From: Singulisphaera sp.
GTDB lineage: Bacteria; Planctomycetota; Planctomycetia; Isosphaerales; Isosphaeraceae
Reading direction: 5' to 3'
Assembly (NCBI GenBank): GCA_027451445.1
Contig: DAIDJG010000361.1
Span: 62,001 to 126,000 of the forward strand
DNA length: 64,000 nucleotides
The notes under the pieces are model-generated. The model worked only from the letters and a program-made list of their open reading frames with translations. It did not search any database and was not told where the DNA came from. This document shows, one piece after another, positions 1 through 64,000 of this stretch. The first letter of the stretch is position 1. Each line of letters opens with the position of its first letter. The position numbers and the translations under genes were made by a program.

Positions 1-1049
1 TCCAGCAACTCGTGCACCGTCTTCATCTTCTCCAGTTCGATCGCCTTGAGTTGTTCGATCTTCTTGGGATCCTGACCGTGGTGTGACAGGTCGTGGTGTC
101 CGAGCGAAACGCCAGGGATTGGCGGCACGAGGCTGGTGCCGAGCAACAGCAAGGTGATGAGCCGGGTGGAGTCGGTCTGAATCGCAAGGTGGATCAGGTC
201 GAACATGAGCCGGTTCTTGCCGATGAGGTCGGCCGGGTTCATGTTGTTCTGGGGTGGCTTGGCGTCGACCTTGGGCTTGGGTTTCTTCGACCATTGTTCG
301 GCAACGACCATGCGTTGTTCGAGCTCGCGGACGCTGGTGAAGTATTCGTCGACCTTCTCACGGTCGCGGGATCCAAGGGCGGGCTGGATCCGTTTGGCCT
401 GGTCCCGGACCATGTCGAGGATGCTCTGGCCGTCGCGCAGACGGCGGGCCTGGGCCTGCACTTCGTCAGGGCGGCCGTCGAGGAAGAGGCGGGCGAAAAT
501 GGCGGCGGGGTAGATGTCGGACGGGACGAGTGCGCCGCTGCGGGTCCACGACAGGCCGAAACCTTCATGCGAGAGCGACAGACTCGGGAAACGGGTCTGA
601 CCGCCGATGTGCTCCGCCGCGAACTGGTCGAGCGAAATGCTGTTGCAGAACCCGCCCCGAATCTCCGGGTGCGGGGCGGCGGTGAGGAAGCTGTAGAGCG
701 AGTCGTGCGTCGAGCCCACATCAGGATGCGACAACCCGGAGATAACGGTGAAATCGTTCCGCAGGTCCTTGATGATGTCGAGGTAGGGCGTGAGCGCGTA
801 ATCCTTGCCGGCTTCCACCGGAAAAAAGTGCGCGGGGTGCAGACCGAGCGGCGTGCAGATGCAGACCATCCGCCGGATTGGACCCGCATCCGCCGCGGCC
901 AATCCGCGCGGCTGAAACGCGTCGAGCAACGGCAAGGCCAGAGCGACCCCCGAGGCCCGCAGCATCTGCCGGCGCGTCACCCTCGGCACAACGGGTGTCG
1001 GGGCGGGGGCGTCCAGTTCCGGTACGCCGGAGTGGGTAGTCGGTGTCAT
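1..1049 (-). CDS. DUF1552 domain-containing protein (3' end outside window)
   Basis: About 349 codons are visible; the gene runs off the left edge, so the C-terminus is missing. The start is the ATG at 1049. A twin-arginine-like leader (TRRQMLRASGVALALPLL) is followed by the DUF1552 region, with VCICTPLGLHPAHFFP near residue 65, the segment VISGLSHPDVGSTHDS and, near the cut end, GVSLGHHDLSHHGQDPKKI. DUF1552 proteins are abundant in planctomycetes, are distantly related to DUF1501/sulfatase-fold secreted proteins and have no established function. The gene lies 29 bp downstream of the DUF1592-type cytochrome-like gene on the same strand, the usual pairing, so the two are probably co-transcribed. 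Export by the Tat route is inferred from the leader only. Confidence 0.9.
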   Translation of the reverse strand, partial: MTPTTHSGVPELDAPAPTPVVPRVTRRQMLRASGVALALPLLDAFQPRGLAAADAGPIRRMVCICTPLGLHPAHFFPVEAGKDYALTPYLDIIKDLRNDFTVISGLSHPDVGSTHDSLYSFLTAAPHPEIRGGFCNSISLDQFAAEHIGGQTRFPSLSLSHEGFGLSWTRSGALVPSDIYPAAIFARLFLDGRPDEVQAQARRLRDGQSILDMVRDQAKRIQPALGSRDREKVDEYFTSVRELEQRMVVAEQWSKKPKPKVDAKPPQNNMNPADLIGKNRLMFDLIHLAIQTDSTRLITLLLLGTSLVPPIPGVSLGHHDLSHHGQDPKKIEQLKAIELEKMKTVHELL

Positions 1050-1078
1050 GCGACGATCCAGTATGGGGATGAATCCCG

Positions 1079-3469
1079 CTATTTCGTGCGGAACAACTCA
1101 CTCGCAACGACTTCGTGAATCAGGGAGCGAAACCCATAATGCTTGGCGCGAATCCTGTCGACGATCGCGTCGATCTCGGGCTGATCGGCCGAATTCGCTG
1201 CGCCGCCGGTCGCGTAGGTTAGCAGCTTCGCGGTCAACGCACGCGCCACCTGGTCTTTATCGGCCAGGAGAAGCTGCTTGAACTCGTCGATGTCGCGGAA
1301 GGAGCGGCCATCCGGCAACACGTCGGCGGGGTCGATCTTTTGCCCTTGCAGGTAGGGCATCCGGCGCCCATCGACCTTCACTTCCTTGCCGTTCCCCGTC
1401 GATCGGTAGTAGTCGCGCCAGCCTCCGATCACATCGAAGCTCTCCAGCGCAAACCCCGGCGGGTCGATCAGGGCGTGGCAGCTTGAACACGAAGCGATCT
1501 GCCGGTGCTTCGCAAGCTGGGAACGGATCGTCGTCGCACCTCGGGTGTCAGGCTCCAGCGCCGCGATGTTTTCGGGCGGCCGCGGCGGGGGCGTGCCGAG
1601 CAGGCGATCCAGGATCCAGGACCCTCGGGTGACCGGAGAGGTCGTTGTGCCGTTCGCCGTTACCTTCAAGACGCTCGCCATCGTCAGCACACCGCCACGG
1701 TGACTGTCGGGCGGCAGGGGCACTTTGCGAAACTCCCAGCCGTACACATCCGGGATACCGTAATGTTTCGCCAACCGGCCGTTGAGCATCGAGAAGTCGG
1801 ACGCGATGACGTTCGTGAGGCTGAGGTCGTTCTTGAGCACCTCCGTGAAGAACAACTCCGTTTCACGCACCATCGAGGCGCGGAGCATGTCATCATATTC
1901 GGGATAGAGTTGGTGACTGGGATCCGTGAAATCGATGTCGCGGAGTCCGAGCCATTGGCCAACGAAGTTCTCGGTGAACGCCTTCGCTTTGGGGCTTTTC
2001 AGGAGGCGCTCGACCTGCTCGCGCAAGACCTCCGGTTGTCCGAGTTTGTGTTGCTCGGCCAGTGCGAACAGCTCGTCGTCGGGCATCGTGCTCCAGAGAA
2101 AGTACGACAAGCGGCTCGCCAGGGCAAAGTCGTCGAGCTTGCCCGGCGCTTCGCGTAGGAACAGGAAGTCCGGCGAGACCATGATTGCCGCGAGACCCAC
2201 GCGGACGGCCTGCTCGAACGAGCGCGACTCGGCCAGCTTCGACTCGACGAGCGCGAGGTACGGCGACACGTCGTCGTCCGTCACCTCCCGGCGAAACGCG
2301 CGGCGAGCAAAAGCGCGCAGGATGCGCTCGGCGTCAGCCTTCGGGGCCTTCGAGACGACTTCGACGCGCTGGGGATGGTTGTACGTCGGCGCCTTGTCCT
2401 GCGGCAGGTCCCCGAAGATCCGCCGATGACTTTCGGGTGGCCAGACGGGATTGAGCGGCCCTTCCACGTCGACCCACTGGATCGCGACCCCGGACCCGTC
2501 GTACTTGTCCGCACCGATCTTGTGAACGACGCCCGACGATGGCAGGCCATAAGGCAGGATCCGTAGCGAATTCCTCGGCTCCAGCTTGTCGACAAATTCG
2601 ACGATCTTGGGCTCGCCGGGAGGCGCATCGAAATAGCCGACCAGGTGCGGCTTGCCCGTCATCAGCATCAGACCGGCATCGACCCGGTAAGTTACCGGCT
2701 TGCCGTCGCTCTGGAAGGCCGAGGCGGAGATGCGAAACCGATAGTCGCCCCGATCCGACGGCCACATCGGCAGGATGACCGCCTGCCAGTGTGACGAGGT
2801 GAAGAGCACGACGGTATCGTCGTCAAGCTTTCGAAATACGTTCTCGGATTTTGACTTGTAATTGTGGGTTTCGGTGATGCTGTAACGCTTTTTAGTCTCT
2901 GGCGGCTTCGGTCCGTTGGCAATGGCGATATCGAGGGCGACATCAGCCGCCTCGAGGTACTTGTCCATCAAGAACGACGAAACGTGGTGCGCTTCCCCCA
3001 CATTGTCGAACCCGCCAAACGCGCTGTCCGGCGGCAGCAGGTCTCTGAGCTCCACGGCCACCCCGAGCAGGTCGCGCACGGTGTTCTCGTACTCGATCCG
3101 GTTCAAGCGGCGCAGAACCACCCGTCCCTTGGTCTGGCGCTCGACGGCCTCGGCGGCGCGGACCTTACTGCTGATCCAGTCGGCGACCGCATGAATGTCT
3201 GGTTCGGGCGGGCGGGGTTTCTCCTTGGGTGGCATCTGGCCCGACCTAAGCCGTTTCAGCACGGCTCGCCAGGGCTTCCGGCCGGCCTCGTCGGCGAACT
3301 CCGGCTTGAGCTGGTCGAGCCGCATTTCGCCTTCGGGTTCCTCGCCGCTGTGGCATTCGAGGCAGTGGTGCTTGAAGAAGGCCTGAACCGTATCGTCCGC
3401 GCGAACCGATGCTCCAAGCGCGATTGCGACAGCGAGACCAGTCATCAGCCGCTTCATGGGGTTATCCAT
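1079..3469 (-). CDS. PSCyt1/DUF1587/DUF1592/DUF1588/DUF1585 domain protein, secreted, heme-binding
   Basis: This is a 796-residue planctomycete-type cytochrome-like protein. From the ATG at 3469 (or the one at 3457, MKRLMTGL) a signal peptide ends near ASVRA. A PSCyt1-like segment follows with a CLECH heme motif near residue 35. Then come regions typical of DUF1587 (RLNRIEYENTVRDLLGV), DUF1595/DUF1592 (ARRAFRREVTDDDV and FLWSTMPDDELF), DUF1588 (SCSSCHALIDPPGFALE, a second CxxCH) and DUF1585 at the C-terminus. The reading frame stays open upstream to 3700, but that part crosses a palindromic repeat and looks non-coding, so I start at 3469. It probably forms an operon with the DUF1552 gene downstream. 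The substrate is unknown; secretion and redox function are inferred from the motifs. Confidence 0.92.
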   Translation of the reverse strand: MDNPMKRLMTGLAVAIALGASVRADDTVQAFFKHHCLECHSGEEPEGEMRLDQLKPEFADEAGRKPWRAVLKRLRSGQMPPKEKPRPPEPDIHAVADWISSKVRAAEAVERQTKGRVVLRRLNRIEYENTVRDLLGVAVELRDLLPPDSAFGGFDNVGEAHHVSSFLMDKYLEAADVALDIAIANGPKPPETKKRYSITETHNYKSKSENVFRKLDDDTVVLFTSSHWQAVILPMWPSDRGDYRFRISASAFQSDGKPVTYRVDAGLMLMTGKPHLVGYFDAPPGEPKIVEFVDKLEPRNSLRILPYGLPSSGVVHKIGADKYDGSGVAIQWVDVEGPLNPVWPPESHRRIFGDLPQDKAPTYNHPQRVEVVSKAPKADAERILRAFARRAFRREVTDDDVSPYLALVESKLAESRSFEQAVRVGLAAIMVSPDFLFLREAPGKLDDFALASRLSYFLWSTMPDDELFALAEQHKLGQPEVLREQVERLLKSPKAKAFTENFVGQWLGLRDIDFTDPSHQLYPEYDDMLRASMVRETELFFTEVLKNDLSLTNVIASDFSMLNGRLAKHYGIPDVYGWEFRKVPLPPDSHRGGVLTMASVLKVTANGTTTSPVTRGSWILDRLLGTPPPRPPENIAALEPDTRGATTIRSQLAKHRQIASCSSCHALIDPPGFALESFDVIGGWRDYYRSTGNGKEVKVDGRRMPYLQGQKIDPADVLPDGRSFRDIDEFKQLLLADKDQVARALTAKLLTYATGGAANSADQPEIDAIVDRIRAKHYGFRSLIHEVVASELFRTK

Positions 3470-3490
3470 CGTCAACGGAGACCGAAGGCT

Positions 3491-3566
3491 TTGGAGTGCG
3501 GGGGCTTGCTCCCGCTTTCGAACCGCGACAGCCGTGCGAAAGCGGGAGCAAGCCTCCGCACTCCAA
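3491..3566. repeat. Palindromic dispersed repeat (30-bp arms)
   Basis: The arms at 3491-3520 and 3537-3566 are inverted repeats of 30 bp with one mismatch, separated by a 16-bp loop. The arms read TTGGAGTGCGG and then GGCTTGCTCCCGCTTTCG. The element sits between the divergently transcribed DUF1592-type gene and an ADP-ribosylglycohydrolase gene. It resembles the REP/MITE-like elements scattered through planctomycete genomes. No transposase is nearby. Confidence 0.85.
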
Positions 3567-3692
3567 GGAGCCCTGTCGGGCTCGAAGCCAGCGATCGATA
3601 TCCCGTATAGCTTGTCAAAGCCGACAAGACCCGTCGAGAGCAGACCGCCCCTCAGTCGCGAATCGCCCTGGGATCGGATAGCATCCGACATC

Positions 3693-4841
3693 ATGACCAC
3701 CCCTCACGACCACAACACGCGGCTCCAGCGTGCCGTTCTCTCTCTGGAAGGCCTCGCCCTCGGCGATGCCTTCGGCGGTCGGTTCACTTACCGAGATACC
3801 GCCGGACGCCACCTACCGCCGCCGATCTGGTACTTTTCGGACGACACGGTGATGGCGCTGGGGGTTGTGGCCATTCTGAGTCGCCACACACGGATCGAAA
3901 CCGAACCGCTCGCGCGACTCTTCGCCGCGAATTTCCAGGCCGATCCGTATCGAGGGTACGGCCAATCGGTTCGCCGCGTGCTCGACCGGATCGCGGAGGG
4001 CGTCCCGTGGTCCGTTGCCGCACGCGAGTCCTTCGGTGGCACTGGGTCGATGGGCAACGGAGGCGCGATGCGCGTCGCTCCGCTCGGCGCCTACTATGCC
4101 GACGACCTCAGCACATTAGTCGAACAGGCACGAGCTTCGGCCGAGGTGACGCACGCCCATCCCGAAGGGCAAGCCGGCGCGATCGCCACGGCGCTCGCGG
4201 CAGCGTGGGCCTGGAACCACCGCAGTGAAACATCGCCGCAATTCGGACGGGTCACAACACAGGCGGTAGTGCCTCCCGAACCCCTCACCCCGCCGCTGCG
4301 CGGCGACCCTCTCCCGCAAGGGGAGAGGGATGTTTTCCCGTCAGAGAGCGGCGAAAACAAAAGTCACACCTCTCCCCTTGTGGGAGAGGTCGGCCCTCTA
4401 CGAGGGCCGGGTGAGGGGTGCGGGCGCGACCTTTCGCGGACGGGTGGTGTCGATACCAGTACGCGTTCTGGCCAGGACCTGCTCGCCTTCGTCGTGGAGC
4501 ACACGCCCCTGAGCGAGACCCGAACGGGCATCGAAAAGGCGCTCGCGCTGGGGCCAGACCGTTCCATCGTGGAGGCGACCACAACGCTTGGCAACGGCAG
4601 CCGGATCACCGCGCCGGACACGGTCCCCTTCGCGCTTTGGTGCGCAGCGCGGCATATCGACGACTACTCTGAGGCCCTCTGGTCAACGGTGGAAGCGGGG
4701 GGCGACAACGACACCAACTGCGCGATCGTCGGCGGGATCGTCATTCTGGCGAACGGCCGCGAATCGATCCCCACCGAATGGTTCGAGGCCGCCGAAATGC
4801 TCCCGATCGGATCACCAGCGGGAAATCCGGACCGGCCTTGA
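3693..4841 (+). CDS. ADP-ribosylglycohydrolase family protein with in-frame repeat insertion
   Basis: This 382-residue protein belongs to the ADP-ribosylglycohydrolase (DraG/ARH-like) family, whose members remove ADP-ribose from proteins or small molecules using a binuclear Mg site. Family motifs are in order: LEGLALGDAFGGRF at the start, YFSDDTVMALGV (metal-binding DDT), GSMGNGGAMRVAPLG, EVTHAHPEGQAGA and, near the C-terminus, AGGDNDTNCAIVGGIV (second metal-binding set). The ATG at 3693 is chosen because the core fold begins right after it; the open frame upstream runs through the palindromic repeat. Residues about 197-242 are unlike the family and are encoded by a 138-bp palindromic element (4282-4419) that keeps the frame. 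All visible metal ligands remain, so the enzyme may still work. A paralogue without the insertion lies at 13233-14009. Confidence 0.9.
   Translation: MTTPHDHNTRLQRAVLSLEGLALGDAFGGRFTYRDTAGRHLPPPIWYFSDDTVMALGVVAILSRHTRIETEPLARLFAANFQADPYRGYGQSVRRVLDRIAEGVPWSVAARESFGGTGSMGNGGAMRVAPLGAYYADDLSTLVEQARASAEVTHAHPEGQAGAIATALAAAWAWNHRSETSPQFGRVTTQAVVPPEPLTPPLRGDPLPQGERDVFPSESGENKSHTSPLVGEVGPLRGPGEGCGRDLSRTGGVDTSTRSGQDLLAFVVEHTPLSETRTGIEKALALGPDRSIVEATTTLGNGSRITAPDTVPFALWCAARHIDDYSEALWSTVEAGGDNDTNCAIVGGIVILANGRESIPTEWFEAAEMLPIGSPAGNPDRP
4282..4419. repeat. 138-bp palindromic repeat inserted in frame in a coding sequence
   Basis: The left arm (4282-4329) starts CCCCTCACCC and ends CAAGGGGAGAGG. The right arm (4370-4419) starts CCTCTCCCCTTG and ends GGGTGAGGGG. 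Outer and inner parts of the arms pair well and the middle has diverged. The length is exactly 46 codons and the frame stays open, so the ADP-ribosylglycohydrolase gene reads through it. The pattern matches the common REP-like elements of GC-rich bacteria. Confidence 0.85.
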
Positions 4842-4868
4842 GATCGGCGACGACTTTGTTGTTATAGT
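4838..4868 (+). promoter_or_regulatory. Possible promoter for the sulfatase genes (extended -10)
   Basis: TTGAGA at 4838-4843 overlaps the stop codon of the preceding gene. TATAGT at 4863-4868 is preceded directly by TGT, which gives an extended -10 element. The 19-bp spacer is longer than ideal. The sulfatase ATG follows about 60 bp downstream. Planctomycete promoter rules are poorly known, so this is a motif match only. Confidence 0.35.
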
Positions 4869-4928
4869 CTCCAGATCCCCGGGGATCCCACAAACGGCCT
4901 CGCCCCATCCAGGTTGGAGCTCACTTGT

Positions 4929-6284
4929 ATGAACGCTCTTGCCGTCGTGCTGGCTCTCGGAATCGCGACGACCACCGCCGACCGGCCGAACGTGCTGTTC
5001 ATCGCGGTGGACGACCTGAACCACTGGGTCGGCTACCTCGGCCGCAATCCCCAGACGATCACGCCGAACATCGATAAGCTCGCCGCTCGGGGTGTTCGCT
5101 TCACGAGGAGCTACTGCGCAGCCCCCGTGTGCAATCCCTCGCGTGCTGCACTTCTATCAGGATTGCGTCCCGCGACGACGGGCGTCTACGACAACAACAA
5201 CGACTGGCGCCCGGCCATTTCCCCCGAAATCACACTGCCCACCACCTTCCGGAAGGCCGGCTACTTCGTCTGCGGCGCCGGGAAGATTTACCACGAAGCG
5301 TATAGCCGCCCCTCGGAATGGGACGACTACCTGAAAGGCGTGGGTAAGGATCCCCAGCCGACTGGCGACACCGGGGTCGGCGGGATCAAGTTTGCTCCCC
5401 TGGACTGCCGCGACGAGGATCTTCGCGAGTGGAAGATCGCCCAGTACGGCATCGATCAGCTCGGCCGCAAACACGACAAGCCGTTCTTCCTCGCCGTCGG
5501 CATGCACAAGCCGCACATGCCCTGGAACGTCCCGCGCAAGTATTACGACATGCACCCGCTCGATTCGATCCAGCTCCCGCCGCACCGCGACGATGATCTC
5601 GAGGACGTCCCCCCCGCGGGCGTTCAGATGGCGGGGCCGAAAGGCGATCACAGGCAGATTCTCGAGTCGGGACGGTGGAAGGAAGCCGTCCAGGGTTACC
5701 TCGCGGCCATCTCGTACTGCGACGCGATGCTCGGCCGCCTGATGGATGCCTTCGACCGCTCGGCGTACCGTGATAACACCGTCGTCGTCTTCTGGGGCGA
5801 CCATGGCTGGCACCTGGGCGAGAAGCAGCACTGGCGAAAGTTCGCGCTTTGGGAAGAGGCCACGCGCGCACCTTTGATCTGGATCGTCCCCGGCGTCACC
5901 CGGCCCAATACCGTGTGCGACCGGACGGTCGATTTTATGTCGATTTATCCCACGTTGACCGACGTCTGCGGCCTTCCCACGCCCTCGCATGTTGAGGGCC
6001 AGAGCATTCGCAAGCTGCTCCAGGACCCGGCTTCGCCTTGGGAGCAGCCCGCCTTGACGACGTACCGCTTCAAGAACCACGCGGTCCGCTCGGAAGGCTG
6101 GCGCTATATCCGTTACGCCAACGGCGATGAGGAACTGTACGACGAGCGTGCCGACCCCTACGAATGGACCAACCTGGCGGACGACGCCAAGCACTTGGCA
6201 ATCAAAGCCGAGCTGGCGAAGTCGCTGCCGACCAAGGACCACGCCGCGGTGAATGTCGTGGCGGCAAAGAAGAAAGCGAACTGA
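4929..6284 (+). CDS. Sulfatase, iduronate-2-sulfatase-like, secreted
   Basis: This 451-residue protein is an alkaline-phosphatase-superfamily sulfatase. A short signal peptide (MNALAVVLALGIATTTA) is followed by RPNVLFIAVDDLNHWVGYLG, which carries the Asp pair for the metal site. The formylglycine motif CNPSR has its Cys at residue 68. The later segments VGMHKPHMPWNVPRKYY and FWGDHGWHLGEKQHW (metal-binding D-H and catalytic Lys) place it with iduronate-2-sulfatase-like enzymes. The ATG at 4929 has GGTTGGAG upstream; an ATG at 4914 is less likely. The enzyme should hydrolyse sulfate esters outside the cytoplasm, but the substrate cannot be read from sequence. Activity needs conversion of Cys68 to formylglycine by a maturase that I do not see in this window. 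The next sulfatase gene follows immediately. Confidence 0.93.
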   Translation: MNALAVVLALGIATTTADRPNVLFIAVDDLNHWVGYLGRNPQTITPNIDKLAARGVRFTRSYCAAPVCNPSRAALLSGLRPATTGVYDNNNDWRPAISPEITLPTTFRKAGYFVCGAGKIYHEAYSRPSEWDDYLKGVGKDPQPTGDTGVGGIKFAPLDCRDEDLREWKIAQYGIDQLGRKHDKPFFLAVGMHKPHMPWNVPRKYYDMHPLDSIQLPPHRDDDLEDVPPAGVQMAGPKGDHRQILESGRWKEAVQGYLAAISYCDAMLGRLMDAFDRSAYRDNTVVVFWGDHGWHLGEKQHWRKFALWEEATRAPLIWIVPGVTRPNTVCDRTVDFMSIYPTLTDVCGLPTPSHVEGQSIRKLLQDPASPWEQPALTTYRFKNHAVRSEGWRYIRYANGDEELYDERADPYEWTNLADDAKHLAIKAELAKSLPTKDHAAVNVVAAKKKAN

Positions 6285-6316
6285 TGAATCACAACCCGCA
6301 CGGGAGGCTCATACAT

Positions 6317-9190
6317 ATGCGTTGGCTGCTGACTGGGGTCGTTTCGCTCTTCGCCTCGATGGGATCTGTACAGGCGGCGGATCGACCGAACATCCTCTGG
6401 CTGGTGGCCGAAGACTTCGGGCCCGAGCTCGGCTGCTACGGTACCACGCAGGTCTGGACCCCGAATCTCGACCGCCTCGCCACGCAAGGGGTTCGCTACA
6501 CCCGCGCCTACACGACTGCGCCAGTGTGCTCGGCCAGCCGATCGGCGTTCATGACCGGGATGTACCAAACCACCATCGGCGCGCACAATCACCGCTCGCA
6601 CCGCGATGACGGCTACCAGCTCCCCTCGGGCGTTCGCCTCATCCCGGAGCGGATGCACGACGCGGGTTACTTCACCGCCAACGTCCGCGCCTTCCCTCGC
6701 TCGTTCGGCTTCTCGGGGACCGGCAAGACCGACTGGAACTTCGCCCATAACCCCAAGCCATTCGACTCCGACCGCTGGTCCGACCTCAAGCAGCGTCAGC
6801 CATTCTTCGCCCAGGTGAACTTTGTCGAGACGCACCGCAAGTTCCAGGCGCCCAAGCGAGCCGACCCCGAAAAGGTGGCGATCGCGCCCTACTATCCTGA
6901 CCATCCCGTCACGCGCCGGGACATGGCGGAGTACCTTGACGCCGCGAGCGAGCTCGACCGCAAGATCGGCCTCATCCTGAACCAGCTCGAAACGGACGGA
7001 TTGGCCGACTCGACGATCGTCGTCTTCACCAGCGACCATGGCCAGGCCCATGTCCGAGGCAAGCAGTTTTGCTATGAGGAAGGGCTCCACGTCCCGCTCA
7101 TCATCCGCTGGCCGAAGAAATTCCCGGCCCCGAAGGACTTTCATTCCGGCACGGTCGAGAACCGGATGGTCGAGGCGATCGATCTTGCCCCGACGTTTCT
7201 CGCCATCGCCGGCGTGCCCAAACCCGAGGGCATGGAGGGTCGCGTCTTCCTCGGCGACCGGGCCGAGGCACCTCGCGAATATGTCTTCGGCGCCCGCGAC
7301 CGTTGCGACGAGACGGTGTTTCGGCTCCGCACAGTCCGCGACGACCATTACCGCTACATCCGCAACTTCACCCCCGAACGGCCTTTCCTCCAGCCGAACC
7401 AGTACAAGGAGAAAAGCTACCCGGTCTGGAACCTGCTCAAGGAGCTCGACGCCCAGGGGAAGCTCACCCCTGTCCAAAAGGTCCTCACCGCGCCAACGAT
7501 GCCTCCGGAGGAGCTGTACGATCTCGATGAGGATCCCCACGAGATTCATAACCTCGTCGCGTCCGACCGGCCCAAAGACCGCGCCGCTCTGGAGCGGCTG
7601 CGCAAGGTGCTGGAGCGCTGGCTCGTCGAGACCGACGACAAGGGCAAGACCCTGGAACCGGTGGCGCTCGCAGCGGCCAAGGGGGTGACGAAGCCAAGCA
7701 CGCCGCCGAACACGGGCTACTCGCCGGCCCCGCTGCGCCCAAACATTATCGTCATCCTCGCGGATGACATCGGCTATGGCGACCTCGGTTGTTACGGCGC
7801 CACGAAGGTGAAGACGCCGAACCTCGATCGACTGGCGCGTGGTGGAATGCGATTCACGGACGCGCATTCCCCCTCCGCCGTTTGCACGCCGACCCGCTAC
7901 GCTCTCTTAACAGGGCAGTACGCCTGGCGGCATCAGCCGGGCTCGCAGATCCTGAGCGGCATTGCTCCGCTGTCGATTCCCAACGGCCGTTTGACCTTGC
8001 CACTGCTCCTTAAGCGAAATGGCTACGCGACTGGCGTCGTGGGCAAGTGGCACCTCGGGCTGGGGACCGCGCCGACGGACTATAACGGCGAGATCACGCC
8101 CGGTCCGCGCGAGGTCGGTTTCGGATACTCCTTTATCATCCCGGCCACGGGCGACCGCGTCCCCTGTGTGTACGTGGAGAATCAGCACGTCGTCGGCTAC
8201 GACCCATCCGACCCGATCCGCGTGAGCTACGGCCAGCCCGTGGGCGACGAACCCACCGGGGCCAAGAACCCCGAGTTGCTGAAGGTCAAGCCGAGCCACG
8301 GCCACGACAACACGATCATCAATGGCATCAGCCGGATCGGCTTTATGACCGGCGGCCACAAGGCGCGCTGGAAGGATGAGGATATGGCCGACACGATCAC
8401 CCGCAAGGCCGTCGAGTTCATCGCCGCGCACGCGAAGGAACGTTTCTTTCTCGACTTCAACACGCACGACGTCCACGTCCCCAGGGTCCCGCACCCTCGC
8501 TTCCAGGGGACCAGCCAGTGCGGCACCCGCGGCGACGTGATCCAGGAGCTCGACTGGAGCGTGGGCGAGATCCTGGCTGCGCTTGACAAGCACGGCCTTA
8601 CGAACGACACGCTCGTCGTCTTCACCAGTGACAACGGGGGCGTCATGGACGATGGATACCAGGACGGGTCCGGCAACGACTCCAGCGGACACCGTTGTAA
8701 CGGTGCCCTCCGAGGCTTCAAGGGCGGACTCTATGAAGGGGGCTCACGTGTGCCATTCATTGCCCGCTGGCCCGGCAAGGTCCCGGCCGATTCGACTTCG
8801 AAACAGCTCATCTGCCACACGGACCTGATCGCCACCGCCGCCACGCTCGTCGGCAAGGATCTACCCGCCGGAGCCGGGCCGGACAGCTTCGACCAATTGC
8901 CGGCGCTGCTGGCGGAGACTCCGGTGTCGCCGTGCCGTGAGACGCTCGTCATGCATAGTGGAGGGGGGAGGCTAGCCGTTCGTAAAGGGCCGTGGAAGCT
9001 CATTCCGGGACCGAACTCCGGCGCGAATCCCGGCAAGGGAGCACCCCGTGAGCCGGAACTTTATAACCTGGCCGATGACCTGGGCGAGACGAAGAATCTC
9101 GCGCGGGAAGAGACGGGGAAGGTGAAGGAGCTCGCGGAGCTCTTGGGACAACTTCGGACCCAGGGCGATAGCCGGACGGTGCAAGAGTAA
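6317..9190 (+). CDS. Tandem (two-domain) sulfatase, secreted
   Basis: A single 957-residue frame contains two complete sulfatase domains. Domain 1 (about residues 20-450) begins RPNILWLVAEDFGPELGCYG and has the formylglycine motif CSASR at Cys71. Domain 2 (about 474-957) begins RPNIIVILADDIGYGDLG and has CTPTR at Cys523, with GVVGKWHLGLG and VVFTSDNGG after it. A short linker rich in Pro and Thr joins them. The chosen ATG at 6317 has GGGAGG 9 bp upstream and starts a good signal peptide ending VQAA. An alternative ATG at 6284 overlaps the preceding stop. Domain 1 looks like SGSH/N-sulfoglucosamine-type enzymes and domain 2 like arylsulfatase A-type enzymes; both assignments are tentative. Gene order suggests co-transcription with the upstream sulfatase and joint use on a sulfated polymer. 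Confidence 0.9.
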   Translation: MRWLLTGVVSLFASMGSVQAADRPNILWLVAEDFGPELGCYGTTQVWTPNLDRLATQGVRYTRAYTTAPVCSASRSAFMTGMYQTTIGAHNHRSHRDDGYQLPSGVRLIPERMHDAGYFTANVRAFPRSFGFSGTGKTDWNFAHNPKPFDSDRWSDLKQRQPFFAQVNFVETHRKFQAPKRADPEKVAIAPYYPDHPVTRRDMAEYLDAASELDRKIGLILNQLETDGLADSTIVVFTSDHGQAHVRGKQFCYEEGLHVPLIIRWPKKFPAPKDFHSGTVENRMVEAIDLAPTFLAIAGVPKPEGMEGRVFLGDRAEAPREYVFGARDRCDETVFRLRTVRDDHYRYIRNFTPERPFLQPNQYKEKSYPVWNLLKELDAQGKLTPVQKVLTAPTMPPEELYDLDEDPHEIHNLVASDRPKDRAALERLRKVLERWLVETDDKGKTLEPVALAAAKGVTKPSTPPNTGYSPAPLRPNIIVILADDIGYGDLGCYGATKVKTPNLDRLARGGMRFTDAHSPSAVCTPTRYALLTGQYAWRHQPGSQILSGIAPLSIPNGRLTLPLLLKRNGYATGVVGKWHLGLGTAPTDYNGEITPGPREVGFGYSFIIPATGDRVPCVYVENQHVVGYDPSDPIRVSYGQPVGDEPTGAKNPELLKVKPSHGHDNTIINGISRIGFMTGGHKARWKDEDMADTITRKAVEFIAAHAKERFFLDFNTHDVHVPRVPHPRFQGTSQCGTRGDVIQELDWSVGEILAALDKHGLTNDTLVVFTSDNGGVMDDGYQDGSGNDSSGHRCNGALRGFKGGLYEGGSRVPFIARWPGKVPADSTSKQLICHTDLIATAATLVGKDLPAGAGPDSFDQLPALLAETPVSPCRETLVMHSGGGRLAVRKGPWKLIPGPNSGANPGKGAPREPELYNLADDLGETKNLAREETGKVKELAELLGQLRTQGDSRTVQE

Positions 9191-9254
9191 GAGGCTACCC
9201 AGGCTCTTAGCGCTCAAACGACACAGCACCGACAAGCTTTATGAGTGTGAATAT

Positions 9255-9419
9255 ATTGGGAGGGCGAGGCTCCGTCCGAGCCAGCCTTGTTCCAATGACG
9301 AGTCTTCGAGTCATTGGAACACCGCGTGAGTTGAGGGGGCGCCGGCTCGCGATGATCCTGTGGCTCGAAGACTCGTCGCAGGATCAAAGCTGGCTCGGAC
9401 GGAGCCTCGCCCTCCCAAT
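9255..9419. repeat. 165-bp structured palindromic element, copy A
   Basis: The terminal arms 9255-9285 and 9389-9419 are 31-bp perfect inverted repeats starting ATTGGGAGGGCGAGG. Inside are a perfect 11-bp hairpin (GTTCCAATGAC and GTCATTGGAAC) and a second hairpin (GATCCTG and CAGGATC), giving a cloverleaf-like fold. The element lies between the convergent tandem sulfatase and Ldh-family genes. A second copy in the same orientation is at 59325-59490. It carries no transposase. Confidence 0.9.
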
Positions 9420-9476
9420 TCCATGAATGATTCTCCGTTAACCGGTAGACTTTATTCCCGCTCAAGCCTATTCGTG

Positions 9477-10505
9477 CTAGGGAGCCACCGGGGATTGACC
9501 AGCGTCCCCTGCGAGCGTCGCGAGTTGCGACAGGAGCGGCGCGGCGATCTCGATCCCGTCGCGTTGGGCAGCTTCGACAAGTCCCAGCCGGCGCGCGCCG
9601 GGGATCCTCACTTCGGGGTCGTACAGCATCATTTCCAGCAGGGCTTCGACACGGTCGAAATAAATCTCGCGACCCCCGAGCGCTGCTGGGTCGACGACGA
9701 GGAACGCCTGCCCAATCCGCGGCCGGTTCCCTGCGGTTCCAAAAAAGGTGTCGGCTTCGAAGCCGAGCCTGGCACCGCTCAGCGCGGCACACAGCAACTC
9801 CACGACGAGGGCGAGCATCGTCCCTTTCATGCCGCCGACGGGCAGCATCATCCCTTCAAGGGCTTGCTTGGGGTCGGTGGTGGGCTGGCCGTCGCGGTCG
9901 ACGGCCCAGTCCGGTGGGATCGGCTTTCCTTCGCGAGCGGCGACGAGGATTTTGCCTCGTGCGACCACGGAGAGGGACATGTCGATCACGATCGGGGCCT
10001 CAGCCCGGCGCGGAAAGATCGCCCCGATCGGGTTCGTGCCGAAAATCGGCCGGCGGCCTTGCCACGCGGGCATTGCGGCGGGCGAGTTGGTAAAGGCGAG
10101 GGCGACGAGGTGCGCCGCGCCCGCAGGGTGAAGGTGATAGGAGAGCGCCCCGCAGTGATGGCTATTGGTGATCGAGACCCACGAAACGCCGAATTCACGC
10201 GCTTTTTCGATCGCCTGCGACATCCCCAACGCACAGGCCGGGTACGCAAATCCGTCCGCCGCGTCAACCAGCACGGCGCCGCCGCGTGCGGTTGCCACCT
10301 TGGGTACGGCGTGGCCGTCGATCCGGCCGGTTTGGAGATGGCTCGCATACTGCGGGATCCGGGAAACGCCGTGGGAATCGAGCCCTTCCTCGTCCATGGC
10401 CACCAGCGCCCGCGCCGTGGCTTCCGCCGCTGCGGGACTGGCCCCCGCACGTTCGAGGGCGCGCTGCCCGAGGGCGAGCAGTTCAGCAGATTGGATCTTA
10501 GGCAT
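9477..10505 (-). CDS. comC: Ldh-family oxidoreductase, probable (R)-sulfolactate dehydrogenase
   Basis: This 342-residue protein belongs to the malate/L-lactate/sulfolactate dehydrogenase family (Ldh_2 fold, NAD(P)-dependent). Characteristic segments are MDEEGLDSHGVSRIPQY near residue 40, SITNSHHCGALSYH near 120, FGTNPIGAIFPR near 160, and a Gly-rich segment GMMLPVGGMKGTMLAL near 220. The ATG at 10505 overlaps the end of the upstream dehydrogenase gene by 8 bp, which implies translational coupling. In sulfolactate-degrading bacteria ComC oxidises (R)-sulfolactate, or reduces sulfopyruvate to it. Here that role is inferred from its place at the end of a suyA-suyB-slcC-like operon. From family alone it could equally be a malate, lactate or ureidoglycolate dehydrogenase. 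Confidence 0.75.
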   Translation of the reverse strand: MPKIQSAELLALGQRALERAGASPAAAEATARALVAMDEEGLDSHGVSRIPQYASHLQTGRIDGHAVPKVATARGGAVLVDAADGFAYPACALGMSQAIEKAREFGVSWVSITNSHHCGALSYHLHPAGAAHLVALAFTNSPAAMPAWQGRRPIFGTNPIGAIFPRRAEAPIVIDMSLSVVARGKILVAAREGKPIPPDWAVDRDGQPTTDPKQALEGMMLPVGGMKGTMLALVVELLCAALSGARLGFEADTFFGTAGNRPRIGQAFLVVDPAALGGREIYFDRVEALLEMMLYDPEVRIPGARRLGLVEAAQRDGIEIAAPLLSQLATLAGDAGQSPVAP

Positions 10506-11457
10506 GTTTCGACGGCTCTTGTTCCGAGATACGTTGCAACGCTTCGAGCACCCGCTCAGCAATCAGGGCCGAGACCCGGGAGTTGGACTCGACGGTCACG
10601 CCGGCAACATGCGGAGTCAGGACCAGATTGGGTACCCCAGCCAACGCAGAGCCGCCCTTAAGCGGCTCCTGCTCGAAGACATCGAGCGCCGCACCGGCCA
10701 GCCGTCCCTCTCGGAGCGCGTCGGCCAGAGCCGCTTCGTCGACTACGCCTCCTCGTGCGGTGTTGACGAGTACGGCACGCGGCCGCATCCGGGCGATTCG
10801 CCGTGCATCGATCAGGTGGCGGGTTTCGGCTGTCAGCGGGACGTGGAGCGTCACCGCATCGGACTCGGCCAGGAGCGCGTCGATCTCAAGCCGGGTGACC
10901 TGCGCCCCGGCCCAGGCCGTTGCGTCCGGCGGTAGAAGCGGGTCCGTCCCTACCACTCTCATTTGCAATCCCTGGGCCAACCGAGCGACCAACCGCCCAA
11001 TCCCACCGAACCCGATGATGCCCAGGGTCTTGCCGGCGGTCTCGCGCCCTTCGCTCAGCGCCGACCGTGGCCATGAACCGGCGGCGACTTCCGCCGAGGC
11101 GAGGTACGCGCCGCGGAGGAGCATCATGACCGTGCAAATCACGTACTCGGCCACCGCCAGGGCATTGGCCCCGGTCGCGGGGATCACTTCGATGCCTCGG
11201 GCGCGGCAGGCCTCGACGTCAATGTTGTCGAGACCGACGCCGAGCCGGCCGACCACCCGCAGTCGGGGTGCCCGGTCGAGCAGCTCGACATCGACCTTGG
11301 TGCGGTTCCGAACGATCAGGCCGACGACGTTCGCCAACTGCGGCAGCAACGCAGCCCGGCGCTCGCCGAGGGTGGCGTCGTAAACGACCGGCAGCACCTT
11401 CGAGAGCGTCGCGACGGCCGTCTCATCCATGAATTCGGTGATCACGATGTCCGGCAT
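10498..11457 (-). CDS. slcC: D-2-hydroxyacid dehydrogenase family, probable (S)-sulfolactate dehydrogenase
   Basis: This 319-residue protein is a D-isomer-specific 2-hydroxyacid dehydrogenase. It has the NAD-binding motif GIIGFGGIGRLVARLAQG near residue 145 and the catalytic Arg, Glu and His in VNTARGGVVDEAAL, FEQEPL and LTPHVAGVT. The start ATG overlaps the stop of the upstream suyB-like gene by one base (TGATG), and the end overlaps comC by 8 bp, so the four genes are one transcription unit. SlcC enzymes of this family oxidise (S)-sulfolactate to sulfopyruvate. Together with ComC they form a two-step racemase that feeds the (R)-specific lyase. The substrate is inferred from the operon; phosphoglycerate or glyoxylate/hydroxypyruvate activity is the alternative. 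Confidence 0.75.
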   Translation of the reverse strand: MPDIVITEFMDETAVATLSKVLPVVYDATLGERRAALLPQLANVVGLIVRNRTKVDVELLDRAPRLRVVGRLGVGLDNIDVEACRARGIEVIPATGANALAVAEYVICTVMMLLRGAYLASAEVAAGSWPRSALSEGRETAGKTLGIIGFGGIGRLVARLAQGLQMRVVGTDPLLPPDATAWAGAQVTRLEIDALLAESDAVTLHVPLTAETRHLIDARRIARMRPRAVLVNTARGGVVDEAALADALREGRLAGAALDVFEQEPLKGGSALAGVPNLVLTPHVAGVTVESNSRVSALIAERVLEALQRISEQEPSKHA

Positions 11458-12632
11458 CAGGCACTCTCATACAGTCGGGTGAGCACGAACTCGCGATGCC
11501 CGAGCACTTCGGCGGACGTCAAGCGGCCGTTGGCGGTCTGGAACATCATGTCCATGAGTGCGTCACCAGCTTGGTCGAGGTTCATCTCCTTGCGGAGCAA
11601 CCCGGTGACGTCGACGTCGATGTGCTCCGACATCGTCCGCACCGTCCTTGGGTTCCCGCAGAGCTTGATGACCGGGAGGATCGGATTGCCGATGACGTTC
11701 CCCTGCCCCGTCGGGAAGAAATGGACGACGAACCCCGACGCCGCACAGAGGGTGACCATCTCGGCCGCGGCCGACGACGAATCCATGAACCAGAGGCCGG
11801 GGCCCGTCGGCGTCTCGGCCTTGTCGATCACCCCGTCGACCAGACACTTGCGACCGATCTTCTGGATATTCCCGAGCGCCTTCTCCTCGATCGTGGTCAA
11901 GCCGCCCGCGATGTTCCCCTTGGTCGGTTGCGACTCCGAGAGGTCGTCCGTTTTGTGGCGGTTGATCATCTCCTGGTAGCGGTCGAACATCCTCATGAAC
12001 TGCGCCTTGATTTCTGGCGTCCGGCAACGCGCGGCGATCAGGTGCTCGCCGCCGGTAACCTCAGAAGTCTCGCCGAAGCAGAGGGTGACCCCGTGGCCGT
12101 AGAGCTTGTCGTAGACGTTGCCGACGGTGGGGTTGGATGCGCAGCCCGAGGTCGTATCCGACTCGCCGCACTTGGTCGACACCCAAAGTTCGGACAACGG
12201 CCGTTCCTCGCGGCGCAGGGCCGAGGCGTGATGCATGAACTGCTTGGCCGCCTTCGAGGCCCTCATGATGGTGTCGTGATCGCCGTGCAGCTCGATGCCG
12301 AACCCGGCCACGGGCTTGCCCGTCGCCTTGATGGCATCCACGACGCGAGCGGTCCAGCCCTCTTCGATGCCGATGACGACCACCGCCGCGACGTTCGGAT
12401 TGCAGCCCGTGCCGATTAAGGTGCGGAAGTGCAGATCGAGGTCCGCGCCGAACTGGAGGCGGCCATAGGGGTGCGGCAGAGCCAGCGTCCCCTTGATGTT
12501 GTTGCCGACCGCTTCGGCCGCAGCGTTCGAGATATCGTCAACGGGGAGGATAATCACGTGATTGCGGACGCCGACGCGGCCATTTTCGCGCCGGTAGCCC
12601 CAGAACGTCGCACGGGAGAGGTCGATCGCCAT
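11457..12632 (-). CDS. suyB: UxaA-family lyase, probable (R)-sulfolactate sulfo-lyase large subunit
   Basis: The 391-residue protein matches the C-terminal part of altronate/galactarate dehydratases, encoded as a separate subunit as in SuyB. Visible family segments are [18 protein letters not shown] at the N-terminus, [20 protein letters not shown] near 75, [17 protein letters not shown] near 150, [20 protein letters not shown] near 230 and [18 protein letters not shown] near 285. SuyAB cleaves (R)-sulfolactate to pyruvate and sulfite in the cytoplasm using iron. The small subunit gene lies 66 bp upstream and the two sulfolactate dehydrogenase-like genes follow with overlapping codons. That combination favours SuyB over altronate dehydratase, for which hexuronate genes would be expected nearby and none are seen. 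A GAGG ribosome binding site precedes the ATG. Confidence 0.8.
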
Positions 12633-12698
12633 GAAAGTGAATCCTCAAGAGTGGAGAACGCCGATGAAATCCAGGATTGGCCCGCTCTGGCGTCGGCC

Positions 12699-12983
12699 TC
12701 ACCACCGCTTGGTCTTGACGTTGTGGACGTGCAGGTGCTGGCCCTGCGTAATGGGAGCCACCACGCGGCCGATGTCGACGCCGTACTTGATCACGGTGTC
12801 GCCGACGCCATGGTCCTTGAGCGCAACCTTGTGGCCGATCGGGATCGGGTCCTTGGCGACGATGGTGATGTCGCGGTTTTGCTCCATCACCCACCCGGTC
12901 AACTCCTGGCCGGCCTTGATTCCCTCGACGACGACAACGCCCACGCCGTCGCCGTCTTCGTGCACTACGAAGTGGATACTCAT
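12699..12983 (-). CDS. suyA: SAF-domain small subunit, probable (R)-sulfolactate sulfo-lyase
   Basis: This 94-residue SAF-domain protein corresponds to the N-terminal domain of UxaA-type dehydratases and to the free-standing SuyA subunit. Segments seen are GIKAGQELTGWV, DPIPIGHKVALKDH and VIKYGVDIGRVVAPI, with the family-typical ending HLHVHNVKTKRW. The ATG at 12983 has GAGG 8 bp upstream. It is the first gene of the minus-strand suyA-suyB-slcC-comC unit. I see no sulfonate transporter, sulfite exporter or dedicated regulator beside it, so uptake and sulfite disposal must be encoded elsewhere. Confidence 0.82.
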   Translation of the reverse strand: MSIHFVVHEDGDGVGVVVVEGIKAGQELTGWVMEQNRDITIVAKDPIPIGHKVALKDHGVGDTVIKYGVDIGRVVAPITQGQHLHVHNVKTKRW

Positions 12984-13232
12984 CGCTTTCCTCGATCAAT
13001 GGCGAGTGGCCGTCCCGTTTTGCGCAGCCGATCTGCAAACCGCTTTAGATACCGGAAACCTTGGTGCGACGCAACATCCTGGCGAGCAACCGCTCGCGAT
13101 GCACGGAACGGTCTGAGCCGTTTTCCTGAGCGTACTGGCTCGGTATTCTTGAGGTACGATCGCATCCGACGCGCGCGTGCTCGGCGTTGCGCGGCCTGGC
13201 CTCGGGTGATTCGAGAGGGAGGAGGACCGGAC

Positions 13233-14009
13233 ATGCTCGGCGCCATCGCCGGCGATATCATCGGTTCGGTTTACGAGCGCCGGCCCATCAAGACGACGCG
13301 GTTTCCGCTGTTTCATCCGCTCTGTCGGTTCACTGACGACAGCGTGCTGACCGTTGCGCTGGCGGATAGTCTGATGAACGCAGTCCCGTACACGGATCTG
13401 CTCAAGCAGTATTACCGGGCTTATCCGAACGCAGGTTACGGCGGCGCGTTCCATCAATGGGCGCAGTCGAAAAGCGCGGCTCCGTACAACAGTTGGGGGA
13501 ACGGCTCGGCGATGCGTGTCAGTCCGGTTGGTTTTGCATTCGACACGCTCGAAGCCGTACTGGACCAGGCCGAGCGAAGTGCGGAGGTGACGCACGACCA
13601 TCCAGAGGGAATCAAGGGTGCTCAGGCGATCGCCTCGGGGGTATTTTTAGCCAGGACGGGAAACAGCAAAGACCAGATCAAGAGTTTTGTCGAGACGCGG
13701 TTCCACTATTCGCTAGACACGCCCCTGGATGAGATTCGTCCTCGATACGAATTTCACGTGTCGTGTCAGAAGTCCGTCCCGCAGGCAATACGAGCGTTTC
13801 TGGAATCGGACGACTATGAGGATGCAGTGCGGAAGGCGGTCTCGCTGGGAGGCGATAGCGATACGTTGGCCTGCATGGCGGGCGGAATCGCCCAGGCTTA
13901 CTACGGAGGGGTCCCCGACGAAATCGCACGGAAGGTTTACGAACTCCTCGACGAGCCTTTGGGCGCCTTGAACCGGAGATTCTCGGAAGCTTTCGGCTGT
14001 TTGGGATGA
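13233..14009 (+). CDS. ADP-ribosylglycohydrolase family protein
   Basis: This 258-residue protein carries the complete ADP-ribosylglycohydrolase fold. Motifs in order are MLGAIAGDIIGSVYE at the N-terminus, RFTDDSVLTVALAD (metal ligands), SWGNGSAMRVSPVG, AEVTHDHPEGIKGAQA and SLGGDSDTLACMAGGIAQA (second metal-binding set). A strong GAGGGAGGAGG ribosome binding site precedes the ATG at 13233, which settles the start. The short length and the YERRPIKTTRFPLF segment are typical of the compact bacterial subgroup. It is divergent from the suyA operon, with 249 bp between them, and converges on a hypothetical gene. The first ADP-ribosylglycohydrolase of the window lies about 9 kb upstream, on the far side of the sulfatase genes. 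The substrate is unknown. Confidence 0.92.
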   Translation: MLGAIAGDIIGSVYERRPIKTTRFPLFHPLCRFTDDSVLTVALADSLMNAVPYTDLLKQYYRAYPNAGYGGAFHQWAQSKSAAPYNSWGNGSAMRVSPVGFAFDTLEAVLDQAERSAEVTHDHPEGIKGAQAIASGVFLARTGNSKDQIKSFVETRFHYSLDTPLDEIRPRYEFHVSCQKSVPQAIRAFLESDDYEDAVRKAVSLGGDSDTLACMAGGIAQAYYGGVPDEIARKVYELLDEPLGALNRRFSEAFGCLG

Positions 14010-14082
14010 GCGAGTCGGTTTTTCCTCGCGAAGACGGGTGGCGATCTGCGGTTTGGTGCGCGAGACGCATTCGCAGGTCACT

Positions 14083-15573
14083 TTAATCCACGGGCTCACG
14101 GTCTCGAATCTTCATGACTCGGTCATGAAGTCGCTCCATCTCGTACTGGATCCACGCGGCGCAATCCCTCAATGCCACCTCGCGCATGGTCATCCAGCGC
14201 CCGACCTCGGGCTCATGGGGGTTCATCGACTCCCATGTGCTCACGGCCTGGCGCGCATTTGCGTCATGACATTCCAGCAGGGCGGCGCGGCAGGCGGAGG
14301 TGGCCTCCTGGTCGTGCGATTCGCGGAGGATTGCGAGCAGTTCGCGACGGCTCCATGGTCGGTCGATGAGGGCGAGGATTGCGGCACTTCGGGAGCGACT
14401 CGCGGGGATGTGCGAGCGTAGAGCGCGGCGAAAGAGACGGAGCGCACGCTCCGGTGCGTACTCCAAGGCCAGCAGGGCGGCGTCTGCGGTCGCCATTCCA
14501 TCCGCTCGATCCAGCGCCTTTCGCATGCGATCCATCCGGTACCCGTGGCGCAGGAGGAATTCCTGGCACTTCACCCACAGGTGCGGTTCGGGCGGCTCGG
14601 CGCTCGGATTCAGTCGACGGAAGAGGTGGTAAACCGGCTCGCACCAGGCGGCATCGTTGCGACGGTCGAGAATCTGCAAAGCCCGCGAAGTCACACCACA
14701 GGCGGGTCGCTTCAAGGCTCGATCGAGTTGCTCCGGAAGGGCCGCCGCATTGATGTCGTCGAGGCCGAGAAGTGCGGCGCCGCGAAGGGTTTCATCGTCC
14801 CAGCGTTTGAGGAGATCGTGACAGCGCCTTGTCTCGCAAATGGCGGCGCGAGCGGCGGTTTGCGCGACGAGCGCCGCGTTTCCGGAGCGGATCGCGAGTT
14901 CGTGGGCCAATGGCCAATCGCCGATCGATGCTGCGAGCCAGATTCCATTTTCATTGGCTTGCCACGCGGTACAGAATGCGTCGATGAGCGCTTCCTCGTC
15001 AACGACATGTTCCGCAACGCGAAAACAATGCGTCTTACCTGGCTCGCGCGGCACCAGGAAACCAGCCTCCAGCAGGTCAATAATCGCGAGTTCGATTGGC
15101 TCAAACGAGGGATGAAGGCCGATCAAACGCGCTTCGGGCGCTTCGGGATCATGCAAGGATTTGAGATAGTTGAGATAAAAAAAGGGATCGAAGAATTCGC
15201 CGGTCGGTCCGAAGAAGTCGACGTCGATACGCTCGCCGGTGCCGCGATGGGTGAGACAGCATCCTCTGCCATGGAAGTGGTACTCCCACTCCGTCAAGCC
15301 GGGGACAAGGCCTTCCGGCGGGCGGTTGGAAGGATGGGCCAACACTCCTCGCCTCGCGAGTGCTTCAGGCCGAGTCTCCAGTCTCTCCTCGACAATTTCG
15401 GCCACCCATAGCTGCCGGCGACGGTGCCGGCTGAGGCCGATGAGTGTCCAGGTGACCCAAGGTGATGGAAGGTATTCTGCATCGGGGAGTGTCCCCAGGG
15501 CGCTTTCGAGGTCGCTTGATGGGCACCGAAACGCTTGTCGGAATGCGTTCCGGAGCGGGATGTAGTCGGCCAT
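14083..15573 (-). CDS. Hypothetical protein with HEAT-like helical repeats
   Basis: I do not recognise a characterised family for this 496-residue protein. The N-terminal half has a compact domain with the segment WEYHFHGRGCCLTHRGTG followed by RIDVDFF, reminiscent of the DUF6896 pattern. The C-terminal half (about residues 230-490) is built of Ala/Leu/Arg-rich helical pairs such as AALLGLDDINAAALPEQLD and DAALLALEYAPERALRLF, which look like degenerate HEAT/armadillo repeats. There is no signal peptide and no membrane segment, so it is probably cytoplasmic. The ATG at 15573 is chosen because translation upstream of it becomes low quality. It is divergent from the padR gene; the two share a 120-bp intergenic region. 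Confidence 0.7.
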   Translation of the reverse strand: MADYIPLRNAFRQAFRCPSSDLESALGTLPDAEYLPSPWVTWTLIGLSRHRRRQLWVAEIVEERLETRPEALARRGVLAHPSNRPPEGLVPGLTEWEYHFHGRGCCLTHRGTGERIDVDFFGPTGEFFDPFFYLNYLKSLHDPEAPEARLIGLHPSFEPIELAIIDLLEAGFLVPREPGKTHCFRVAEHVVDEEALIDAFCTAWQANENGIWLAASIGDWPLAHELAIRSGNAALVAQTAARAAICETRRCHDLLKRWDDETLRGAALLGLDDINAAALPEQLDRALKRPACGVTSRALQILDRRNDAAWCEPVYHLFRRLNPSAEPPEPHLWVKCQEFLLRHGYRMDRMRKALDRADGMATADAALLALEYAPERALRLFRRALRSHIPASRSRSAAILALIDRPWSRRELLAILRESHDQEATSACRAALLECHDANARQAVSTWESMNPHEPEVGRWMTMREVALRDCAAWIQYEMERLHDRVMKIRDREPVD

Positions 15574-15636
15574 CGAGGAGCGCCTCCGCATTCGGAGAGA
15601 GCATAGCAAATCCGGCGGTCGATTTCGTCTGGCATC

Positions 15637-15678
15637 TTGTTCGGCCCCTTCGGAAGGACTAATATCGAATTCCGATAT
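15637..15678 (+). promoter_or_regulatory. padR promoter with overlapping palindromic operator
   Basis: TTGTTC (15637-15642) and TAATAT (15660-15665) are 17 bp apart. A perfect inverted repeat, ATATCG-AATTC-CGATAT at 15662-15678, overlaps the -10 element and ends 15 bp before the padR ATG. This is the expected position for autorepression by a dimeric winged-helix regulator. Confidence 0.55.
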
Positions 15679-15693
15679 CGAAGGCCGAAACCA

Positions 15694-16068
15694 ATGAACG
15701 AGCTGCTGACCAAGATGTTCTTCGGTGGGTTCGTGCGATTGCACGTGCTCTACCATGCCGTCAAGGAACCGATCTTTGGCGTGGAGATGATGGAGGAACT
15801 CGGGCGCCATGGTTACGACGTGGGTGCGGGCACGCTCTACCCGATGTTGCACCAGCTCGAAGAGGCGGGGTACTTGACCTCACACGTCGAGGTGGTCGCC
15901 GGTAAGCAGCGCAAGTACTACCGGGCCACTCCCGAGGGAGCGGCCGCGTTGCAGGAGGCGAAGTCGAAGCTGAGCGAATTGGTCTCCGAGGTTCTGCACG
16001 ACAAGCCGCCCAGGCCGTCGATCAAGTCCGACCCACCCCCCGGGAATGGGCGCAAACCGAAGTCCTGA
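15694..16068 (+). CDS. PadR family transcriptional regulator
   Basis: This 124-residue protein is a PadR-type winged-helix repressor. The DNA-binding domain shows HAVKEPIFGVEMMEELGRHG, the hallmark AGTLYPMLHQLEEAGYL and the wing segment RKYYRATPEG, followed by a short C-terminal helix and a Pro/Lys-rich tail. PadR proteins bind small hydrophobic or phenolic ligands and commonly control efflux pump genes next to them. The gene starts 72 bp upstream of an RND permease on the same strand and has a palindromic operator in its own promoter, so it probably represses the pump operon and itself. The inducer is unknown. Confidence 0.93.
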   Translation: MNELLTKMFFGGFVRLHVLYHAVKEPIFGVEMMEELGRHGYDVGAGTLYPMLHQLEEAGYLTSHVEVVAGKQRKYYRATPEGAAALQEAKSKLSELVSEVLHDKPPRPSIKSDPPPGNGRKPKS

Positions 16069-16140
16069 ACTTTGCCCCAAGGCGGATTGGTCGCTCTGAT
16101 CGCGCCCTCTCTCACGGTATAGTCCGAACGGATCGAGCCC

Positions 16141-19100
16141 ATGAACCCCATCACCTTCGCCATGCGGCGGCCTTTCACCGTGATGGTGCTCGTCGTCGCC
16201 GTCGCGCTGGGCAGCGTCCTGGCCGTGACCCGGATGTCGATCGACATTTTCCCCAACCTCAACCTCCCGGTCGTCTACGTGGCCCAGCCCTATGGAGGTA
16301 TGGATCCCGCGCAGATGGAGGGGCTTTTAACCAACTACTACGAGTACCACTTTCTCTATATTTCGGGCATCCACCACGTCGAGAGCCGCAACGTTCAGGG
16401 CATGGCGGTGATGAAGCTGTTCTTCCACCCCGGCACGAACATGGCGCAGGCGATGGCGGAGGTCATCGGGTACGTCACGCGTTCCCGAGCGTTCATGCCG
16501 CCGGGGACCGTCTCGCCGTTCATCACGCGGTTCGATGCGGGAAGCGTACCCGTTGGCTATCTCGTGCTTCGGAGCGAGACGAAGTCGATCGGCGAGATCC
16601 AGGACCAGGCGCTCTTCAAGGTGCGCCCGATGTTCGCGAGCTTGCCCGGCGTCTCGGCGCCGCCGCCGTTCGGTGGTAATCAGCGCACTGTGGTCGTCCG
16701 GGCCGACCCCGAGCGGCTCCGTTCGTACGCGATCTCTCCCGACGAATTGATGACGGCCCTGACGAACGGTAACACGATCAGCCCTTCGGGCAACGTGCGC
16801 ATCGGCAAGATGATGCCGATCGTGCCGATCAACTCGCTGGTCCGCGACGTCAAGGAACTGGAGACGATTCCGATTCGCGTTGGCTCCAACCCCTCGGTCT
16901 ACCTCCGCGACGTCGCCACCGTACAGGACGCGTCGGATATCCCCGCGGGGTATGCGCTGGTTAATGGTCGTCGGGCGGTCTACATCCTCGTCACGAAGCG
17001 AGCCGACGCCTCGACGCTTTCGGTCGTCCGCACCGTCAAGGAAGCGCTCCCCAAGATGCAGGCGGTGCTCCCCGACGATATCCGCGTGAGCTTTGAGTTT
17101 GACCAGTCGCCCACCGTCACCAACGCCGTGCGGAGCCTGGCCACGGAAGGTGCCCTCGGGGCGGTTTTGACCGGCTTGATGGTCCTGGTCTTCCTCCGAG
17201 ATTGGCGGAGCGTGATCGTGGTCGTCCTGAACATCCCCGTCGCGATCTGCGGGGCTCTAGTGGCCCTCTGGCTCACTGGGCAGACGATCAACCTCATGAC
17301 CCTGGGCGGCCTGGCGCTGGCGATCGGCATTCTCGTCGACGAGGCGACCGTCGAGATCGAAAACATTCACCACAAGATGGAAACGATCCCATCGATTGCC
17401 TCCGCGGTGCGCCTGGGGAACATGGACACCGCGGTCCCTCGGCTCCTGGCGATGCTTTGCATCCTGGCGGTGTTCTTGCCCTCCTTCTTCATGCAGGGCG
17501 CAGCGCAGGCGTTGTTCGTGCCGCTGTCACTGGCCGTTGGATTCGCGATGGTGTCTTCGTATCTCTTGTCGAGCACGTTTGTGCCGGTGCTCTCGACCTG
17601 GCTGCTCCAGCATCGGCGCAGCGCTCGGCACGCCGAGCAGCGCTCGGTCTTCGATAAAGGACGCGACGCGTACGGCCGCCTGCTGGCTCGTGTCGTCGCG
17701 CTGCGCTGGCTGGTCGTGCCGGTCTACCTGGTCCTCACAGGGCTGGTGATCGTGGGCGTCGGCCGGGAGCTTGGCCTGGAAATTTTCCCCAAGGTCGACG
17801 CTGGGCGGTTCCAGCTCCGGATGCGCGCACCGACCGGGATGCGGATCGAGGAGACGGAGAAACTGGCCCTTGGAGTGCTCGACACCATCCGTGACGAGGT
17901 GGGGAGTGATAACGTCGCGATCTCGGTCGGATACGTTGGGCTGATCCCCTCGAGCTACCCGATCAACGCCATTTTTCAATGGACCGGCGGCCCGGAGGAA
18001 GTGTTGCTGCGGGTTGCCCTCAAGAAGGGAACGACCGTCACCGTCGAGCACCTGAAGGAGCGGTTGCGCACTGTGCTCGCGGAGAAGATGCCGGAGGTGC
18101 GCTTCTCGTTTGAGCCGGCCGACATCGTCAGCGATGTGATGAGCTTCGGGTCGCCGACGCCTGTGGAGTTCACGGTCAACGGTCCCAGCCTCGCGGACAA
18201 TCACGCCTACGCCGAGAAAGTGCGCGCGGAGCTGGAAAAGGTGCCGTCACTGCGGGATCTCCACTTCGTCCAGTCGCTCGACTATCCGACTGTATCGGTC
18301 CAGGTGGATCGAGAAAAAGCGGGCCTGAGCAACGTCTCCGTGGCCGAGGTGGCGCGTTCGCTCGTTGCCGGCACATCCTCCAGCCGTTTCGTCGTCCCCA
18401 ATTACTGGCCCGACCCCAAGAGCGGGATCGGCTACCAGGTCCAGGTGGAGATTCCCTACCAGGTGATGAACTCGATCACCGAGGTTGAGACGATCCCAAT
18501 CCAGCGGGCCGGCGGCGATCCGTTGTTGCTGCGGGACGTCGCCAGGGTCAGCCCGGGAACGATGCCCGGTGAATACGATCGGTACAACATGAAGCGCGTG
18601 GTGAGCCTGACCGCGAACATCTATGGCCAGGATCTGGGCCGGGTGGCGGGCCTCGTCGACCGCGCGATCGCGCGGGCGGGCGACACGCCGAAAGGTGCGA
18701 CGATCGAGGTCCGCGGTCAGATTACGCCGATGAAGGAGATCCTCCGAGGACTCGCGATTGGACTCGGGATGGCAATCGTCGTCATCATGCTACTGCTGAC
18801 GGCAAACTTCCAGTCGGTGCGGCTGGCGTTGGTTGTCATCTCGACCACGCCGGCGGTCGTGGCGGGCGTGGTCCTCGCGCTCTTCCTGACGCGCACGACG
18901 GTCAACCTCCAGTCGTTCATGGGCGCGATCATGGCGATCGGTGTGGCGGTGGCGAACGCGATTCTGTTGGTCACCTTTGCGGAGCGCCATCGCCGCGAGG
19001 AAGACGCGGATCCCGCTCATGCAGCGGTCGTTGGGGCTCATGGTCGGTTGCGGCCCATTCTGATGACGAGTTGCGCGATGATCGCGGGCATGTTGCCGAT

Positions 19101-19413
19101 GGCCCTGGGCTGGAATGAAGGCGGCGAGCAGAGCGCACCGCTGGGGCGGGCCGTCATCGGCGGCCTGGCTGCGGCGTCGCTCGCGACCCTGATCGTGCTC
19201 CCCACCGTCTTCGCGATCATCCAGGGGGGCGTCGGGACACATTCGGCATCGATCGACCCGGCTGACCCCGAGAGCGTGAATTACGATCCAGCGCTCTGGG
19301 CCGCGGCACACCATGCGAGCGTTCCCACGAATGGACACTCGACCGGCGACGCGCTCGCGCCAGTCCACCAAACGTCAGAAACGGCGAGGCTTGAAGGATC
19401 TGAAGAGCGGTGA
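16141..19413 (+). CDS. Efflux RND transporter permease subunit (AcrB-like)
   Basis: This 1090-residue inner-membrane protein shows the RND layout of two repeats, each with one helix, a large periplasmic domain and five helices. It begins [19 protein letters not shown], and the N-terminal [11 protein letters not shown] and [12 protein letters not shown] segments are typical. In TM4 the proton-relay pair is Asp400-Glu401 ([12 protein letters not shown]) rather than the Asp-Asp of AcrB. In TM10 the position of the AcrB relay lysine is Ala938 ([10 protein letters not shown]). The later [12 protein letters not shown] segment is conserved. Drug-type export driven by protons is the likely role. The adaptor and outer-membrane genes follow and a PadR gene precedes, forming a four-gene unit. 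The substrate cannot be read from sequence. Confidence 0.93.
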
Positions 19414-19449
19414 CCGATCTTTCAGCGGAACTTTGCGCGGAGTCAATCC

Positions 19450-20787
19450 ATGCGTTTGTCCTACACACGAACACTTTTCGCTGGCATGCTCTGTGCCCTT
19501 GTGCCGCTGATCGACGGCTGCGGCCCGGCTTCGGCGGAAAAGCCCGACAGCGCTGCGGGACCGGCGGTCACGCGCGTTGAGGTGGTGAAACCTGCGCGGG
19601 CCACGATCCGCCGCGCCACGGAACAACCGGGCCAGATCGAAGCGTACGAGCTGACGCCGCTCTATGCCAAGGTCTCCGGCTACGTGGAGAAATGGAACGT
19701 CGACATCGGGGCCAAGGTCACCAAAGGACAGGTGCTCGCCGTGCTCAGTGTTCCCGAACTCGACGCCGAGGCCGAACAGAAGCGTGCCGAGATCGAGGAG
19801 TCGGAGGCGAAGCTGGCCCAGGCGAAGGCGTCGCAGGAGGTGGCCGAGGCAAACCTCGTCAGCACGCAGGCCAAGCTGACCGAGGTTCAGGCCGGCACCA
19901 AGCGAGCGGACGCCGACATGGCCCGCTGGCAGGCGGAGTACAAGCGGGTCGAGCAGCTCTTCAACGAGCGGGCCTTGACCGGCAGCCTGATGGACGAAAC
20001 GCGGAACAAGCTCAAGGCGTCGGAGTCAGCGCGCGAAGAGGTCCATGCGCAGGTCAAGTCAGCGGAAGCGGCCGTACGCCAGAGCAAGGCCCTGCTCGAC
20101 AAGGCCCGCTCCGACGTCGTCGCCGCGGCGGCAGGAATCAAGGTCGCCCGCTTCGATGCCGAACGCGTCCAGGCCTTGCGCGAATACGCCAAGGTCACAG
20201 CACCTTACGACGGCATCGTCACCCATCGCCATGTGGACAGTGGCGATCTGACCGAGCCCGGCACGCAGGGTCAGCCTCTCTTCGTCGTGGCACGCGATGA
20301 CGTGGTGCGCATCACGGTGGGCGTGCCCGAGATGTACGCCACCGAGGTCGACGACGGAGATCGCGTTCTGGTGCGCCTTCAGGCCCTGGCGGGACGGGAT
20401 TTTGAGGGGAAGGTCACACGGACTTCATGGACCCTGGACGCCAAGAACCGCACCTTGCGCACCGAGATCGACGTTCCCAACCCGAAGCGGACTCTGCGCC
20501 CGGGACTCTATGCGTACGCCACGATCGTCGTCGAGGAACATCCGGACGTGTTGACCGTTCCCAGCTCCGCGCTCGTTCGGCAAGGTTCCGAGACTCATTG
20601 CGTGGCTGTGAACGGCGGCCGGGCCGTGCGGAAAAAGGTCGTCGTCGGGCTAGACGATGGGACGAAGGTAGAGATCCGCTCCGGACTCGATGGAAGCGAG
20701 CCGATCGTCAAGGCGTACGGCGCGTCGCTCGCGGATGGTCAGGCCGTCTCGGTGATTGAGCCGACACCAACGAAGGCGAAACCTTGA
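19450..20787 (+). CDS. Efflux RND periplasmic adaptor subunit (HlyD/MFP), lipoprotein
   Basis: The 445-residue protein has a lipoprotein signal peptide with a lipobox-like LIDGC (Cys near residue 24). The barrel-sandwich half-motif GYVEKWNVDIGAKVTKGQ follows near residue 75. A long coiled-coil hairpin (about 100-240) rich in Ala, Glu and Lys comes next, then the second lipoyl half around VTAPYDGIVTHRHVDSGD and a beta-barrel/membrane-proximal domain ending near VTVPSSALV. Adaptors of this kind link the RND permease to a TolC-like channel in the periplasm. The gene starts 36 bp after the permease and is followed by the channel gene. Confidence 0.93.
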   Translation: MRLSYTRTLFAGMLCALVPLIDGCGPASAEKPDSAAGPAVTRVEVVKPARATIRRATEQPGQIEAYELTPLYAKVSGYVEKWNVDIGAKVTKGQVLAVLSVPELDAEAEQKRAEIEESEAKLAQAKASQEVAEANLVSTQAKLTEVQAGTKRADADMARWQAEYKRVEQLFNERALTGSLMDETRNKLKASESAREEVHAQVKSAEAAVRQSKALLDKARSDVVAAAAGIKVARFDAERVQALREYAKVTAPYDGIVTHRHVDSGDLTEPGTQGQPLFVVARDDVVRITVGVPEMYATEVDDGDRVLVRLQALAGRDFEGKVTRTSWTLDAKNRTLRTEIDVPNPKRTLRPGLYAYATIVVEEHPDVLTVPSSALVRQGSETHCVAVNGGRAVRKKVVVGLDDGTKVEIRSGLDGSEPIVKAYGASLADGQAVSVIEPTPTKAKP

Positions 20788-20955
20788 CGATTATGTCGAT
20801 CACGACGAAGGGTTGCGGCGTGCGCAGCGTTAGGGATTGAAGGTTTGGCTCGCCGATCCCCGAAGAGGAGGAGGAATCGACTCTGCGAAGTGTGATGCTT
20901 GCGCGGGCCCTGGACGGCATGATTCGGTCCTGACGGCAACCATGGAGGGTCGCGG

Positions 20956-22584
20956 ATGCCCTGGAATCTTTCCCGAGCGACGCTCGCTCTGGTCATCGTC
21001 ATGCGGCTGGGCGCCGTCGGATCTTTCGCAAGCGCACAGACCGTTCCGTCGCGGGTGACAGCAGGAAATGCGACCCAGCCCAAACCAATCGTCGCTCCTG
21101 TTGCCGCCTTGCCCCTACCGCCGGGGAATCCCGTAAGAGACCCACGTCCGGCTGCCACCAACGGCGATCCGTTGCTCGGGATGCAGCTCATCCCGGGCCA
21201 GGCGCTCGTGCCGATCGACCTGGCAGGCGCCCTGCGGCTGGCCGGTGCCCGCGATCTCGATATCGCGATTGCGCGGCAACACGTCTTGAGCGCAATCGCT
21301 CAGTTGCAGCAGGCTCGCGCACTCTGGCTGCCGTCGTTGTTCTTCGGACCCACGTGGTATCGGCTTGATGGTCAGGTACAGGCGATCGACGGCCACGTCA
21401 TGACGGTCAGCCGCAACTCGCTGTTCATTGGAGGGCTCGCCGCGTCGCCGAACAGTTACCCGGCCGCCCCGCCTGGGAGCGGCTATCCTCCGCTCACGGG
21501 GATGTCGTCGGTCCTGCGGATCTCCGACGCCATTTTTGAGCCCCGAGCGGCGCATCGTGCGGCGGCCGCTCGACAGGCGGACGTGCAGACGGAGATCAAT
21601 AACGCGGTGCTCGACGCGGCCGAGTCGTACTTCGACCTGCTCCTGGCGAGCGGTACCCTTTCGATCGAGCGCGAGGCCGCGGCGAATGCGCAGATGCTTT
21701 CGGAGATTACGGCCACGTACGCTCGTAGCGGGGCCGGCCTGGAGGCGGATCACCAGCGTATTCTTACCGAACTCGGGCGACGACGAGCCAACGTCGAATA
21801 TGACGTGGGTCAGCTCGAAGTCGCTTCGGCCAATCTGGTGAACTTGCTGGTACTCGATCCCAACCAGGTGCTCGCGCCGGTTGAACCGGCCGAGTCGGTC
21901 GTCCGGCTCCTTCCGGACGAGACCCCGCTCGATGAGTTCATCGTCCAGGGCCTGCATCAACGTCCCGAACTCGCTTCCGCACAGGAACTGGTCAACGCCA
22001 CCCTGCTCCGTCTGAAACAAGCGCGTCTTCGACCTTTGATTCCGAGCCTGGCGTTCAGCTACGCCGGGGGTGGGTTCGGCGGCGGACAAAACGCGTTCTT
22101 CGGCAATTTCGGCGGGCGAGGTGATGCGACCGTCAGCCTTTTCTGGGAGCTGCAAAACCTCGGCTTCACCGATCGGGCGATCGCACGCAGGAGCCAGGCC
22201 GAACGCGAGGCGGCGGCCTTGAGGCTCGTGAAGGTTGAGAACCAGGTGGCCGCGGATGTCACCACGGCCTACAAGAGCCGGCTGGCCTCCGCCCGTCGGA
22301 TGGAGCAGGCGGCGCCGGCCGTGACGAGGGGGTTGGAGTCGCTACGGCTCAACATGGTCAACATCCGCCGAGGCGCGGGCCTACCCGCCGCGACCCGGCC
22401 CATTGAAGTGCTCCAGCCGATCCAGGCCCTGGCTCAGGCCCGGCTTGATTATCTGAACGCGGTCCTGGGCTACAACCGTGCCCAGTTCCAGCTCTATCGC
22501 GCGATCGGCCTGGCTCCGATCGACGCGTCGCCCCCCGGACCGGGCAGCGCTCCGGCCTGTCGTCCTATCCCAACTCACCCGTGA
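20956..22584 (+). CDS. TolC family outer membrane efflux protein
   Basis: This 542-residue protein has an N-terminal export signal (ending GSFASAQT) and two OEP/TolC repeats of long amphipathic helices. Family-type segments are PIDLAGALRLAGARDLDIAI near residue 90, NAVLDAAESYFDLLLASGTL near 215, LHQRPELASAQELVNATLLR near 335 and the final helix pair ending QLYRAIGL. It forms the outer-membrane channel of the PadR-controlled RND pump. An early Pro-rich stretch (about 30-60) is longer than in TolC. The 3' end overlaps the convergent rdgB gene by 20 bp. Confidence 0.9.
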   Translation: MPWNLSRATLALVIVMRLGAVGSFASAQTVPSRVTAGNATQPKPIVAPVAALPLPPGNPVRDPRPAATNGDPLLGMQLIPGQALVPIDLAGALRLAGARDLDIAIARQHVLSAIAQLQQARALWLPSLFFGPTWYRLDGQVQAIDGHVMTVSRNSLFIGGLAASPNSYPAAPPGSGYPPLTGMSSVLRISDAIFEPRAAHRAAAARQADVQTEINNAVLDAAESYFDLLLASGTLSIEREAAANAQMLSEITATYARSGAGLEADHQRILTELGRRRANVEYDVGQLEVASANLVNLLVLDPNQVLAPVEPAESVVRLLPDETPLDEFIVQGLHQRPELASAQELVNATLLRLKQARLRPLIPSLAFSYAGGGFGGGQNAFFGNFGGRGDATVSLFWELQNLGFTDRAIARRSQAEREAAALRLVKVENQVAADVTTAYKSRLASARRMEQAAPAVTRGLESLRLNMVNIRRGAGLPAATRPIEVLQPIQALAQARLDYLNAVLGYNRAQFQLYRAIGLAPIDASPPGPGSAPACRPIPTHP

Positions 22585-23215
22585 CGATCAAGCGGTCGAG
22601 ACCGGGCCGTAAGTGAGCGAACGCTCGAGCGCGATGGCTGAGCTGCGATTTCACAAGCACGCTCAACTCCCCGAAAGAGCGATGATACTCGGGGATCAGG
22701 AAGAGCGGATCGTAGCCGAATCCGTGGGAGCCGAGCGCCTTGTGCGTGATCCGGCCGCGGCAGGCGCCGTTGGCTTCGAGTCGAATGGCTCCCGAGGGAT
22801 CCGCGAGTGCGAGCGTACAGATGAACGCGGCCCCTCGGCGCTCGTCGTCCACGTCTTTGAGTGCGTCGAGCAGTTTGCGGTTATTCGCGTCGTCGTCGCC
22901 ATGCATTCCTGCGTAGCGCGCGGAGTGGACACCGGGTGCGCCGTCGAGCGCGTCTACACTCAGGCCGGAATCGTCGGCAAGGACCCAGCAACCGAGCGCC
23001 CGCGCATTTTCGCTGGCCTTCTTCCTCGCATTGCCGGCGAATGTGGGGGCGTCTTCGTCCACCTCGGGAAGGCCGGGAAACTCGTCGAGCGTCTTCGCGA
23101 CGAGCCGCGAGAGCCTGGGATTCGGCTCCCAAGGCGGCGCAAGGAGCTCGAGCATCTCGATCCCCTTCTTGCGATTCCTCGTGCCCAGTATTAGACCAAT
23201 CTCAGGTTGGCTCAT
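22565..23215 (-). CDS. rdgB: Non-canonical purine NTP pyrophosphatase, RdgB/HAM1 family
   Basis: This 216-residue cytoplasmic enzyme hydrolyses (d)ITP and XTP to the monophosphates and keeps deaminated purines out of nucleic acids. The family motifs are present: LGTRNRKKGIEML at the N-terminus, TFAGNARKKASENA near 60, LADDSGLSVDALDGAPGVHS near 80, the GSHGFGYDPLF loop near 165 and LSHRARAF near the C-terminus. The start is the ATG at 23215 (MSQPEIGL). The gene is divergent from hisH. It is slightly longer than the Escherichia coli protein, mainly in the region after GIEMLELL. Confidence 0.94.
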   Translation of the reverse strand: MSQPEIGLILGTRNRKKGIEMLELLAPPWEPNPRLSRLVAKTLDEFPGLPEVDEDAPTFAGNARKKASENARALGCWVLADDSGLSVDALDGAPGVHSARYAGMHGDDDANNRKLLDALKDVDDERRGAAFICTLALADPSGAIRLEANGACRGRITHKALGSHGFGYDPLFLIPEYHRSFGELSVLVKSQLSHRARAFAHLRPGLDRLIVTGELG

Positions 23216-23379
23216 GAGATTAACTCGGGGTGTCCGGATGGAGGAGGCTCCATCATGCCGAACAGGGGCCGTGCGTTCAATTGCCATGGCGCGGTAGGAT
23301 GGTCGGGGATGACAGACAGAGGATGACCGGTGAAGCGGTTGTGGCGACTCGTTTCTGGGGTGAAGGGCAACGCAAGATC

Positions 23380-23985
23380 ATGATCGTCATCATCGACTAC
23401 GGTATGGGGAACCTCAGGAGTGTCCAGAAGGCGATCGAGGCTGTGGGCCATCAGGCGGAGATCACGTGTGATCCCGATCGCGTTCGACATGCCTCCAAGG
23501 TGATCTTGCCAGGAGTCGGGGCGTTTGCGGATGCGATCGCGGAGCTGCGGCGGACCGGGCTTGGTGAGGCGTTTTGCGACGCCGTCCGCGCCGGCAGACC
23601 GAGCCTGGGGGTCTGCCTGGGGATGCAGCTCCTCTTCGACGTGAGCGAGGAGGACGGGTTGCACGAAGGACTCGGACTGCTCCCCGGCCGGGTCGTGCGG
23701 TTTATTTCGGCCCCGGGACTGAAGATTCCCCACATGGGCTGGAACACCTTGCGGATCAAGCGGGAGGCGCCAATCCTGAAGGGACTGCCTTCTGACCCTG
23801 CGGTGTATTTCGTTCACTCGTATCACGCAGTGGCGGGGCGACCCGAGGATGTCGCGGCAGAGTCGGATTATCCCGGTCCGTTCCCGGCGGTCGTCTGGCG
23901 AGAAAACCTCATGGCCTGTCAGTTCCACCCCGAGAAGAGCCAGCGCGTGGGGCTGGCGATGTACGCGAACTTCGCCGCGTTGTAG
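23380..23985 (+). CDS. hisH: Imidazole glycerol phosphate synthase, glutamine amidotransferase subunit
   Basis: HisH (201 residues) hydrolyses glutamine and passes ammonia to HisF in step five of histidine synthesis. The start MIVIIDYGMGNLRSV is typical. The ILPGVGAFADA oxyanion-loop region, the nucleophilic Cys in LGVCLGMQLLF and the catalytic His-Glu in CQFHPEKS are all present. The open frame extends upstream to 23230, but the family alignment supports the ATG at 23380. hisA follows 111 bp downstream on the same strand. hisF, its partner, is not in this window. Confidence 0.95.
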   Translation: MIVIIDYGMGNLRSVQKAIEAVGHQAEITCDPDRVRHASKVILPGVGAFADAIAELRRTGLGEAFCDAVRAGRPSLGVCLGMQLLFDVSEEDGLHEGLGLLPGRVVRFISAPGLKIPHMGWNTLRIKREAPILKGLPSDPAVYFVHSYHAVAGRPEDVAAESDYPGPFPAVVWRENLMACQFHPEKSQRVGLAMYANFAAL

Positions 23986-24096
23986 GGCCTCTCCGGTCGC
24001 GGCGGTCTCCCGGCACGGGAGAAGACGCTTGCGACCCCCCGGCGGGCAGGCTAGAGTTGACATGGTTGAAGGACCGGCGGTGTTTTGGTGAAGATT

Positions 24097-24819
24097 ATGC
24101 AAGTGATCCCGGCCATCGACTTGAGAGGAGGGTGCTGCGTCCGCCTTCGCCAAGGAGATTACGGTCAAGAGACGGTCTTTGGCGATGACCCAGCGGCGAT
24201 GGCTGCACGCTGGGAGGCTGATGGGGCAACTCGAATCCACCTGGTCGATCTGGACGGGGCCAAGGCAGGCCGGCCCATCAATGTCGAGGCCGTGCGGGCG
24301 ATCCTCGAGCGCGTCAACGTGCCATGTCAACTGGGCGGGGGCGTGCGTGATGAGGCAACGATCTCAACGTGGCTCGATGCGGGCCTCGAACGGGTGATCG
24401 TGGGGACCCAGGCGCTCAAAGATCCGCCCTGGTTTCGTGCCATGATTGCCAGGTTTCCTGGCCGGCTGGTCCTGGGTCTCGACGCGCGCGATGGGCGCGT
24501 CGCGACGGAGGGCTGGCTTGATGTCTCTTCGGTCGAGGCTGGGGCCTTGGCCGAGCAATTCGACGACTCGGCGCTCGCCGCTGTGATTTATACCGACATC
24601 GCGTGCGACGGTATGCTCGAGGGGCCAAACGTGGCCGCCACCGAGGCACTCGCGCACCGTCTCAAGACGCCGGTCATTGCTTCGGGGGGGGTCGGGACGT
24701 TAGACGATCTCGAAGCCCTGGCGAAACTGCCCATCGCGGGCTGTATCGTCGGGCGTGCCTTGTACGACGGACGGTTCTCGCTCCATTCGGCGCGGGAACG
24801 GGCCGGCGACCATTCGTAG
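24097..24819 (+). CDS. hisA: Phosphoribosyl-formimino-AICAR phosphate isomerase (HisA)
   Basis: This 240-residue TIM-barrel isomerase converts ProFAR to PRFAR in histidine synthesis. Family motifs are QVIPAIDLRGGCCVRLRQGD at the N-terminus (catalytic Asp), HLVDLDGAKAG near 45, CQLGGGVRDEATI near 75, IYTDIACDGMLEGPN near 165 (second catalytic Asp) and VIASGGVGTLDDL near 195. I choose the ATG at 24097 over the in-frame TTG (24085) and GTG (24088) because MQVIPAIDL is the usual family start. It follows hisH and precedes an EF-G paralogue. Confidence 0.95.
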   Translation: MQVIPAIDLRGGCCVRLRQGDYGQETVFGDDPAAMAARWEADGATRIHLVDLDGAKAGRPINVEAVRAILERVNVPCQLGGGVRDEATISTWLDAGLERVIVGTQALKDPPWFRAMIARFPGRLVLGLDARDGRVATEGWLDVSSVEAGALAEQFDDSALAAVIYTDIACDGMLEGPNVAATEALAHRLKTPVIASGGVGTLDDLEALAKLPIAGCIVGRALYDGRFSLHSARERAGDHS

Positions 24820-24935
24820 GATACCCTTTCGGCGAGCCTTCCCTTCACAAGTCTGGGCTCGTTCCCTTCCGGGTATCCTGGCGCCGGCGGCAGGCGGTAT
24901 CCAGAACCCACACTCTCAAAGGGGGACGTGTCGCC

Positions 24936-27002
24936 ATGACCTTGACCTATCACATCACTGATATCCGCAACATTGCCCTGGCTGGACATGGGGCGTCGGG
25001 TAAGACCAGTCTTGCCGACGCCCTACTCTTCGCCGCCGGCGCCACGGATCGGCGCGGCTCCGTGGACGACGGAACGAGCGTCTCCGACGTGGAAGACGAA
25101 GAAAAAAAACGTCACTTCACCATCGACTGCCACCTGCTCCACTGCGAGTGGGCCGGCAAGCAGATCCACCTCATCGACTCGCCTGGCTACCCCGACTTCA
25201 TCGGCAATGCCCTCAGCGCACTGGCCGCGGTTGAGAACGTGGTCGTGACCGTGAATGCCCCCTCCGGCATCGAGGTCAACACGCGCAAGATTTTCGCCGA
25301 AGCCACCCGACTGAAGCTCGGCCGCATGATCGCCATCACCAAGATGGACGCCGAAAACGTCGAATACTTGAAGGTCCTGGAGCGAATCCGCGAGACATTC
25401 GGAGCGCAATGCGTTCCCTTCTTCGTGCCGATCGGCCAGGGGCCGTCGTTCTCGGGGATCATCGACGTCCTCAATCCCATCGAGAGCGTTCCCGAACAAT
25501 GTCCGATGCACCCGTCCGAAGCCTACCAGATGGTCGTCGAGCAGATCGTCGAGACCGACGAAGAGCTCATGACCCGTTACCTCGAAGGTGAAACGCTCGC
25601 CGCCACCGAGTTGCACGCCGCCGCCTGCAAGGCGATTGCCGGCGGCCAGCTCGTGCCGGTGATTTGCGTCTCGGCGAAGAAGGACATCGGTGTGAAAGAG
25701 CTGCTCAACTTCCTGGCGGATTGCAGCCTTACGCCGAACGACGTCCATCGACACGGCCACCGGACCGAGGACGACGACATCGACCTCGAACCGCACGAGG
25801 ACGGCGAGCTGATCGCGCAGGTCTTCAAGACGACGAACGACCTGTTCATGGGTAAGCTCAACTATTTGCGCATCTACTCGGGCACGCTCCACCACGACAC
25901 GATGATCATGAACACCCGGACGGGCAAGACGAGCAAGCCCGGTCATCTCTATCGCCTGCAAGGGAAAACGCAGGAAGAGGTCAAAGAGGCGATCGCCGGT
26001 GACATCGTGGCCATCGCGAAATTCGACGACCTCCACATTTCCGACACCGTGACCAACGCAGGCCAGAGCAACGGTGCGAAGCTGGTGCTCGAAGCGATCA
26101 AGTTCCCCATGCCGATGGTCCCTCGAGCCGTCGAGCCGAAGACCCGCGAGGACGAGCCGCGCATCTCGGTCGGCCTGACCAAGATCGCCGACGAAGACCC
26201 GACGTTCACCTTCAAACGCGACATGCAGACGCATGAGCTGGTGATCTCGGGCATGAGCGAGCTGCACCTCGACGTGATCCAGAACCGGCTGAAACAGCGC
26301 TACAAGCTCGACGTGAACACCCACGTGCCGCACGTCCCGTATCTCGAAACCATCACGGGTAACGCGGAAGCCCATCACCGGCACAAGAAGCAGACCGGCG
26401 GGCGCGGGCAGTTCGCGGACGTGAACCTGCGCGTCCGGCCCAGGGAGCGCGGGGCGGGGTTCAACTTTGTGGACGCGATCAAAGGCGGCGTCATTCCGGG
26501 CCAGTACATCCCGGCCGTCGAGAAGGGCGTACGCGAGGTGCTCGAAAAGGGCATCATCTCGGGCAACCACGTGGTCGACGTCGAGGCCGAGGTTTTCTTC
26601 GGCGGCTATCACCCGGTCGATAGTTCTGAGCAGGCGTTCAAGACGGCGTCGGCGAACGCGTTTCGGAAGGCATTCATGGACGCCCGGCCGGTGCTTTTGG
26701 AGCCGATCGTGACGATCGAGGTCATGGTGCCCCAGGAGAAGTTCGGCGATATCTCGGCCGACCTGTCCACACGCCGGGGTCACATCACCGGCATGGAAGC
26801 CCAGCCGGGCGGTCAACAAATGATCCAGGCGGTCGTTCCGCTGAGCGAGGTGCTCCGCTATGCGACCGACCTCAAGAGCATGACCGGCGGTCAGGGTTCG
26901 TTCACGATGGAGTTCAAGTCGTACGAGCCCGTCCCGCCCAACATCCAGCAGCAGATCGTCGACCGCTGGCAGAAGAGCCGGACGGGGGTCGAGGAGGAGT
27001 GA
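24936..27002 (+). CDS. Elongation factor G-like protein (EF-G paralogue)
   Basis: This 688-residue translational GTPase has all five EF-G domains. The P-loop is GHGASGKTS rather than the GHIDAGKT form of canonical EF-G. Switch II reads DSPGYPDF, so the catalytic His of DTPGHVDF is Tyr85 here. G4 is ITKMD and G5 lies near CVSAKKD. The domain IV segment GGRGQFADVNLRV and the C-terminal TGGQGSFTMEF are conserved. These differences match the FusA2-type subfamily rather than the housekeeping factor, which should be encoded elsewhere. In known FusA2-like proteins GTPase activity or ribosome use differs from EF-G. The start ATG at 24936 has GGGGGACG upstream. A terminator-like hairpin follows. Confidence 0.9.
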   Translation: MTLTYHITDIRNIALAGHGASGKTSLADALLFAAGATDRRGSVDDGTSVSDVEDEEKKRHFTIDCHLLHCEWAGKQIHLIDSPGYPDFIGNALSALAAVENVVVTVNAPSGIEVNTRKIFAEATRLKLGRMIAITKMDAENVEYLKVLERIRETFGAQCVPFFVPIGQGPSFSGIIDVLNPIESVPEQCPMHPSEAYQMVVEQIVETDEELMTRYLEGETLAATELHAAACKAIAGGQLVPVICVSAKKDIGVKELLNFLADCSLTPNDVHRHGHRTEDDDIDLEPHEDGELIAQVFKTTNDLFMGKLNYLRIYSGTLHHDTMIMNTRTGKTSKPGHLYRLQGKTQEEVKEAIAGDIVAIAKFDDLHISDTVTNAGQSNGAKLVLEAIKFPMPMVPRAVEPKTREDEPRISVGLTKIADEDPTFTFKRDMQTHELVISGMSELHLDVIQNRLKQRYKLDVNTHVPHVPYLETITGNAEAHHRHKKQTGGRGQFADVNLRVRPRERGAGFNFVDAIKGGVIPGQYIPAVEKGVREVLEKGIISGNHVVDVEAEVFFGGYHPVDSSEQAFKTASANAFRKAFMDARPVLLEPIVTIEVMVPQEKFGDISADLSTRRGHITGMEAQPGGQQMIQAVVPLSEVLRYATDLKSMTGGQGSFTMEFKSYEPVPPNIQQQIVDRWQKSRTGVEEE

Positions 27003-27025
27003 GCGATTTGCGAGTCGAGTGATGC

Positions 27026-27062
27026 AGAGGGGCGAGAGGCGCGTCGGCGCTCTCGCCTCTTT
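27026..27062 (+). terminator. Terminator-like hairpin after the EF-G paralogue
   Basis: GAGGGGCGAGAGGCGC and GCGCTCTCGCCTC form a bulged GC-rich stem around a short loop, followed by TTTCTC. It begins about 24 bp after the EF-G stop codon. Confidence 0.6.
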
Positions 27063-27090
27063 CTCAGCGCATGGCGACGTCGCTCGCGTT

Positions 27091-27552
27091 CTACCGATAG
27101 AAGCCGCCGTAAAACCCGCCGCCGTAGCCAAACCCGTACCCGTAAAACGGATAGTAAGGGCGCGCGTAGCTATTGATATTCTGTTGAATCGAGTTCGCCT
27201 TCAACGCGCCAAGCTGCTGGGCAGTGATTTGATCCTGGACTGTGGGAATGCCAATCCCTCCGGAAAAGGTAGGAGGCCGCGCGGGGACGCTATAGAGATC
27301 GTGCTGGTGGACGTTCCCGGGAGGAGTGTACTCCAGGTACCTGCCCACGCCGGTCGGGTTCCGGAAGCCGGCGCGACGCGAATCGTTGCGATCCGCAGCC
27401 GGTGTCTGCTGCTGGGGCTGGTTGCGCACGCCGGCAGGATTCGCGCGTCGCGCGGGAGCGTTCCCCGCGGGCGCCTGGGCTTTGGCACTCGGCATGAGGA
27501 TACTCAGCAGAATCCAGGCAAAGATGCCTGGCCCTCGAACGGTGCGTTTCAT
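27091..27552 (-). CDS. Small secreted Tyr/Gly-rich hypothetical protein
   Basis: This 153-residue protein starts at the ATG at 27552 with a clear signal peptide (GIFAWILLSILMPSAKA, cleavage before QAPAG). The mature part is rich in Ala, Asn, Pro and Gln, followed by a short conserved-looking segment NPTGVGRYLEYTPP and a tail of Tyr, Phe and Gly (YGFGYGGGFYGGFYR). No catalytic motif is visible. The Tyr/Gly-rich tail suggests an extracellular or cell-wall structural role, which is inference. It converges with the EF-G gene and is divergent from the prepilin peptidase. Confidence 0.7.
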   Translation of the reverse strand: MKRTVRGPGIFAWILLSILMPSAKAQAPAGNAPARRANPAGVRNQPQQQTPAADRNDSRRAGFRNPTGVGRYLEYTPPGNVHQHDLYSVPARPPTFSGGIGIPTVQDQITAQQLGALKANSIQQNINSYARPYYPFYGYGFGYGGGFYGGFYR

Positions 27553-27820
27553 GAGGAGCCTCGAGCAACGACGGTGCACCGGCAATTGGGGGGAAAGGCG
27601 GCATTGCCTCCTTTATAAATTCTAAGGTATCCAGACATCGAAGCCAATGAGATCTATCCTATTTTTGGCAAACTTCCAGTCGAGACACCGGTGCAATCAA
27701 TTCCTCTACCTCAACGACTGCGCTTCGGGAGGTGGTGCGTCGAGGGCGTTGACAGGGGTATAATCCGGGGGCACGCTTACCATCCCGGCGGTCAACGGAT
27801 CCAAGGCGGAGATTCTCCCG

Positions 27821-28750
27821 GTGCTCACCTGGCCGATCCATCTCATCCTGATGGTGTTTTTGTTCGCACTTGGCGCGGTGGTGGGAAGTTTTTTGAACGT
27901 ATGTATCTATCGAATTCCCTGGCAGAAGAGCGTGATTTGGCCGGGATCGCATTGCCCGAAGTGCTGGCAGGCGATTGCCCCGCAGGACAATATCCCCATT
28001 GTGAGTTGGCTTGCCCTGCGCGGAGAGTGCCGGCAATGCGGCACCCCGATTGCATTTCGATACCCATTCGTCGAGATGCTGGTCGGGTTGTTGTTTCTCG
28101 GTGTCTACGTGGTTGACGTGCTCTACGAGAAGCAGATTCCCTGGGGTGCCTTGCCGCTGAAGTATCCGCTGGAGGTTGTCTACCACCTGACGCTGATTGC
28201 GCTTCTCGTGGCGGCGACGTTTATCGATTATGACCTCTGGATTATCCCTGACGAGATCACGGTCACTGGAATGGTCATCGGCCTCGGGTTAGGGACGGTT
28301 TTTCCGGATATTCGGCCCGAACCGTCGATGGCAACGACCCACGCGGGCGGATTTTGGATTGGCCTGACTGGACTGCTGGTGGGCGGCGGGATCACCTGGG
28401 GTGTGCGGCTGCTTGGCTCCCTGCTCTTCCGGAAAGAGGCCATGGGGTTCGGCGACGTGACCCTCATGGCGATGATCGGAGTGTTTCTGGGTTGGCAGGC
28501 TGCGGTGATGACATTCTTCCTCGGGGCGTTTGTCGGGTTGGGGCATGCGCTCTGGAAACTGGTCAAACTTGCGGGTAAAAAAATCCGCCGCGTTCAAGTT
28601 CATACCGTCGACCACGAATTACCTTATGGCCCCTACTTGAGCATGGCCGCGGGCATTCTGCTCTTCTCCTGGCGCTGGCTTTGGGCGGGCTGGGCGAAAG
28701 ACTACTTCGGCCAGCTCAAGATGGTGTTCTGGTTCCTGTTGGGACAGTGA
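27821..28750 (+). CDS. Prepilin peptidase (A24 family)
   Basis: This 309-residue inner-membrane aspartic protease should cleave, and possibly N-methylate, type IV prepilin or pseudopilin leaders. After the first helix (GAVVGSFLNVCIYRIP) there is a zinc-binding pair CPKC and CRQC. Catalytic Asp residues lie in FIDYDLWIIPDEIT (about residue 140) and MGFGDVTLMAMIG (about 210). Eight or so hydrophobic helices are present. The start is a GTG at 27821 with GGAG upstream; an in-frame ATG at 27851 would remove the first residues of helix 1. The pilin targets are not in this window. The next gene encodes a small two-helix membrane protein. Confidence 0.92.
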   Translation: MLTWPIHLILMVFLFALGAVVGSFLNVCIYRIPWQKSVIWPGSHCPKCWQAIAPQDNIPIVSWLALRGECRQCGTPIAFRYPFVEMLVGLLFLGVYVVDVLYEKQIPWGALPLKYPLEVVYHLTLIALLVAATFIDYDLWIIPDEITVTGMVIGLGLGTVFPDIRPEPSMATTHAGGFWIGLTGLLVGGGITWGVRLLGSLLFRKEAMGFGDVTLMAMIGVFLGWQAAVMTFFLGAFVGLGHALWKLVKLAGKKIRRVQVHTVDHELPYGPYLSMAAGILLFSWRWLWAGWAKDYFGQLKMVFWFLLGQ

Positions 28751-28832
28751 GCACTCCGCGGCCCGGCACGTCGACCTCTCTCCCAAGGTCCTGGTGCCGA
28801 TGTTTCAACCCATTGTGGGGGAAGGAGTTCCC

Positions 28833-29201
28833 ATGGCTTCCCCATACAAGCGCCGACGCCCCTCGTTGCTGCGCAACCTGTGGGTGTATCGCAAGCTCGT
28901 CATCCTGGCGATGGTCCTCGGTCTGATGCTCTGGTTCGTCTGGGCGAACAACACCCAGGTGACCGTTCTGTTTCCTTTTGGGCTGGGTAAGTTCGCGAGC
29001 TCGGTTGGTCTCGTGAGTTTGCTCAGTGCGATCTTCGGGGCCGCGGTGAGCGCCCTCGCGACGGCGGTCCTGGTGACGTTGCGCCGGCGTCCGGCCTGGA
29101 AAGCCGAGGACAACGAGCCTGGACCTCTCCCGGACGATCGACCCCCTCCCGATTATGCCGCCAAGACGGAAGACGGGTTCAAAGAGTCGGGTTGGTCCTG
29201 A
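28833..29201 (+). CDS. LapA-like (DUF1049) small membrane protein
   Basis: This 122-residue protein has a basic N-terminus, two transmembrane helices (about residues 22-40 and 55-80) and a Pro/Asp-rich cytoplasmic tail. The segment WANNTQVTVLFPFG between the helices matches the pattern of LapA/DUF1049 domains, which are linked to lipopolysaccharide assembly in proteobacteria. GGAAGG precedes the ATG at 28833. It lies 82 bp after the prepilin peptidase gene and may be co-transcribed with it. Its role in planctomycetes is unknown. Confidence 0.65.
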   Translation: MASPYKRRRPSLLRNLWVYRKLVILAMVLGLMLWFVWANNTQVTVLFPFGLGKFASSVGLVSLLSAIFGAAVSALATAVLVTLRRRPAWKAEDNEPGPLPDDRPPPDYAAKTEDGFKESGWS

Positions 29202-29329
29202 TATACGCACCCAGCGGCCGAATTTCGGGGCGGAAGTGTCGGCCCAGGGACTGCGCATGAGGAATAATAGGGGGTGGCGGTGCCAATCGGATCGCCGACG
29301 ATTACGTGCTTCGCCAGGGTTTCTCGACG

Positions 29330-29848
29330 ATGACCCTCGTCCGTGTCTTCCGTTCCCGGTTCGTTTTCATGACCGCGAGCAGCCTCGCGCTGTTCAGCGG
29401 TTGCGTGGGTCAGAACTCGCTCCTGACCTCGCGCACGACCGTGGGAAGTCTGCGCACGAGCGTCAGCCACCTCTCTTATGAGAACGAGCAACTGCGCCGG
29501 CAAATGGCGGATCTGAAGGCAGAAAATCGCGGCCTGGAAGATCGGCTGGTCCAAGAAGAAGCGCACAACGGTGATCTCGCCGCGCGGCTCGACGATGCTC
29601 GGCACGCCTTGCGTAGCCAGGGTTTAGACGACTTCAGCGGGTCCGGCTCTGAATCGTCGAGTACCCCGAGAACGACTCCGGCCCGGTCGACGAAAAAGCG
29701 GAAGGTCCCGTACGCGCAGATTCCGGGAGGGATCGAGGCGGCTCCCGCCGATGATTCCGACGCGCCCGGACCGCAGAGCCGCAGAGATGATGACTACTGG
29801 GTTCCCGTGGCGCGCGTGCCGTCGCTTTCCACAGATCGAGTGCGTTAA
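29330..29848 (+). CDS. Hypothetical coiled-coil lipoprotein
   Basis: This 172-residue protein begins with a basic n-region and a hydrophobic stretch ending in the lipobox-like LFSGC, so it is probably lipid-anchored. Residues about 40-95 form a heptad-rich coiled coil (ENEQLRRQMADLKAENRGLE). A Ser/Thr/Pro-rich linker with a KKRK cluster and an acidic tail follow. No domain is recognised. The start ATG at 29330 is chosen to keep a normal signal length. It may belong to the preceding small-membrane-protein unit. A strong hairpin follows the stop codon. Confidence 0.65.
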   Translation: MTLVRVFRSRFVFMTASSLALFSGCVGQNSLLTSRTTVGSLRTSVSHLSYENEQLRRQMADLKAENRGLEDRLVQEEAHNGDLAARLDDARHALRSQGLDDFSGSGSESSSTPRTTPARSTKKRKVPYAQIPGGIEAAPADDSDAPGPQSRRDDDYWVPVARVPSLSTDRVR

Positions 29849-29867
29849 CGGGGATTACAAAGCGGCA

Positions 29868-29908
29868 CGCGATTCTTCTCCGCCATTGTGCCGGAGAGAA
29901 GAATCGCG
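29868..29908. terminator. Bidirectional terminator-like hairpin
   Basis: The arms CGCGATTCTTCTC (29868-29880) and GAGAAGAATCGCG (29896-29908) pair perfectly over 13 bp with a 15-nt loop. It lies between two convergent genes. There is no long T-tract, so intrinsic termination is not certain. Confidence 0.55.
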
Positions 29909-29937
29909 CGATTTCGAACCGGAGAAGCCGGCGCCGT

Positions 29938-31203
29938 TCACTTTCCCTTCTGGTTGAGCGCGAGCGAAGGATCAACCTGTGCCTTGATCGCTTCGAGATC
30001 CGTCAGGTACGTCGCCGGAACGAGCATCTTGTCGACGCCGTATTTGCGAGCGGGATGGTCCTTCGTGGCGTGTCGGTCGAGAATGTCGGTGCCGAGGCGG
30101 ACGAGGTATTGCCGCAGTTCGACCGCCTTCGCGTCCTGAGGCGACTGGAAGGCCCCAATCATGACTCGGCTCGACTGGCGGTCATGATAGACATAGATCG
30201 GCTGGCCGGTCCGCTGGATCTCCGGAGTCTTGGCGAGGTTCTCCGCGAGTCTTTCCGCGTCGTCGTGGGCCGTTGCGAGCGGGCTCCGCTTGAGGATGTC
30301 GAGACCCATGACGCGGGCGTCATCCACGCGAAATGTTGACCGTCCGCCGAACTGCGCGACCTCCAAGGAGTACCGTCCCGGACAGTTGAAGACGCTGTGT
30401 GGTCCTTCGTTCATCCTCAGGATGAACGTGTCGCGGTGACCCGGGAACAACTGCTGTGCGGGGACGAAGGGGTTGACTGTCTGCGTCGCGGTCTTGAGAC
30501 CGACGCGCCAGTTGAACATCTCGGGCATTTCCTTCAGGCATTTTGGCGTAATTTTCTTGACGCGGTGGAGGAGCTCTCGCGCGTCGGCCATGGTCTTTTC
30601 GTTGCCGACCAGAACCGCGGACTCATCATACGAACGCACGCGTTCCGGATCCGCCAGATGCGGCCTCGCGAGGTCCGTGGGTGCGGTGGGCGGAACGTTG
30701 CGGATATTGCTGTGGTGCGGGAAGTCGCGGAGCCGCAGGATGTACGCGGGCAGGCCGTAATCCCGGCGCAGTTCCTGGACCAACATCAGGGCATACCGTT
30801 CAGCCTCGGGTCCCCGAAAAGTCTTGGCGGTGACGAGGAAGGGGCCTACGTCCTTGGTGAGCAAGTAGGGCTCAATGGGGTCGTCCGGCAGATTCGTGGG
30901 CGCGGCGGTGAGCTGGTCGGGTGGCGTGGGCGTGGGCAGGGTCGTCGAGGCGGGAAACACTTTCGGATCGCGGGGTGGGGTGTTCGCGTTGCCACCCGAA
31001 GGGGGAGCAAACGGCGACGGAGCGCCCGGGTTGGCCGGTGTGGCCGTGTTTGAACCCGTCGCAGCCGGCGGGTTCGACGATCCGCGGAACCGTGAGAAGA
31101 GCCCGCCGCCACCGGACGCGGGGGCCTGGGCGAAGACCCACTCCGCGGCCAACGATGACGTCCCGGCGAGTGCCAAGGCCAACGCGGCATGCTTTGCGTT
31201 CAT
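29938..31203 (-). CDS. Secreted hypothetical protein, SPOR-like region
   Basis: This 421-residue protein starts at the ATG at 31203 with a signal peptide ending EWVFAQA. A low-complexity linker rich in Pro, Asn, Thr and Ala (about residues 28-100) precedes a folded region beginning VGPFLVTAKTFRGPEA, whose pattern of ALMLVQELRRDYGLPAYIL recalls a SPOR-like fold. A second similar unit occurs near YVYHDRQSSRVMIGAFQSPQ. That suggests two SPOR-like repeats and so possible binding to peptidoglycan, which is inference. I do not recognise a named family. It converges on the coiled-coil lipoprotein gene. Confidence 0.72.
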   Translation of the reverse strand: MNAKHAALALALAGTSSLAAEWVFAQAPASGGGGLFSRFRGSSNPPAATGSNTATPANPGAPSPFAPPSGGNANTPPRDPKVFPASTTLPTPTPPDQLTAAPTNLPDDPIEPYLLTKDVGPFLVTAKTFRGPEAERYALMLVQELRRDYGLPAYILRLRDFPHHSNIRNVPPTAPTDLARPHLADPERVRSYDESAVLVGNEKTMADARELLHRVKKITPKCLKEMPEMFNWRVGLKTATQTVNPFVPAQQLFPGHRDTFILRMNEGPHSVFNCPGRYSLEVAQFGGRSTFRVDDARVMGLDILKRSPLATAHDDAERLAENLAKTPEIQRTGQPIYVYHDRQSSRVMIGAFQSPQDAKAVELRQYLVRLGTDILDRHATKDHPARKYGVDKMLVPATYLTDLEAIKAQVDPSLALNQKGK

Positions 31204-31451
31204 CAGAGCGATCCCCCCATCCTTGTCGGGTTCGCGAATGGACCTGTGAGATTCCGCAGGCGCAAAAGCGCCCTCCGGCGCGGCCCGAGCCGCGTGTACG
31301 AGTTCTCCCCAGCAGACAGGGACGAGGTGTGCGACGTCATGGGTCGGAGAGATGTGGGCGGGACTTTAGCAAAACTCGATCGACCTGGCCAGACGAATTT
31401 CGCGAGGTGATCTCGTCGCCTCGTCATTGGGGACCGCCGCGACAATCGGAC

Positions 31452-32159
31452 TCAAAGCCAGTGGTCCCCAAGAGTTGCGCGCTGCAAGTTGGTCAGCTCG
31501 GTGATCCCGGCATCAGCCAGGTCGAGAAGTGTATCGAGCTGGGCCCGCGAAAACGTGCCCCCCTCACCCGTCCCTTGCACTTCAACAAAGCCGCCGCGCC
31601 CGAGCCGGACCACGTTGAAGTCAACCTTGGCCGTCGAGTCTTCCACGTAGTCAAGGTCGAGCACCGGCAAGTCGTCGACGAGTCCGACGCTGATCGCCGC
31701 CACGCTGTCGCGCAGAATCGTGCGTGCCGCGCTCCCGAGCTTGTTGTGCAGCGCGTCCGCAACAGCGACGAACGCGGCGGTGATCGCAGCCGTGCGCGTA
31801 CCACCATCCGCCTCGATCACGTCGGCGTCCACGTGGACCGTCCAGGGGCCGAGTGCCTTGGTGTCGATGACCGCACGCAGGCTTCGTCCGATCAGCCGTT
31901 GGATCTCTGTGGCCCGCCCGTCCGGCCCGCGCGACTTTCGCGTGGGGGTACTCCCCGGGAGCATCGCGTACTCCGCGGTCAGCCAGCCGACTCCCTTCCC
32001 CTCCAGGAACGGCGGGACCTTGTCAGACATGTGGGCGGTCACCAATACCGTCGTTCCGCCCGCACGGTAGAGGACGCTCCCGGCACTGTTCCGGGCGAAA
32101 CCGCGCTCCATCGTGACCGGTCGGGGTTCGTTCGGGGCTCGGCCGTCATGTCGGGGCAT
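31452..32159 (-). CDS. rph: Ribonuclease PH
   Basis: RNase PH (235 residues, close to the usual 238) trims tRNA 3' ends by phosphorolysis. Conserved stretches include MERGFARNSAGSVLYRAGGT at the N-terminus, EYAMLPGSTPTRKSR near 65, GRATEIQRLIGRSLRAV near 85, DADVIEADGGTRTAAIT near 115 and DFNVVRLGRGGFVEVQGTGE near 185. The ATG at 32159 fits the family start. It is the last gene of an argB-argD-argF-rph run on the minus strand, 64 bp after argF. Confidence 0.95.
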   Translation of the reverse strand: MPRHDGRAPNEPRPVTMERGFARNSAGSVLYRAGGTTVLVTAHMSDKVPPFLEGKGVGWLTAEYAMLPGSTPTRKSRGPDGRATEIQRLIGRSLRAVIDTKALGPWTVHVDADVIEADGGTRTAAITAAFVAVADALHNKLGSAARTILRDSVAAISVGLVDDLPVLDLDYVEDSTAKVDFNVVRLGRGGFVEVQGTGEGGTFSRAQLDTLLDLADAGITELTNLQRATLGDHWL

Positions 32160-32223
32160 CGTGAATACCTTTTAGAGAACGCAGACATTGACTTGCTGCC
32201 GCCATCCGTGAACCCGCAGTTTC

Positions 32224-33159
32224 TCACGCGCCACCAGGCAACTGGTCAAGCATCAGCCACATCAGTAACGCCTTCTGAAAGTGCAACCGGTTGGCTGCCT
32301 GGGGCAGGACACGGCTACGGGGGCCGTCGAGGATGTCGGCGGTGACCTCCTCACCGCGGTGGGCGGGAAGGCAATGGAGGAAGATGGCCTCGGGGCCGCT
32401 GGCACTGAGCAGCTCTTCATTCACCTGGAACGGCGCAAACGCAGCGCGGCGGTATTCGGCTTCATCTTCTTGACCCATGCTGGCCCAGACATCCGTGTAG
32501 ACCACCTCCGCCCCTTCCATGGCCTTGAACGGGTCGTGGACGACGGTTAGCGGTACGTCGGGGAAGCGCGCCTCGTAACGAGTGCGGAAGTGCGTCGGGA
32601 ACTCGTAGTCGGGCGGCGCGGCGAGGACGAACTTCGCACCCAGCAACGCCGAGGCGAGCGCCAGTGACCGCGCCACGTTGTTGCCGTCGCCGACGAAGAC
32701 GAGTTTCACGCCCTCCACCCGTCCGAGTGTCTCCTGGATCGTCATCAAATCGGCCAGGGCCTGGCACGGATGGGCGGCGTCGGAGAGCGCATTGACGATC
32801 GGAATCGAGGCATGTCGCGCGAGCTCTTCAATCGTGCTTTGGGCGAACGTGCGCACGGCCAGGGCGTCGACATATTGGCTGATGACGCGGGCGAAGTCGG
32901 CGACGCTTTCGCGCACGCCCATGCCGACGTCCTTCGCGCGGAGGAAGACGGCGGAGCCGCCGAGCTGGGCGATCGCGGTCTCGAAGCTCACGCGGGTACG
33001 CAACGAAGGCTTTTCAAAGAAGAGGCCAAGCGTCCGGCGCGCGAGATGCGGGGGACGGTTTCCTTTGAGGAAGTCCTGCTTGAGCGCCAGGGCTTGCGTG
33101 ATCAGAGCGCGGGCGGTCTCGGGGGAAACGTCGAACAGGTCGATAAAGTGACGGACCAT
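32224..33159 (-). CDS. argF: Ornithine carbamoyltransferase
   Basis: OTCase (311 residues) makes citrulline from ornithine and carbamoyl phosphate. The carbamoyl phosphate motif KPSLRTR, the DAAHPCQALADLMTI segment, the DGNNVARSLALA region and the ornithine-binding FLHCLPAHRGEEV are all present. The ATG at 33159 is preferred to an in-frame TTG at 33198 that overlaps the argD stop. argD lies 35 bp upstream and rph downstream, consistent with an arginine operon. It appears to be the anabolic type, judging from context. Confidence 0.96.
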   Translation of the reverse strand: MVRHFIDLFDVSPETARALITQALALKQDFLKGNRPPHLARRTLGLFFEKPSLRTRVSFETAIAQLGGSAVFLRAKDVGMGVRESVADFARVISQYVDALAVRTFAQSTIEELARHASIPIVNALSDAAHPCQALADLMTIQETLGRVEGVKLVFVGDGNNVARSLALASALLGAKFVLAAPPDYEFPTHFRTRYEARFPDVPLTVVHDPFKAMEGAEVVYTDVWASMGQEDEAEYRRAAFAPFQVNEELLSASGPEAIFLHCLPAHRGEEVTADILDGPRSRVLPQAANRLHFQKALLMWLMLDQLPGGA

Positions 33160-33194
33160 CGGGGATTTCGCTCCTGGCTTCTGCCCGGCCCGGC

Positions 33195-34403
33195 TCAAAC
33201 GGCGACTTCGCGGATGACTTCCGCGAGGATCGCGCAGCCTTCGTCGATTTGGTCATCACTCAGATTCAGAGCAGGCAGGAGCCGAACGACGTGCCCGTGC
33301 GTCGCGTTGATCAACAACCGGCGCTCCAGGCACTTGGCGACGACGTCCGAAGCGTCGAAGGTGAGATCCAGACCGATCATCACCCCCAGGATCCGGATCT
33401 CCCGGATATGCTCCGGGAGCTCGGCACGAAGCGCCTCGAACTGGGCGCGGAAACGCTCGCCAATCGCCTTCCCACGTTCGAGCAAATGATCGTTCTCGAT
33501 CGTCTCGATGGCCGCCAGCCCAGCCCGGCAGGCGATGGGATTACCACCAAAGGTGCTCGCGTGAGTCCCCGGCTTCAGGAACAGCGCAACGTCGGTCGTG
33601 GCCATCATCACACCCGCCGCGACCCCGCCGGCCAGAGCCTTGGCGCACGTCAGGATATCGGGAGCCATCTCATGGTGCTGATAGGCGAACCAGCGGCCCG
33701 TACGGCCGAGCCCCGTTTGCACCTCGTCGAGGATCAGCAGCGCCCCGCGCTCATTGCAGAGCTTGCGGAGGCCTGGCAAGTAGTCGGCTGAGGGCACATT
33801 GATGCCCCCTTCTCCCTGGATCGGCTCGACCATGACGGCCGCCGTCTGGTCGTCCATGGCGTTGGCAACAGCCTGGAGATCGTCGTACGGGACGTAGGTG
33901 AAACCGGGCAGCATCGGCTCCAGCCCAGCGTGATACTTGGGCTGGGCCGTCGCGGTGAGTGCGGCATAGGTGCGGCCGTGGAAGCCGCCTTCCATGGTGA
34001 TGATCTTGAACCGGCCCGAGCCGTAGCCGTACAAGCGCGCGAGCTTGATTGCCGCTTCGTTCGCCTCGGCGCCGCTGTTGCAGAAGAAGCACTGTCCGCC
34101 GAACGCACGCTCGGAGAGGGCCTGTGCAAAAGCTCCTTGCGCTTCCATGTACCAGGTGTTCGGCACGTGGATGAGCTGACCGACCTGTTCGCGCACGGCC
34201 TCAACCACGCGCGGGGGGCAGTGGCCGAGCATGTTGCAACCCCAGCCGGGGAAGAAGTCGAGGTAGCGGTGCCCCTCGGCGTCCCAGATCCACGAGCCTT
34301 CGCCCCTGACCAAGCTGACCGGGTAACGGCGGTAATTCGGGATCACGTACTTCCCGAACTGGGCGATCGTCTCCGTGGAACTCTGATGCGCGCTTGGGTC
34401 CAA
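33195..34403 (-). CDS. argD: Acetylornithine aminotransferase
   Basis: This 402-residue class III aminotransferase uses PLP to make N-acetylornithine. Typical segments are DAEGHRYLDFFPGWGCNMLG near 45, FFCNSGAEANEAAIKLAR near 105, FHGRTYAALTATAQPKYH near 145, ILDEVQTGLGRTGRWFAYQH near 225 and the PLP lysine in LTCAKALAGGVAAG near 255. No suitable ATG lies near the N-terminus. The likely start is the TTG at 34403 with GGGAG upstream. argB precedes it by 127 bp and argF follows. A role in lysine synthesis (DapC activity) is also possible for this family. Confidence 0.95.
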   Translation of the reverse strand: MDPSAHQSSTETIAQFGKYVIPNYRRYPVSLVRGEGSWIWDAEGHRYLDFFPGWGCNMLGHCPPRVVEAVREQVGQLIHVPNTWYMEAQGAFAQALSERAFGGQCFFCNSGAEANEAAIKLARLYGYGSGRFKIITMEGGFHGRTYAALTATAQPKYHAGLEPMLPGFTYVPYDDLQAVANAMDDQTAAVMVEPIQGEGGINVPSADYLPGLRKLCNERGALLILDEVQTGLGRTGRWFAYQHHEMAPDILTCAKALAGGVAAGVMMATTDVALFLKPGTHASTFGGNPIACRAGLAAIETIENDHLLERGKAIGERFRAQFEALRAELPEHIREIRILGVMIGLDLTFDASDVVAKCLERRLLINATHGHVVRLLPALNLSDDQIDEGCAILAEVIREVAV

Positions 34404-34530
34404 GGCTGGGGCTCCCGCAGATTCGTGCCGACGTGCGCCGGCGGAGGTTTTGGTTCGAATAATGTCAGAAACAACAATGCGAGACCGATGTTGACGGTTG
34501 GTGGAAATCGTGAAGATTGCCGTTGTGCAC

Positions 34531-35559
34531 TCAGATTGGCTTCACGGCGACGTGCCCGCGGGCCTCGGCCCCATTGGAACCGGCGGCGGGCTCGTTCAAG
34601 ACGATCTCGGTGCCGATCCCCGTATCCGTGAAGATTTCGACGAGCAGCGAATGCCTCAGGCGGCCGTCAATGATGTGCGTCTTCTTCACACCCGCCTCCA
34701 GGCTCTCGAGGCACGCCTCGACCTTGGGAATCATGCCCTTGTCAATGACCCCTTCACGGATCAGGGCACGGCAATCGTCGGGCGTTAGACTCGGCAGCAG
34801 GCTTGACGGTTCGTTGCGATCGCGCAGGATTCCCGCCGTGTCCGTCAGGAAGACGAGCTTGTCGGCCTTGAGCGCCCGGGCCACCGCCGCGGCGGCCGTA
34901 TCGGCGTTCACATTGAGGAGAGTTGCATCATCCTCCTCAGCCAGTGAGGGCAGGACGGGGACAACACCGCCAAGACAGAGGTTCTCGATCGTCTGGGCAT
35001 CCACCTCCGTCACGTCGCCGACGCGCCCGAGGTCGATCTGTCCCCCTTGTCCGTCGGGCAACGTCAGCCGCTCGCCGAACAGACACTGAGTCGTCTTGTG
35101 ATGCAGTCCCGCCGCCCGTCCGCCAAACTTCACGATGTGCCGCACGATGTCGGCGTTGATCTCTTCCGCCAGGACGCGGGCGACGATGTTCAGCGTCGCG
35201 TCGTCCGTGTAGCGCCGGCCGAGTACGAAACGTGCCTCGAGCCCGGCTTTCTCCATGGCCTGCGTGATCGCCTTGCCTCCGCCATGCACCACGACGGGTC
35301 TCATGCCGACCGTCTGCATGAACACGACGTCCTGCAGCAACGCCCTGAGCGACTCGGGCGATTCCATCACCGAGCCACCGAGCTTGATCACGGTGAACTT
35401 GCCATGAAACTTACGGAAATAGCCCAGGGCCTCGATCAGGACGTCCGCCTTGCGGATCGCTTCCTCATGCACGGTCGGAAACTCCCAGTCCCTGTCCATT
35501 GGGTCGAAAAGCAAACCGCTATTCTGCTCTCGTTCGCATGCATTGTAAAGAGGCTCCAT
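34531..35559 (-). CDS. argB: Acetylglutamate kinase
   Basis: ArgB phosphorylates N-acetylglutamate in arginine synthesis. The amino acid kinase fold shows FTVIKLGGSVMESPE near residue 55, VVVHGGGKAIT near 90, RYTDDATLNIVARVLAEEIN near 115, LNVNADTAAAAVARALKADK near 220 and KGMIPKVEACLESLEAGV near 275. At 342 residues it is longer than most ArgB proteins (about 260-300). Most of the excess is an N-terminal extension of about 45 residues; an ATG at 35499 would shorten it by 20. The extension could form the N-terminal helix of arginine-inhibited hexameric enzymes, which is inference. It is divergent from mutL. Confidence 0.93.
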   Translation of the reverse strand: MEPLYNACEREQNSGLLFDPMDRDWEFPTVHEEAIRKADVLIEALGYFRKFHGKFTVIKLGGSVMESPESLRALLQDVVFMQTVGMRPVVVHGGGKAITQAMEKAGLEARFVLGRRYTDDATLNIVARVLAEEINADIVRHIVKFGGRAAGLHHKTTQCLFGERLTLPDGQGGQIDLGRVGDVTEVDAQTIENLCLGGVVPVLPSLAEEDDATLLNVNADTAAAAVARALKADKLVFLTDTAGILRDRNEPSSLLPSLTPDDCRALIREGVIDKGMIPKVEACLESLEAGVKKTHIIDGRLRHSLLVEIFTDTGIGTEIVLNEPAAGSNGAEARGHVAVKPI

Positions 35560-35757
35560 AATGCATCGTCGTATATGGTTCTGGTTGATGGAGGTCGCCC
35601 CACGATCGCGTGGCCCTTAGGTGGAAAGGCGAAACACTGATGATTCCTGCGCCGGAAACGCGAACAATCTGCCAGTGGCGCTGGCTCTCGTCGTCACTGG
35701 CGTGAGCCCGCGGTCGTCTCTCACAAATACGCCTCGCACAAGTTGACTGAGAATCAA

Positions 35758-35820
35758 ACTAACCCGAAGCGCAAGCGAGAGCGTGATATAATTACGTCCT
35801 CGCTTGCGCTTCAGGTTAGT
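35758..35820. repeat. Palindromic dispersed repeat (22-bp arms)
   Basis: The arms 35758-35779 (ACTAACCCGAAGCGCAAGCG) and 35799-35820 are inverted repeats with one mismatch and a 19-bp AT-richer loop. It lies in the 450-bp argB-mutL divergent region. Planctomycete genomes carry many repeats of this GAAGCGCAAGCGAG type. Confidence 0.8.
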
Positions 35821-35949
35821 ATTATTGATCTTAATATAGCAACGTGCGCGATTCTGGTTGTTCAGCGCTCTGAGCCGCTCCTGACCGAGGAGCGTCTGCG
35901 GCGTCTGGCGATCGAACGCGCGGTCTCGACTCAATCGGGCACTGCCTGC

Positions 35950-35978
35950 TTCTGTACAAACGATCAAAATGCTATACT
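35950..35978 (+). promoter_or_regulatory. Possible mutL promoter
   Basis: TATACT at 35973-35978 is preceded directly by TGC (extended -10). TTCTGT at 35950-35955 lies 17 bp upstream as a weak -35. The mutL ATG follows 31 bp downstream. Confidence 0.4.
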
Positions 35979-36009
35979 GCGGGAGACTTACAGCACGAAG
36001 GGCGAGGTC

Positions 36010-37932
36010 ATGGGAATCATTCGAGAATTGCCGGCGTCGGTGATCAACCAGATCGCGGCGGGCGAAGTGGTGGAGCGGCCGGCGAGTGTGGTGAAGGAAC
36101 TGCTGGAGAATGCGCTCGACGCAGGCGCCACGCGCATTGACGTCGCTGTGGAACGAGGCGGCAAGGACCTCATCCGCGTTGCCGACAACGGAAAGGGGAT
36201 GTCGCCTGAAGATTTGCCGCTCGCCTTTCGCCCGCACGCGACGAGTAAGCTGGCCGAGGCCGAGGATCTGTTTCGGATCGCAACGCTCGGCTTCCGCGGT
36301 GAAGCGCTGGCCGCGATCGCTGAGGTCTCGAAAACGCGCTGCCAGTCCCGGCCGGCAGACGCGGCCGAGGGGGCCGAGCTTTCGATCGATGCCGGAGTAC
36401 CGGCTCCCATCAAGCCGTGCGGATGTCCGCCCGGCACGGTGATCGAAGTGCGCCATCTGTTTCACAACACGCCGGTCCGACGCACGTTCCTCAAGTCCGA
36501 TTCGACGGAGGCCGGGCACGTCCTCGATACCTTCGCGAGGGTTGCGCTGGCGCACCCGACGGTCCACTTCACGTTCCGGTCGGCCGGCAAGCTCGTCCAC
36601 GACTTGCCGTCCGTCACTGGATTGAAGGAGCGTGTCGCCGTCTTCTTCGGCCAGGAGCTGGCCGACTCGCTGCTTTGGGTCGAGAGCCAGGTGGAGTCGA
36701 TCCATCTCTGGGGATACGTGGCCCACCCTTCGCAGAGCCGGTCGACGGCGAAGGCGCAGTTCCTCTTTGTGGCGGGACGCTATGTGCGCGACCGATCCTT
36801 GGGGCACGCGTTGAATGAAGCCTACCGCGGTTTGCTGATGGTGGGTCGGATGCCGGTCGCATTCTTGCATCTGGAATTGCCCCCCGAGGAGGTGGACGTC
36901 AACGTCCACCCGACCAAGGTGGAGGTCCGGTTTCGGGACAGTCAGCGCATCTACAGCCAGCTTCTCTCGACCGTGCGCCAGACGTTCCTTCAAAGCGACC
37001 TGCACTCGCGGCTCCAACCCGTGGACGACGCCTCGCCGAAGGAGACGGCGCCGCCTGCTTCCAGCTATACGCTCAGCACATCCTCGGCGGATCGTCAGGC
37101 GGTCGCCTCCTGGTTCACCCCGAGTGCCAGCCCCCCTTTGAATTTCAAGCCCTATCCCTCCCCAGGCTATGCGGGTGGACCCCTTGCGCCAACGAACTTG
37201 CCCGAGTGGGCGAAATCGCTGCCGACGAGTCCGCCCGTTGCGTCCGGCGACGCCTTCAACGAGCTCGGTCCCGCATCAGTCTCCACTGCGGAACCGATTC
37301 CCGATGCGCCGGCTCCTGAGCCTGCGCGGGATACCCCCCCTGCCCTGGCCGTTCCTGATTTGCCGCTCAAGGCGATCCAGGTGCACGACAGCTATCTCAT
37401 CGCGGAAACGCGCGACGGCATGATGGTGATTGACCAGCATGCCCTCCACGAACGGATCCTCTACGAGGAGCTGCGAGAGCGAGTGGACCGCGGTCACGTC
37501 GAGTCGCAGCGTCTGCTTGTGCCCGAGCCGGTCCACCTGTCGGCATCCGAAGCCGCAATTGTGCTCGAACAGGCCGAGGTGCTCGCCCGTCTCGGTCTGG
37601 AAGTCGAGGGCTTTGGCGGCGACACCGTGCTCGTCTTGAGCGTTCCCGCGATGTTGACCGGCCTCTCGCCCGAGCGGCTTCTCCGCGACCTGGCCGAGCA
37701 TTTGCGAACCAAACCGCTGGAGCCGACGCGCGATGCGCTCGTCGCCGAGCTCCTGCACATGGTCGCGTGTAAGGCGGCGATCAAGGCGGGTCAGCGACTG
37801 ACCCCCGCGGAGATCGATGCACTCCTGGAGCGCCGGGGCCTCGTGCACGACATCCACCACTGTCCGCACGGCCGGCCGACGGCGTTGATCTTCACGAAGT
37901 CGGAGCTGGAGAAGCAGTTTGGACGAATCTGA
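36010..37932 (+). CDS. mutL: DNA mismatch repair protein MutL (endonuclease type)
   Basis: MutL (640 residues) couples MutS mismatch recognition to strand incision. The GHKL ATPase domain starts IRELPASVINQIAAGEVVER, with ELLENALDAGATRI, DNGKGM and the LGFRGEALAAI lid. A long Pro/Ser-rich linker (about 335-450) leads to the C-terminal dimerisation domain. The metal-binding endonuclease motif DQHALHERILYEE is intact (DQHAx2Ex4E), with ACKAAIKAGQ and CPHGRPTALIFTK, so this MutL should nick DNA itself as in MutH-lacking bacteria. The start at 36010 is set by family alignment. mutS is not in the window. Confidence 0.96.
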   Translation: MGIIRELPASVINQIAAGEVVERPASVVKELLENALDAGATRIDVAVERGGKDLIRVADNGKGMSPEDLPLAFRPHATSKLAEAEDLFRIATLGFRGEALAAIAEVSKTRCQSRPADAAEGAELSIDAGVPAPIKPCGCPPGTVIEVRHLFHNTPVRRTFLKSDSTEAGHVLDTFARVALAHPTVHFTFRSAGKLVHDLPSVTGLKERVAVFFGQELADSLLWVESQVESIHLWGYVAHPSQSRSTAKAQFLFVAGRYVRDRSLGHALNEAYRGLLMVGRMPVAFLHLELPPEEVDVNVHPTKVEVRFRDSQRIYSQLLSTVRQTFLQSDLHSRLQPVDDASPKETAPPASSYTLSTSSADRQAVASWFTPSASPPLNFKPYPSPGYAGGPLAPTNLPEWAKSLPTSPPVASGDAFNELGPASVSTAEPIPDAPAPEPARDTPPALAVPDLPLKAIQVHDSYLIAETRDGMMVIDQHALHERILYEELRERVDRGHVESQRLLVPEPVHLSASEAAIVLEQAEVLARLGLEVEGFGGDTVLVLSVPAMLTGLSPERLLRDLAEHLRTKPLEPTRDALVAELLHMVACKAAIKAGQRLTPAEIDALLERRGLVHDIHHCPHGRPTALIFTKSELEKQFGRI

Positions 37933-38027
37933 AGACGTTCGCGGCGGTTTTTCGACCGTTGTTCGCTGACGAGAGTTCACCAATCGCCGACCACAAGAGA
38001 TCGCGGCGGCGACGAGCGACCAGCGTC

Positions 38028-39020
38028 CTATTTCTCCTTCGATTTCGTCTCCGAGCTATCGGGCGCCTTGGGACGTCCTTCGGAGGGCTCGACCACCAGG
38101 GTGTAAACCTTGCTGCGTTCGTTGAGCCGGGAGAACTTGCCGGTCTGGAGATCGACCTTGCCGTCGTGTTTGATGCGGACCTTCCAGTGCGTCAGTTTCG
38201 GAACGCCGCCGAACCCGCCCCAGTAGACGACGAACCACTTGTAGGTGCCGGAGGGACCAGGACCGGGGATCTCTTTCTCGGCACCTTCGGCCTGTCGAAG
38301 CCAGTAGATATTTTCCGGTCCGAAGCCTTTGACGTTGTCGACATCGAGCTCGCCGCCGAGGCCCGGGTTGCCCTTGGGGTCTTCCCAGTAGATTTCCTTG
38401 CCGCCGGGCTCGATCACGTGGAGGTCGAGATCGGCGTCGTTGTCCCAGATGAGGGTGAACTGCGGGTCTCCGACCTTGACCTCGACGCCGTGGATGTTTT
38501 CACCGCCTGACCCGAAACGGGCGAGGCCGAAGCCGTCGCCGTTGCCGGCGCCGGGGTTGTTGTTCTTCATGCCGCCACCGACCGACCGCTCCTTCGAGCC
38601 GAGCAAGTCTTTGGTCTTGAGCTCGGGGGGCTTGATTTCCATCTGTGTGTTCAGCGTCGAGATCGTTTGGGCCGGCGCGACCTCGGGAGTGCCTTGCGGA
38701 ATCTCGATCTCCGAGTTCAGGCCGCCCGTCAACGTGAGACCGTCTTCCACCCCCATGTCCGACCCGGCCATCCTCGTGTCGAAGACGCGCGCTTGCTGGA
38801 CTCGGGGCGCGAAATACCAGAACGCGAGGATCAGCAGAAGAATGCCGTGGAGGACGAGCGACGAGCCGAAGCCTTTCAAGGTCTCGACCGACCAGAACGG
38901 TTGTTCGATGTCCTCGTCTTCGCCCGAGACTTCAACCGGGACATCCGGCTTCGGGGGCTTCGCGACCGGGACGGTTGCCTTGGTACGAAGACCCTTGGCG
39001 GACTCGGCGGGCATGGCCAC
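38028..39020 (-). CDS. Membrane-anchored DUF2135/YfaP-like protein
   Basis: This 330-residue protein has a cytoplasmic Pro/Lys-rich N-terminus (about 1-45), one transmembrane helix (GSSLVLHGILLLILAFWYF, about 52-70) and a periplasmic Gly/Asn-rich linker. The C-terminal domain carries WDNDADLDLHVIEPGGKEIY, GGELDVDNVKGFGPENIYW and GTYKWFVVYWGG. These match the DUF2135/YfaP beta-sandwich, which is secreted in other bacteria and has no proven function. The N-terminal arrangement resembles TonB or energy-transducing proteins, but no TonB C-terminal domain is seen. It converges with mutL and is divergent from larB. Confidence 0.75.
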   Translation of the reverse strand: MAMPAESAKGLRTKATVPVAKPPKPDVPVEVSGEDEDIEQPFWSVETLKGFGSSLVLHGILLLILAFWYFAPRVQQARVFDTRMAGSDMGVEDGLTLTGGLNSEIEIPQGTPEVAPAQTISTLNTQMEIKPPELKTKDLLGSKERSVGGGMKNNNPGAGNGDGFGLARFGSGGENIHGVEVKVGDPQFTLIWDNDADLDLHVIEPGGKEIYWEDPKGNPGLGGELDVDNVKGFGPENIYWLRQAEGAEKEIPGPGPSGTYKWFVVYWGGFGGVPKLTHWKVRIKHDGKVDLQTGKFSRLNERSKVYTLVVEPSEGRPKAPDSSETKSKEK

Positions 39021-39342
39021 TGACTCCTCGGTGCGACGTGCCGCGACAGAGCGGAAGAGTGAGCCCTGGCTCTTACTGGGGCAAGCACTCCAGGAAGGGC
39101 GAGGGTCATCCTCGGAGAATCATTGCATCCAGCATAGCACGGTACGTTTCGGTCCGGAAGTCCCCGTTGTGGCCCCCGACGGTTGCGGACGGCCCCTACC
39201 CTGGTGTACAAGGGAGTTCGCGATGGGGGGCCGTCATTCGAGCACGCAGGCGTTCTCGCCGGCTCAGTCCGGGAGCTGCAGGGGTGTCCCTCGAATCCGG
39301 AAGCCCGCGGACCGCTCTTTCAACAGGCCGAGCTGACTTTCC
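39021..39342. other. Divergent intergenic region, no gene seen
   Basis: This 322-bp region between the DUF2135-like gene and larB has no supportable open reading frame, repeat or strong promoter. On the minus strand TATGCT near 39137 could be a weak -10 element. Confidence 0.5.
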
Positions 39343-40143
39343 ATGGACGCCCACGAACTGACTCAGTTGCTGGAAGCCGTACGGCAAGGGCGCGTTGCAC
39401 CGAGCGATGCGGCGCAGTCCATCCGCAAGGCACCCTTCGTCGATACGGGAGGGTTTGCCAAGGTCGATCTGCATCGTCGGGTGCGCTGCGGGTTCCCGGA
39501 GGTCGTCTTCGGGCAGGGGAAGACCGAGGTTCAGATCGAGGCGATTCTGCGGGTGATGCTCGAGCATGGCCAAGGGGGACTCGTCACGCGGGTTGATCCG
39601 GCAACGGCGGACCATCTCCTTACCGCATTTCCGGACGGGGAACACAACCGGATGGGGCGAACCTTCCGGGTCCGTGCACCTGGTGAGGCGGGACCGAAGC
39701 TCGGCAAGGTTGTGATTGTCACGGCCGGGACGAGCGACCTTCCCGTGGCCGAAGAGGCACGCGTGACTGCCGAAGCCTGGAACTGCGACGTGTCGCTGAT
39801 GGCGGACGTCGGAGTCGCGGGCCTGCACCGGCTACTTCATCAGCTCGATGCCCTGGGGGGTGCCGATGCCCTGGTGGTCGTTGCGGGGATGGAGGGGGCG
39901 TTGCCGAGTGTCGTCGGGGGCTTGGTCGACTGCCCCGTGATCGCGGTTCCCACGAGCATCGGCTACGGCGCGAACTTTGGAGGCGCGGCGGCGCTTTTGG
40001 GAATGCTGAATAGCTGCGCATCGAACGTGGTGGTCGTTAACATCGACGCCGGCTTCAACGGCGGCCACGTGGCGGGGCTGATCGCCCGGCGCGCGGGGCA
40101 GGCGCGGTTGGGAACGGGAAAAGGCGAGCCGACTCGCGAATGA
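39343..40143 (+). CDS. larB: Nickel pincer cofactor biosynthesis protein LarB
   Basis: LarB (266 residues) carboxylates and hydrolyses nicotinic acid adenine dinucleotide, the first step of the nickel-pincer cofactor used by lactate racemase LarA and related enzymes. The N-terminal helical part (MDAHELTQLLEAVRQGRV) and the PurE-like core are present, with VVIVTAGTSDLPVAEEA near 125, DVGVAGLHRLL near 150, VVVAGMEGALPSVVGGLV near 180 and PTSIGYGANFGGAAALLGML near 205. larA, larC and larE are not in the window, so the enzyme that uses the cofactor is unknown. nnrD, another nicotinamide-nucleotide gene, lies 96 bp downstream. Confidence 0.93.
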   Translation: MDAHELTQLLEAVRQGRVAPSDAAQSIRKAPFVDTGGFAKVDLHRRVRCGFPEVVFGQGKTEVQIEAILRVMLEHGQGGLVTRVDPATADHLLTAFPDGEHNRMGRTFRVRAPGEAGPKLGKVVIVTAGTSDLPVAEEARVTAEAWNCDVSLMADVGVAGLHRLLHQLDALGGADALVVVAGMEGALPSVVGGLVDCPVIAVPTSIGYGANFGGAAALLGMLNSCASNVVVVNIDAGFNGGHVAGLIARRAGQARLGTGKGEPTRE

Positions 40144-40239
40144 GCAGGGGTCGCCGGGCGGCGAATGGATGTTATGGGAACGAGAATCGGGTTCGACAGC
40201 GTTTCGAACTCGCGATAGGAATACGTTAGGACACAGGAC

Positions 40240-41109
40240 ATGGCTTTGGAACGGATCGACGCACTGCCGAGTTTGCCGAAACGGCCCGAGGACAGCCACA
40301 AGGGGATGTTCGGGTCGGTGCTGGTGCTGGCAGGCGGGCGCGGGATGGCCGGCGCGGCGGCTCTGGCGGGGGCTTCAGTCCTGCGCTCGGGGGCGGGATT
40401 GGTGCGGGTGGCTTGCCCGGCCGAAGTTCAGCCAACGGTCGCCTCGTTCGAACCGTCCTACATGACCTATCCGCTTCAGAACGACGAGGATGGCCTCCTC
40501 CGCTTCGAAGCCAACCGGCGTACTTTGCAAAACCTCCTGGAGAACGCCGATGTTCTCGCCATGGGGCCGGGTCTGGGCCAGTCCGCGGAGCTCACCAAGC
40601 TCGTCCGGTGGGTTGTTCAAGAGGTCAAGATTCCGACCGTGCTGGATGCCGACGGCCTCAATGGGCTGGCTGAAGACGTCCAGGTGCTCGAGAGCGTCAA
40701 GCGGCCGGTCGTGTTGACCCCGCATCCGGGCGAATGCGCTCGATTGCTCGGCACGACCGCGGCGCAGGTCCAGACCGACCGCGAGGGGAGCGCCGTCAGG
40801 CTGGCTCGGTTCGAGAACGTGGTTGTGGTGCTCAAAGGAGCACGGACGATCGTCACCGACGGGACCCGGATCAGTATGAACACAACGGGGAATCCTGGAA
40901 TGGCGACCGGAGGCGCGGGCGACGTGCTTACGGGTGTGATCGCCGGCCTGATCGGGCAGAAGCTGCCCGCGTTCGAGGCGGCACAGCTTGGTGTCTATGT
41001 CCATGGCCTGGCGGGGGATATCGCGCGCGATCACGACGGCGAGATCGGCATGATCGCCGGTGACATCGTCGACGCCCTGGCCGACGCCTTCTATCACCTG
41101 GCGAATTAA
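40240..41109 (+). CDS. nnrD: NAD(P)H-hydrate dehydratase
   Basis: This 289-residue ribokinase-fold enzyme repairs hydrated NADH and NADPH using ADP or ATP. Typical segments are DSHKGMFGSVLVLAGGRGMA near 20, AGASVLRSGAGLVRVA near 45, LAMGPGLGQS near 105, VLDADGLNGLAE near 135, VVLTPHPGECARLLG near 155 and NPGMATGGAGDVLTGVIAGL near 215, where the last contains the ATP/ADP site. The epimerase domain (YjeF N-terminal part) is absent, so this is the stand-alone dehydratase. It follows larB on the same strand. Confidence 0.95.
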   Translation: MALERIDALPSLPKRPEDSHKGMFGSVLVLAGGRGMAGAAALAGASVLRSGAGLVRVACPAEVQPTVASFEPSYMTYPLQNDEDGLLRFEANRRTLQNLLENADVLAMGPGLGQSAELTKLVRWVVQEVKIPTVLDADGLNGLAEDVQVLESVKRPVVLTPHPGECARLLGTTAAQVQTDREGSAVRLARFENVVVVLKGARTIVTDGTRISMNTTGNPGMATGGAGDVLTGVIAGLIGQKLPAFEAAQLGVYVHGLAGDIARDHDGEIGMIAGDIVDALADAFYHLAN

Positions 41110-41270
41110 GCCATTATTGATGCCGGAGGGGAGAATCCGTGCATTCGTGCATCGGCGCTGATCTTGTCCCATGACGGCCGGGGCGGTAGGCTGAAGGTGC
41201 ATTTACGCGCGCAAGTCTCCATCTCGCGCGGAATCCTCGATCCGTCCGGCCGAGCAGCGGGAGCGGTGGT

Positions 41271-43061
41271 ATGGATGAGTATGATTATGAAGAGCAGGAA
41301 CAACCACCGAAACCCGTAAAGGCTCCCGTGTACTTGCCTCGGGTCTGGAAAGCCCCCGCGGAGGCGGAACCCACCCCCCAAACGCCCAAGAAGAAGAAAA
41401 AGAAGGGTGAAGCCGAGCAGACGGCCTCGGCGGAAGGCAAGAACGGCAAGAAATCGAAGGAAAAGTCCAAAGACAAAGGGGATGGCGGTACCGACAAGCC
41501 GAAGGGGGTCCTGATCGAGGAAACCCCAACGTTTGACACCGTCGAGGCTCGTCAGACGGCGCGCGTTATTACGGGCGCGTTGATCGGGGTGGTCTTTCTG
41601 CTCTTTGTCTTCGTCGTCTACTGGATCTTTGGGGGAGAGCGAACGCCGAGCGAGACGGCGACGGACGAAGGCCAGATCGCGAAGGGCGCGGGTCAGGAGC
41701 AAGGTCGAGCCGAGCACGAGGCGGTCTCGCTGTTCAATCGGGCCCGGGCGGCTGCGAAGCAGGGTAATGTCCCGCTCGCGACCGCGTTTTTGGAGAAGGT
41801 GGTTGCGTCCTATCCGAAAACGGCCGCAGGGCGTGAGGCCACCGCGGCACTCGGCCGCCCGAGCGACGAGTTGCCGGACATCCTCGAGAAGTCCCGGGTT
41901 GCTGCTGTACCCGGTCCCTTGACAGTGGCGACGGGGCCTGTGACGGGTCCCGCTCCGAAAACGGCCCCCACGCCGCCGCCGGATGCGCCCGCGTCGAAAC
42001 CCGGCTCACCGCTTGCGATCAAACCGAAAGCGTCCCAAGGCGGAACTTCCGCCTCGGGGACATCGGCCACGGCTCCGACTCCCCCGGCGCCCACCGGCCC
42101 GAGCCCTCCGACGGCCGTCGTGCTGGGCCCTTCGCCCCCTCCCGGATCCGTGGGGTCATCAGTCCCTGGCGCACCTAGTGGAGTGATCCCGAACGACCCA
42201 AACTCCCGGCCGTTGCCGGTGGGATTCCACAAGAATCCGAACGTGACCATGCACGCTTCCGGCTGGCCGCTCCAGATTGTCTGCGACCGCGATGGCGCCA
42301 CGATGGTTCTCATACCCGGTGGGACGTACCGCGTCGGGCGTGACGATGGCGAGACTTCCGAAGGACCCGGGCACAAGGTGACGCTCGGGACCTACTACAT
42401 CGATCAGACCGAAGTGACGGTGCGTCAGTTCGAGATGTTTCAAAAGGCCGATGGACCGCGAGCGGAGCGCGCGCGCGCCCTCATGAAATTGCAGGATCAC
42501 GGCAGCGAGTCGGAAGACGCGCCAGTCACGATGGTGAATGCGCGGGACGCGAAGGATTACACCACGTGGGCGGGCAAGCGGCTCCCGACCGAGGCCCAGT
42601 GGGAGGTTGCAGCCCGGGGTGGTGACGGCCGGCTGTACCCCTGGGGGAACGATGAGCCGCGCTGGTCCAAACCCCGCAAGTACCACGAGATTGACCCGGT
42701 ACGGTCGTTTCCCGAGGACGTGTCGACCTTCGGGGTCTTCGACATGGCCGGGAACGCTGGCGAGTGGACCAAGGACTGGTTCGATTCCAGGTACTACCAC
42801 CAGTTCCGCGACAAGGTCGCCGACAATCCCACCGGCGCAGCGAAAACGAAGGCTGAGCAACTGACCGTCAAGGGTAACGCGAAGAACTGGTCCGTGACGC
42901 ATCGCGAGGGGCTGAGGTGGAGTACGAGGCTCCCTTATCTCGGCTTCCGAGGTGTGTTGCAAGTCGAGGGCCCGGGAAACATCTCCGAGCCGTCTCCAAC
43001 TCCCAACGGACCCGCAAATCCTCAGGGAGTCGTGAATCCGAACGGCGGGATCGCGTTTTGA
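41271..43061 (+). CDS. Membrane-anchored SUMF1/FGE-fold protein without catalytic cysteines
   Basis: This 596-residue protein has a Lys-rich cytoplasmic N-terminus with KKKKKK (about 1-95), one transmembrane helix (VITGALIGVVFLLFVFVVYW, about 98-118), a short TPR-like helical segment (HEAVSLFNRARAAAKQGN) and a long Pro/Ala/Thr/Gly-rich linker (about 200-330). The SUMF1 domain follows (about 340-570), with MVLIPGGTYRVGRDDG, GTYYIDQTEVTVRQFEMF, RLPTEAQWEVAARGG, YPWGN and FDMAGNAGEWTKDWF. It ends PYLGFRGV, and there are no Cys residues at the active-site positions of formylglycine-generating enzymes. It is therefore unlikely to mature the sulfatases of this window. Such domains often serve as ligand-binding or scaffold modules. 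Confidence 0.85.
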   Translation: MDEYDYEEQEQPPKPVKAPVYLPRVWKAPAEAEPTPQTPKKKKKKGEAEQTASAEGKNGKKSKEKSKDKGDGGTDKPKGVLIEETPTFDTVEARQTARVITGALIGVVFLLFVFVVYWIFGGERTPSETATDEGQIAKGAGQEQGRAEHEAVSLFNRARAAAKQGNVPLATAFLEKVVASYPKTAAGREATAALGRPSDELPDILEKSRVAAVPGPLTVATGPVTGPAPKTAPTPPPDAPASKPGSPLAIKPKASQGGTSASGTSATAPTPPAPTGPSPPTAVVLGPSPPPGSVGSSVPGAPSGVIPNDPNSRPLPVGFHKNPNVTMHASGWPLQIVCDRDGATMVLIPGGTYRVGRDDGETSEGPGHKVTLGTYYIDQTEVTVRQFEMFQKADGPRAERARALMKLQDHGSESEDAPVTMVNARDAKDYTTWAGKRLPTEAQWEVAARGGDGRLYPWGNDEPRWSKPRKYHEIDPVRSFPEDVSTFGVFDMAGNAGEWTKDWFDSRYYHQFRDKVADNPTGAAKTKAEQLTVKGNAKNWSVTHREGLRWSTRLPYLGFRGVLQVEGPGNISEPSPTPNGPANPQGVVNPNGGIAF

Positions 43062-43192
43062 GCGGTACGGCTACGGTTACGCAGTAAACGCCGGCGTTTC
43101 GCCCGGTGCCCTCCCCTTTCGTCGCGCGGGCCGTTTGTCGTACAATCTCCGTGGTCATATCACGTTCCGTCGTGAACGAGGGGGGTTGGAGG

Positions 43193-44689
43193 ATGGCGAA
43201 GATCTGTGTCACGATCGGGCGGGGGCGGCACTCGTCGCTCGCCGAGGAGTGGAAGGCCGCCGCGGAGGCCGGTGTCGAGCTGGTCGAGATTCGCGCCGAC
43301 TGCCTGCGCAGGGACCCCGATCTGAAGCGCATCCTGGCCGAGAAGCCTACCCCCCTGGTATTCACCGTGCGTCGAGGAGCGGACGGCGGGCTCTGGCGAG
43401 GGAGTGAAGAGAAGCGGCAGCAGCTCATCCGCGAGGCGATCGTCGCGGGCGTCGATTACATCGACCTCGAGATGGATATCGCCAGCAAGATTCGCCGTTT
43501 CGGCAAGACGAAGCGCATCGTCAGCTACCACAACCTCAAGAACACGCCGGAGAGCGTCCAGGACATCGCCGAGCAGTGCGACGAAATGGATGCCGACATC
43601 GTGAAGGTCGCCACGACGGCGCTAACGGTCGGTGATGCGTCGCGCGTCTTGAATCTCGGCACGACGGCCAAGGTTCCCACGATCGCGATCGCGATGGGTG
43701 ATCTCGGGGCGTTCACGCGCGTGCTCGGCGCCAAGTATGGCGCTCCGTTCACGTACGCCAACTTCAATCCCGAGCGTGTCTTCGCGGCGGGAATGCTCAG
43801 CTTCCAGAAACTGCGGCGCGATTATCTTTACGAGAAGATCGACGATCGGACGGAGGTCTATGCCGTCATCGGCGATCCGATTCACCAGAGCCTCAGTCCG
43901 GCGATCCATAATCCGTCGTTCCGGCAACTCGGGCTGAACAAGGTGTTGGTGCCGATTCTGATCCCAAGCGCGGAGCTTGTCAGCTCTCTCAAGTCGCTGG
44001 AGTGGCTGGGCATCAAGGGCATCAGTGTGACAATTCCGCACAAGGAGCAAATCATCGCCCTGCTCCAACAGAAGGACGGGGCGGTTGAGCACACGGGATC
44101 GTGTAATACGGTCGTGATCGACCAGGGGAAGTGGACCGGCTACAACACCGACTATCGCGCGGCGATGGAAGTGCTCGAAAACGCGCTCGGGGGCGGGTCC
44201 GAGACGGCGAGCCCACTCTTCGAGAAGCAGGTCCTGATCCTGGGCGCGGGCGGGGTCGCTCGGTCCATCGCGTTTGGATTGCAGCGTCGTGGGGCGGCCT
44301 TGACGATCACGAACCGCCACGACGAACGCGCGACGAAGCTCGCCGAGGAAGTGGGAGCGCGGACGGTCAATTGGGGCATGCGGGCGAGCCTCATGCCCGA
44401 AATCGTCATCAATTGCACGCCCGTCGGGATGCATCCCGACGTCGACGACACACCGATGCCGCCTGCCGGCTTCAACAAGCCGAACATGCTCGCGTTCGAC
44501 ACGATCTACCACCCGGAGAACACGATGTTCCTCAAGCTGGCCCGGGAACGGGGTTGCTCGGGGGTGACCGGGGTCGACATGTTCCTGAGACAGGCGGCGT
44601 ACCAGTTCAAACTCTACACGGGGCAAGACGCTCCGATCGAGCTGATGCGCGAGACGCTCAAGCGGAAACTGGGAGCGTTGCGCGAATGA
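43193..44689 (+). CDS. aroDE: Bifunctional 3-dehydroquinate dehydratase (type I)/shikimate dehydrogenase
   Basis: A 498-residue fusion carries two steps of the shikimate pathway. Residues about 1-220 form a type I dehydroquinase with the Schiff-base Lys138 (DIVKVATTAL) and the catalytic His113 (VSYHNLKNTP). Residues about 225-498 form shikimate dehydrogenase with AVIGDPIHQSLSPAIHN, SVTIPHKEQI (catalytic Lys), GSCNTVV, GYNTDYRAAME (catalytic Asp) and the NADP loop LILGAGGVARSIAFGL. The order matches the plant fusion, and similar fusions occur in chlamydiae and planctomycetes. GGGGGGTTGGAGG precedes the ATG at 43193; an in-frame GTG at 43172 is possible. The stop overlaps the aroK start (ATGA). 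Confidence 0.94.
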   Translation: MAKICVTIGRGRHSSLAEEWKAAAEAGVELVEIRADCLRRDPDLKRILAEKPTPLVFTVRRGADGGLWRGSEEKRQQLIREAIVAGVDYIDLEMDIASKIRRFGKTKRIVSYHNLKNTPESVQDIAEQCDEMDADIVKVATTALTVGDASRVLNLGTTAKVPTIAIAMGDLGAFTRVLGAKYGAPFTYANFNPERVFAAGMLSFQKLRRDYLYEKIDDRTEVYAVIGDPIHQSLSPAIHNPSFRQLGLNKVLVPILIPSAELVSSLKSLEWLGIKGISVTIPHKEQIIALLQQKDGAVEHTGSCNTVVIDQGKWTGYNTDYRAAMEVLENALGGGSETASPLFEKQVLILGAGGVARSIAFGLQRRGAALTITNRHDERATKLAEEVGARTVNWGMRASLMPEIVINCTPVGMHPDVDDTPMPPAGFNKPNMLAFDTIYHPENTMFLKLARERGCSGVTGVDMFLRQAAYQFKLYTGQDAPIELMRETLKRKLGALRE

Positions 44690-45219
44690 AGGACGCAGCG
44701 CGGGGTTCCGGCCTGGCTTTGATCGGTTTGCGGGGTACGGGTAAGTCGACGGTTGGTCGCATCGTGGCGGAGCGGCTCGGCCGACCGTTCGCCGATGCCG
44801 ACGTGGAGTTGGAGACTCGAGCGGGCGTAACGATTAAGCAGCTCTTTGCGGACGCTGGGGAGCCGGTCTTTCGGGATTGGGAAGAGCGGATTCTCGCCGA
44901 CTTGACGACCCGCCCCGAGCTGGTCCTGGCGACGGGGGGAGGCGTGGTGCTCCGCGAGTCGAACCGGCGCCGGCTGGCGGAATTTGGCCGTGTCGTTTGG
45001 CTGACGGCTCCCACAGAGATCCTGGCGGCCCGTCTCGAGGCCGATGCACGCGGCCTGGCGGGCCGGCCCGCGTTGACCTCGGCGGGAACGCTCGCAGAGC
45101 TGGCCGCGGTGCTAAAACAACGCGAGCCGCTTTATCGGGACTTGGCGAATTTGGTCGTCGATACGGAAGGAAAGTCTCCCGAGGACGTCGCCCAGGCCAT
45201 TCTTCTGCGGTTGGACTAA
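44686..45219 (+). CDS. aroK: Shikimate kinase
   Basis: This 177-residue kinase makes shikimate 3-phosphate from the product of the preceding fused enzyme. The P-loop is LIGLRGTGKSTVGRIVA, followed by FADADVELETRAGVTI (shikimate-binding Asp and Arg), FRDWEERIL (usually FRxxE), LATGGGVVLRE and the lid Arg in AGRPALT. A final REPLYRDLANLVVDT segment is typical. The ATG overlaps the aroDE stop by four bases, so translation is probably coupled. Three consecutive shikimate-pathway activities are thus encoded in one unit. Confidence 0.95.
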   Translation: MKDAARGSGLALIGLRGTGKSTVGRIVAERLGRPFADADVELETRAGVTIKQLFADAGEPVFRDWEERILADLTTRPELVLATGGGVVLRESNRRRLAEFGRVVWLTAPTEILAARLEADARGLAGRPALTSAGTLAELAAVLKQREPLYRDLANLVVDTEGKSPEDVAQAILLRLD

Positions 45220-45273
45220 CCGAGTCTGAGAACGTCCCGCGCATTCGCCTCCTGCCTCCGGAACCGGCCCGAC

Positions 45274-45732
45274 GTGGAACGCGAAACCCCGCCTCTACTG
45301 ATTCCCCATGACCCCGAGTTTTCACCCTCGGGACCTGAACGCGGTCGGACGCCGTTCCGCGTGGTGCACATGCCGCAGGAGTACCAGCGGCTGGTGACGA
45401 ATCCGTTCCTGGGCGTTACCGGGCTTGTGGTGTGGGGGGCGGTGGCGCGGTTGGTGCTGATTTCCCGGAACGTCCAGGGGGCCGTCGCGCTCGCGTTGTG
45501 CTTTCCCTTGCTCGCCTTCTTGCTCCAGTACCACTGTCTCGATTGCGGCCACACGGGCTGGCTCTTCCGGTGGCGCCGGCATGCCTGCGACGCCGTTTTG
45601 ACCCGCCAGGCCACCGGTCAGGTCCGGCGCCGCCGAGGACCGACGCCGACGCACCAGGCGGTAATCTGGTTCTACGTCCTCGTGATCGTCGCGATCATCG
45701 CGGCGGCAGTTGGGGGATTGTCGATGCTTTGA
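45274..45732 (+). CDS. Small membrane hypothetical protein with Cys motif
   Basis: The 152-residue frame starts at a GTG at 45274. It has a Pro-rich N-terminus, two hydrophobic helices near residues 45-85 and a third at the C-terminus (VIWFYVLVIVAIIAAAVGGL). Between them lies a Cys/His segment, CLDCGHTGWLFRW and HAC, which could bind zinc or form disulfides. No family is recognised. It sits between aroK and metH on the same strand; a promoter-like sequence follows its stop codon. Confidence 0.6.
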   Translation: MERETPPLLIPHDPEFSPSGPERGRTPFRVVHMPQEYQRLVTNPFLGVTGLVVWGAVARLVLISRNVQGAVALALCFPLLAFLLQYHCLDCGHTGWLFRWRRHACDAVLTRQATGQVRRRRGPTPTHQAVIWFYVLVIVAIIAAAVGGLSML

Positions 45733-45761
45733 TGCCGGCATTCCGCAGTGTTCGACCAAGC

Positions 45762-45791
45762 TTGACAGCCCTGCGCAAGCCGCACGATAAT
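45762..45791 (+). promoter_or_regulatory. Sigma-70-type promoter upstream of metH
   Basis: TTGACA (45762-45767) matches the -35 consensus exactly. GATAAT (45786-45791) matches five of six bases of the -10, with an 18-bp spacer. The metH start lies 31 bp downstream. No cobalamin or SAM riboswitch fold is recognised in the 90 bp before metH. Confidence 0.6.
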
Positions 45792-45822
45792 CAAAGACTG
45801 AAAGGCACTTACGCCTGCGCGG

Positions 45823-49581
<3,759 letters not shown>

Positions 49582-49628
49582 CGCATTCTTCGCCGCGATG
49601 CCTTACACGAGGCCTGAATCTCGGTGGC

Positions 49629-51008
49629 TTAACCGATCTTGTACTCCTTGATCTTCCGGTAGAGCGTCCGCTCTCCGATATTGAGCAGCCGTGCGGCTTC
49701 CTCTCGATTTCCCTCGGTGAGCTTCAACGTTTCAGCGATATAGTATTTTTCGATCTCTTCGAACGTTTTGCCGATCAGATGATCTGCGCCGGCGTTCGAT
49801 TCGGTTGCGCCCGAGGAAGCCGACTGAAGGTCCTCCGTCAGGTCGTCGACGTCGAGCACGCCATCGCAGTCGATGACGACCATGCTCTCGATCGAGTTCT
49901 TCAACTCGCGGACGTTGCCGGGCCACGAGTACGCCGTCAGCACTTTGCGTGCGGCGGACGTGATCGAGTTCACCGTCTTGCCGTGGGACGCGGCAAATTC
50001 CTTCAAAAAATGATCGATCAGCAACGTGATATCCTCCCTCCGCTGACGGAGCGGGGGAAGTTTCACGCTGACCACTTTCAATCGATGGTAAAGGTCCTGC
50101 CGAAACGTGTTCGACGAAATCGCCTCGTTCAGGTCGCGATTCGTCGCTGAAATCAGCCGCACGTTGACCTTGATCGGCTCGTTGGTGCCGACGCGTACAA
50201 TCTCGCCCGACTCGAGGGCACGCAGCAGCTTGACCTGCGTCGAGAGCGGGATATCGCCGACTTCGTCGAGAAAGAGCGTGCCGCCGTTGGCGTGCTCGAA
50301 CCAGCCCTTGCGCTCGCGGTCGGCCCCGGTGAACGCGCCGCGAACATGTCCGAACAACTCGCTTTCGAGGATGTTTTCGCTGAGGGCTGCGCAATTGAGC
50401 GGAACAAACGGCTTGTAGCGCCGGGGGCTGTTGTTGTGGATCGCCTTGGCGACGAGCTCCTTGCCGGTGCCGCTCTCACCGGTAATCAAGACGGTCGCCG
50501 ACGTGGGCGCGATTTGCCGCAATCGGGCGACGACGTTGTGCATGAGCGGTGAGTTGCCGATCACGCCCTCGAAACCGAAACGTTCGTTGAGCTGCTTCTG
50601 AAGCTCGATGTTCGAACGCGCCAGGCGCTGGGAGTGAGATACCTTATCGGCGACCGTGCGCAACTCTCCGATGTCGAGCGGCTTGGTCAGGTACGTCGCT
50701 GCCCCCGACTGCATGGCGGTCACCGCGGTCTTGATGGTGCTATGCCCCGTGAGGATGACAACCGCGGCGTCAGGTAGCTCGCGCTTGGCCTTGGCCAGGA
50801 CTTCCAGGCCGCCGACACCGTCCATGATCAAGTCGGTCAGGATGATGTCGAAGTTCTGTTCCTCAATCAGCCGGAGCGCAGTGCCTCCGCTGTTGGCGAT
50901 GACGCACTCGTAGCCCACGCGCTCGAGGCTCTCGGCGACGGCCTCGGCATGGGGTTCGTCGTCATCAACGACGAGGACACGAATCTGTTGGTCCATGGCT
51001 GTATTCAC
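49629..51008 (-). CDS. Sigma-54-dependent response regulator (NtrC family)
   Basis: This 459-residue activator has a receiver domain (about 8-125) with [17 protein letters not shown] and the phospho-accepting Asp in [18 protein letters not shown]+ domain (about 145-380) follows, with the Walker [16 protein letters not shown], the sigma-54 contact loop RGAFTGA and Walker [15 protein letters not shown]-terminal Fis-type helix-turn-helix closes it ([20 protein letters not shown]). The start may be the ATG at 50996 instead. It follows a soluble histidine kinase gene by about 50 bp, forming a two-component pair. It should activate sigma-54 promoters, whose targets are not visible. Confidence 0.95.
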
Positions 51009-51059
51009 GATCGCACCGTTTCGCTCACCCGTTATCGACTTCAGGTGAGCTCTCCTATT

Positions 51060-51797
51060 CTAACTGGATGGCGGTCCCAGGTGCGGAAGCCGGATCGTGA
51101 ATTGCGTCCCTTTCGACGGTTCGCTCTGGACACTGATGGTCCCGCCGTGAGCCTCGACGATTTTGCGCGTTGTGGGCAAACCGAGTCCGCTGCCACCGGG
51201 GCGGGTCGAGTAAAACGCATCGAAGACACGGGAACGCACATCCTCGGTCATCCCCACGCCGGTGTCGGTCACGTCGAGGATGGCCCATGGCCCTTCGTGA
51301 CGCGTCGTGAGGATCATCTCGCCGCCGTTTGGCATGGCGTGTTGCGCGTTGAGGATGAGGTTCAAGAGGGCCTGACGGAAGAGATCGACATCGAGCGCAA
51401 CCTTGGGGAGACCAGTTTCGTAGAAGGTGCGGACCACGACCCCCTGGACCATGGCCTGAGGCTCGCAGAAGTCGCGCATCGCCTCGACAACGACATTCAG
51501 ATCGGAGGGCACTCGCTTGATCTCCTGGACGCGCGCAAATCGGAGGAAGTCCTCCAGGATGTTCTGAAGCCGATGCGCCTCCTTGCGAACGCGCTCGATT
51601 TTTTGACAGACGCGTCGATCGCGAGCGGACTCCGCCTCTCTGAAGTCCTCGGCCATCAGATCGAGGTTCAGGCAGATCGTTGAGAGGGGGTTGCGGATCT
51701 CGTGCGCAAGTCCCCCAGCGAGCTGGGCGATCTCGGCGTACTGCGCACGCAGCCGATCGTTCGTTGCGCGTTCGTCAGAATAAGTGGGATCGGCCAT
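51060..51797 (-). CDS. Soluble sensor histidine kinase
   Basis: This 245-residue kinase has a HisKA dimerisation helix with LAGGLAHEIRNPLSTICLN (phospho-His) near residue 30 and a HATPase_c domain with LLNLILNAQHAMPNGGE (N box), LDVTDTGVGMTEDV (G1) and GGSGLGLPTTRKIVEAHGG (G2). It has no transmembrane segment and no PAS or other input domain, so signal input is presumably through another protein, as with NtrB. The start is the ATG at 51797; the frame extends upstream but runs into a repeat. It lies just upstream of the NtrC-type regulator on the same strand. Confidence 0.93.
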   Translation of the reverse strand: MADPTYSDERATNDRLRAQYAEIAQLAGGLAHEIRNPLSTICLNLDLMAEDFREAESARDRRVCQKIERVRKEAHRLQNILEDFLRFARVQEIKRVPSDLNVVVEAMRDFCEPQAMVQGVVVRTFYETGLPKVALDVDLFRQALLNLILNAQHAMPNGGEMILTTRHEGPWAILDVTDTGVGMTEDVRSRVFDAFYSTRPGGSGLGLPTTRKIVEAHGGTISVQSEPSKGTQFTIRLPHLGPPSS

Positions 51798-51845
51798 CGG
51801 AGGCGTCCGATCGAGCGGATCAGGGGACGGATGATTCAAGTCCGA

Positions 51846-51920
51846 TGCAAGATGGCAGATGCACAATGGCAGATACTGGCCAGTCTGCCATCTGTCATCT
51901 TGCAATAGTCATCTGCCATC
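51846..51920. repeat. ATCTGCCAT-type repeat cluster upstream of the kinase gene
   Basis: TGCAAGATGGCAGATG and a reversed TCTGCCATCTGTCATCTTGCA form an imperfect inverted repeat (51846-51904), followed by another ATCTGCCATC copy. Related words (TCTGCCATC, TCTGCCAATTTGCAATC) reappear near 62510-62550. It may be a dispersed element or a regulatory site. Confidence 0.6.
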
Positions 51921-51957
51921 CTGCCGCGTCAAATCCCGGTGCCACAGACACGCGGGC

Positions 51958-54207
51958 TCAGTCGCGAGGAGGCCGATTGCCACCGTAGCCGCCACCACCG
52001 CGGCGAGGCGGGCCTCCGCGGTCGCCTCCACGCTCGGCGTGCGGGGGACGTTCGGACGCCGGGTGGGCCTTCGCGTATTCGTCCACCTCGCCGCGCTCGG
52101 CGAGAGCAGCCTTGCGCGAGAGCTTGACCCGATCCTGGTCGTCCACGAGGATCACTTTCACGAGCATCACGTCGCCCACGCGGCAGATGTCGTTGACACT
52201 GGAGACGTAGCCATCGGACAGCTCGCTGATGTGCACGAGCCCGTCCTTGCCCGGCAGGATCTCGACGAAGGCGCCGAAGTCCTTGATCGAGCTGACCCGG
52301 CCTTCGTAGATTTTGCCGACCTGGACCCCTTCCGTCATCGCCTGAATGCGGTCGCGAGCGGCCTCGGCCCCCTCGGCGCTCGCCGAGGCGATCGTGACGA
52401 TCCCGCTGTCCTCGACGTCGATCTTGACCCCGGTGTCTTCCTGGAGCCGCCGGATCGTCTTGCCGCCGGGGCCGATAAGCAGGCCGATCTTGTCGGGGTT
52501 GATCTGGATCTGAATCAGCCGCGGGGCCTGGGCCGAGATCTCTTCGCGGGGACGCTTGATCGAACGGAGCATCGCGCGGAGGATCTCGAGACGGGCTTCG
52601 TGGGCCTGGTCAAGAGTCTCGCGGACGATCTCACCCGTGATGCCCAGGTTTTTCAAGTCGAGCTGGATGCCCGTCACCCCGCGCTGTGTGCCGGCGACCT
52701 TGAAGTCCATGTCGCCGAAGTGGTCCTCGTCGCCGATGATGTCGGTCAGCAGGACGTGGCGGCCGGAGGCGTCGTCCTGAACCAGGCCGATCGAGATCCC
52801 GCCGACGGGGTCGTTGATGGGCACGCCCGCGTCCATCAGGCTGAGCGTCGCGCCGCAGACGGAGGCCATCGAGCTCGAGCCGTTCGATTCGAGGATGTCG
52901 GAGATCACCCGGATCGTGTACGGGAACTCGTTCGGCGTCGGCAAGATCGGTGCGACCGACCGCTCGGCGAGAGCTCCATGGCCGATTTCTCGACGGCCTG
53001 GGCCGCGAATCGGCCGGACTTCGCCCACGGCGAACGGGGGCATGTTGTAGTCGAGCATGAACTTCTTGCTGAACTCGTCCGCGAGGCCGTCGACGCGCTG
53101 TTCGTCGGCCCCGGTGCCGAGCACGGTCGTCACCAACGCCTGCGTCTCACCACGCTGGAAGATCGCCGAGCCGTGGGCGCACGGTAGCAACCCGACCTCG
53201 CAGTGGATTGGCCGCAGATCCTTGGGACCTCGGCCGTCCGGGCGCTTGCCGTCGAGAATCAACTCGCGGACCACCCGTTCCTCCATGCCGTAGAATGCTC
53301 CCTTGAGCTGAGCGGCCGTGGGGGCTCCTTCGGTCGGAGGCTCGGGGCAGAGCTCAGCCTGCGCCTTCTTGAGCAGCTCCTTGGTCGCGTTGTTGCGGTC
53401 GGCCTTGAGGTGGATCTGCTTGATGGAGCGAAGCTCGCTGCCATACCGCTCGTACAGGGTCTGCCGCAGAGGATCGGCCGGGATCACCGGCGCCTCGTAG
53501 GGCGGGAGTCCGAGTGCGCCGAGCATGTCGTTCTGCAAGGCGATCACTTCCTGGTTGAGGCGGTGGGCCTCCATGATCGCTTCGTGCATCTCGGGCTCAG
53601 GCAGCTCCTGGCCGAACCCTTCGATCATGACGATGGTCTTGCTCGTGCTCGCGACCACGAGGTCAAGGTCGCTGTCGACCATCTCCGTGGCGGTGGGCAG
53701 CGCGATGAATTTTCCATCGACACGCGCAATGCGCATGGCGCCGATGGGTCCGAGGAACGGGACGCGCGACAGGACCAATGACGCCGATGCACCGATCATG
53801 GACGGCACATCCGGGTCGTTCTGACGGTCGGCGGAGATCGGTCCGGCCTGGATCTGAACCTCGTCCCGGAACGACTCGGGGAAGAGGGGGCGAATCGGAC
53901 GGTCGATCAGGCGGGACGTGAGGATTTCCTTGGTGGTCGGCCGACCTTCGCGCTTGATGAACCCACCGGGAAACTTGCCGGCAGCGTAAACTTTTTCGCG
54001 GTAGTCGACGGTCAACGGAAAGAAGTCGAGTCCCTCTCGACCGGGCGCCGAGACTGTGGCAACGAGCGTCATGGTATCGCCGACCCGGACCACGACGGCC
54101 CCACTGGCTTGCTTGGCGAGCCGGCCGGTTTCGATGCTGATGAGTTTGCCGCCGATGGTACGTTCGACGGTGACGGGCTTTCGATTGGTGAACGGGGTGC
54201 TTGACAT
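51958..54207 (-). CDS. pnp: Polyribonucleotide nucleotidyltransferase (PNPase)
   Basis: PNPase (749 residues) degrades RNA 3' to 5' by phosphorolysis. Two RNase PH-like domains flank a helical domain. Visible segments include GGKLISIETGRLAKQASGAV at the start, FPGGFIKREGRPTTKEILTS near 80, VCGATLSLMDAGVPI near 450 and GDEDHFGDMDFKVAGTQRG near 490. A KH domain (IGPGGKTIRRLQEDTG near 600) and an S1 domain (GKIYEGRVSSIKDFGAFVEI near 650) follow. The tail after residue 715 is rich in Arg and Gly and probably binds RNA or partners. rpsO lies upstream with 239 bp between, the classic rpsO-pnp order. Confidence 0.97.
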   Translation of the reverse strand: MSSTPFTNRKPVTVERTIGGKLISIETGRLAKQASGAVVVRVGDTMTLVATVSAPGREGLDFFPLTVDYREKVYAAGKFPGGFIKREGRPTTKEILTSRLIDRPIRPLFPESFRDEVQIQAGPISADRQNDPDVPSMIGASASLVLSRVPFLGPIGAMRIARVDGKFIALPTATEMVDSDLDLVVASTSKTIVMIEGFGQELPEPEMHEAIMEAHRLNQEVIALQNDMLGALGLPPYEAPVIPADPLRQTLYERYGSELRSIKQIHLKADRNNATKELLKKAQAELCPEPPTEGAPTAAQLKGAFYGMEERVVRELILDGKRPDGRGPKDLRPIHCEVGLLPCAHGSAIFQRGETQALVTTVLGTGADEQRVDGLADEFSKKFMLDYNMPPFAVGEVRPIRGPGRREIGHGALAERSVAPILPTPNEFPYTIRVISDILESNGSSSMASVCGATLSLMDAGVPINDPVGGISIGLVQDDASGRHVLLTDIIGDEDHFGDMDFKVAGTQRGVTGIQLDLKNLGITGEIVRETLDQAHEARLEILRAMLRSIKRPREEISAQAPRLIQIQINPDKIGLLIGPGGKTIRRLQEDTGVKIDVEDSGIVTIASASAEGAEAARDRIQAMTEGVQVGKIYEGRVSSIKDFGAFVEILPGKDGLVHISELSDGYVSSVNDICRVGDVMLVKVILVDDQDRVKLSRKAALAERGEVDEYAKAHPASERPPHAERGGDRGGPPRRGGGGYGGNRPPRD

Positions 54208-54446
54208 GGAGTCGATTCCACCTAACTACGGCCGGCGGCTTGGAGAGGGGAAAGCGCAACGCTCCCCGGCGATCGGTCGCGACACGATCGCGGGGTCGAG
54301 CGAAGAACGAAGGGCGAGATGTCGGAGGAACGAATCTTCGTTCGGGGGCCGTCGCCGCAACCGAGAGGCCACTGCCCCGTTCGGAGCGGCCGACGTGAGG
54401 AAGAGCTCACACAGAGCCGAACCATCCCTTGTCGCGGCCGATCGCG

Positions 54447-54716
54447 TCACTTACGAATTCCGAGACGGCCGATCACTTCAAGATAGCTCTTCCGATTGTG
54501 GAGCCGCAGGTACTTCAGCAGGCTCGACCGCTTCGAAACCATCATCAGCAGCCCTCGGCGGCTGGCGTGGTCCTTGGCGTGCGTCTGGAAATGCCCGGTC
54601 AAGTCATTGATCCGCGCTGTCAAAAGCGCGATCTGCACCTCGGGCGAACCCGTATCGTTCGCACCCCGGCCAAACGACGAGATCAGCTCCGACTTCTTCT
54701 CCTTCGTAATCGCCAT
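54447..54716 (-). CDS. rpsO: 30S ribosomal protein S15
   Basis: S15 (89 residues, the usual length) binds the central domain of 16S rRNA early in 30S assembly. [56 protein letters not shown] and [20 protein letters not shown] cover the whole protein. The ATG at 54716 is the family start. It is the first gene of the rpsO-pnp unit. Confidence 0.98.
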
Positions 54717-55048
54717 CGCACGCCCCAATACCGCTGGCCTTGGCATCAAGGCCTCTTTTGAAACACTTCTACGCTGGAAGTTCCATAATCTAGGAAATCA
54801 TCGTCCGGATTGCAATCCCCTCTTGGCCGCAATTGAACTGCGGACATCACAAAATCCGGTAAGCGCAGGCTCAACCTCGCGCGGTGGAGGGAGGCGATCT
54901 TACGGTATTCGATCTGTTCATCTGATCACAGTGGTGAAAGCTTGATGAGGGTCAACTCGTCCAACAGGGCCTCAGCCTGCGCCAGGACGTCTGGTGGCCG
55001 AACCCTGTTCTTCCTCGTGGTTGCCGTTCGGCACGCTCCTGCCGCCCA
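54717..55048. other. Intergenic region between rpsO and the YfhO-like gene
   Basis: This 332-bp region lies upstream of rpsO and downstream of the YfhO-like gene (both minus strand). Apart from the possible rpsO promoter at 54787-54815, I see no gene, repeat or clear terminator. A short plus-strand frame near 54942 has no coding support. Confidence 0.5.
54787..54815 (-). promoter_or_regulatory. Possible rpsO promoter
   Basis: On the minus strand TTGCAA (54815-54810) and TAGATT (54792-54787) are 17 bp apart, about 70 bp upstream of the rpsO ATG. Both hexamers are partial matches to consensus. Confidence 0.35.
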
Positions 55049-57604
55049 TCATTTCGCCTGGGGTTTTTCGATCGCGAGGATCCCGGCACCCCAGGTGAAG
55101 CGATGGAAGCCTCCTTGCCAACGCCGAGAGAGGCTCATCTTGCCGTGGGAGTCGATCTTCACAGTGGACACTAGGACGACGATCGCCAGAAACACCACCC
55201 CCCAGCGCACCCAGTGCCTCGGCCAGTCCAGCTCTTGATGCGCCGATGCGAGGTTCAGGTTCAAAGCCGGCCAGAAGCAAAGAACGGCGCCGATCGCAGC
55301 GCACAACAACGAGCCCCCGAGACCGACGACGAACCCGGCTGGGACGTACGTGAAGACCACCGTGTGCTTGCCCGGGGGGACATACACCGCCCGGAAGGCT
55401 ACGTTCGCGGGACGCACTGGCACCCGATGTCCATCGACTCGTGCGGTCCAGCCAGGGTCGTAGGTGTCCGCGAGGACGAGGTACGACGGCATCGTGGCTT
55501 CCGTCACAACCTCGACTCGCTCGGCGTCATCACGCACGATGTTCGCTGAGCCGGAGGCCTCGGCTTCCTCCGACAAGGGACGGGTGGGATCCTCGACGAT
55601 CAGTCGGGTGTGAATGAGCGGGCCCAGTTCGTCGAGGGCAGCCTTGGAAGCGTTCTCCCCCTCAACATAGACCGGCCGGCCCGCCAGCCGAGCCCGGGGA
55701 AACGCACGCGGGTTGCGGAAGACGGTTGCGGTTCCCGCAGCGATTCCCTTGCCGTAAACGGGCTCAAAGCCCGCCCGCATGCGATTGCCGACCACAAGGT
55801 GAGTTACGGCCTCGATATCGAACCGATCGATGGCCGTGGCCCCGGGACCTGGGAAGCCATGAATTCGCCGCGATACGATGGGCGTCTCGCCGCGCGCCGA
55901 GGCGAGCCCCCACATGGGCGCGAGGCTCCAGTCGAGCGTATCGCGCACCGCGGCAAAATCGATCGTTTTCGAGGCGTAGCCCGGTTCGCCGGCCGAGAAG
56001 TCGGCGATCCCGTAGAGACGAACAAAGGATGGGTCCGATTTCAGAAGCTGGGCGCTGAAGGGTGGCACGGTCCAGAAAGAAGGGGGAACCGTGGGCACGT
56101 CCCACCAATGGGCGCCGCCCAGGTCGGCGAGGATCAAGAGCGGAAGACACGCGGCGAAAGCCGTGCGCCGGGCAGGGATCGCTGCGCGCAGCGCCAAACC
56201 GGCTGCGAGCCAGGCCAACGCCGCCAGTAAGATCGTTCGTGCCGTGCCCCAGGCGAGTTCCCGGCCGAGCCATTGAAACTGCAACCGATTATACGAACTC
56301 ACCCAGAGTGCTTTCTCGGTCCAGACCGGTGTGTAAATCACCAGAAGGATCGGGATCGAAGCGGCGGCCATCGCCAGGACGAGGAGAGCAGCTCCGCGGA
56401 GTCGCACCGCGCCGGGGCGTGCGAGCCGGTCGGCGCCCACGGCCGCCAGCGCAGCCAACGCCAATGACACCCAGAGGTGATAGCGCACGGGGATGCGCGA
56501 ACTGCCAACCACGGGGATCTTGTGCATGCGATCAAACAGGAACGTGAACCGTCCCAGCATCAGTACGCTGCCGATCCCGACCACGATGATCCAGAACGCA
56601 ACCCAGCGGTCGCGCGCCGCGGCCGCGCTGATAACCGCCAGACCGATGGCGATCACGCCCACGTAGGCGTTCATTTCATGATACGGGTAGTATCCGTCCA
56701 TCCAATCGGTATCGCGGGCGCGTGTCCCGTAGGCCTCGCGCACAACCAGGCTGGGAAGTAACTCAGGGTGCCAGGAGCCGTACGTGACGTCGCGCCAGCG
56801 CAGCCCGCCGGCACGCGGCGAACGATTCAACAGTTCCTTGGACGGTACCCACTGTACGGCCGCAAGCCCGGCCCCGAGCCCGGCAAGTACGGCGGCCACG
56901 CCCATGACACGCAGGCTCGCTTGCCATTGGCGTTCCGTCGCGGCGCGATAAAGCGTATACAGCCCGAGCAGCGCACTCGTCAAAATCGTATCTTGCAGGT
57001 GCCCGGCGAAGACCTGACAGGCGAGCGCGAGCCCGCCCAGGACCGACCAGCGTAACCGGCCGGTCTCCCAGGCACACTCCAGCGCCCAGACCGCGCAAGG
57101 GACACTGATCAGAGCATTGATCATGCTTGTGTGGATAAAGTGTGCCCACACGAACCCGCTCAAACCGAAAATCGACGCACCGGTCAAAGCGCCGATTGCC
57201 CCGACGCGTCGGCGCAACCAGCCGTACGTGGCCAACCCGGTGAGCCAGATGCTCGCGATCGTATCGAGGTTGAAGGCCTTCCACGAAGCCATCCAGGGAT
57301 AGAGGAAGTACTTGAGCGGGTGCAAGTACCCGACCTGGCTTTCGCTATACAGCGGCAAACCGCAGTACAGCTCCGGGCACCAGCGCGTGAATCGTCCGGC
57401 CTTCAACTCCCGGGCAAAGAAGTCGCGGTACGGGAGATTGATCTCCGTGACATCGAAGTAGAAAAGGGCGCCGCGAAGGGTGACGACACTCCAGAAAATG
57501 ATGAGGAGTGCCAGGGTCCACGCAAAGAGCGCGAGGAGATCGTGGCGTCCCCAGGGCGTAGGGCGCGGGGTCCAAACGGGTTCGGTCTCGGATGGACTGC
57601 TCAC
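55049..57604 (-). CDS. YfhO family membrane protein (GT-C glycosyltransferase-like)
   Basis: This 851-residue protein has about 13 hydrophobic helices. The first loop after helix 1 (FYFDVTEINLPYRDFF) carries acidic residues in the position of the GT-C catalytic Asp motif. The C-terminal soluble part contains the YfhO-type ending DTYDPGWTARVDGHRVPV and VPPGKHTVVFTYVPAGFVVG. YfhO-type proteins are linked to glycosylation of surface polymers such as lipoteichoic acid in Firmicutes; the substrate here is unknown. The start is a GTG at 57604 that overlaps the stop of the upstream GT-C gene (GTGA), so the two are translationally coupled. Confidence 0.85.
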   Translation of the reverse strand: MSSPSETEPVWTPRPTPWGRHDLLALFAWTLALLIIFWSVVTLRGALFYFDVTEINLPYRDFFARELKAGRFTRWCPELYCGLPLYSESQVGYLHPLKYFLYPWMASWKAFNLDTIASIWLTGLATYGWLRRRVGAIGALTGASIFGLSGFVWAHFIHTSMINALISVPCAVWALECAWETGRLRWSVLGGLALACQVFAGHLQDTILTSALLGLYTLYRAATERQWQASLRVMGVAAVLAGLGAGLAAVQWVPSKELLNRSPRAGGLRWRDVTYGSWHPELLPSLVVREAYGTRARDTDWMDGYYPYHEMNAYVGVIAIGLAVISAAAARDRWVAFWIIVVGIGSVLMLGRFTFLFDRMHKIPVVGSSRIPVRYHLWVSLALAALAAVGADRLARPGAVRLRGAALLVLAMAAASIPILLVIYTPVWTEKALWVSSYNRLQFQWLGRELAWGTARTILLAALAWLAAGLALRAAIPARRTAFAACLPLLILADLGGAHWWDVPTVPPSFWTVPPFSAQLLKSDPSFVRLYGIADFSAGEPGYASKTIDFAAVRDTLDWSLAPMWGLASARGETPIVSRRIHGFPGPGATAIDRFDIEAVTHLVVGNRMRAGFEPVYGKGIAAGTATVFRNPRAFPRARLAGRPVYVEGENASKAALDELGPLIHTRLIVEDPTRPLSEEAEASGSANIVRDDAERVEVVTEATMPSYLVLADTYDPGWTARVDGHRVPVRPANVAFRAVYVPPGKHTVVFTYVPAGFVVGLGGSLLCAAIGAVLCFWPALNLNLASAHQELDWPRHWVRWGVVFLAIVVLVSTVKIDSHGKMSLSRRWQGGFHRFTWGAGILAIEKPQAK

Positions 57605-59238
57605 GGTTCGGGCCTCGCAACCGCTTGGGAACGGGGGGCGGCGGGCTCCGCGACCGGCCAGGACACGATGGCCACTCCGCGCCTGCGCAACAGGAACTGC
57701 CCTCCCTCTCGGCGTGCTCGTTCTACGAAATAAGCCGCTCCGGGGCCAGGGCGGATCACCAGGATCGGCGGATGTCCACCGGGCAGGTCACGCGACCACT
57801 CCGGAAAACGATCGGGAAAGATACCCGAAAACGGGACTCCCCGCACCCGGCCGCCCGTCAGAAACGAGAGCCGGTAAACGTCCCAGTAGCCACCGCCAAT
57901 CGTCCTCTCGTCAGGATGGGCCTCGAGCCATTCGAGCGCGGGGTCTTCGAGCGTCTTTCGGACCGGGAGCCAATTTGAGTCGACCCAACCCAGGCGAGCA
58001 TACCAGCGCGCCGTATCGAGCGTCATGACAAAGGCGAATCCCAGCGCCAGCAGGCCAGCGCATACCTGCCCTCCCCTGCCCCGGCTGCGTAGCGCCCGTA
58101 GGGCGATTCCGAAGCCGAGGGCAGCGGGCACGGTCAGTGTGATCAAGTAGCGATAGTTGTCGGCGTTAAAAATGTTCTGATTCGCCACAAAACCCGCGAC
58201 CACCAGCCCGGCCGAGAGCAGCAAGCCCCATAAAACGGCACCTTGGGCCGCGTCGTGCGGTCGGACCGCAACGCCGATCAGAGCCACGAGCGCAATGAAG
58301 AACGACGTGAGCGCGATCCATGTCGTCGCCACGGCCGCGAGACTCGTCTGCGACCGCGTCGTCAGCGGGGCTGCACCCCCCAGGGTCGAAGGGTCGGGAT
58401 CGCTCTGATAACCAGGAAGCCGATGCCCCGCCACGAGCCTCGGCAGGCATTCGCTCGCCAGCAACCGGGCATGGTGCGCTAACAATGCGGGGTCGCGAAC
58501 GAGTGCGAATTGCTCCTTGTAGGCGTCGTGTGGTTCGACCCTGCGGCCAATCTCGCGGGGCGCGATGCCTGCGACGAATCCAAGGACGAAGACGAGGGCC
58601 GGGACCACGCTTTTCCGAGGTACTCCCGCCGCCGCCCAGCCTCCAACCCCCGCCGCCACCAGGCCGGCTAACGAAACGGCAAACATCGAGTCGAGCCAGA
58701 GCCCCAAGCCACACCACAGACCGAACATGCCGGCCCAACGCCACCCACCCCAAGCCAGGCTCGCATACAGCAGTGCGAACGCCGCCGCGTGCCACGCGGC
58801 TGTCAGCACGTGGCCCCCGGTGACTCGACCAGAGAGCCAGAGCGCACCCGTTGAGCTGAAGACCAACGGTATCAAGGACCAGGCCGCCGTCTCGTTCCCG
58901 AAGACGTGTTTGGCAAGGAGGAAGACGGCCAGCATGACCAGCAGCCAGCCGCCCGTTCCTCCGCTCACGAGCGTCACCGGCGTTGCGCCCGAAACCAGGG
59001 CCTGTGGCAAGGAAAGGAGGACGGGAAGCGTCCCCATGTAGGGCGTCCCCGGGTAGTGCCAGCGTCCGTGACCGTGCACGGCTTCCAGCAGCGTGAGACC
59101 GTCGACAGCGAGGTCGCTGTCGAGGTGGACCGGAGCGTTCAGGATCAACGGGACTCGCACCAACGCGGCCCACCCCAGTGCCACCACCAGCGCAATCCAG
59201 GACCAAGGTCGAGGTTGTGGCGGTGGGTCGGGCGGCAT
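57601..59238 (-). CDS. Polytopic membrane protein, GT-C glycosyltransferase-like
   Basis: The 545-residue protein has about 10-12 hydrophobic helices. The first periplasmic loop (NAPVHLDSDLAVDGLTLLEA) carries the acidic D-S-D motif expected of GT-C glycosyltransferases that use lipid-linked sugars. Further features are a Gly/Trp-rich helix block near 160-210 and a C-terminal soluble segment (PDERTIGGGYWDVYRLSFLT). It overlaps the YfhO-like gene by four bases. The pair probably modifies a cell-surface or extracellular glycan, which is inference from fold and context. A palindromic element lies 87 bp upstream of the start. Confidence 0.8.
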   Translation of the reverse strand: MPPDPPPQPRPWSWIALVVALGWAALVRVPLILNAPVHLDSDLAVDGLTLLEAVHGHGRWHYPGTPYMGTLPVLLSLPQALVSGATPVTLVSGGTGGWLLVMLAVFLLAKHVFGNETAAWSLIPLVFSSTGALWLSGRVTGGHVLTAAWHAAAFALLYASLAWGGWRWAGMFGLWCGLGLWLDSMFAVSLAGLVAAGVGGWAAAGVPRKSVVPALVFVLGFVAGIAPREIGRRVEPHDAYKEQFALVRDPALLAHHARLLASECLPRLVAGHRLPGYQSDPDPSTLGGAAPLTTRSQTSLAAVATTWIALTSFFIALVALIGVAVRPHDAAQGAVLWGLLLSAGLVVAGFVANQNIFNADNYRYLITLTVPAALGFGIALRALRSRGRGGQVCAGLLALGFAFVMTLDTARWYARLGWVDSNWLPVRKTLEDPALEWLEAHPDERTIGGGYWDVYRLSFLTGGRVRGVPFSGIFPDRFPEWSRDLPGGHPPILVIRPGPGAAYFVERARREGGQFLLRRRGVAIVSWPVAEPAAPRSQAVARPEP

Positions 59239-59324
59239 TGCGAATGTGAACCTCTGCGGTCCGCAGGCCCGTGCTTAGGACTCGGGCAGGAATAAAGTGA
59301 GCAATTTTTTACGCGTTCGACGAC

Positions 59325-59490
59325 ATTGGGAGGGCGAGGCTCCGTCCGAGCCAGCCTTGTTCCGATGACGAGTCTTCGAGTCATGGGAACATCGCGTATG
59401 GTGGTGCAGATGAGGGCTCGCGGTGATCCCGCGGCTCGAAGACTCGCCGCAGGATCAAAGCTGGCTCGGACGGAGCCTCGCCCTCCCAAT
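59325..59490. repeat. 166-bp structured palindromic element, copy B
   Basis: The arms 59325-59355 and 59460-59490 are 31-bp perfect inverted repeats identical to those of copy A (9255-9419), in the same orientation. The inner hairpin has one mismatch (GTTCCGATGAC and GTCATGGGAAC) and the central part has diverged. Similarity extends past the right arm (ATTCTCCGTT shared). It lies between a GT-C gene and a hypothetical gene. Confidence 0.9.
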
Positions 59491-59540
59491 TCTATGGATA
59501 ATTCTCCGTTGACTTGTAAGCCTTGTTTATGCCCGAGCCG

Positions 59541-60137
59541 TTAGTCCAGCGGATCGTAGTCCGGATCCGGCTCCACTCGTTGCGTCGGGTCTTCGATGTA
59601 ATCGCCCAGCCTCAGGGTGCGGAGGATCTCGTCCCAGACCTTGCCAAATTGGGGCGACATATCCGCGTAGTACTCGAACGTCAGCACAACCTGGATATTC
59701 GACCAACGCGCAAAGGCGGTGCGGGCTTTCGCCGGGCGCTTCGACTCCGGGTCGAGATAGTCCGCTTCCCTCCAGGCGAGGTCGTGGCGAGGATGCTTCA
59801 CCTCGACAATTCCACCCCTCTTATCAAGCAGCGACGACGGCCGGTCTGTCGACTGTTTCAGGAGCTTGGCCATGGTCAGGCCTGTCCAGTCGAGACCGTC
59901 GCGCAGGTAGAGCACGCTCATCGAGAGCCGGCAATTGTCGTCGGGCGGCTCGTGGTCGTGGAACTTGATCGAGCCGTCCTTGCCCGGTTTGACGATCCAG
60001 TCGGTCGGGAAGTCGAACCGAACGGAGCCCCGGTCGGCGACGAAAATGCGATAGCCGGGCTTGCACTTCCAGCCGTGATTCGGCTTGGCGCGCATCGTGT
60101 ACTTTTGCCACTGCTCCCGCTTCCGCGGCCTTGCCAT
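59541..60137 (-). CDS. Conserved-looking hypothetical protein
   Basis: This 198-residue protein starts MARPRKREQWQKYTMRAK and has no signal peptide or membrane segment. It has segments VADRGSVRFDFPTDWIVKPG and DDNCRLSMSVLYLRDGLDW, a middle basic stretch and an acidic C-terminus (EPDPDYDPLD). The pattern of alternating hydrophobics suggests a beta-rich fold, perhaps of a type III secretion-chaperone-like or PsbP-like kind, but I cannot assign a family. It lies 25 bp after the radical SAM gene and is probably co-transcribed with it. Confidence 0.7.
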   Translation of the reverse strand: MARPRKREQWQKYTMRAKPNHGWKCKPGYRIFVADRGSVRFDFPTDWIVKPGKDGSIKFHDHEPPDDNCRLSMSVLYLRDGLDWTGLTMAKLLKQSTDRPSSLLDKRGGIVEVKHPRHDLAWREADYLDPESKRPAKARTAFARWSNIQVVLTFEYYADMSPQFGKVWDEILRTLRLGDYIEDPTQRVEPDPDYDPLD

Positions 60138-60162
60138 GGGTCGGTTCTCCTGGGTCGCGGGA

Positions 60163-61959
60163 TCACACAGCGCCCGCCATTTCGGCGAGCTGAACGACCG
60201 AGCGGTTCTGTTCCTTCGCGAGGTACTCGCGCCCCTTCTTGACGTGGATGTGGTCCCAGGGGAGGACCTCTTCGAGTGGCCGCTCGCGGTGGCTGTAGAA
60301 CGGCACGTCGATGCCCAGCTCGTCGAACGTGCTCCACCAGAGCTTGGGTGCAAAATGCTCGGTCCACGCGTCGAGCCTCGCCCCTCTGCGCCAAACTTCC
60401 TCGAGCCCCGCGGCGACGCGACGGTCGCCTCGCGTCAAGATGCCTTCGAGCATGCTGCGCTCGATATCGTGACACTTCACAGTGACCGAGCGGATCTTCA
60501 CCCTCGAGCGCAAATACCGATGCGCCCAGTGCAGGTAGTCGCGCGTCTGGATCCCGTTCCACTGGTAGGGCGTGTGCGGCTTGGGCACGAAGTTGGAGAC
60601 GCTGGCAACCACCTCGGCATAGCGGCCAGTCACCTGCTTGCCGATTCTGGCGATGGTCTCCGCCATGTCGATGATCCCGTCGAGATCGGCCGGCCGTTCG
60701 CCGGGAAGGCCGCACATGAAGTAGAGCTTGACCTTCCGCCAGCCCCGCCGGAACGCCTCTGCCGCACCGTCGTAAAGGTCCTGATTGTTGATCGGCTTGC
60801 GAATCTGTTCACGCATGTCATCGCGCGCGACCTCCGGGGCGAGCGTGAGGCCGCTGCGCCGCCCTTCGGCCAGGAGCGCGGGGATCTTCTTGAGCGTCTC
60901 GGTGATACGGAGGCTCGGCAGCGAGATCTTCACGCCCAGGGGGGTGAACACCTCGCTCATCTTCGACACGAGCGTCTCGAAATCGGGATAGTCGCTCGTG
61001 GAAAGGGAGAGGAGGCTGATCTCGTCGTAACCGGTGTTGCGGTAGCTCTCGAGCGCGGCGTTTACAATCGTTTCGACGGTCCGGTAACGCAACGGGCGTT
61101 TGATGACCGTGCTCTGGCAGAAGCGGCACTGCCAGGGGCACCCGCGCATGATCTCGATGGCGATCCGGTCGTGGGCGGTCTCAACGAACGGGACGACGGG
61201 CGCGACGGGGAGCGGCGTGCCGTCGAGGTCGTCGATGACGCACGGCTTGATCGCCGCAGGGACGTCGTTGCGCAGGCGCTGAATGTCGGCGATCGTGCCG
61301 TCTTCGTGATAAATCGGCTCATAGAAGCGCGGGACGTAGGCCCAATTGACGCTGCCCGCGATACGGGCGAGCTTCTCTTCGCGAGAGAGGGATGGATCAC
61401 CCTGCATCGACTTCCAAAGGTCGCAGACGACGGGAAGGCTCGGCTCGCCGTCGCCGATCACGAAGAGGTCGATGTAAGGCGCGAGCAACTCGGGATTCTG
61501 GGCACCCGGCCCGCCGGCGATCACGAGCGTATCGTCCGGCCCGCGGTCCTCGGCGTGGAGCGGGATGCCCCCGAGGTCGATCATTGTCAAAACATTGGTG
61601 TAGCCGATCTCATACTGGAGCGAAAAACCGAGCACGTCGAACCGGTTGAGCGGCGTGAACGTCTCCAGGCCGTAGAGGGGAAGCTCGTGGGTGCGCAGGG
61701 CCGACTCGAAGTCGGGCAAGGGCGTAAACGCTCGCTCACAGGCCCAGCCCCGGTCGTTCATCAGCGAATAGAGGACCTGAAGCCCGTGATGGCTCATCCC
61801 GAGCGCATAGGTGTCGGGGAAGGCGAGGCAGAGGGTGCCTTTGACCTCGCGATGGTCCTTGCGGACACTATTCAGCTCGCCGCCGATGTACTGGGCCGGC
61901 GTGTGGATATTGGTGAGGATCCGGGCGAAGAGATAATCCCTGAGCTCCTGGTTGATCAT
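60163..61959 (-). CDS. B12-binding domain/radical SAM protein, TIGR03960 type
   Basis: The 598-residue protein starts MINQELRDYLFARILTNIHT. An N-terminal cobalamin-binding-like Rossmann domain (about 35-190, with AGGPGAQNPELLAPYIDLFV and GDGEPSLP) precedes a radical SAM barrel. The 4Fe-4S motif is in MRGCPWQCRFCQSTVIKRP (Cys-x3-Cys-x2-Cys). The later segment YFMCGLPGERPADLDGIIDM is family-typical. TIGR03960-type proteins are often followed by a TIGR03936 domain gene, which is absent here. The reaction is unknown. The small gene downstream may be a partner. Confidence 0.92.
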   Translation of the reverse strand: MINQELRDYLFARILTNIHTPAQYIGGELNSVRKDHREVKGTLCLAFPDTYALGMSHHGLQVLYSLMNDRGWACERAFTPLPDFESALRTHELPLYGLETFTPLNRFDVLGFSLQYEIGYTNVLTMIDLGGIPLHAEDRGPDDTLVIAGGPGAQNPELLAPYIDLFVIGDGEPSLPVVCDLWKSMQGDPSLSREEKLARIAGSVNWAYVPRFYEPIYHEDGTIADIQRLRNDVPAAIKPCVIDDLDGTPLPVAPVVPFVETAHDRIAIEIMRGCPWQCRFCQSTVIKRPLRYRTVETIVNAALESYRNTGYDEISLLSLSTSDYPDFETLVSKMSEVFTPLGVKISLPSLRITETLKKIPALLAEGRRSGLTLAPEVARDDMREQIRKPINNQDLYDGAAEAFRRGWRKVKLYFMCGLPGERPADLDGIIDMAETIARIGKQVTGRYAEVVASVSNFVPKPHTPYQWNGIQTRDYLHWAHRYLRSRVKIRSVTVKCHDIERSMLEGILTRGDRRVAAGLEEVWRRGARLDAWTEHFAPKLWWSTFDELGIDVPFYSHRERPLEEVLPWDHIHVKKGREYLAKEQNRSVVQLAEMAGAV

Positions 61960-62575
61960 GTGTAGGGACTCCTCCTCAGGACGGAAGCATGACGATCGGC
62001 CGCTCGTCCCATGGTTCGGGGGCGCGGCCTTGATCCGGACATAAGTCCTTGCATCTTAACCCAAGCCCTTGCAGGTGAATAGCGGATGACGTGGTGGCTC
62101 TTGCGCGAAAGTGTTGAGACGCCCTTTGGAGCCGTTGATGACGTTGTGGATTGTTACGGTGGTCGACCCCACGGTTGCTCAAGATGGGCGCTGGGCTGGC
62201 TCCGACGACTGCTCGCCGAGGGATGGCGAGATGTTGGGGCTGATGAAGTCATGAGCGCACGCGGTTGTTGTTGCGCCACAGGAATTGGTTACCCTGACAA
62301 CCGCTCTGTATTGGGTGGTACCCGGCCTGCGGCCGCTTCGGCGCGGGTCGCCCGACCACGGCGCAGGTCCGTGCGCAGGTTCAGGCTCACACGCCGCCGT
62401 CTTGACGCCCCGGTTCCAGGCGGCCTCCGCTCGGCGACGGCGCCGCGGGGTCCGGCGACCCGCACCGAACGACCGCTGGTCGTTGAATCTCGCCGAGAGC
62501 CTGATCGGAATCTGCCATCCATTCTCTCGTATCTGCCAATTTGCAATCATCGTTTGGCTGTAAGTCTTTATCCCG

Positions 62576-62656
62576 TTTGAGGTTCCGAATTCCCAATCAA
62601 GCTCGCCCATTCGGAATCGCAACCCCTTATCAGCTTTGAGGTTCCGAATTTCCGAT
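62576..62656 (+). repeat. Direct repeat pair TTTGAGGTTCCGAATT
   Basis: Two 22-bp copies 59 bp apart (62576-62597 and 62635-62656) share TTTGAGGTTCCGAATT. The second lies inside a palindrome whose ends are CCTTATC and GATAAGG. Confidence 0.75.
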
Positions 62657-62853
62657 AAGGCCGCGCGCGATTTCGACGATAGTTGTACACTTTGTGAAGA
62701 TTGGGTTCCTATCGCGCGCAGCTACATCACTCTCAAGTGCGCGAGCACCGTGGTGTCATGCCAGATTCTGTCGTCTAGGTGCACGAAAATGGCTCCGAAA
62801 TATGCGAGATATCGTAAGCGCTCGCCAGTTGGTGCGCGAAGATGGAGAACCTT

Positions 62854-62951
62854 GGGTGGCTGGGGTCGAGCCCGCAGGGCGATGCCCCCGGACGTTTCGG
62901 CCGTTCGAACGGACCGGGGGCTTCGCCCTGCGGGCTCGACCCCAGCCACCC
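62854..62951. repeat. Palindromic dispersed repeat (38-bp arms)
   Basis: The arms 62854-62891 and 62914-62951 are inverted repeats with one mismatch over 38 bp, starting GGGTGGCTGGGGTCGAGCCC. The 22-bp loop contains the palindrome CGTTCGAACG. It is the largest arm pair in the window relative to loop size and lies about 85 bp past the end of the SgcJ/EcaC-like gene. Confidence 0.88.
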
Positions 62952-63036
62952 TATCTTCGAACGTCGTCTCCGGAAAGAAAGACGCGAGCACCCACTATGG
63001 ACCACGTACTCGTCTGGCAGTGCCGTGCGAGTTCGC

Positions 63037-63954
63037 TCAGCGGGTTGGTTCGGGCGGTTTGCGGACCATGAAAAACTGGTCAACGCCAGGCACGATCTCG
63101 CCACCGAGTGTCCGATCGGCCGATTCCCACCCGAGGCGGTCGGGGCCCATGCGCGTGATCGTGTTGGTCGCCGAAACCGTCTGGCCATCGGCGCGGACCC
63201 CGGAGACCTTCACGATCCAGCGCTCGCCGTCCTGCGCCAGCACGCCCTCGGCAAAGCCGCCGCCGTTATCGAAGATCCAGGTGCGAAACTGCTTGATCGC
63301 GGCGTCCCAGCCGATGCGCTGGGTGCCCTTGAGGGCAACCACACCCTCGACCTTGATGTCGAACTTGCGCAGTAGAAACGTGCCGTCGTCCGACCACTCG
63401 CATTTGGTCGACACGATGGCGTCGTCCGACTCGTTGACCCATTCGCCGAGCATCCACTCCAGATCCTTGAGCCGCTCGTTGGGCGTTTCGGGCGTCGATT
63501 CTTCGTCCTTGATCCGCGCGTGCAGCCAGTGTCCGTCCTGCTTGGCATAGAGCACGGTATACCGGTTGGACTCGTCCGGACCGCCCTCCGTCTTGATTGT
63601 GGCCGTCCCGGACTCAACGGCAAGCGTTGGGCTCAGAAAACGGATCGAGTCGATGTCCACGTCGAGCTTGCCCTGACCCGAGTCCGCAAAGCGTTCCGAG
63701 TACCGCTCAACGATCGCGTCGCGCCCCTGGGTGACGGTCCCGTCGTCGTCCTCGATCTCGGCCCCTTCCGTGAAGAGAGCACCGAGCGCCTTGGCGTCCC
63801 TGGCGTTATAAGCCTTGACGAACGACGCGGAGACCGCGCGAACGGCCTCGTCACTCTCATCCGCCTTGGGCGCAGCCGATTTCTCCTGCCCCACCGCAAA
63901 GCCGACCGCGAGCGCCGCGGCCAGCGAAAATCCCAGGATATGACGGTACTTCAT
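63037..63954 (-). CDS. Secreted SgcJ/EcaC-like (NTF2-fold) protein
   Basis: This 305-residue protein starts at the ATG at 63954 with GGAG upstream and a signal peptide (ILGFSLAAALAVGFAVGQ). Residues about 38-150 form a SnoaL/SgcJ-type NTF2-like domain, with VRAVSASFVKAYNARDAKAL, EGAEIEDDDGTVTQGRDAIV and YSERFADSG. The C-terminal half (about 165-300) is a second domain of lipocalin-like or DUF1579-like character: LEWMLGEWVNESDD and CEWSDDGTFLLRKFDIKV. This two-domain layout is common in planctomycetes. No catalytic role is established. The promoter side lies beyond 63954, near the window end. Confidence 0.85.
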   Translation of the reverse strand: MKYRHILGFSLAAALAVGFAVGQEKSAAPKADESDEAVRAVSASFVKAYNARDAKALGALFTEGAEIEDDDGTVTQGRDAIVERYSERFADSGQGKLDVDIDSIRFLSPTLAVESGTATIKTEGGPDESNRYTVLYAKQDGHWLHARIKDEESTPETPNERLKDLEWMLGEWVNESDDAIVSTKCEWSDDGTFLLRKFDIKVEGVVALKGTQRIGWDAAIKQFRTWIFDNGGGFAEGVLAQDGERWIVKVSGVRADGQTVSATNTITRMGPDRLGWESADRTLGGEIVPGVDQFFMVRKPPEPTR

Positions 63955-64000
63955 CGTTCTCAATCTCCACCGAGTGCTTTGTACATGTCCTTTACCGTGA

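Follow-up and report, generated by a model that had tools for sequence, protein, structure and literature searches.

Palindromic repeats that code for protein are known mainly from Rickettsia, where the Rickettsia palindromic elements (RPE; Ogata et al. 2000, 2002) are described, in the accounts given by PMC10969869 and PMC3733652, as inserting in frame into unrelated genes. Palindromes within genes are also known among the repetitive extragenic palindromes with GTAG or CGTC tags (intragenic REPs), whose authors suggest that flexible linkers or loops can tolerate them; GTAG REPs are linked to RAYT transposases (PMC3733652). In Escherichia coli, a G/C-rich intrastrand triplex motif (TM/TMECO) was found to be always intergenic and unassociated with mobile elements, and such motifs were linked to local instability (Holder et al. 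2015, PMC4666352). No coding palindromes of a comparable kind in planctomycetes were found in the literature searched, which is not proof of their absence. Here we describe one in a Singulisphaera sp. contig (DAIDJG010000361.1), of which a stretch of 64,000 nucleotides, the window, was analysed; gene content and the best named homologues likewise point to a planctomycete-like organism.

The palindromic insert and its host gene

The first-pass annotation of this DNA had reported a 138-bp palindrome (4282–4419) in frame in an ADP-ribosylglycohydrolase gene and exactly 46 codons long. The palindrome itself, its frame and the absence of any stop codon stood. The region folds at −114 kcal/mol, compared with −67.7±4.8 kcal/mol for shuffled sequences (z=−9.7; none of 200 shuffles was as stable), and contains nested inverted repeats (4275–4294 with 4405–4424, and 4308–4328 with 4369–4389). 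The size had to be revised. In an alignment of 28 genomic copies the consensus was exactly 216 bp long, so the 138 bp (46 codons) describe only the most conserved core of a unit of 216–225 bp (Table 1), and comparison with 48 homologues puts the insertion at about 75 codons.

Table 1. Features of the ADP-ribosylglycohydrolase gene and its insert (window coordinates)
Feature	Position	Strand	Details and basis
ADP-ribosylglycohydrolase (ARH3/DraG-type) gene, carrier of the insertion	3693..4841	+	382 aa; Pfam PF03747, E 5.7e-54; AlphaFold
Palindromic element, 216 bp, coding for residues ~185–257	4246..4461	+	Aligned to the 27 remaining full-length copies
Left flank of 9 bp, perhaps a decayed target duplication (CGCAATTCG)	4237..4245	+	5/9 matches to right flank CGCGTTCTG
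Right flank of 9 bp, perhaps a decayed target duplication (CGCGTTCTG)	4462..4470	+	Genome-wide flank-pair comparison
Terminal inverted repeat at the left end, much decayed (consensus CATTGGTATCTACACAAC)	4246..4263	+	Copy alignment
Right terminal inverted repeat, recognisable, ends GTGTCGATACCAGTA (consensus GTTGTGTCGATACCAATG)	4444..4461	+	Copy alignment
Left palindromic half, triplex-motif-like, ACCCCTCACCCCGCCGC..GGGGAGAGGG	4280..4329	+	Comparison with PMC4666352 motif
Variable internal loop	4330..4366	+	Identity to consensus 0.69 (window copy), arms 0.98
Right palindromic half, triplex-motif-like, CACCTCTCCCC..GGGTGAGGGGT	4367..4419	+	Near-invariant across 28 copies

The match between the two 9-bp flanks of the window copy is not significant for a single copy. 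Because its left terminal repeat and target duplication have decayed, the insertion footprint of this copy is unclean. A different GC-rich palindromic repeat (GGGGGCTTGCTCCCGCTTTCG..CGAAAGCGGGAGCAAGCCTCC; 3488–3569) lies directly upstream of the gene, and a related copy of it sits after a transposase gene elsewhere in the genome (C40).

The host gene shows the features of an intact family member, and the earlier statement that its motifs are undamaged was borne out. The Pfam ADP_ribosyl_GH match flanks the insert on both sides, the family-invariant residues, including D50/D51 and GNGxAMR, are kept together with the near-invariant D338/D340, and G+C content varies by codon position in the manner of coding DNA on either side of the insert. 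As had been noted, the ADP-ribosylglycohydrolase paralogue at 13233 lacks the insert, which, as this is a distant relative (35%), is weak evidence taken alone. The protein was aligned with 48 homologues, among them sequences of Planctomycetes, Streptomyces, Chloroflexi, Firmicutes and Bacteroidetes, a comparison that the first-pass annotation had proposed. Between the helix end AAAW and the motif GQDLL, the window protein has 87 residues and 47 of the 48 homologues have 6–13 (mode 12); the remaining homologue is cut short at the insert site. The closest orthologue (61–66% identical) reads WASRRQGG-SGRDLLA, with no extra residues. The 46 residues do not recur as a conserved domain in distant orthologues, extra residues being present in 0 of the 48 homologues. 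The difference of 75 residues (87−12) corresponds to 225 bp and agrees with 216+9 bp.

In the AlphaFold model, pLDDT is 85.5 overall, mostly 95–99 outside the insert and 38–73 inside it, where the low values partly reflect the absence of aligned sequence. The insert is modelled as a loop between helices 157–175 and 260–270, and the best PDB matches of the model are ARH3 structures. The model thus predicts that the enzyme fold is retained despite the insert. The 75 added residues probably form a floppy or disordered loop, and the enzyme is probably still working.

A repeat family with common ends and its copies in other genes

A genome search, likewise proposed earlier, placed the element at no fewer than 41 sites in the 10.9-Mb draft genome, a lower bound because 40 of 184 candidates were scored. 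About 30 copies are near full length, with roughly 80–90% identity. When copies were aligned with their flanks, similarity extended well past the palindrome to the ends CATTGGTATC(T/G)ACACAAC and GTTGTGTCGATACCAATG; the end pattern CATTGGTATC..GATACCAATG occurred at 50 sites, compared with six for a reversed-pattern control. The family consensus has terminal inverted repeats (CATTGGTATCtACACAAC/GTTGTGTcGATACCAATG), of which the left is the one decayed in the window. The 9-bp flank pairs matched at a mean of 4.5 of 9 positions, compared with 2.97±0.24 for shuffled pairs (0 of 5000 reached the observed mean), and were perfect duplications at three loci (L007, L010 and L014). Since the family duplicates 9 bp of target, one insertion adds 225 bp. 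Terminal repeats, target duplications at the family level, many copies, a size within the MITE range (about 70–300 bp) and no transposase of its own are all features of MITEs, and from these sequence features we conclude that the ends and 9-bp duplications were left by a transposable element resembling MITEs.

No autonomous partner with the element's ends was found in the draft genome, its nine DDE_Tnp_1 matches included. Among these nine, the start of one transposase remnant (C468) is 12 nt beyond a CATTGGTATC end; the remnant's near-full-length relative (C40), 92% identical over the common part, has no such end on its readable side. A search of 44 other genomes of the bacterial family did not find the encoded peptide, so the element family is lineage-specific at this sampling; shorter matches, to half of the element, are present in some relatives.

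Two further observations concern the structure and sites of the family. A 214-bp element (C600, L138:1438–1651) has the same terminal repeats and a different palindromic core, which suggests mosaic elements with common ends. Some copies lie within or adjoin another triplex-motif-like hairpin (L007, around 1463–1697; L287 on C468, next to 1738), with CCCTCTCCCCTTGTTGG preceding the element at L007 and CCCTCTCCCACAAGG preceding the end sequence on C468, hinting that hairpin loops may be preferred targets.

Judging from the composition of their flanks, although this is not shown copy by copy, the other copies seem to be located mostly between coding frames. Three of the 28 full copies are set within long frames whose composition is of the coding type to either side of the element, namely those in the ADP-ribosylglycohydrolase gene, in a PKS-like gene (C462), between the acyltransferase and phosphopantetheine domains, and in a gene for an FHA-domain protein (C48). 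The element is thus inserted in frame in unrelated genes, as are RPEs. In a genome of the same genus (G001), the PKS orthologue aligns as two touching blocks (30291 and 30290) with query residues 497–583 missing; this is an empty site whose flanks are directly adjacent. The FHA orthologue in G001 also lacks the insert. These sequences point to at least three in-frame MITE-like palindromic insertions in the genome, and the two further cases lend support to the first-pass suggestion of a source of new protein segments. A possible fourth case is C177 (L131:1–380), where, at the edge of a contig, a type I PKS gene has the element next to another repeat (REGEAPSEPA); it was left out of the count because only one flank is available. 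A second high-copy palindrome family (about 40 copies in the scored set) is also represented in the FHA gene, by a member that is likewise in frame (L133:3357–3479), and the gene holds two short palindromes rich in GC, CCCCCCCTT..AAGGGGGGG (L133:4080–4136 and 4218–4283).

Each of the three in-gene copies is exactly 216 bp with zero indels and is read in the same element frame (+2). Indel-free copies make up 7 of 28 overall, and the absence of indels in the in-gene copies is partly ascertainment since these were chosen for open frames. From open-frame counts we estimate that one common frame would arise by chance in about 5% of cases, which is only suggestive. Three of the six frames of the consensus are open, compared with a chance of about 18% for each frame of a shuffled sequence; to read this as an adaptation for frame neutrality is not convincing, because the frames of a palindrome are not independent. 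The window insert carries 39 substitutions from the consensus without a stop or frameshift. In each of the three copies, the three codon positions carry similar numbers of substitutions (12/15/12, 15/20/17 and 17/20/17), and this lack of third-position bias gives no sign of selection on the encoded peptide. The reading frame was kept, with no trace of a selected peptide.

The arms are 83–99% identical to the consensus, with most copies at 0.95 or more, and the flanks and loop mostly at 0.4–0.87. A search for conserved RNA structure gave no support (covariation term 0.23; no compensatory covariation), and Rfam matches to known RNA families were sub-threshold only. On the alignment, the conservation is of sequence and not of RNA structure. 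This points to homogenisation of the arms or to a constraint at the sequence level, and is the least explained feature of the family.

Origin and fate of the insert

Very probably, the ADP-ribosylglycohydrolase gene received, within the codons for a surface loop, a non-autonomous MITE-like element 216 bp long, which was kept in frame. The two triplex-motif-like palindromic halves of the element are inverted relative to each other and lie between terminal inverted repeats, with target duplications of 9 bp; a transposase acting in trans would move it. Insertion of the element (216+9=225 bp) would add 75 residues, probably disordered; the gene would have stayed open because 225 is a multiple of 3 and frame +2 of the element is free of stops. 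The insert would then be translated and neutrally tolerated in the loop. The insertion, its frame, the membership of the element in a family, the target duplications of that family, the absence in homologues and the two further in-frame cases directly support this reading. Against it speak the decayed left terminal repeat and target duplication of the window copy, the failure to find an autonomous partner in the draft genome, and the arms, which are far more conserved than the ends and loop, where simple transposition followed by even decay predicts otherwise.

That arm identity, and a right half nearly invariant in 28 copies, are what one would expect if the triplex-motif core alone spreads, or is made uniform among copies through recombination, replication slippage or gene conversion; the terminal repeats would then be left over from an older mobile element, and the window copy would have been reshaped after its arrival. 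The association of E. coli triplex motifs with local instability (PMC4666352) fits such a process. We nevertheless consider it unlikely, since it is clear from the common ends and 9-bp duplications that many copies moved as complete units of 216 bp, and the insert length fits the whole unit. In a broader version of the transposition reading, a transposable element with a pair of triplex-forming motifs as cargo, whose length (216+9 bp) and open frame suit it to read-through, may repeatedly seed new disordered linkers in the proteins of this lineage, with the arms kept near-identical by a homogenising process. We propose this only tentatively.

The first-pass annotation had also raised the possibility of a failing gene, in which the insertion inactivated the gene and the frame is still open only for the time being. 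Seventy-five low-complexity residues inside an enzyme and a very stable mRNA hairpin would agree with this, but the absence of stops and frameshifts despite 39 substitutions, the retained family residues, the coding-type composition on both sides and the intact predicted fold make it very improbable. The exceptional stability of the hairpin could also mean that it goes untranslated, through RNA processing or through ribosome bypass, for which the target duplications could provide matching take-off and landing sequences. An open frame and a multiple-of-3 length in all three in-gene copies would then be needless, and the duplications have decayed in those copies; we give this explanation hardly any weight. 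Finally, a multi-copy repeat in a 622-contig draft could have been misjoined into the gene. This is barely credible given that both gene halves are collinear with the same orthologue, that the repeat is short, and that two independent genes show the same pattern. We conclude that in-frame insertion of a MITE-like element best explains the locus.

Comparison with described palindromic elements

In its in-frame coding behaviour the planctomycete element resembles RPEs as presented in PMC10969869 and PMC3733652. Host and length differ, and the likeness is one of behaviour, with no sequence relation or common descent claimed. Unlike RPEs, the element has terminal repeats and 9-bp target duplications that can be mapped, and only three (perhaps four) of about 30 copies lie in genes. 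For Rickettsia guanylate kinase, an experimental test of the effect of such an insert is cited in PMC2759123 (Abergel et al. 2006). A clear case in a large planctomycete genome suggests that the making of coding palindromes is a more general process, and orthologous empty sites together with target duplications offer a route to studying how mobile repeats become protein segments.

ERIC and RU elements (PMC2759123; PMC10969869) are likewise short mobile repeats that resemble MITEs, contain open reading frames and occasionally give gene fusions; RU elements were described from Enterobacteriaceae, and the likeness is by description. Intragenic REPs share the position within genes. An identity as a RAYT-associated REP was rejected, since REP units are 20–40 bp long with GTAG or CGTC tags, whereas the repeated unit here is 216 bp with 9-bp target duplications.

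The palindromic halves are closest to the E. coli triplex motif, with which they have the core CCCTCTCCC..GGGAGAGGG..GGGTGAGGGG in common, and inverted pairs occur in E. coli too (PMC4666352). Compared by eye with the published motif list, both halves fit CCCTCTCCC-loop-GGGAGAGGG-spacer-GGGTGAGGG, with a hairpin as spacer; in contrast to the E. coli motif, this additional mini-hairpin is predicted to set apart the third strand. A motif reported as intergenic and not linked to mobile elements in E. coli here forms the core of an element with terminal repeats that seems to be mobile, and lies inside coding genes.
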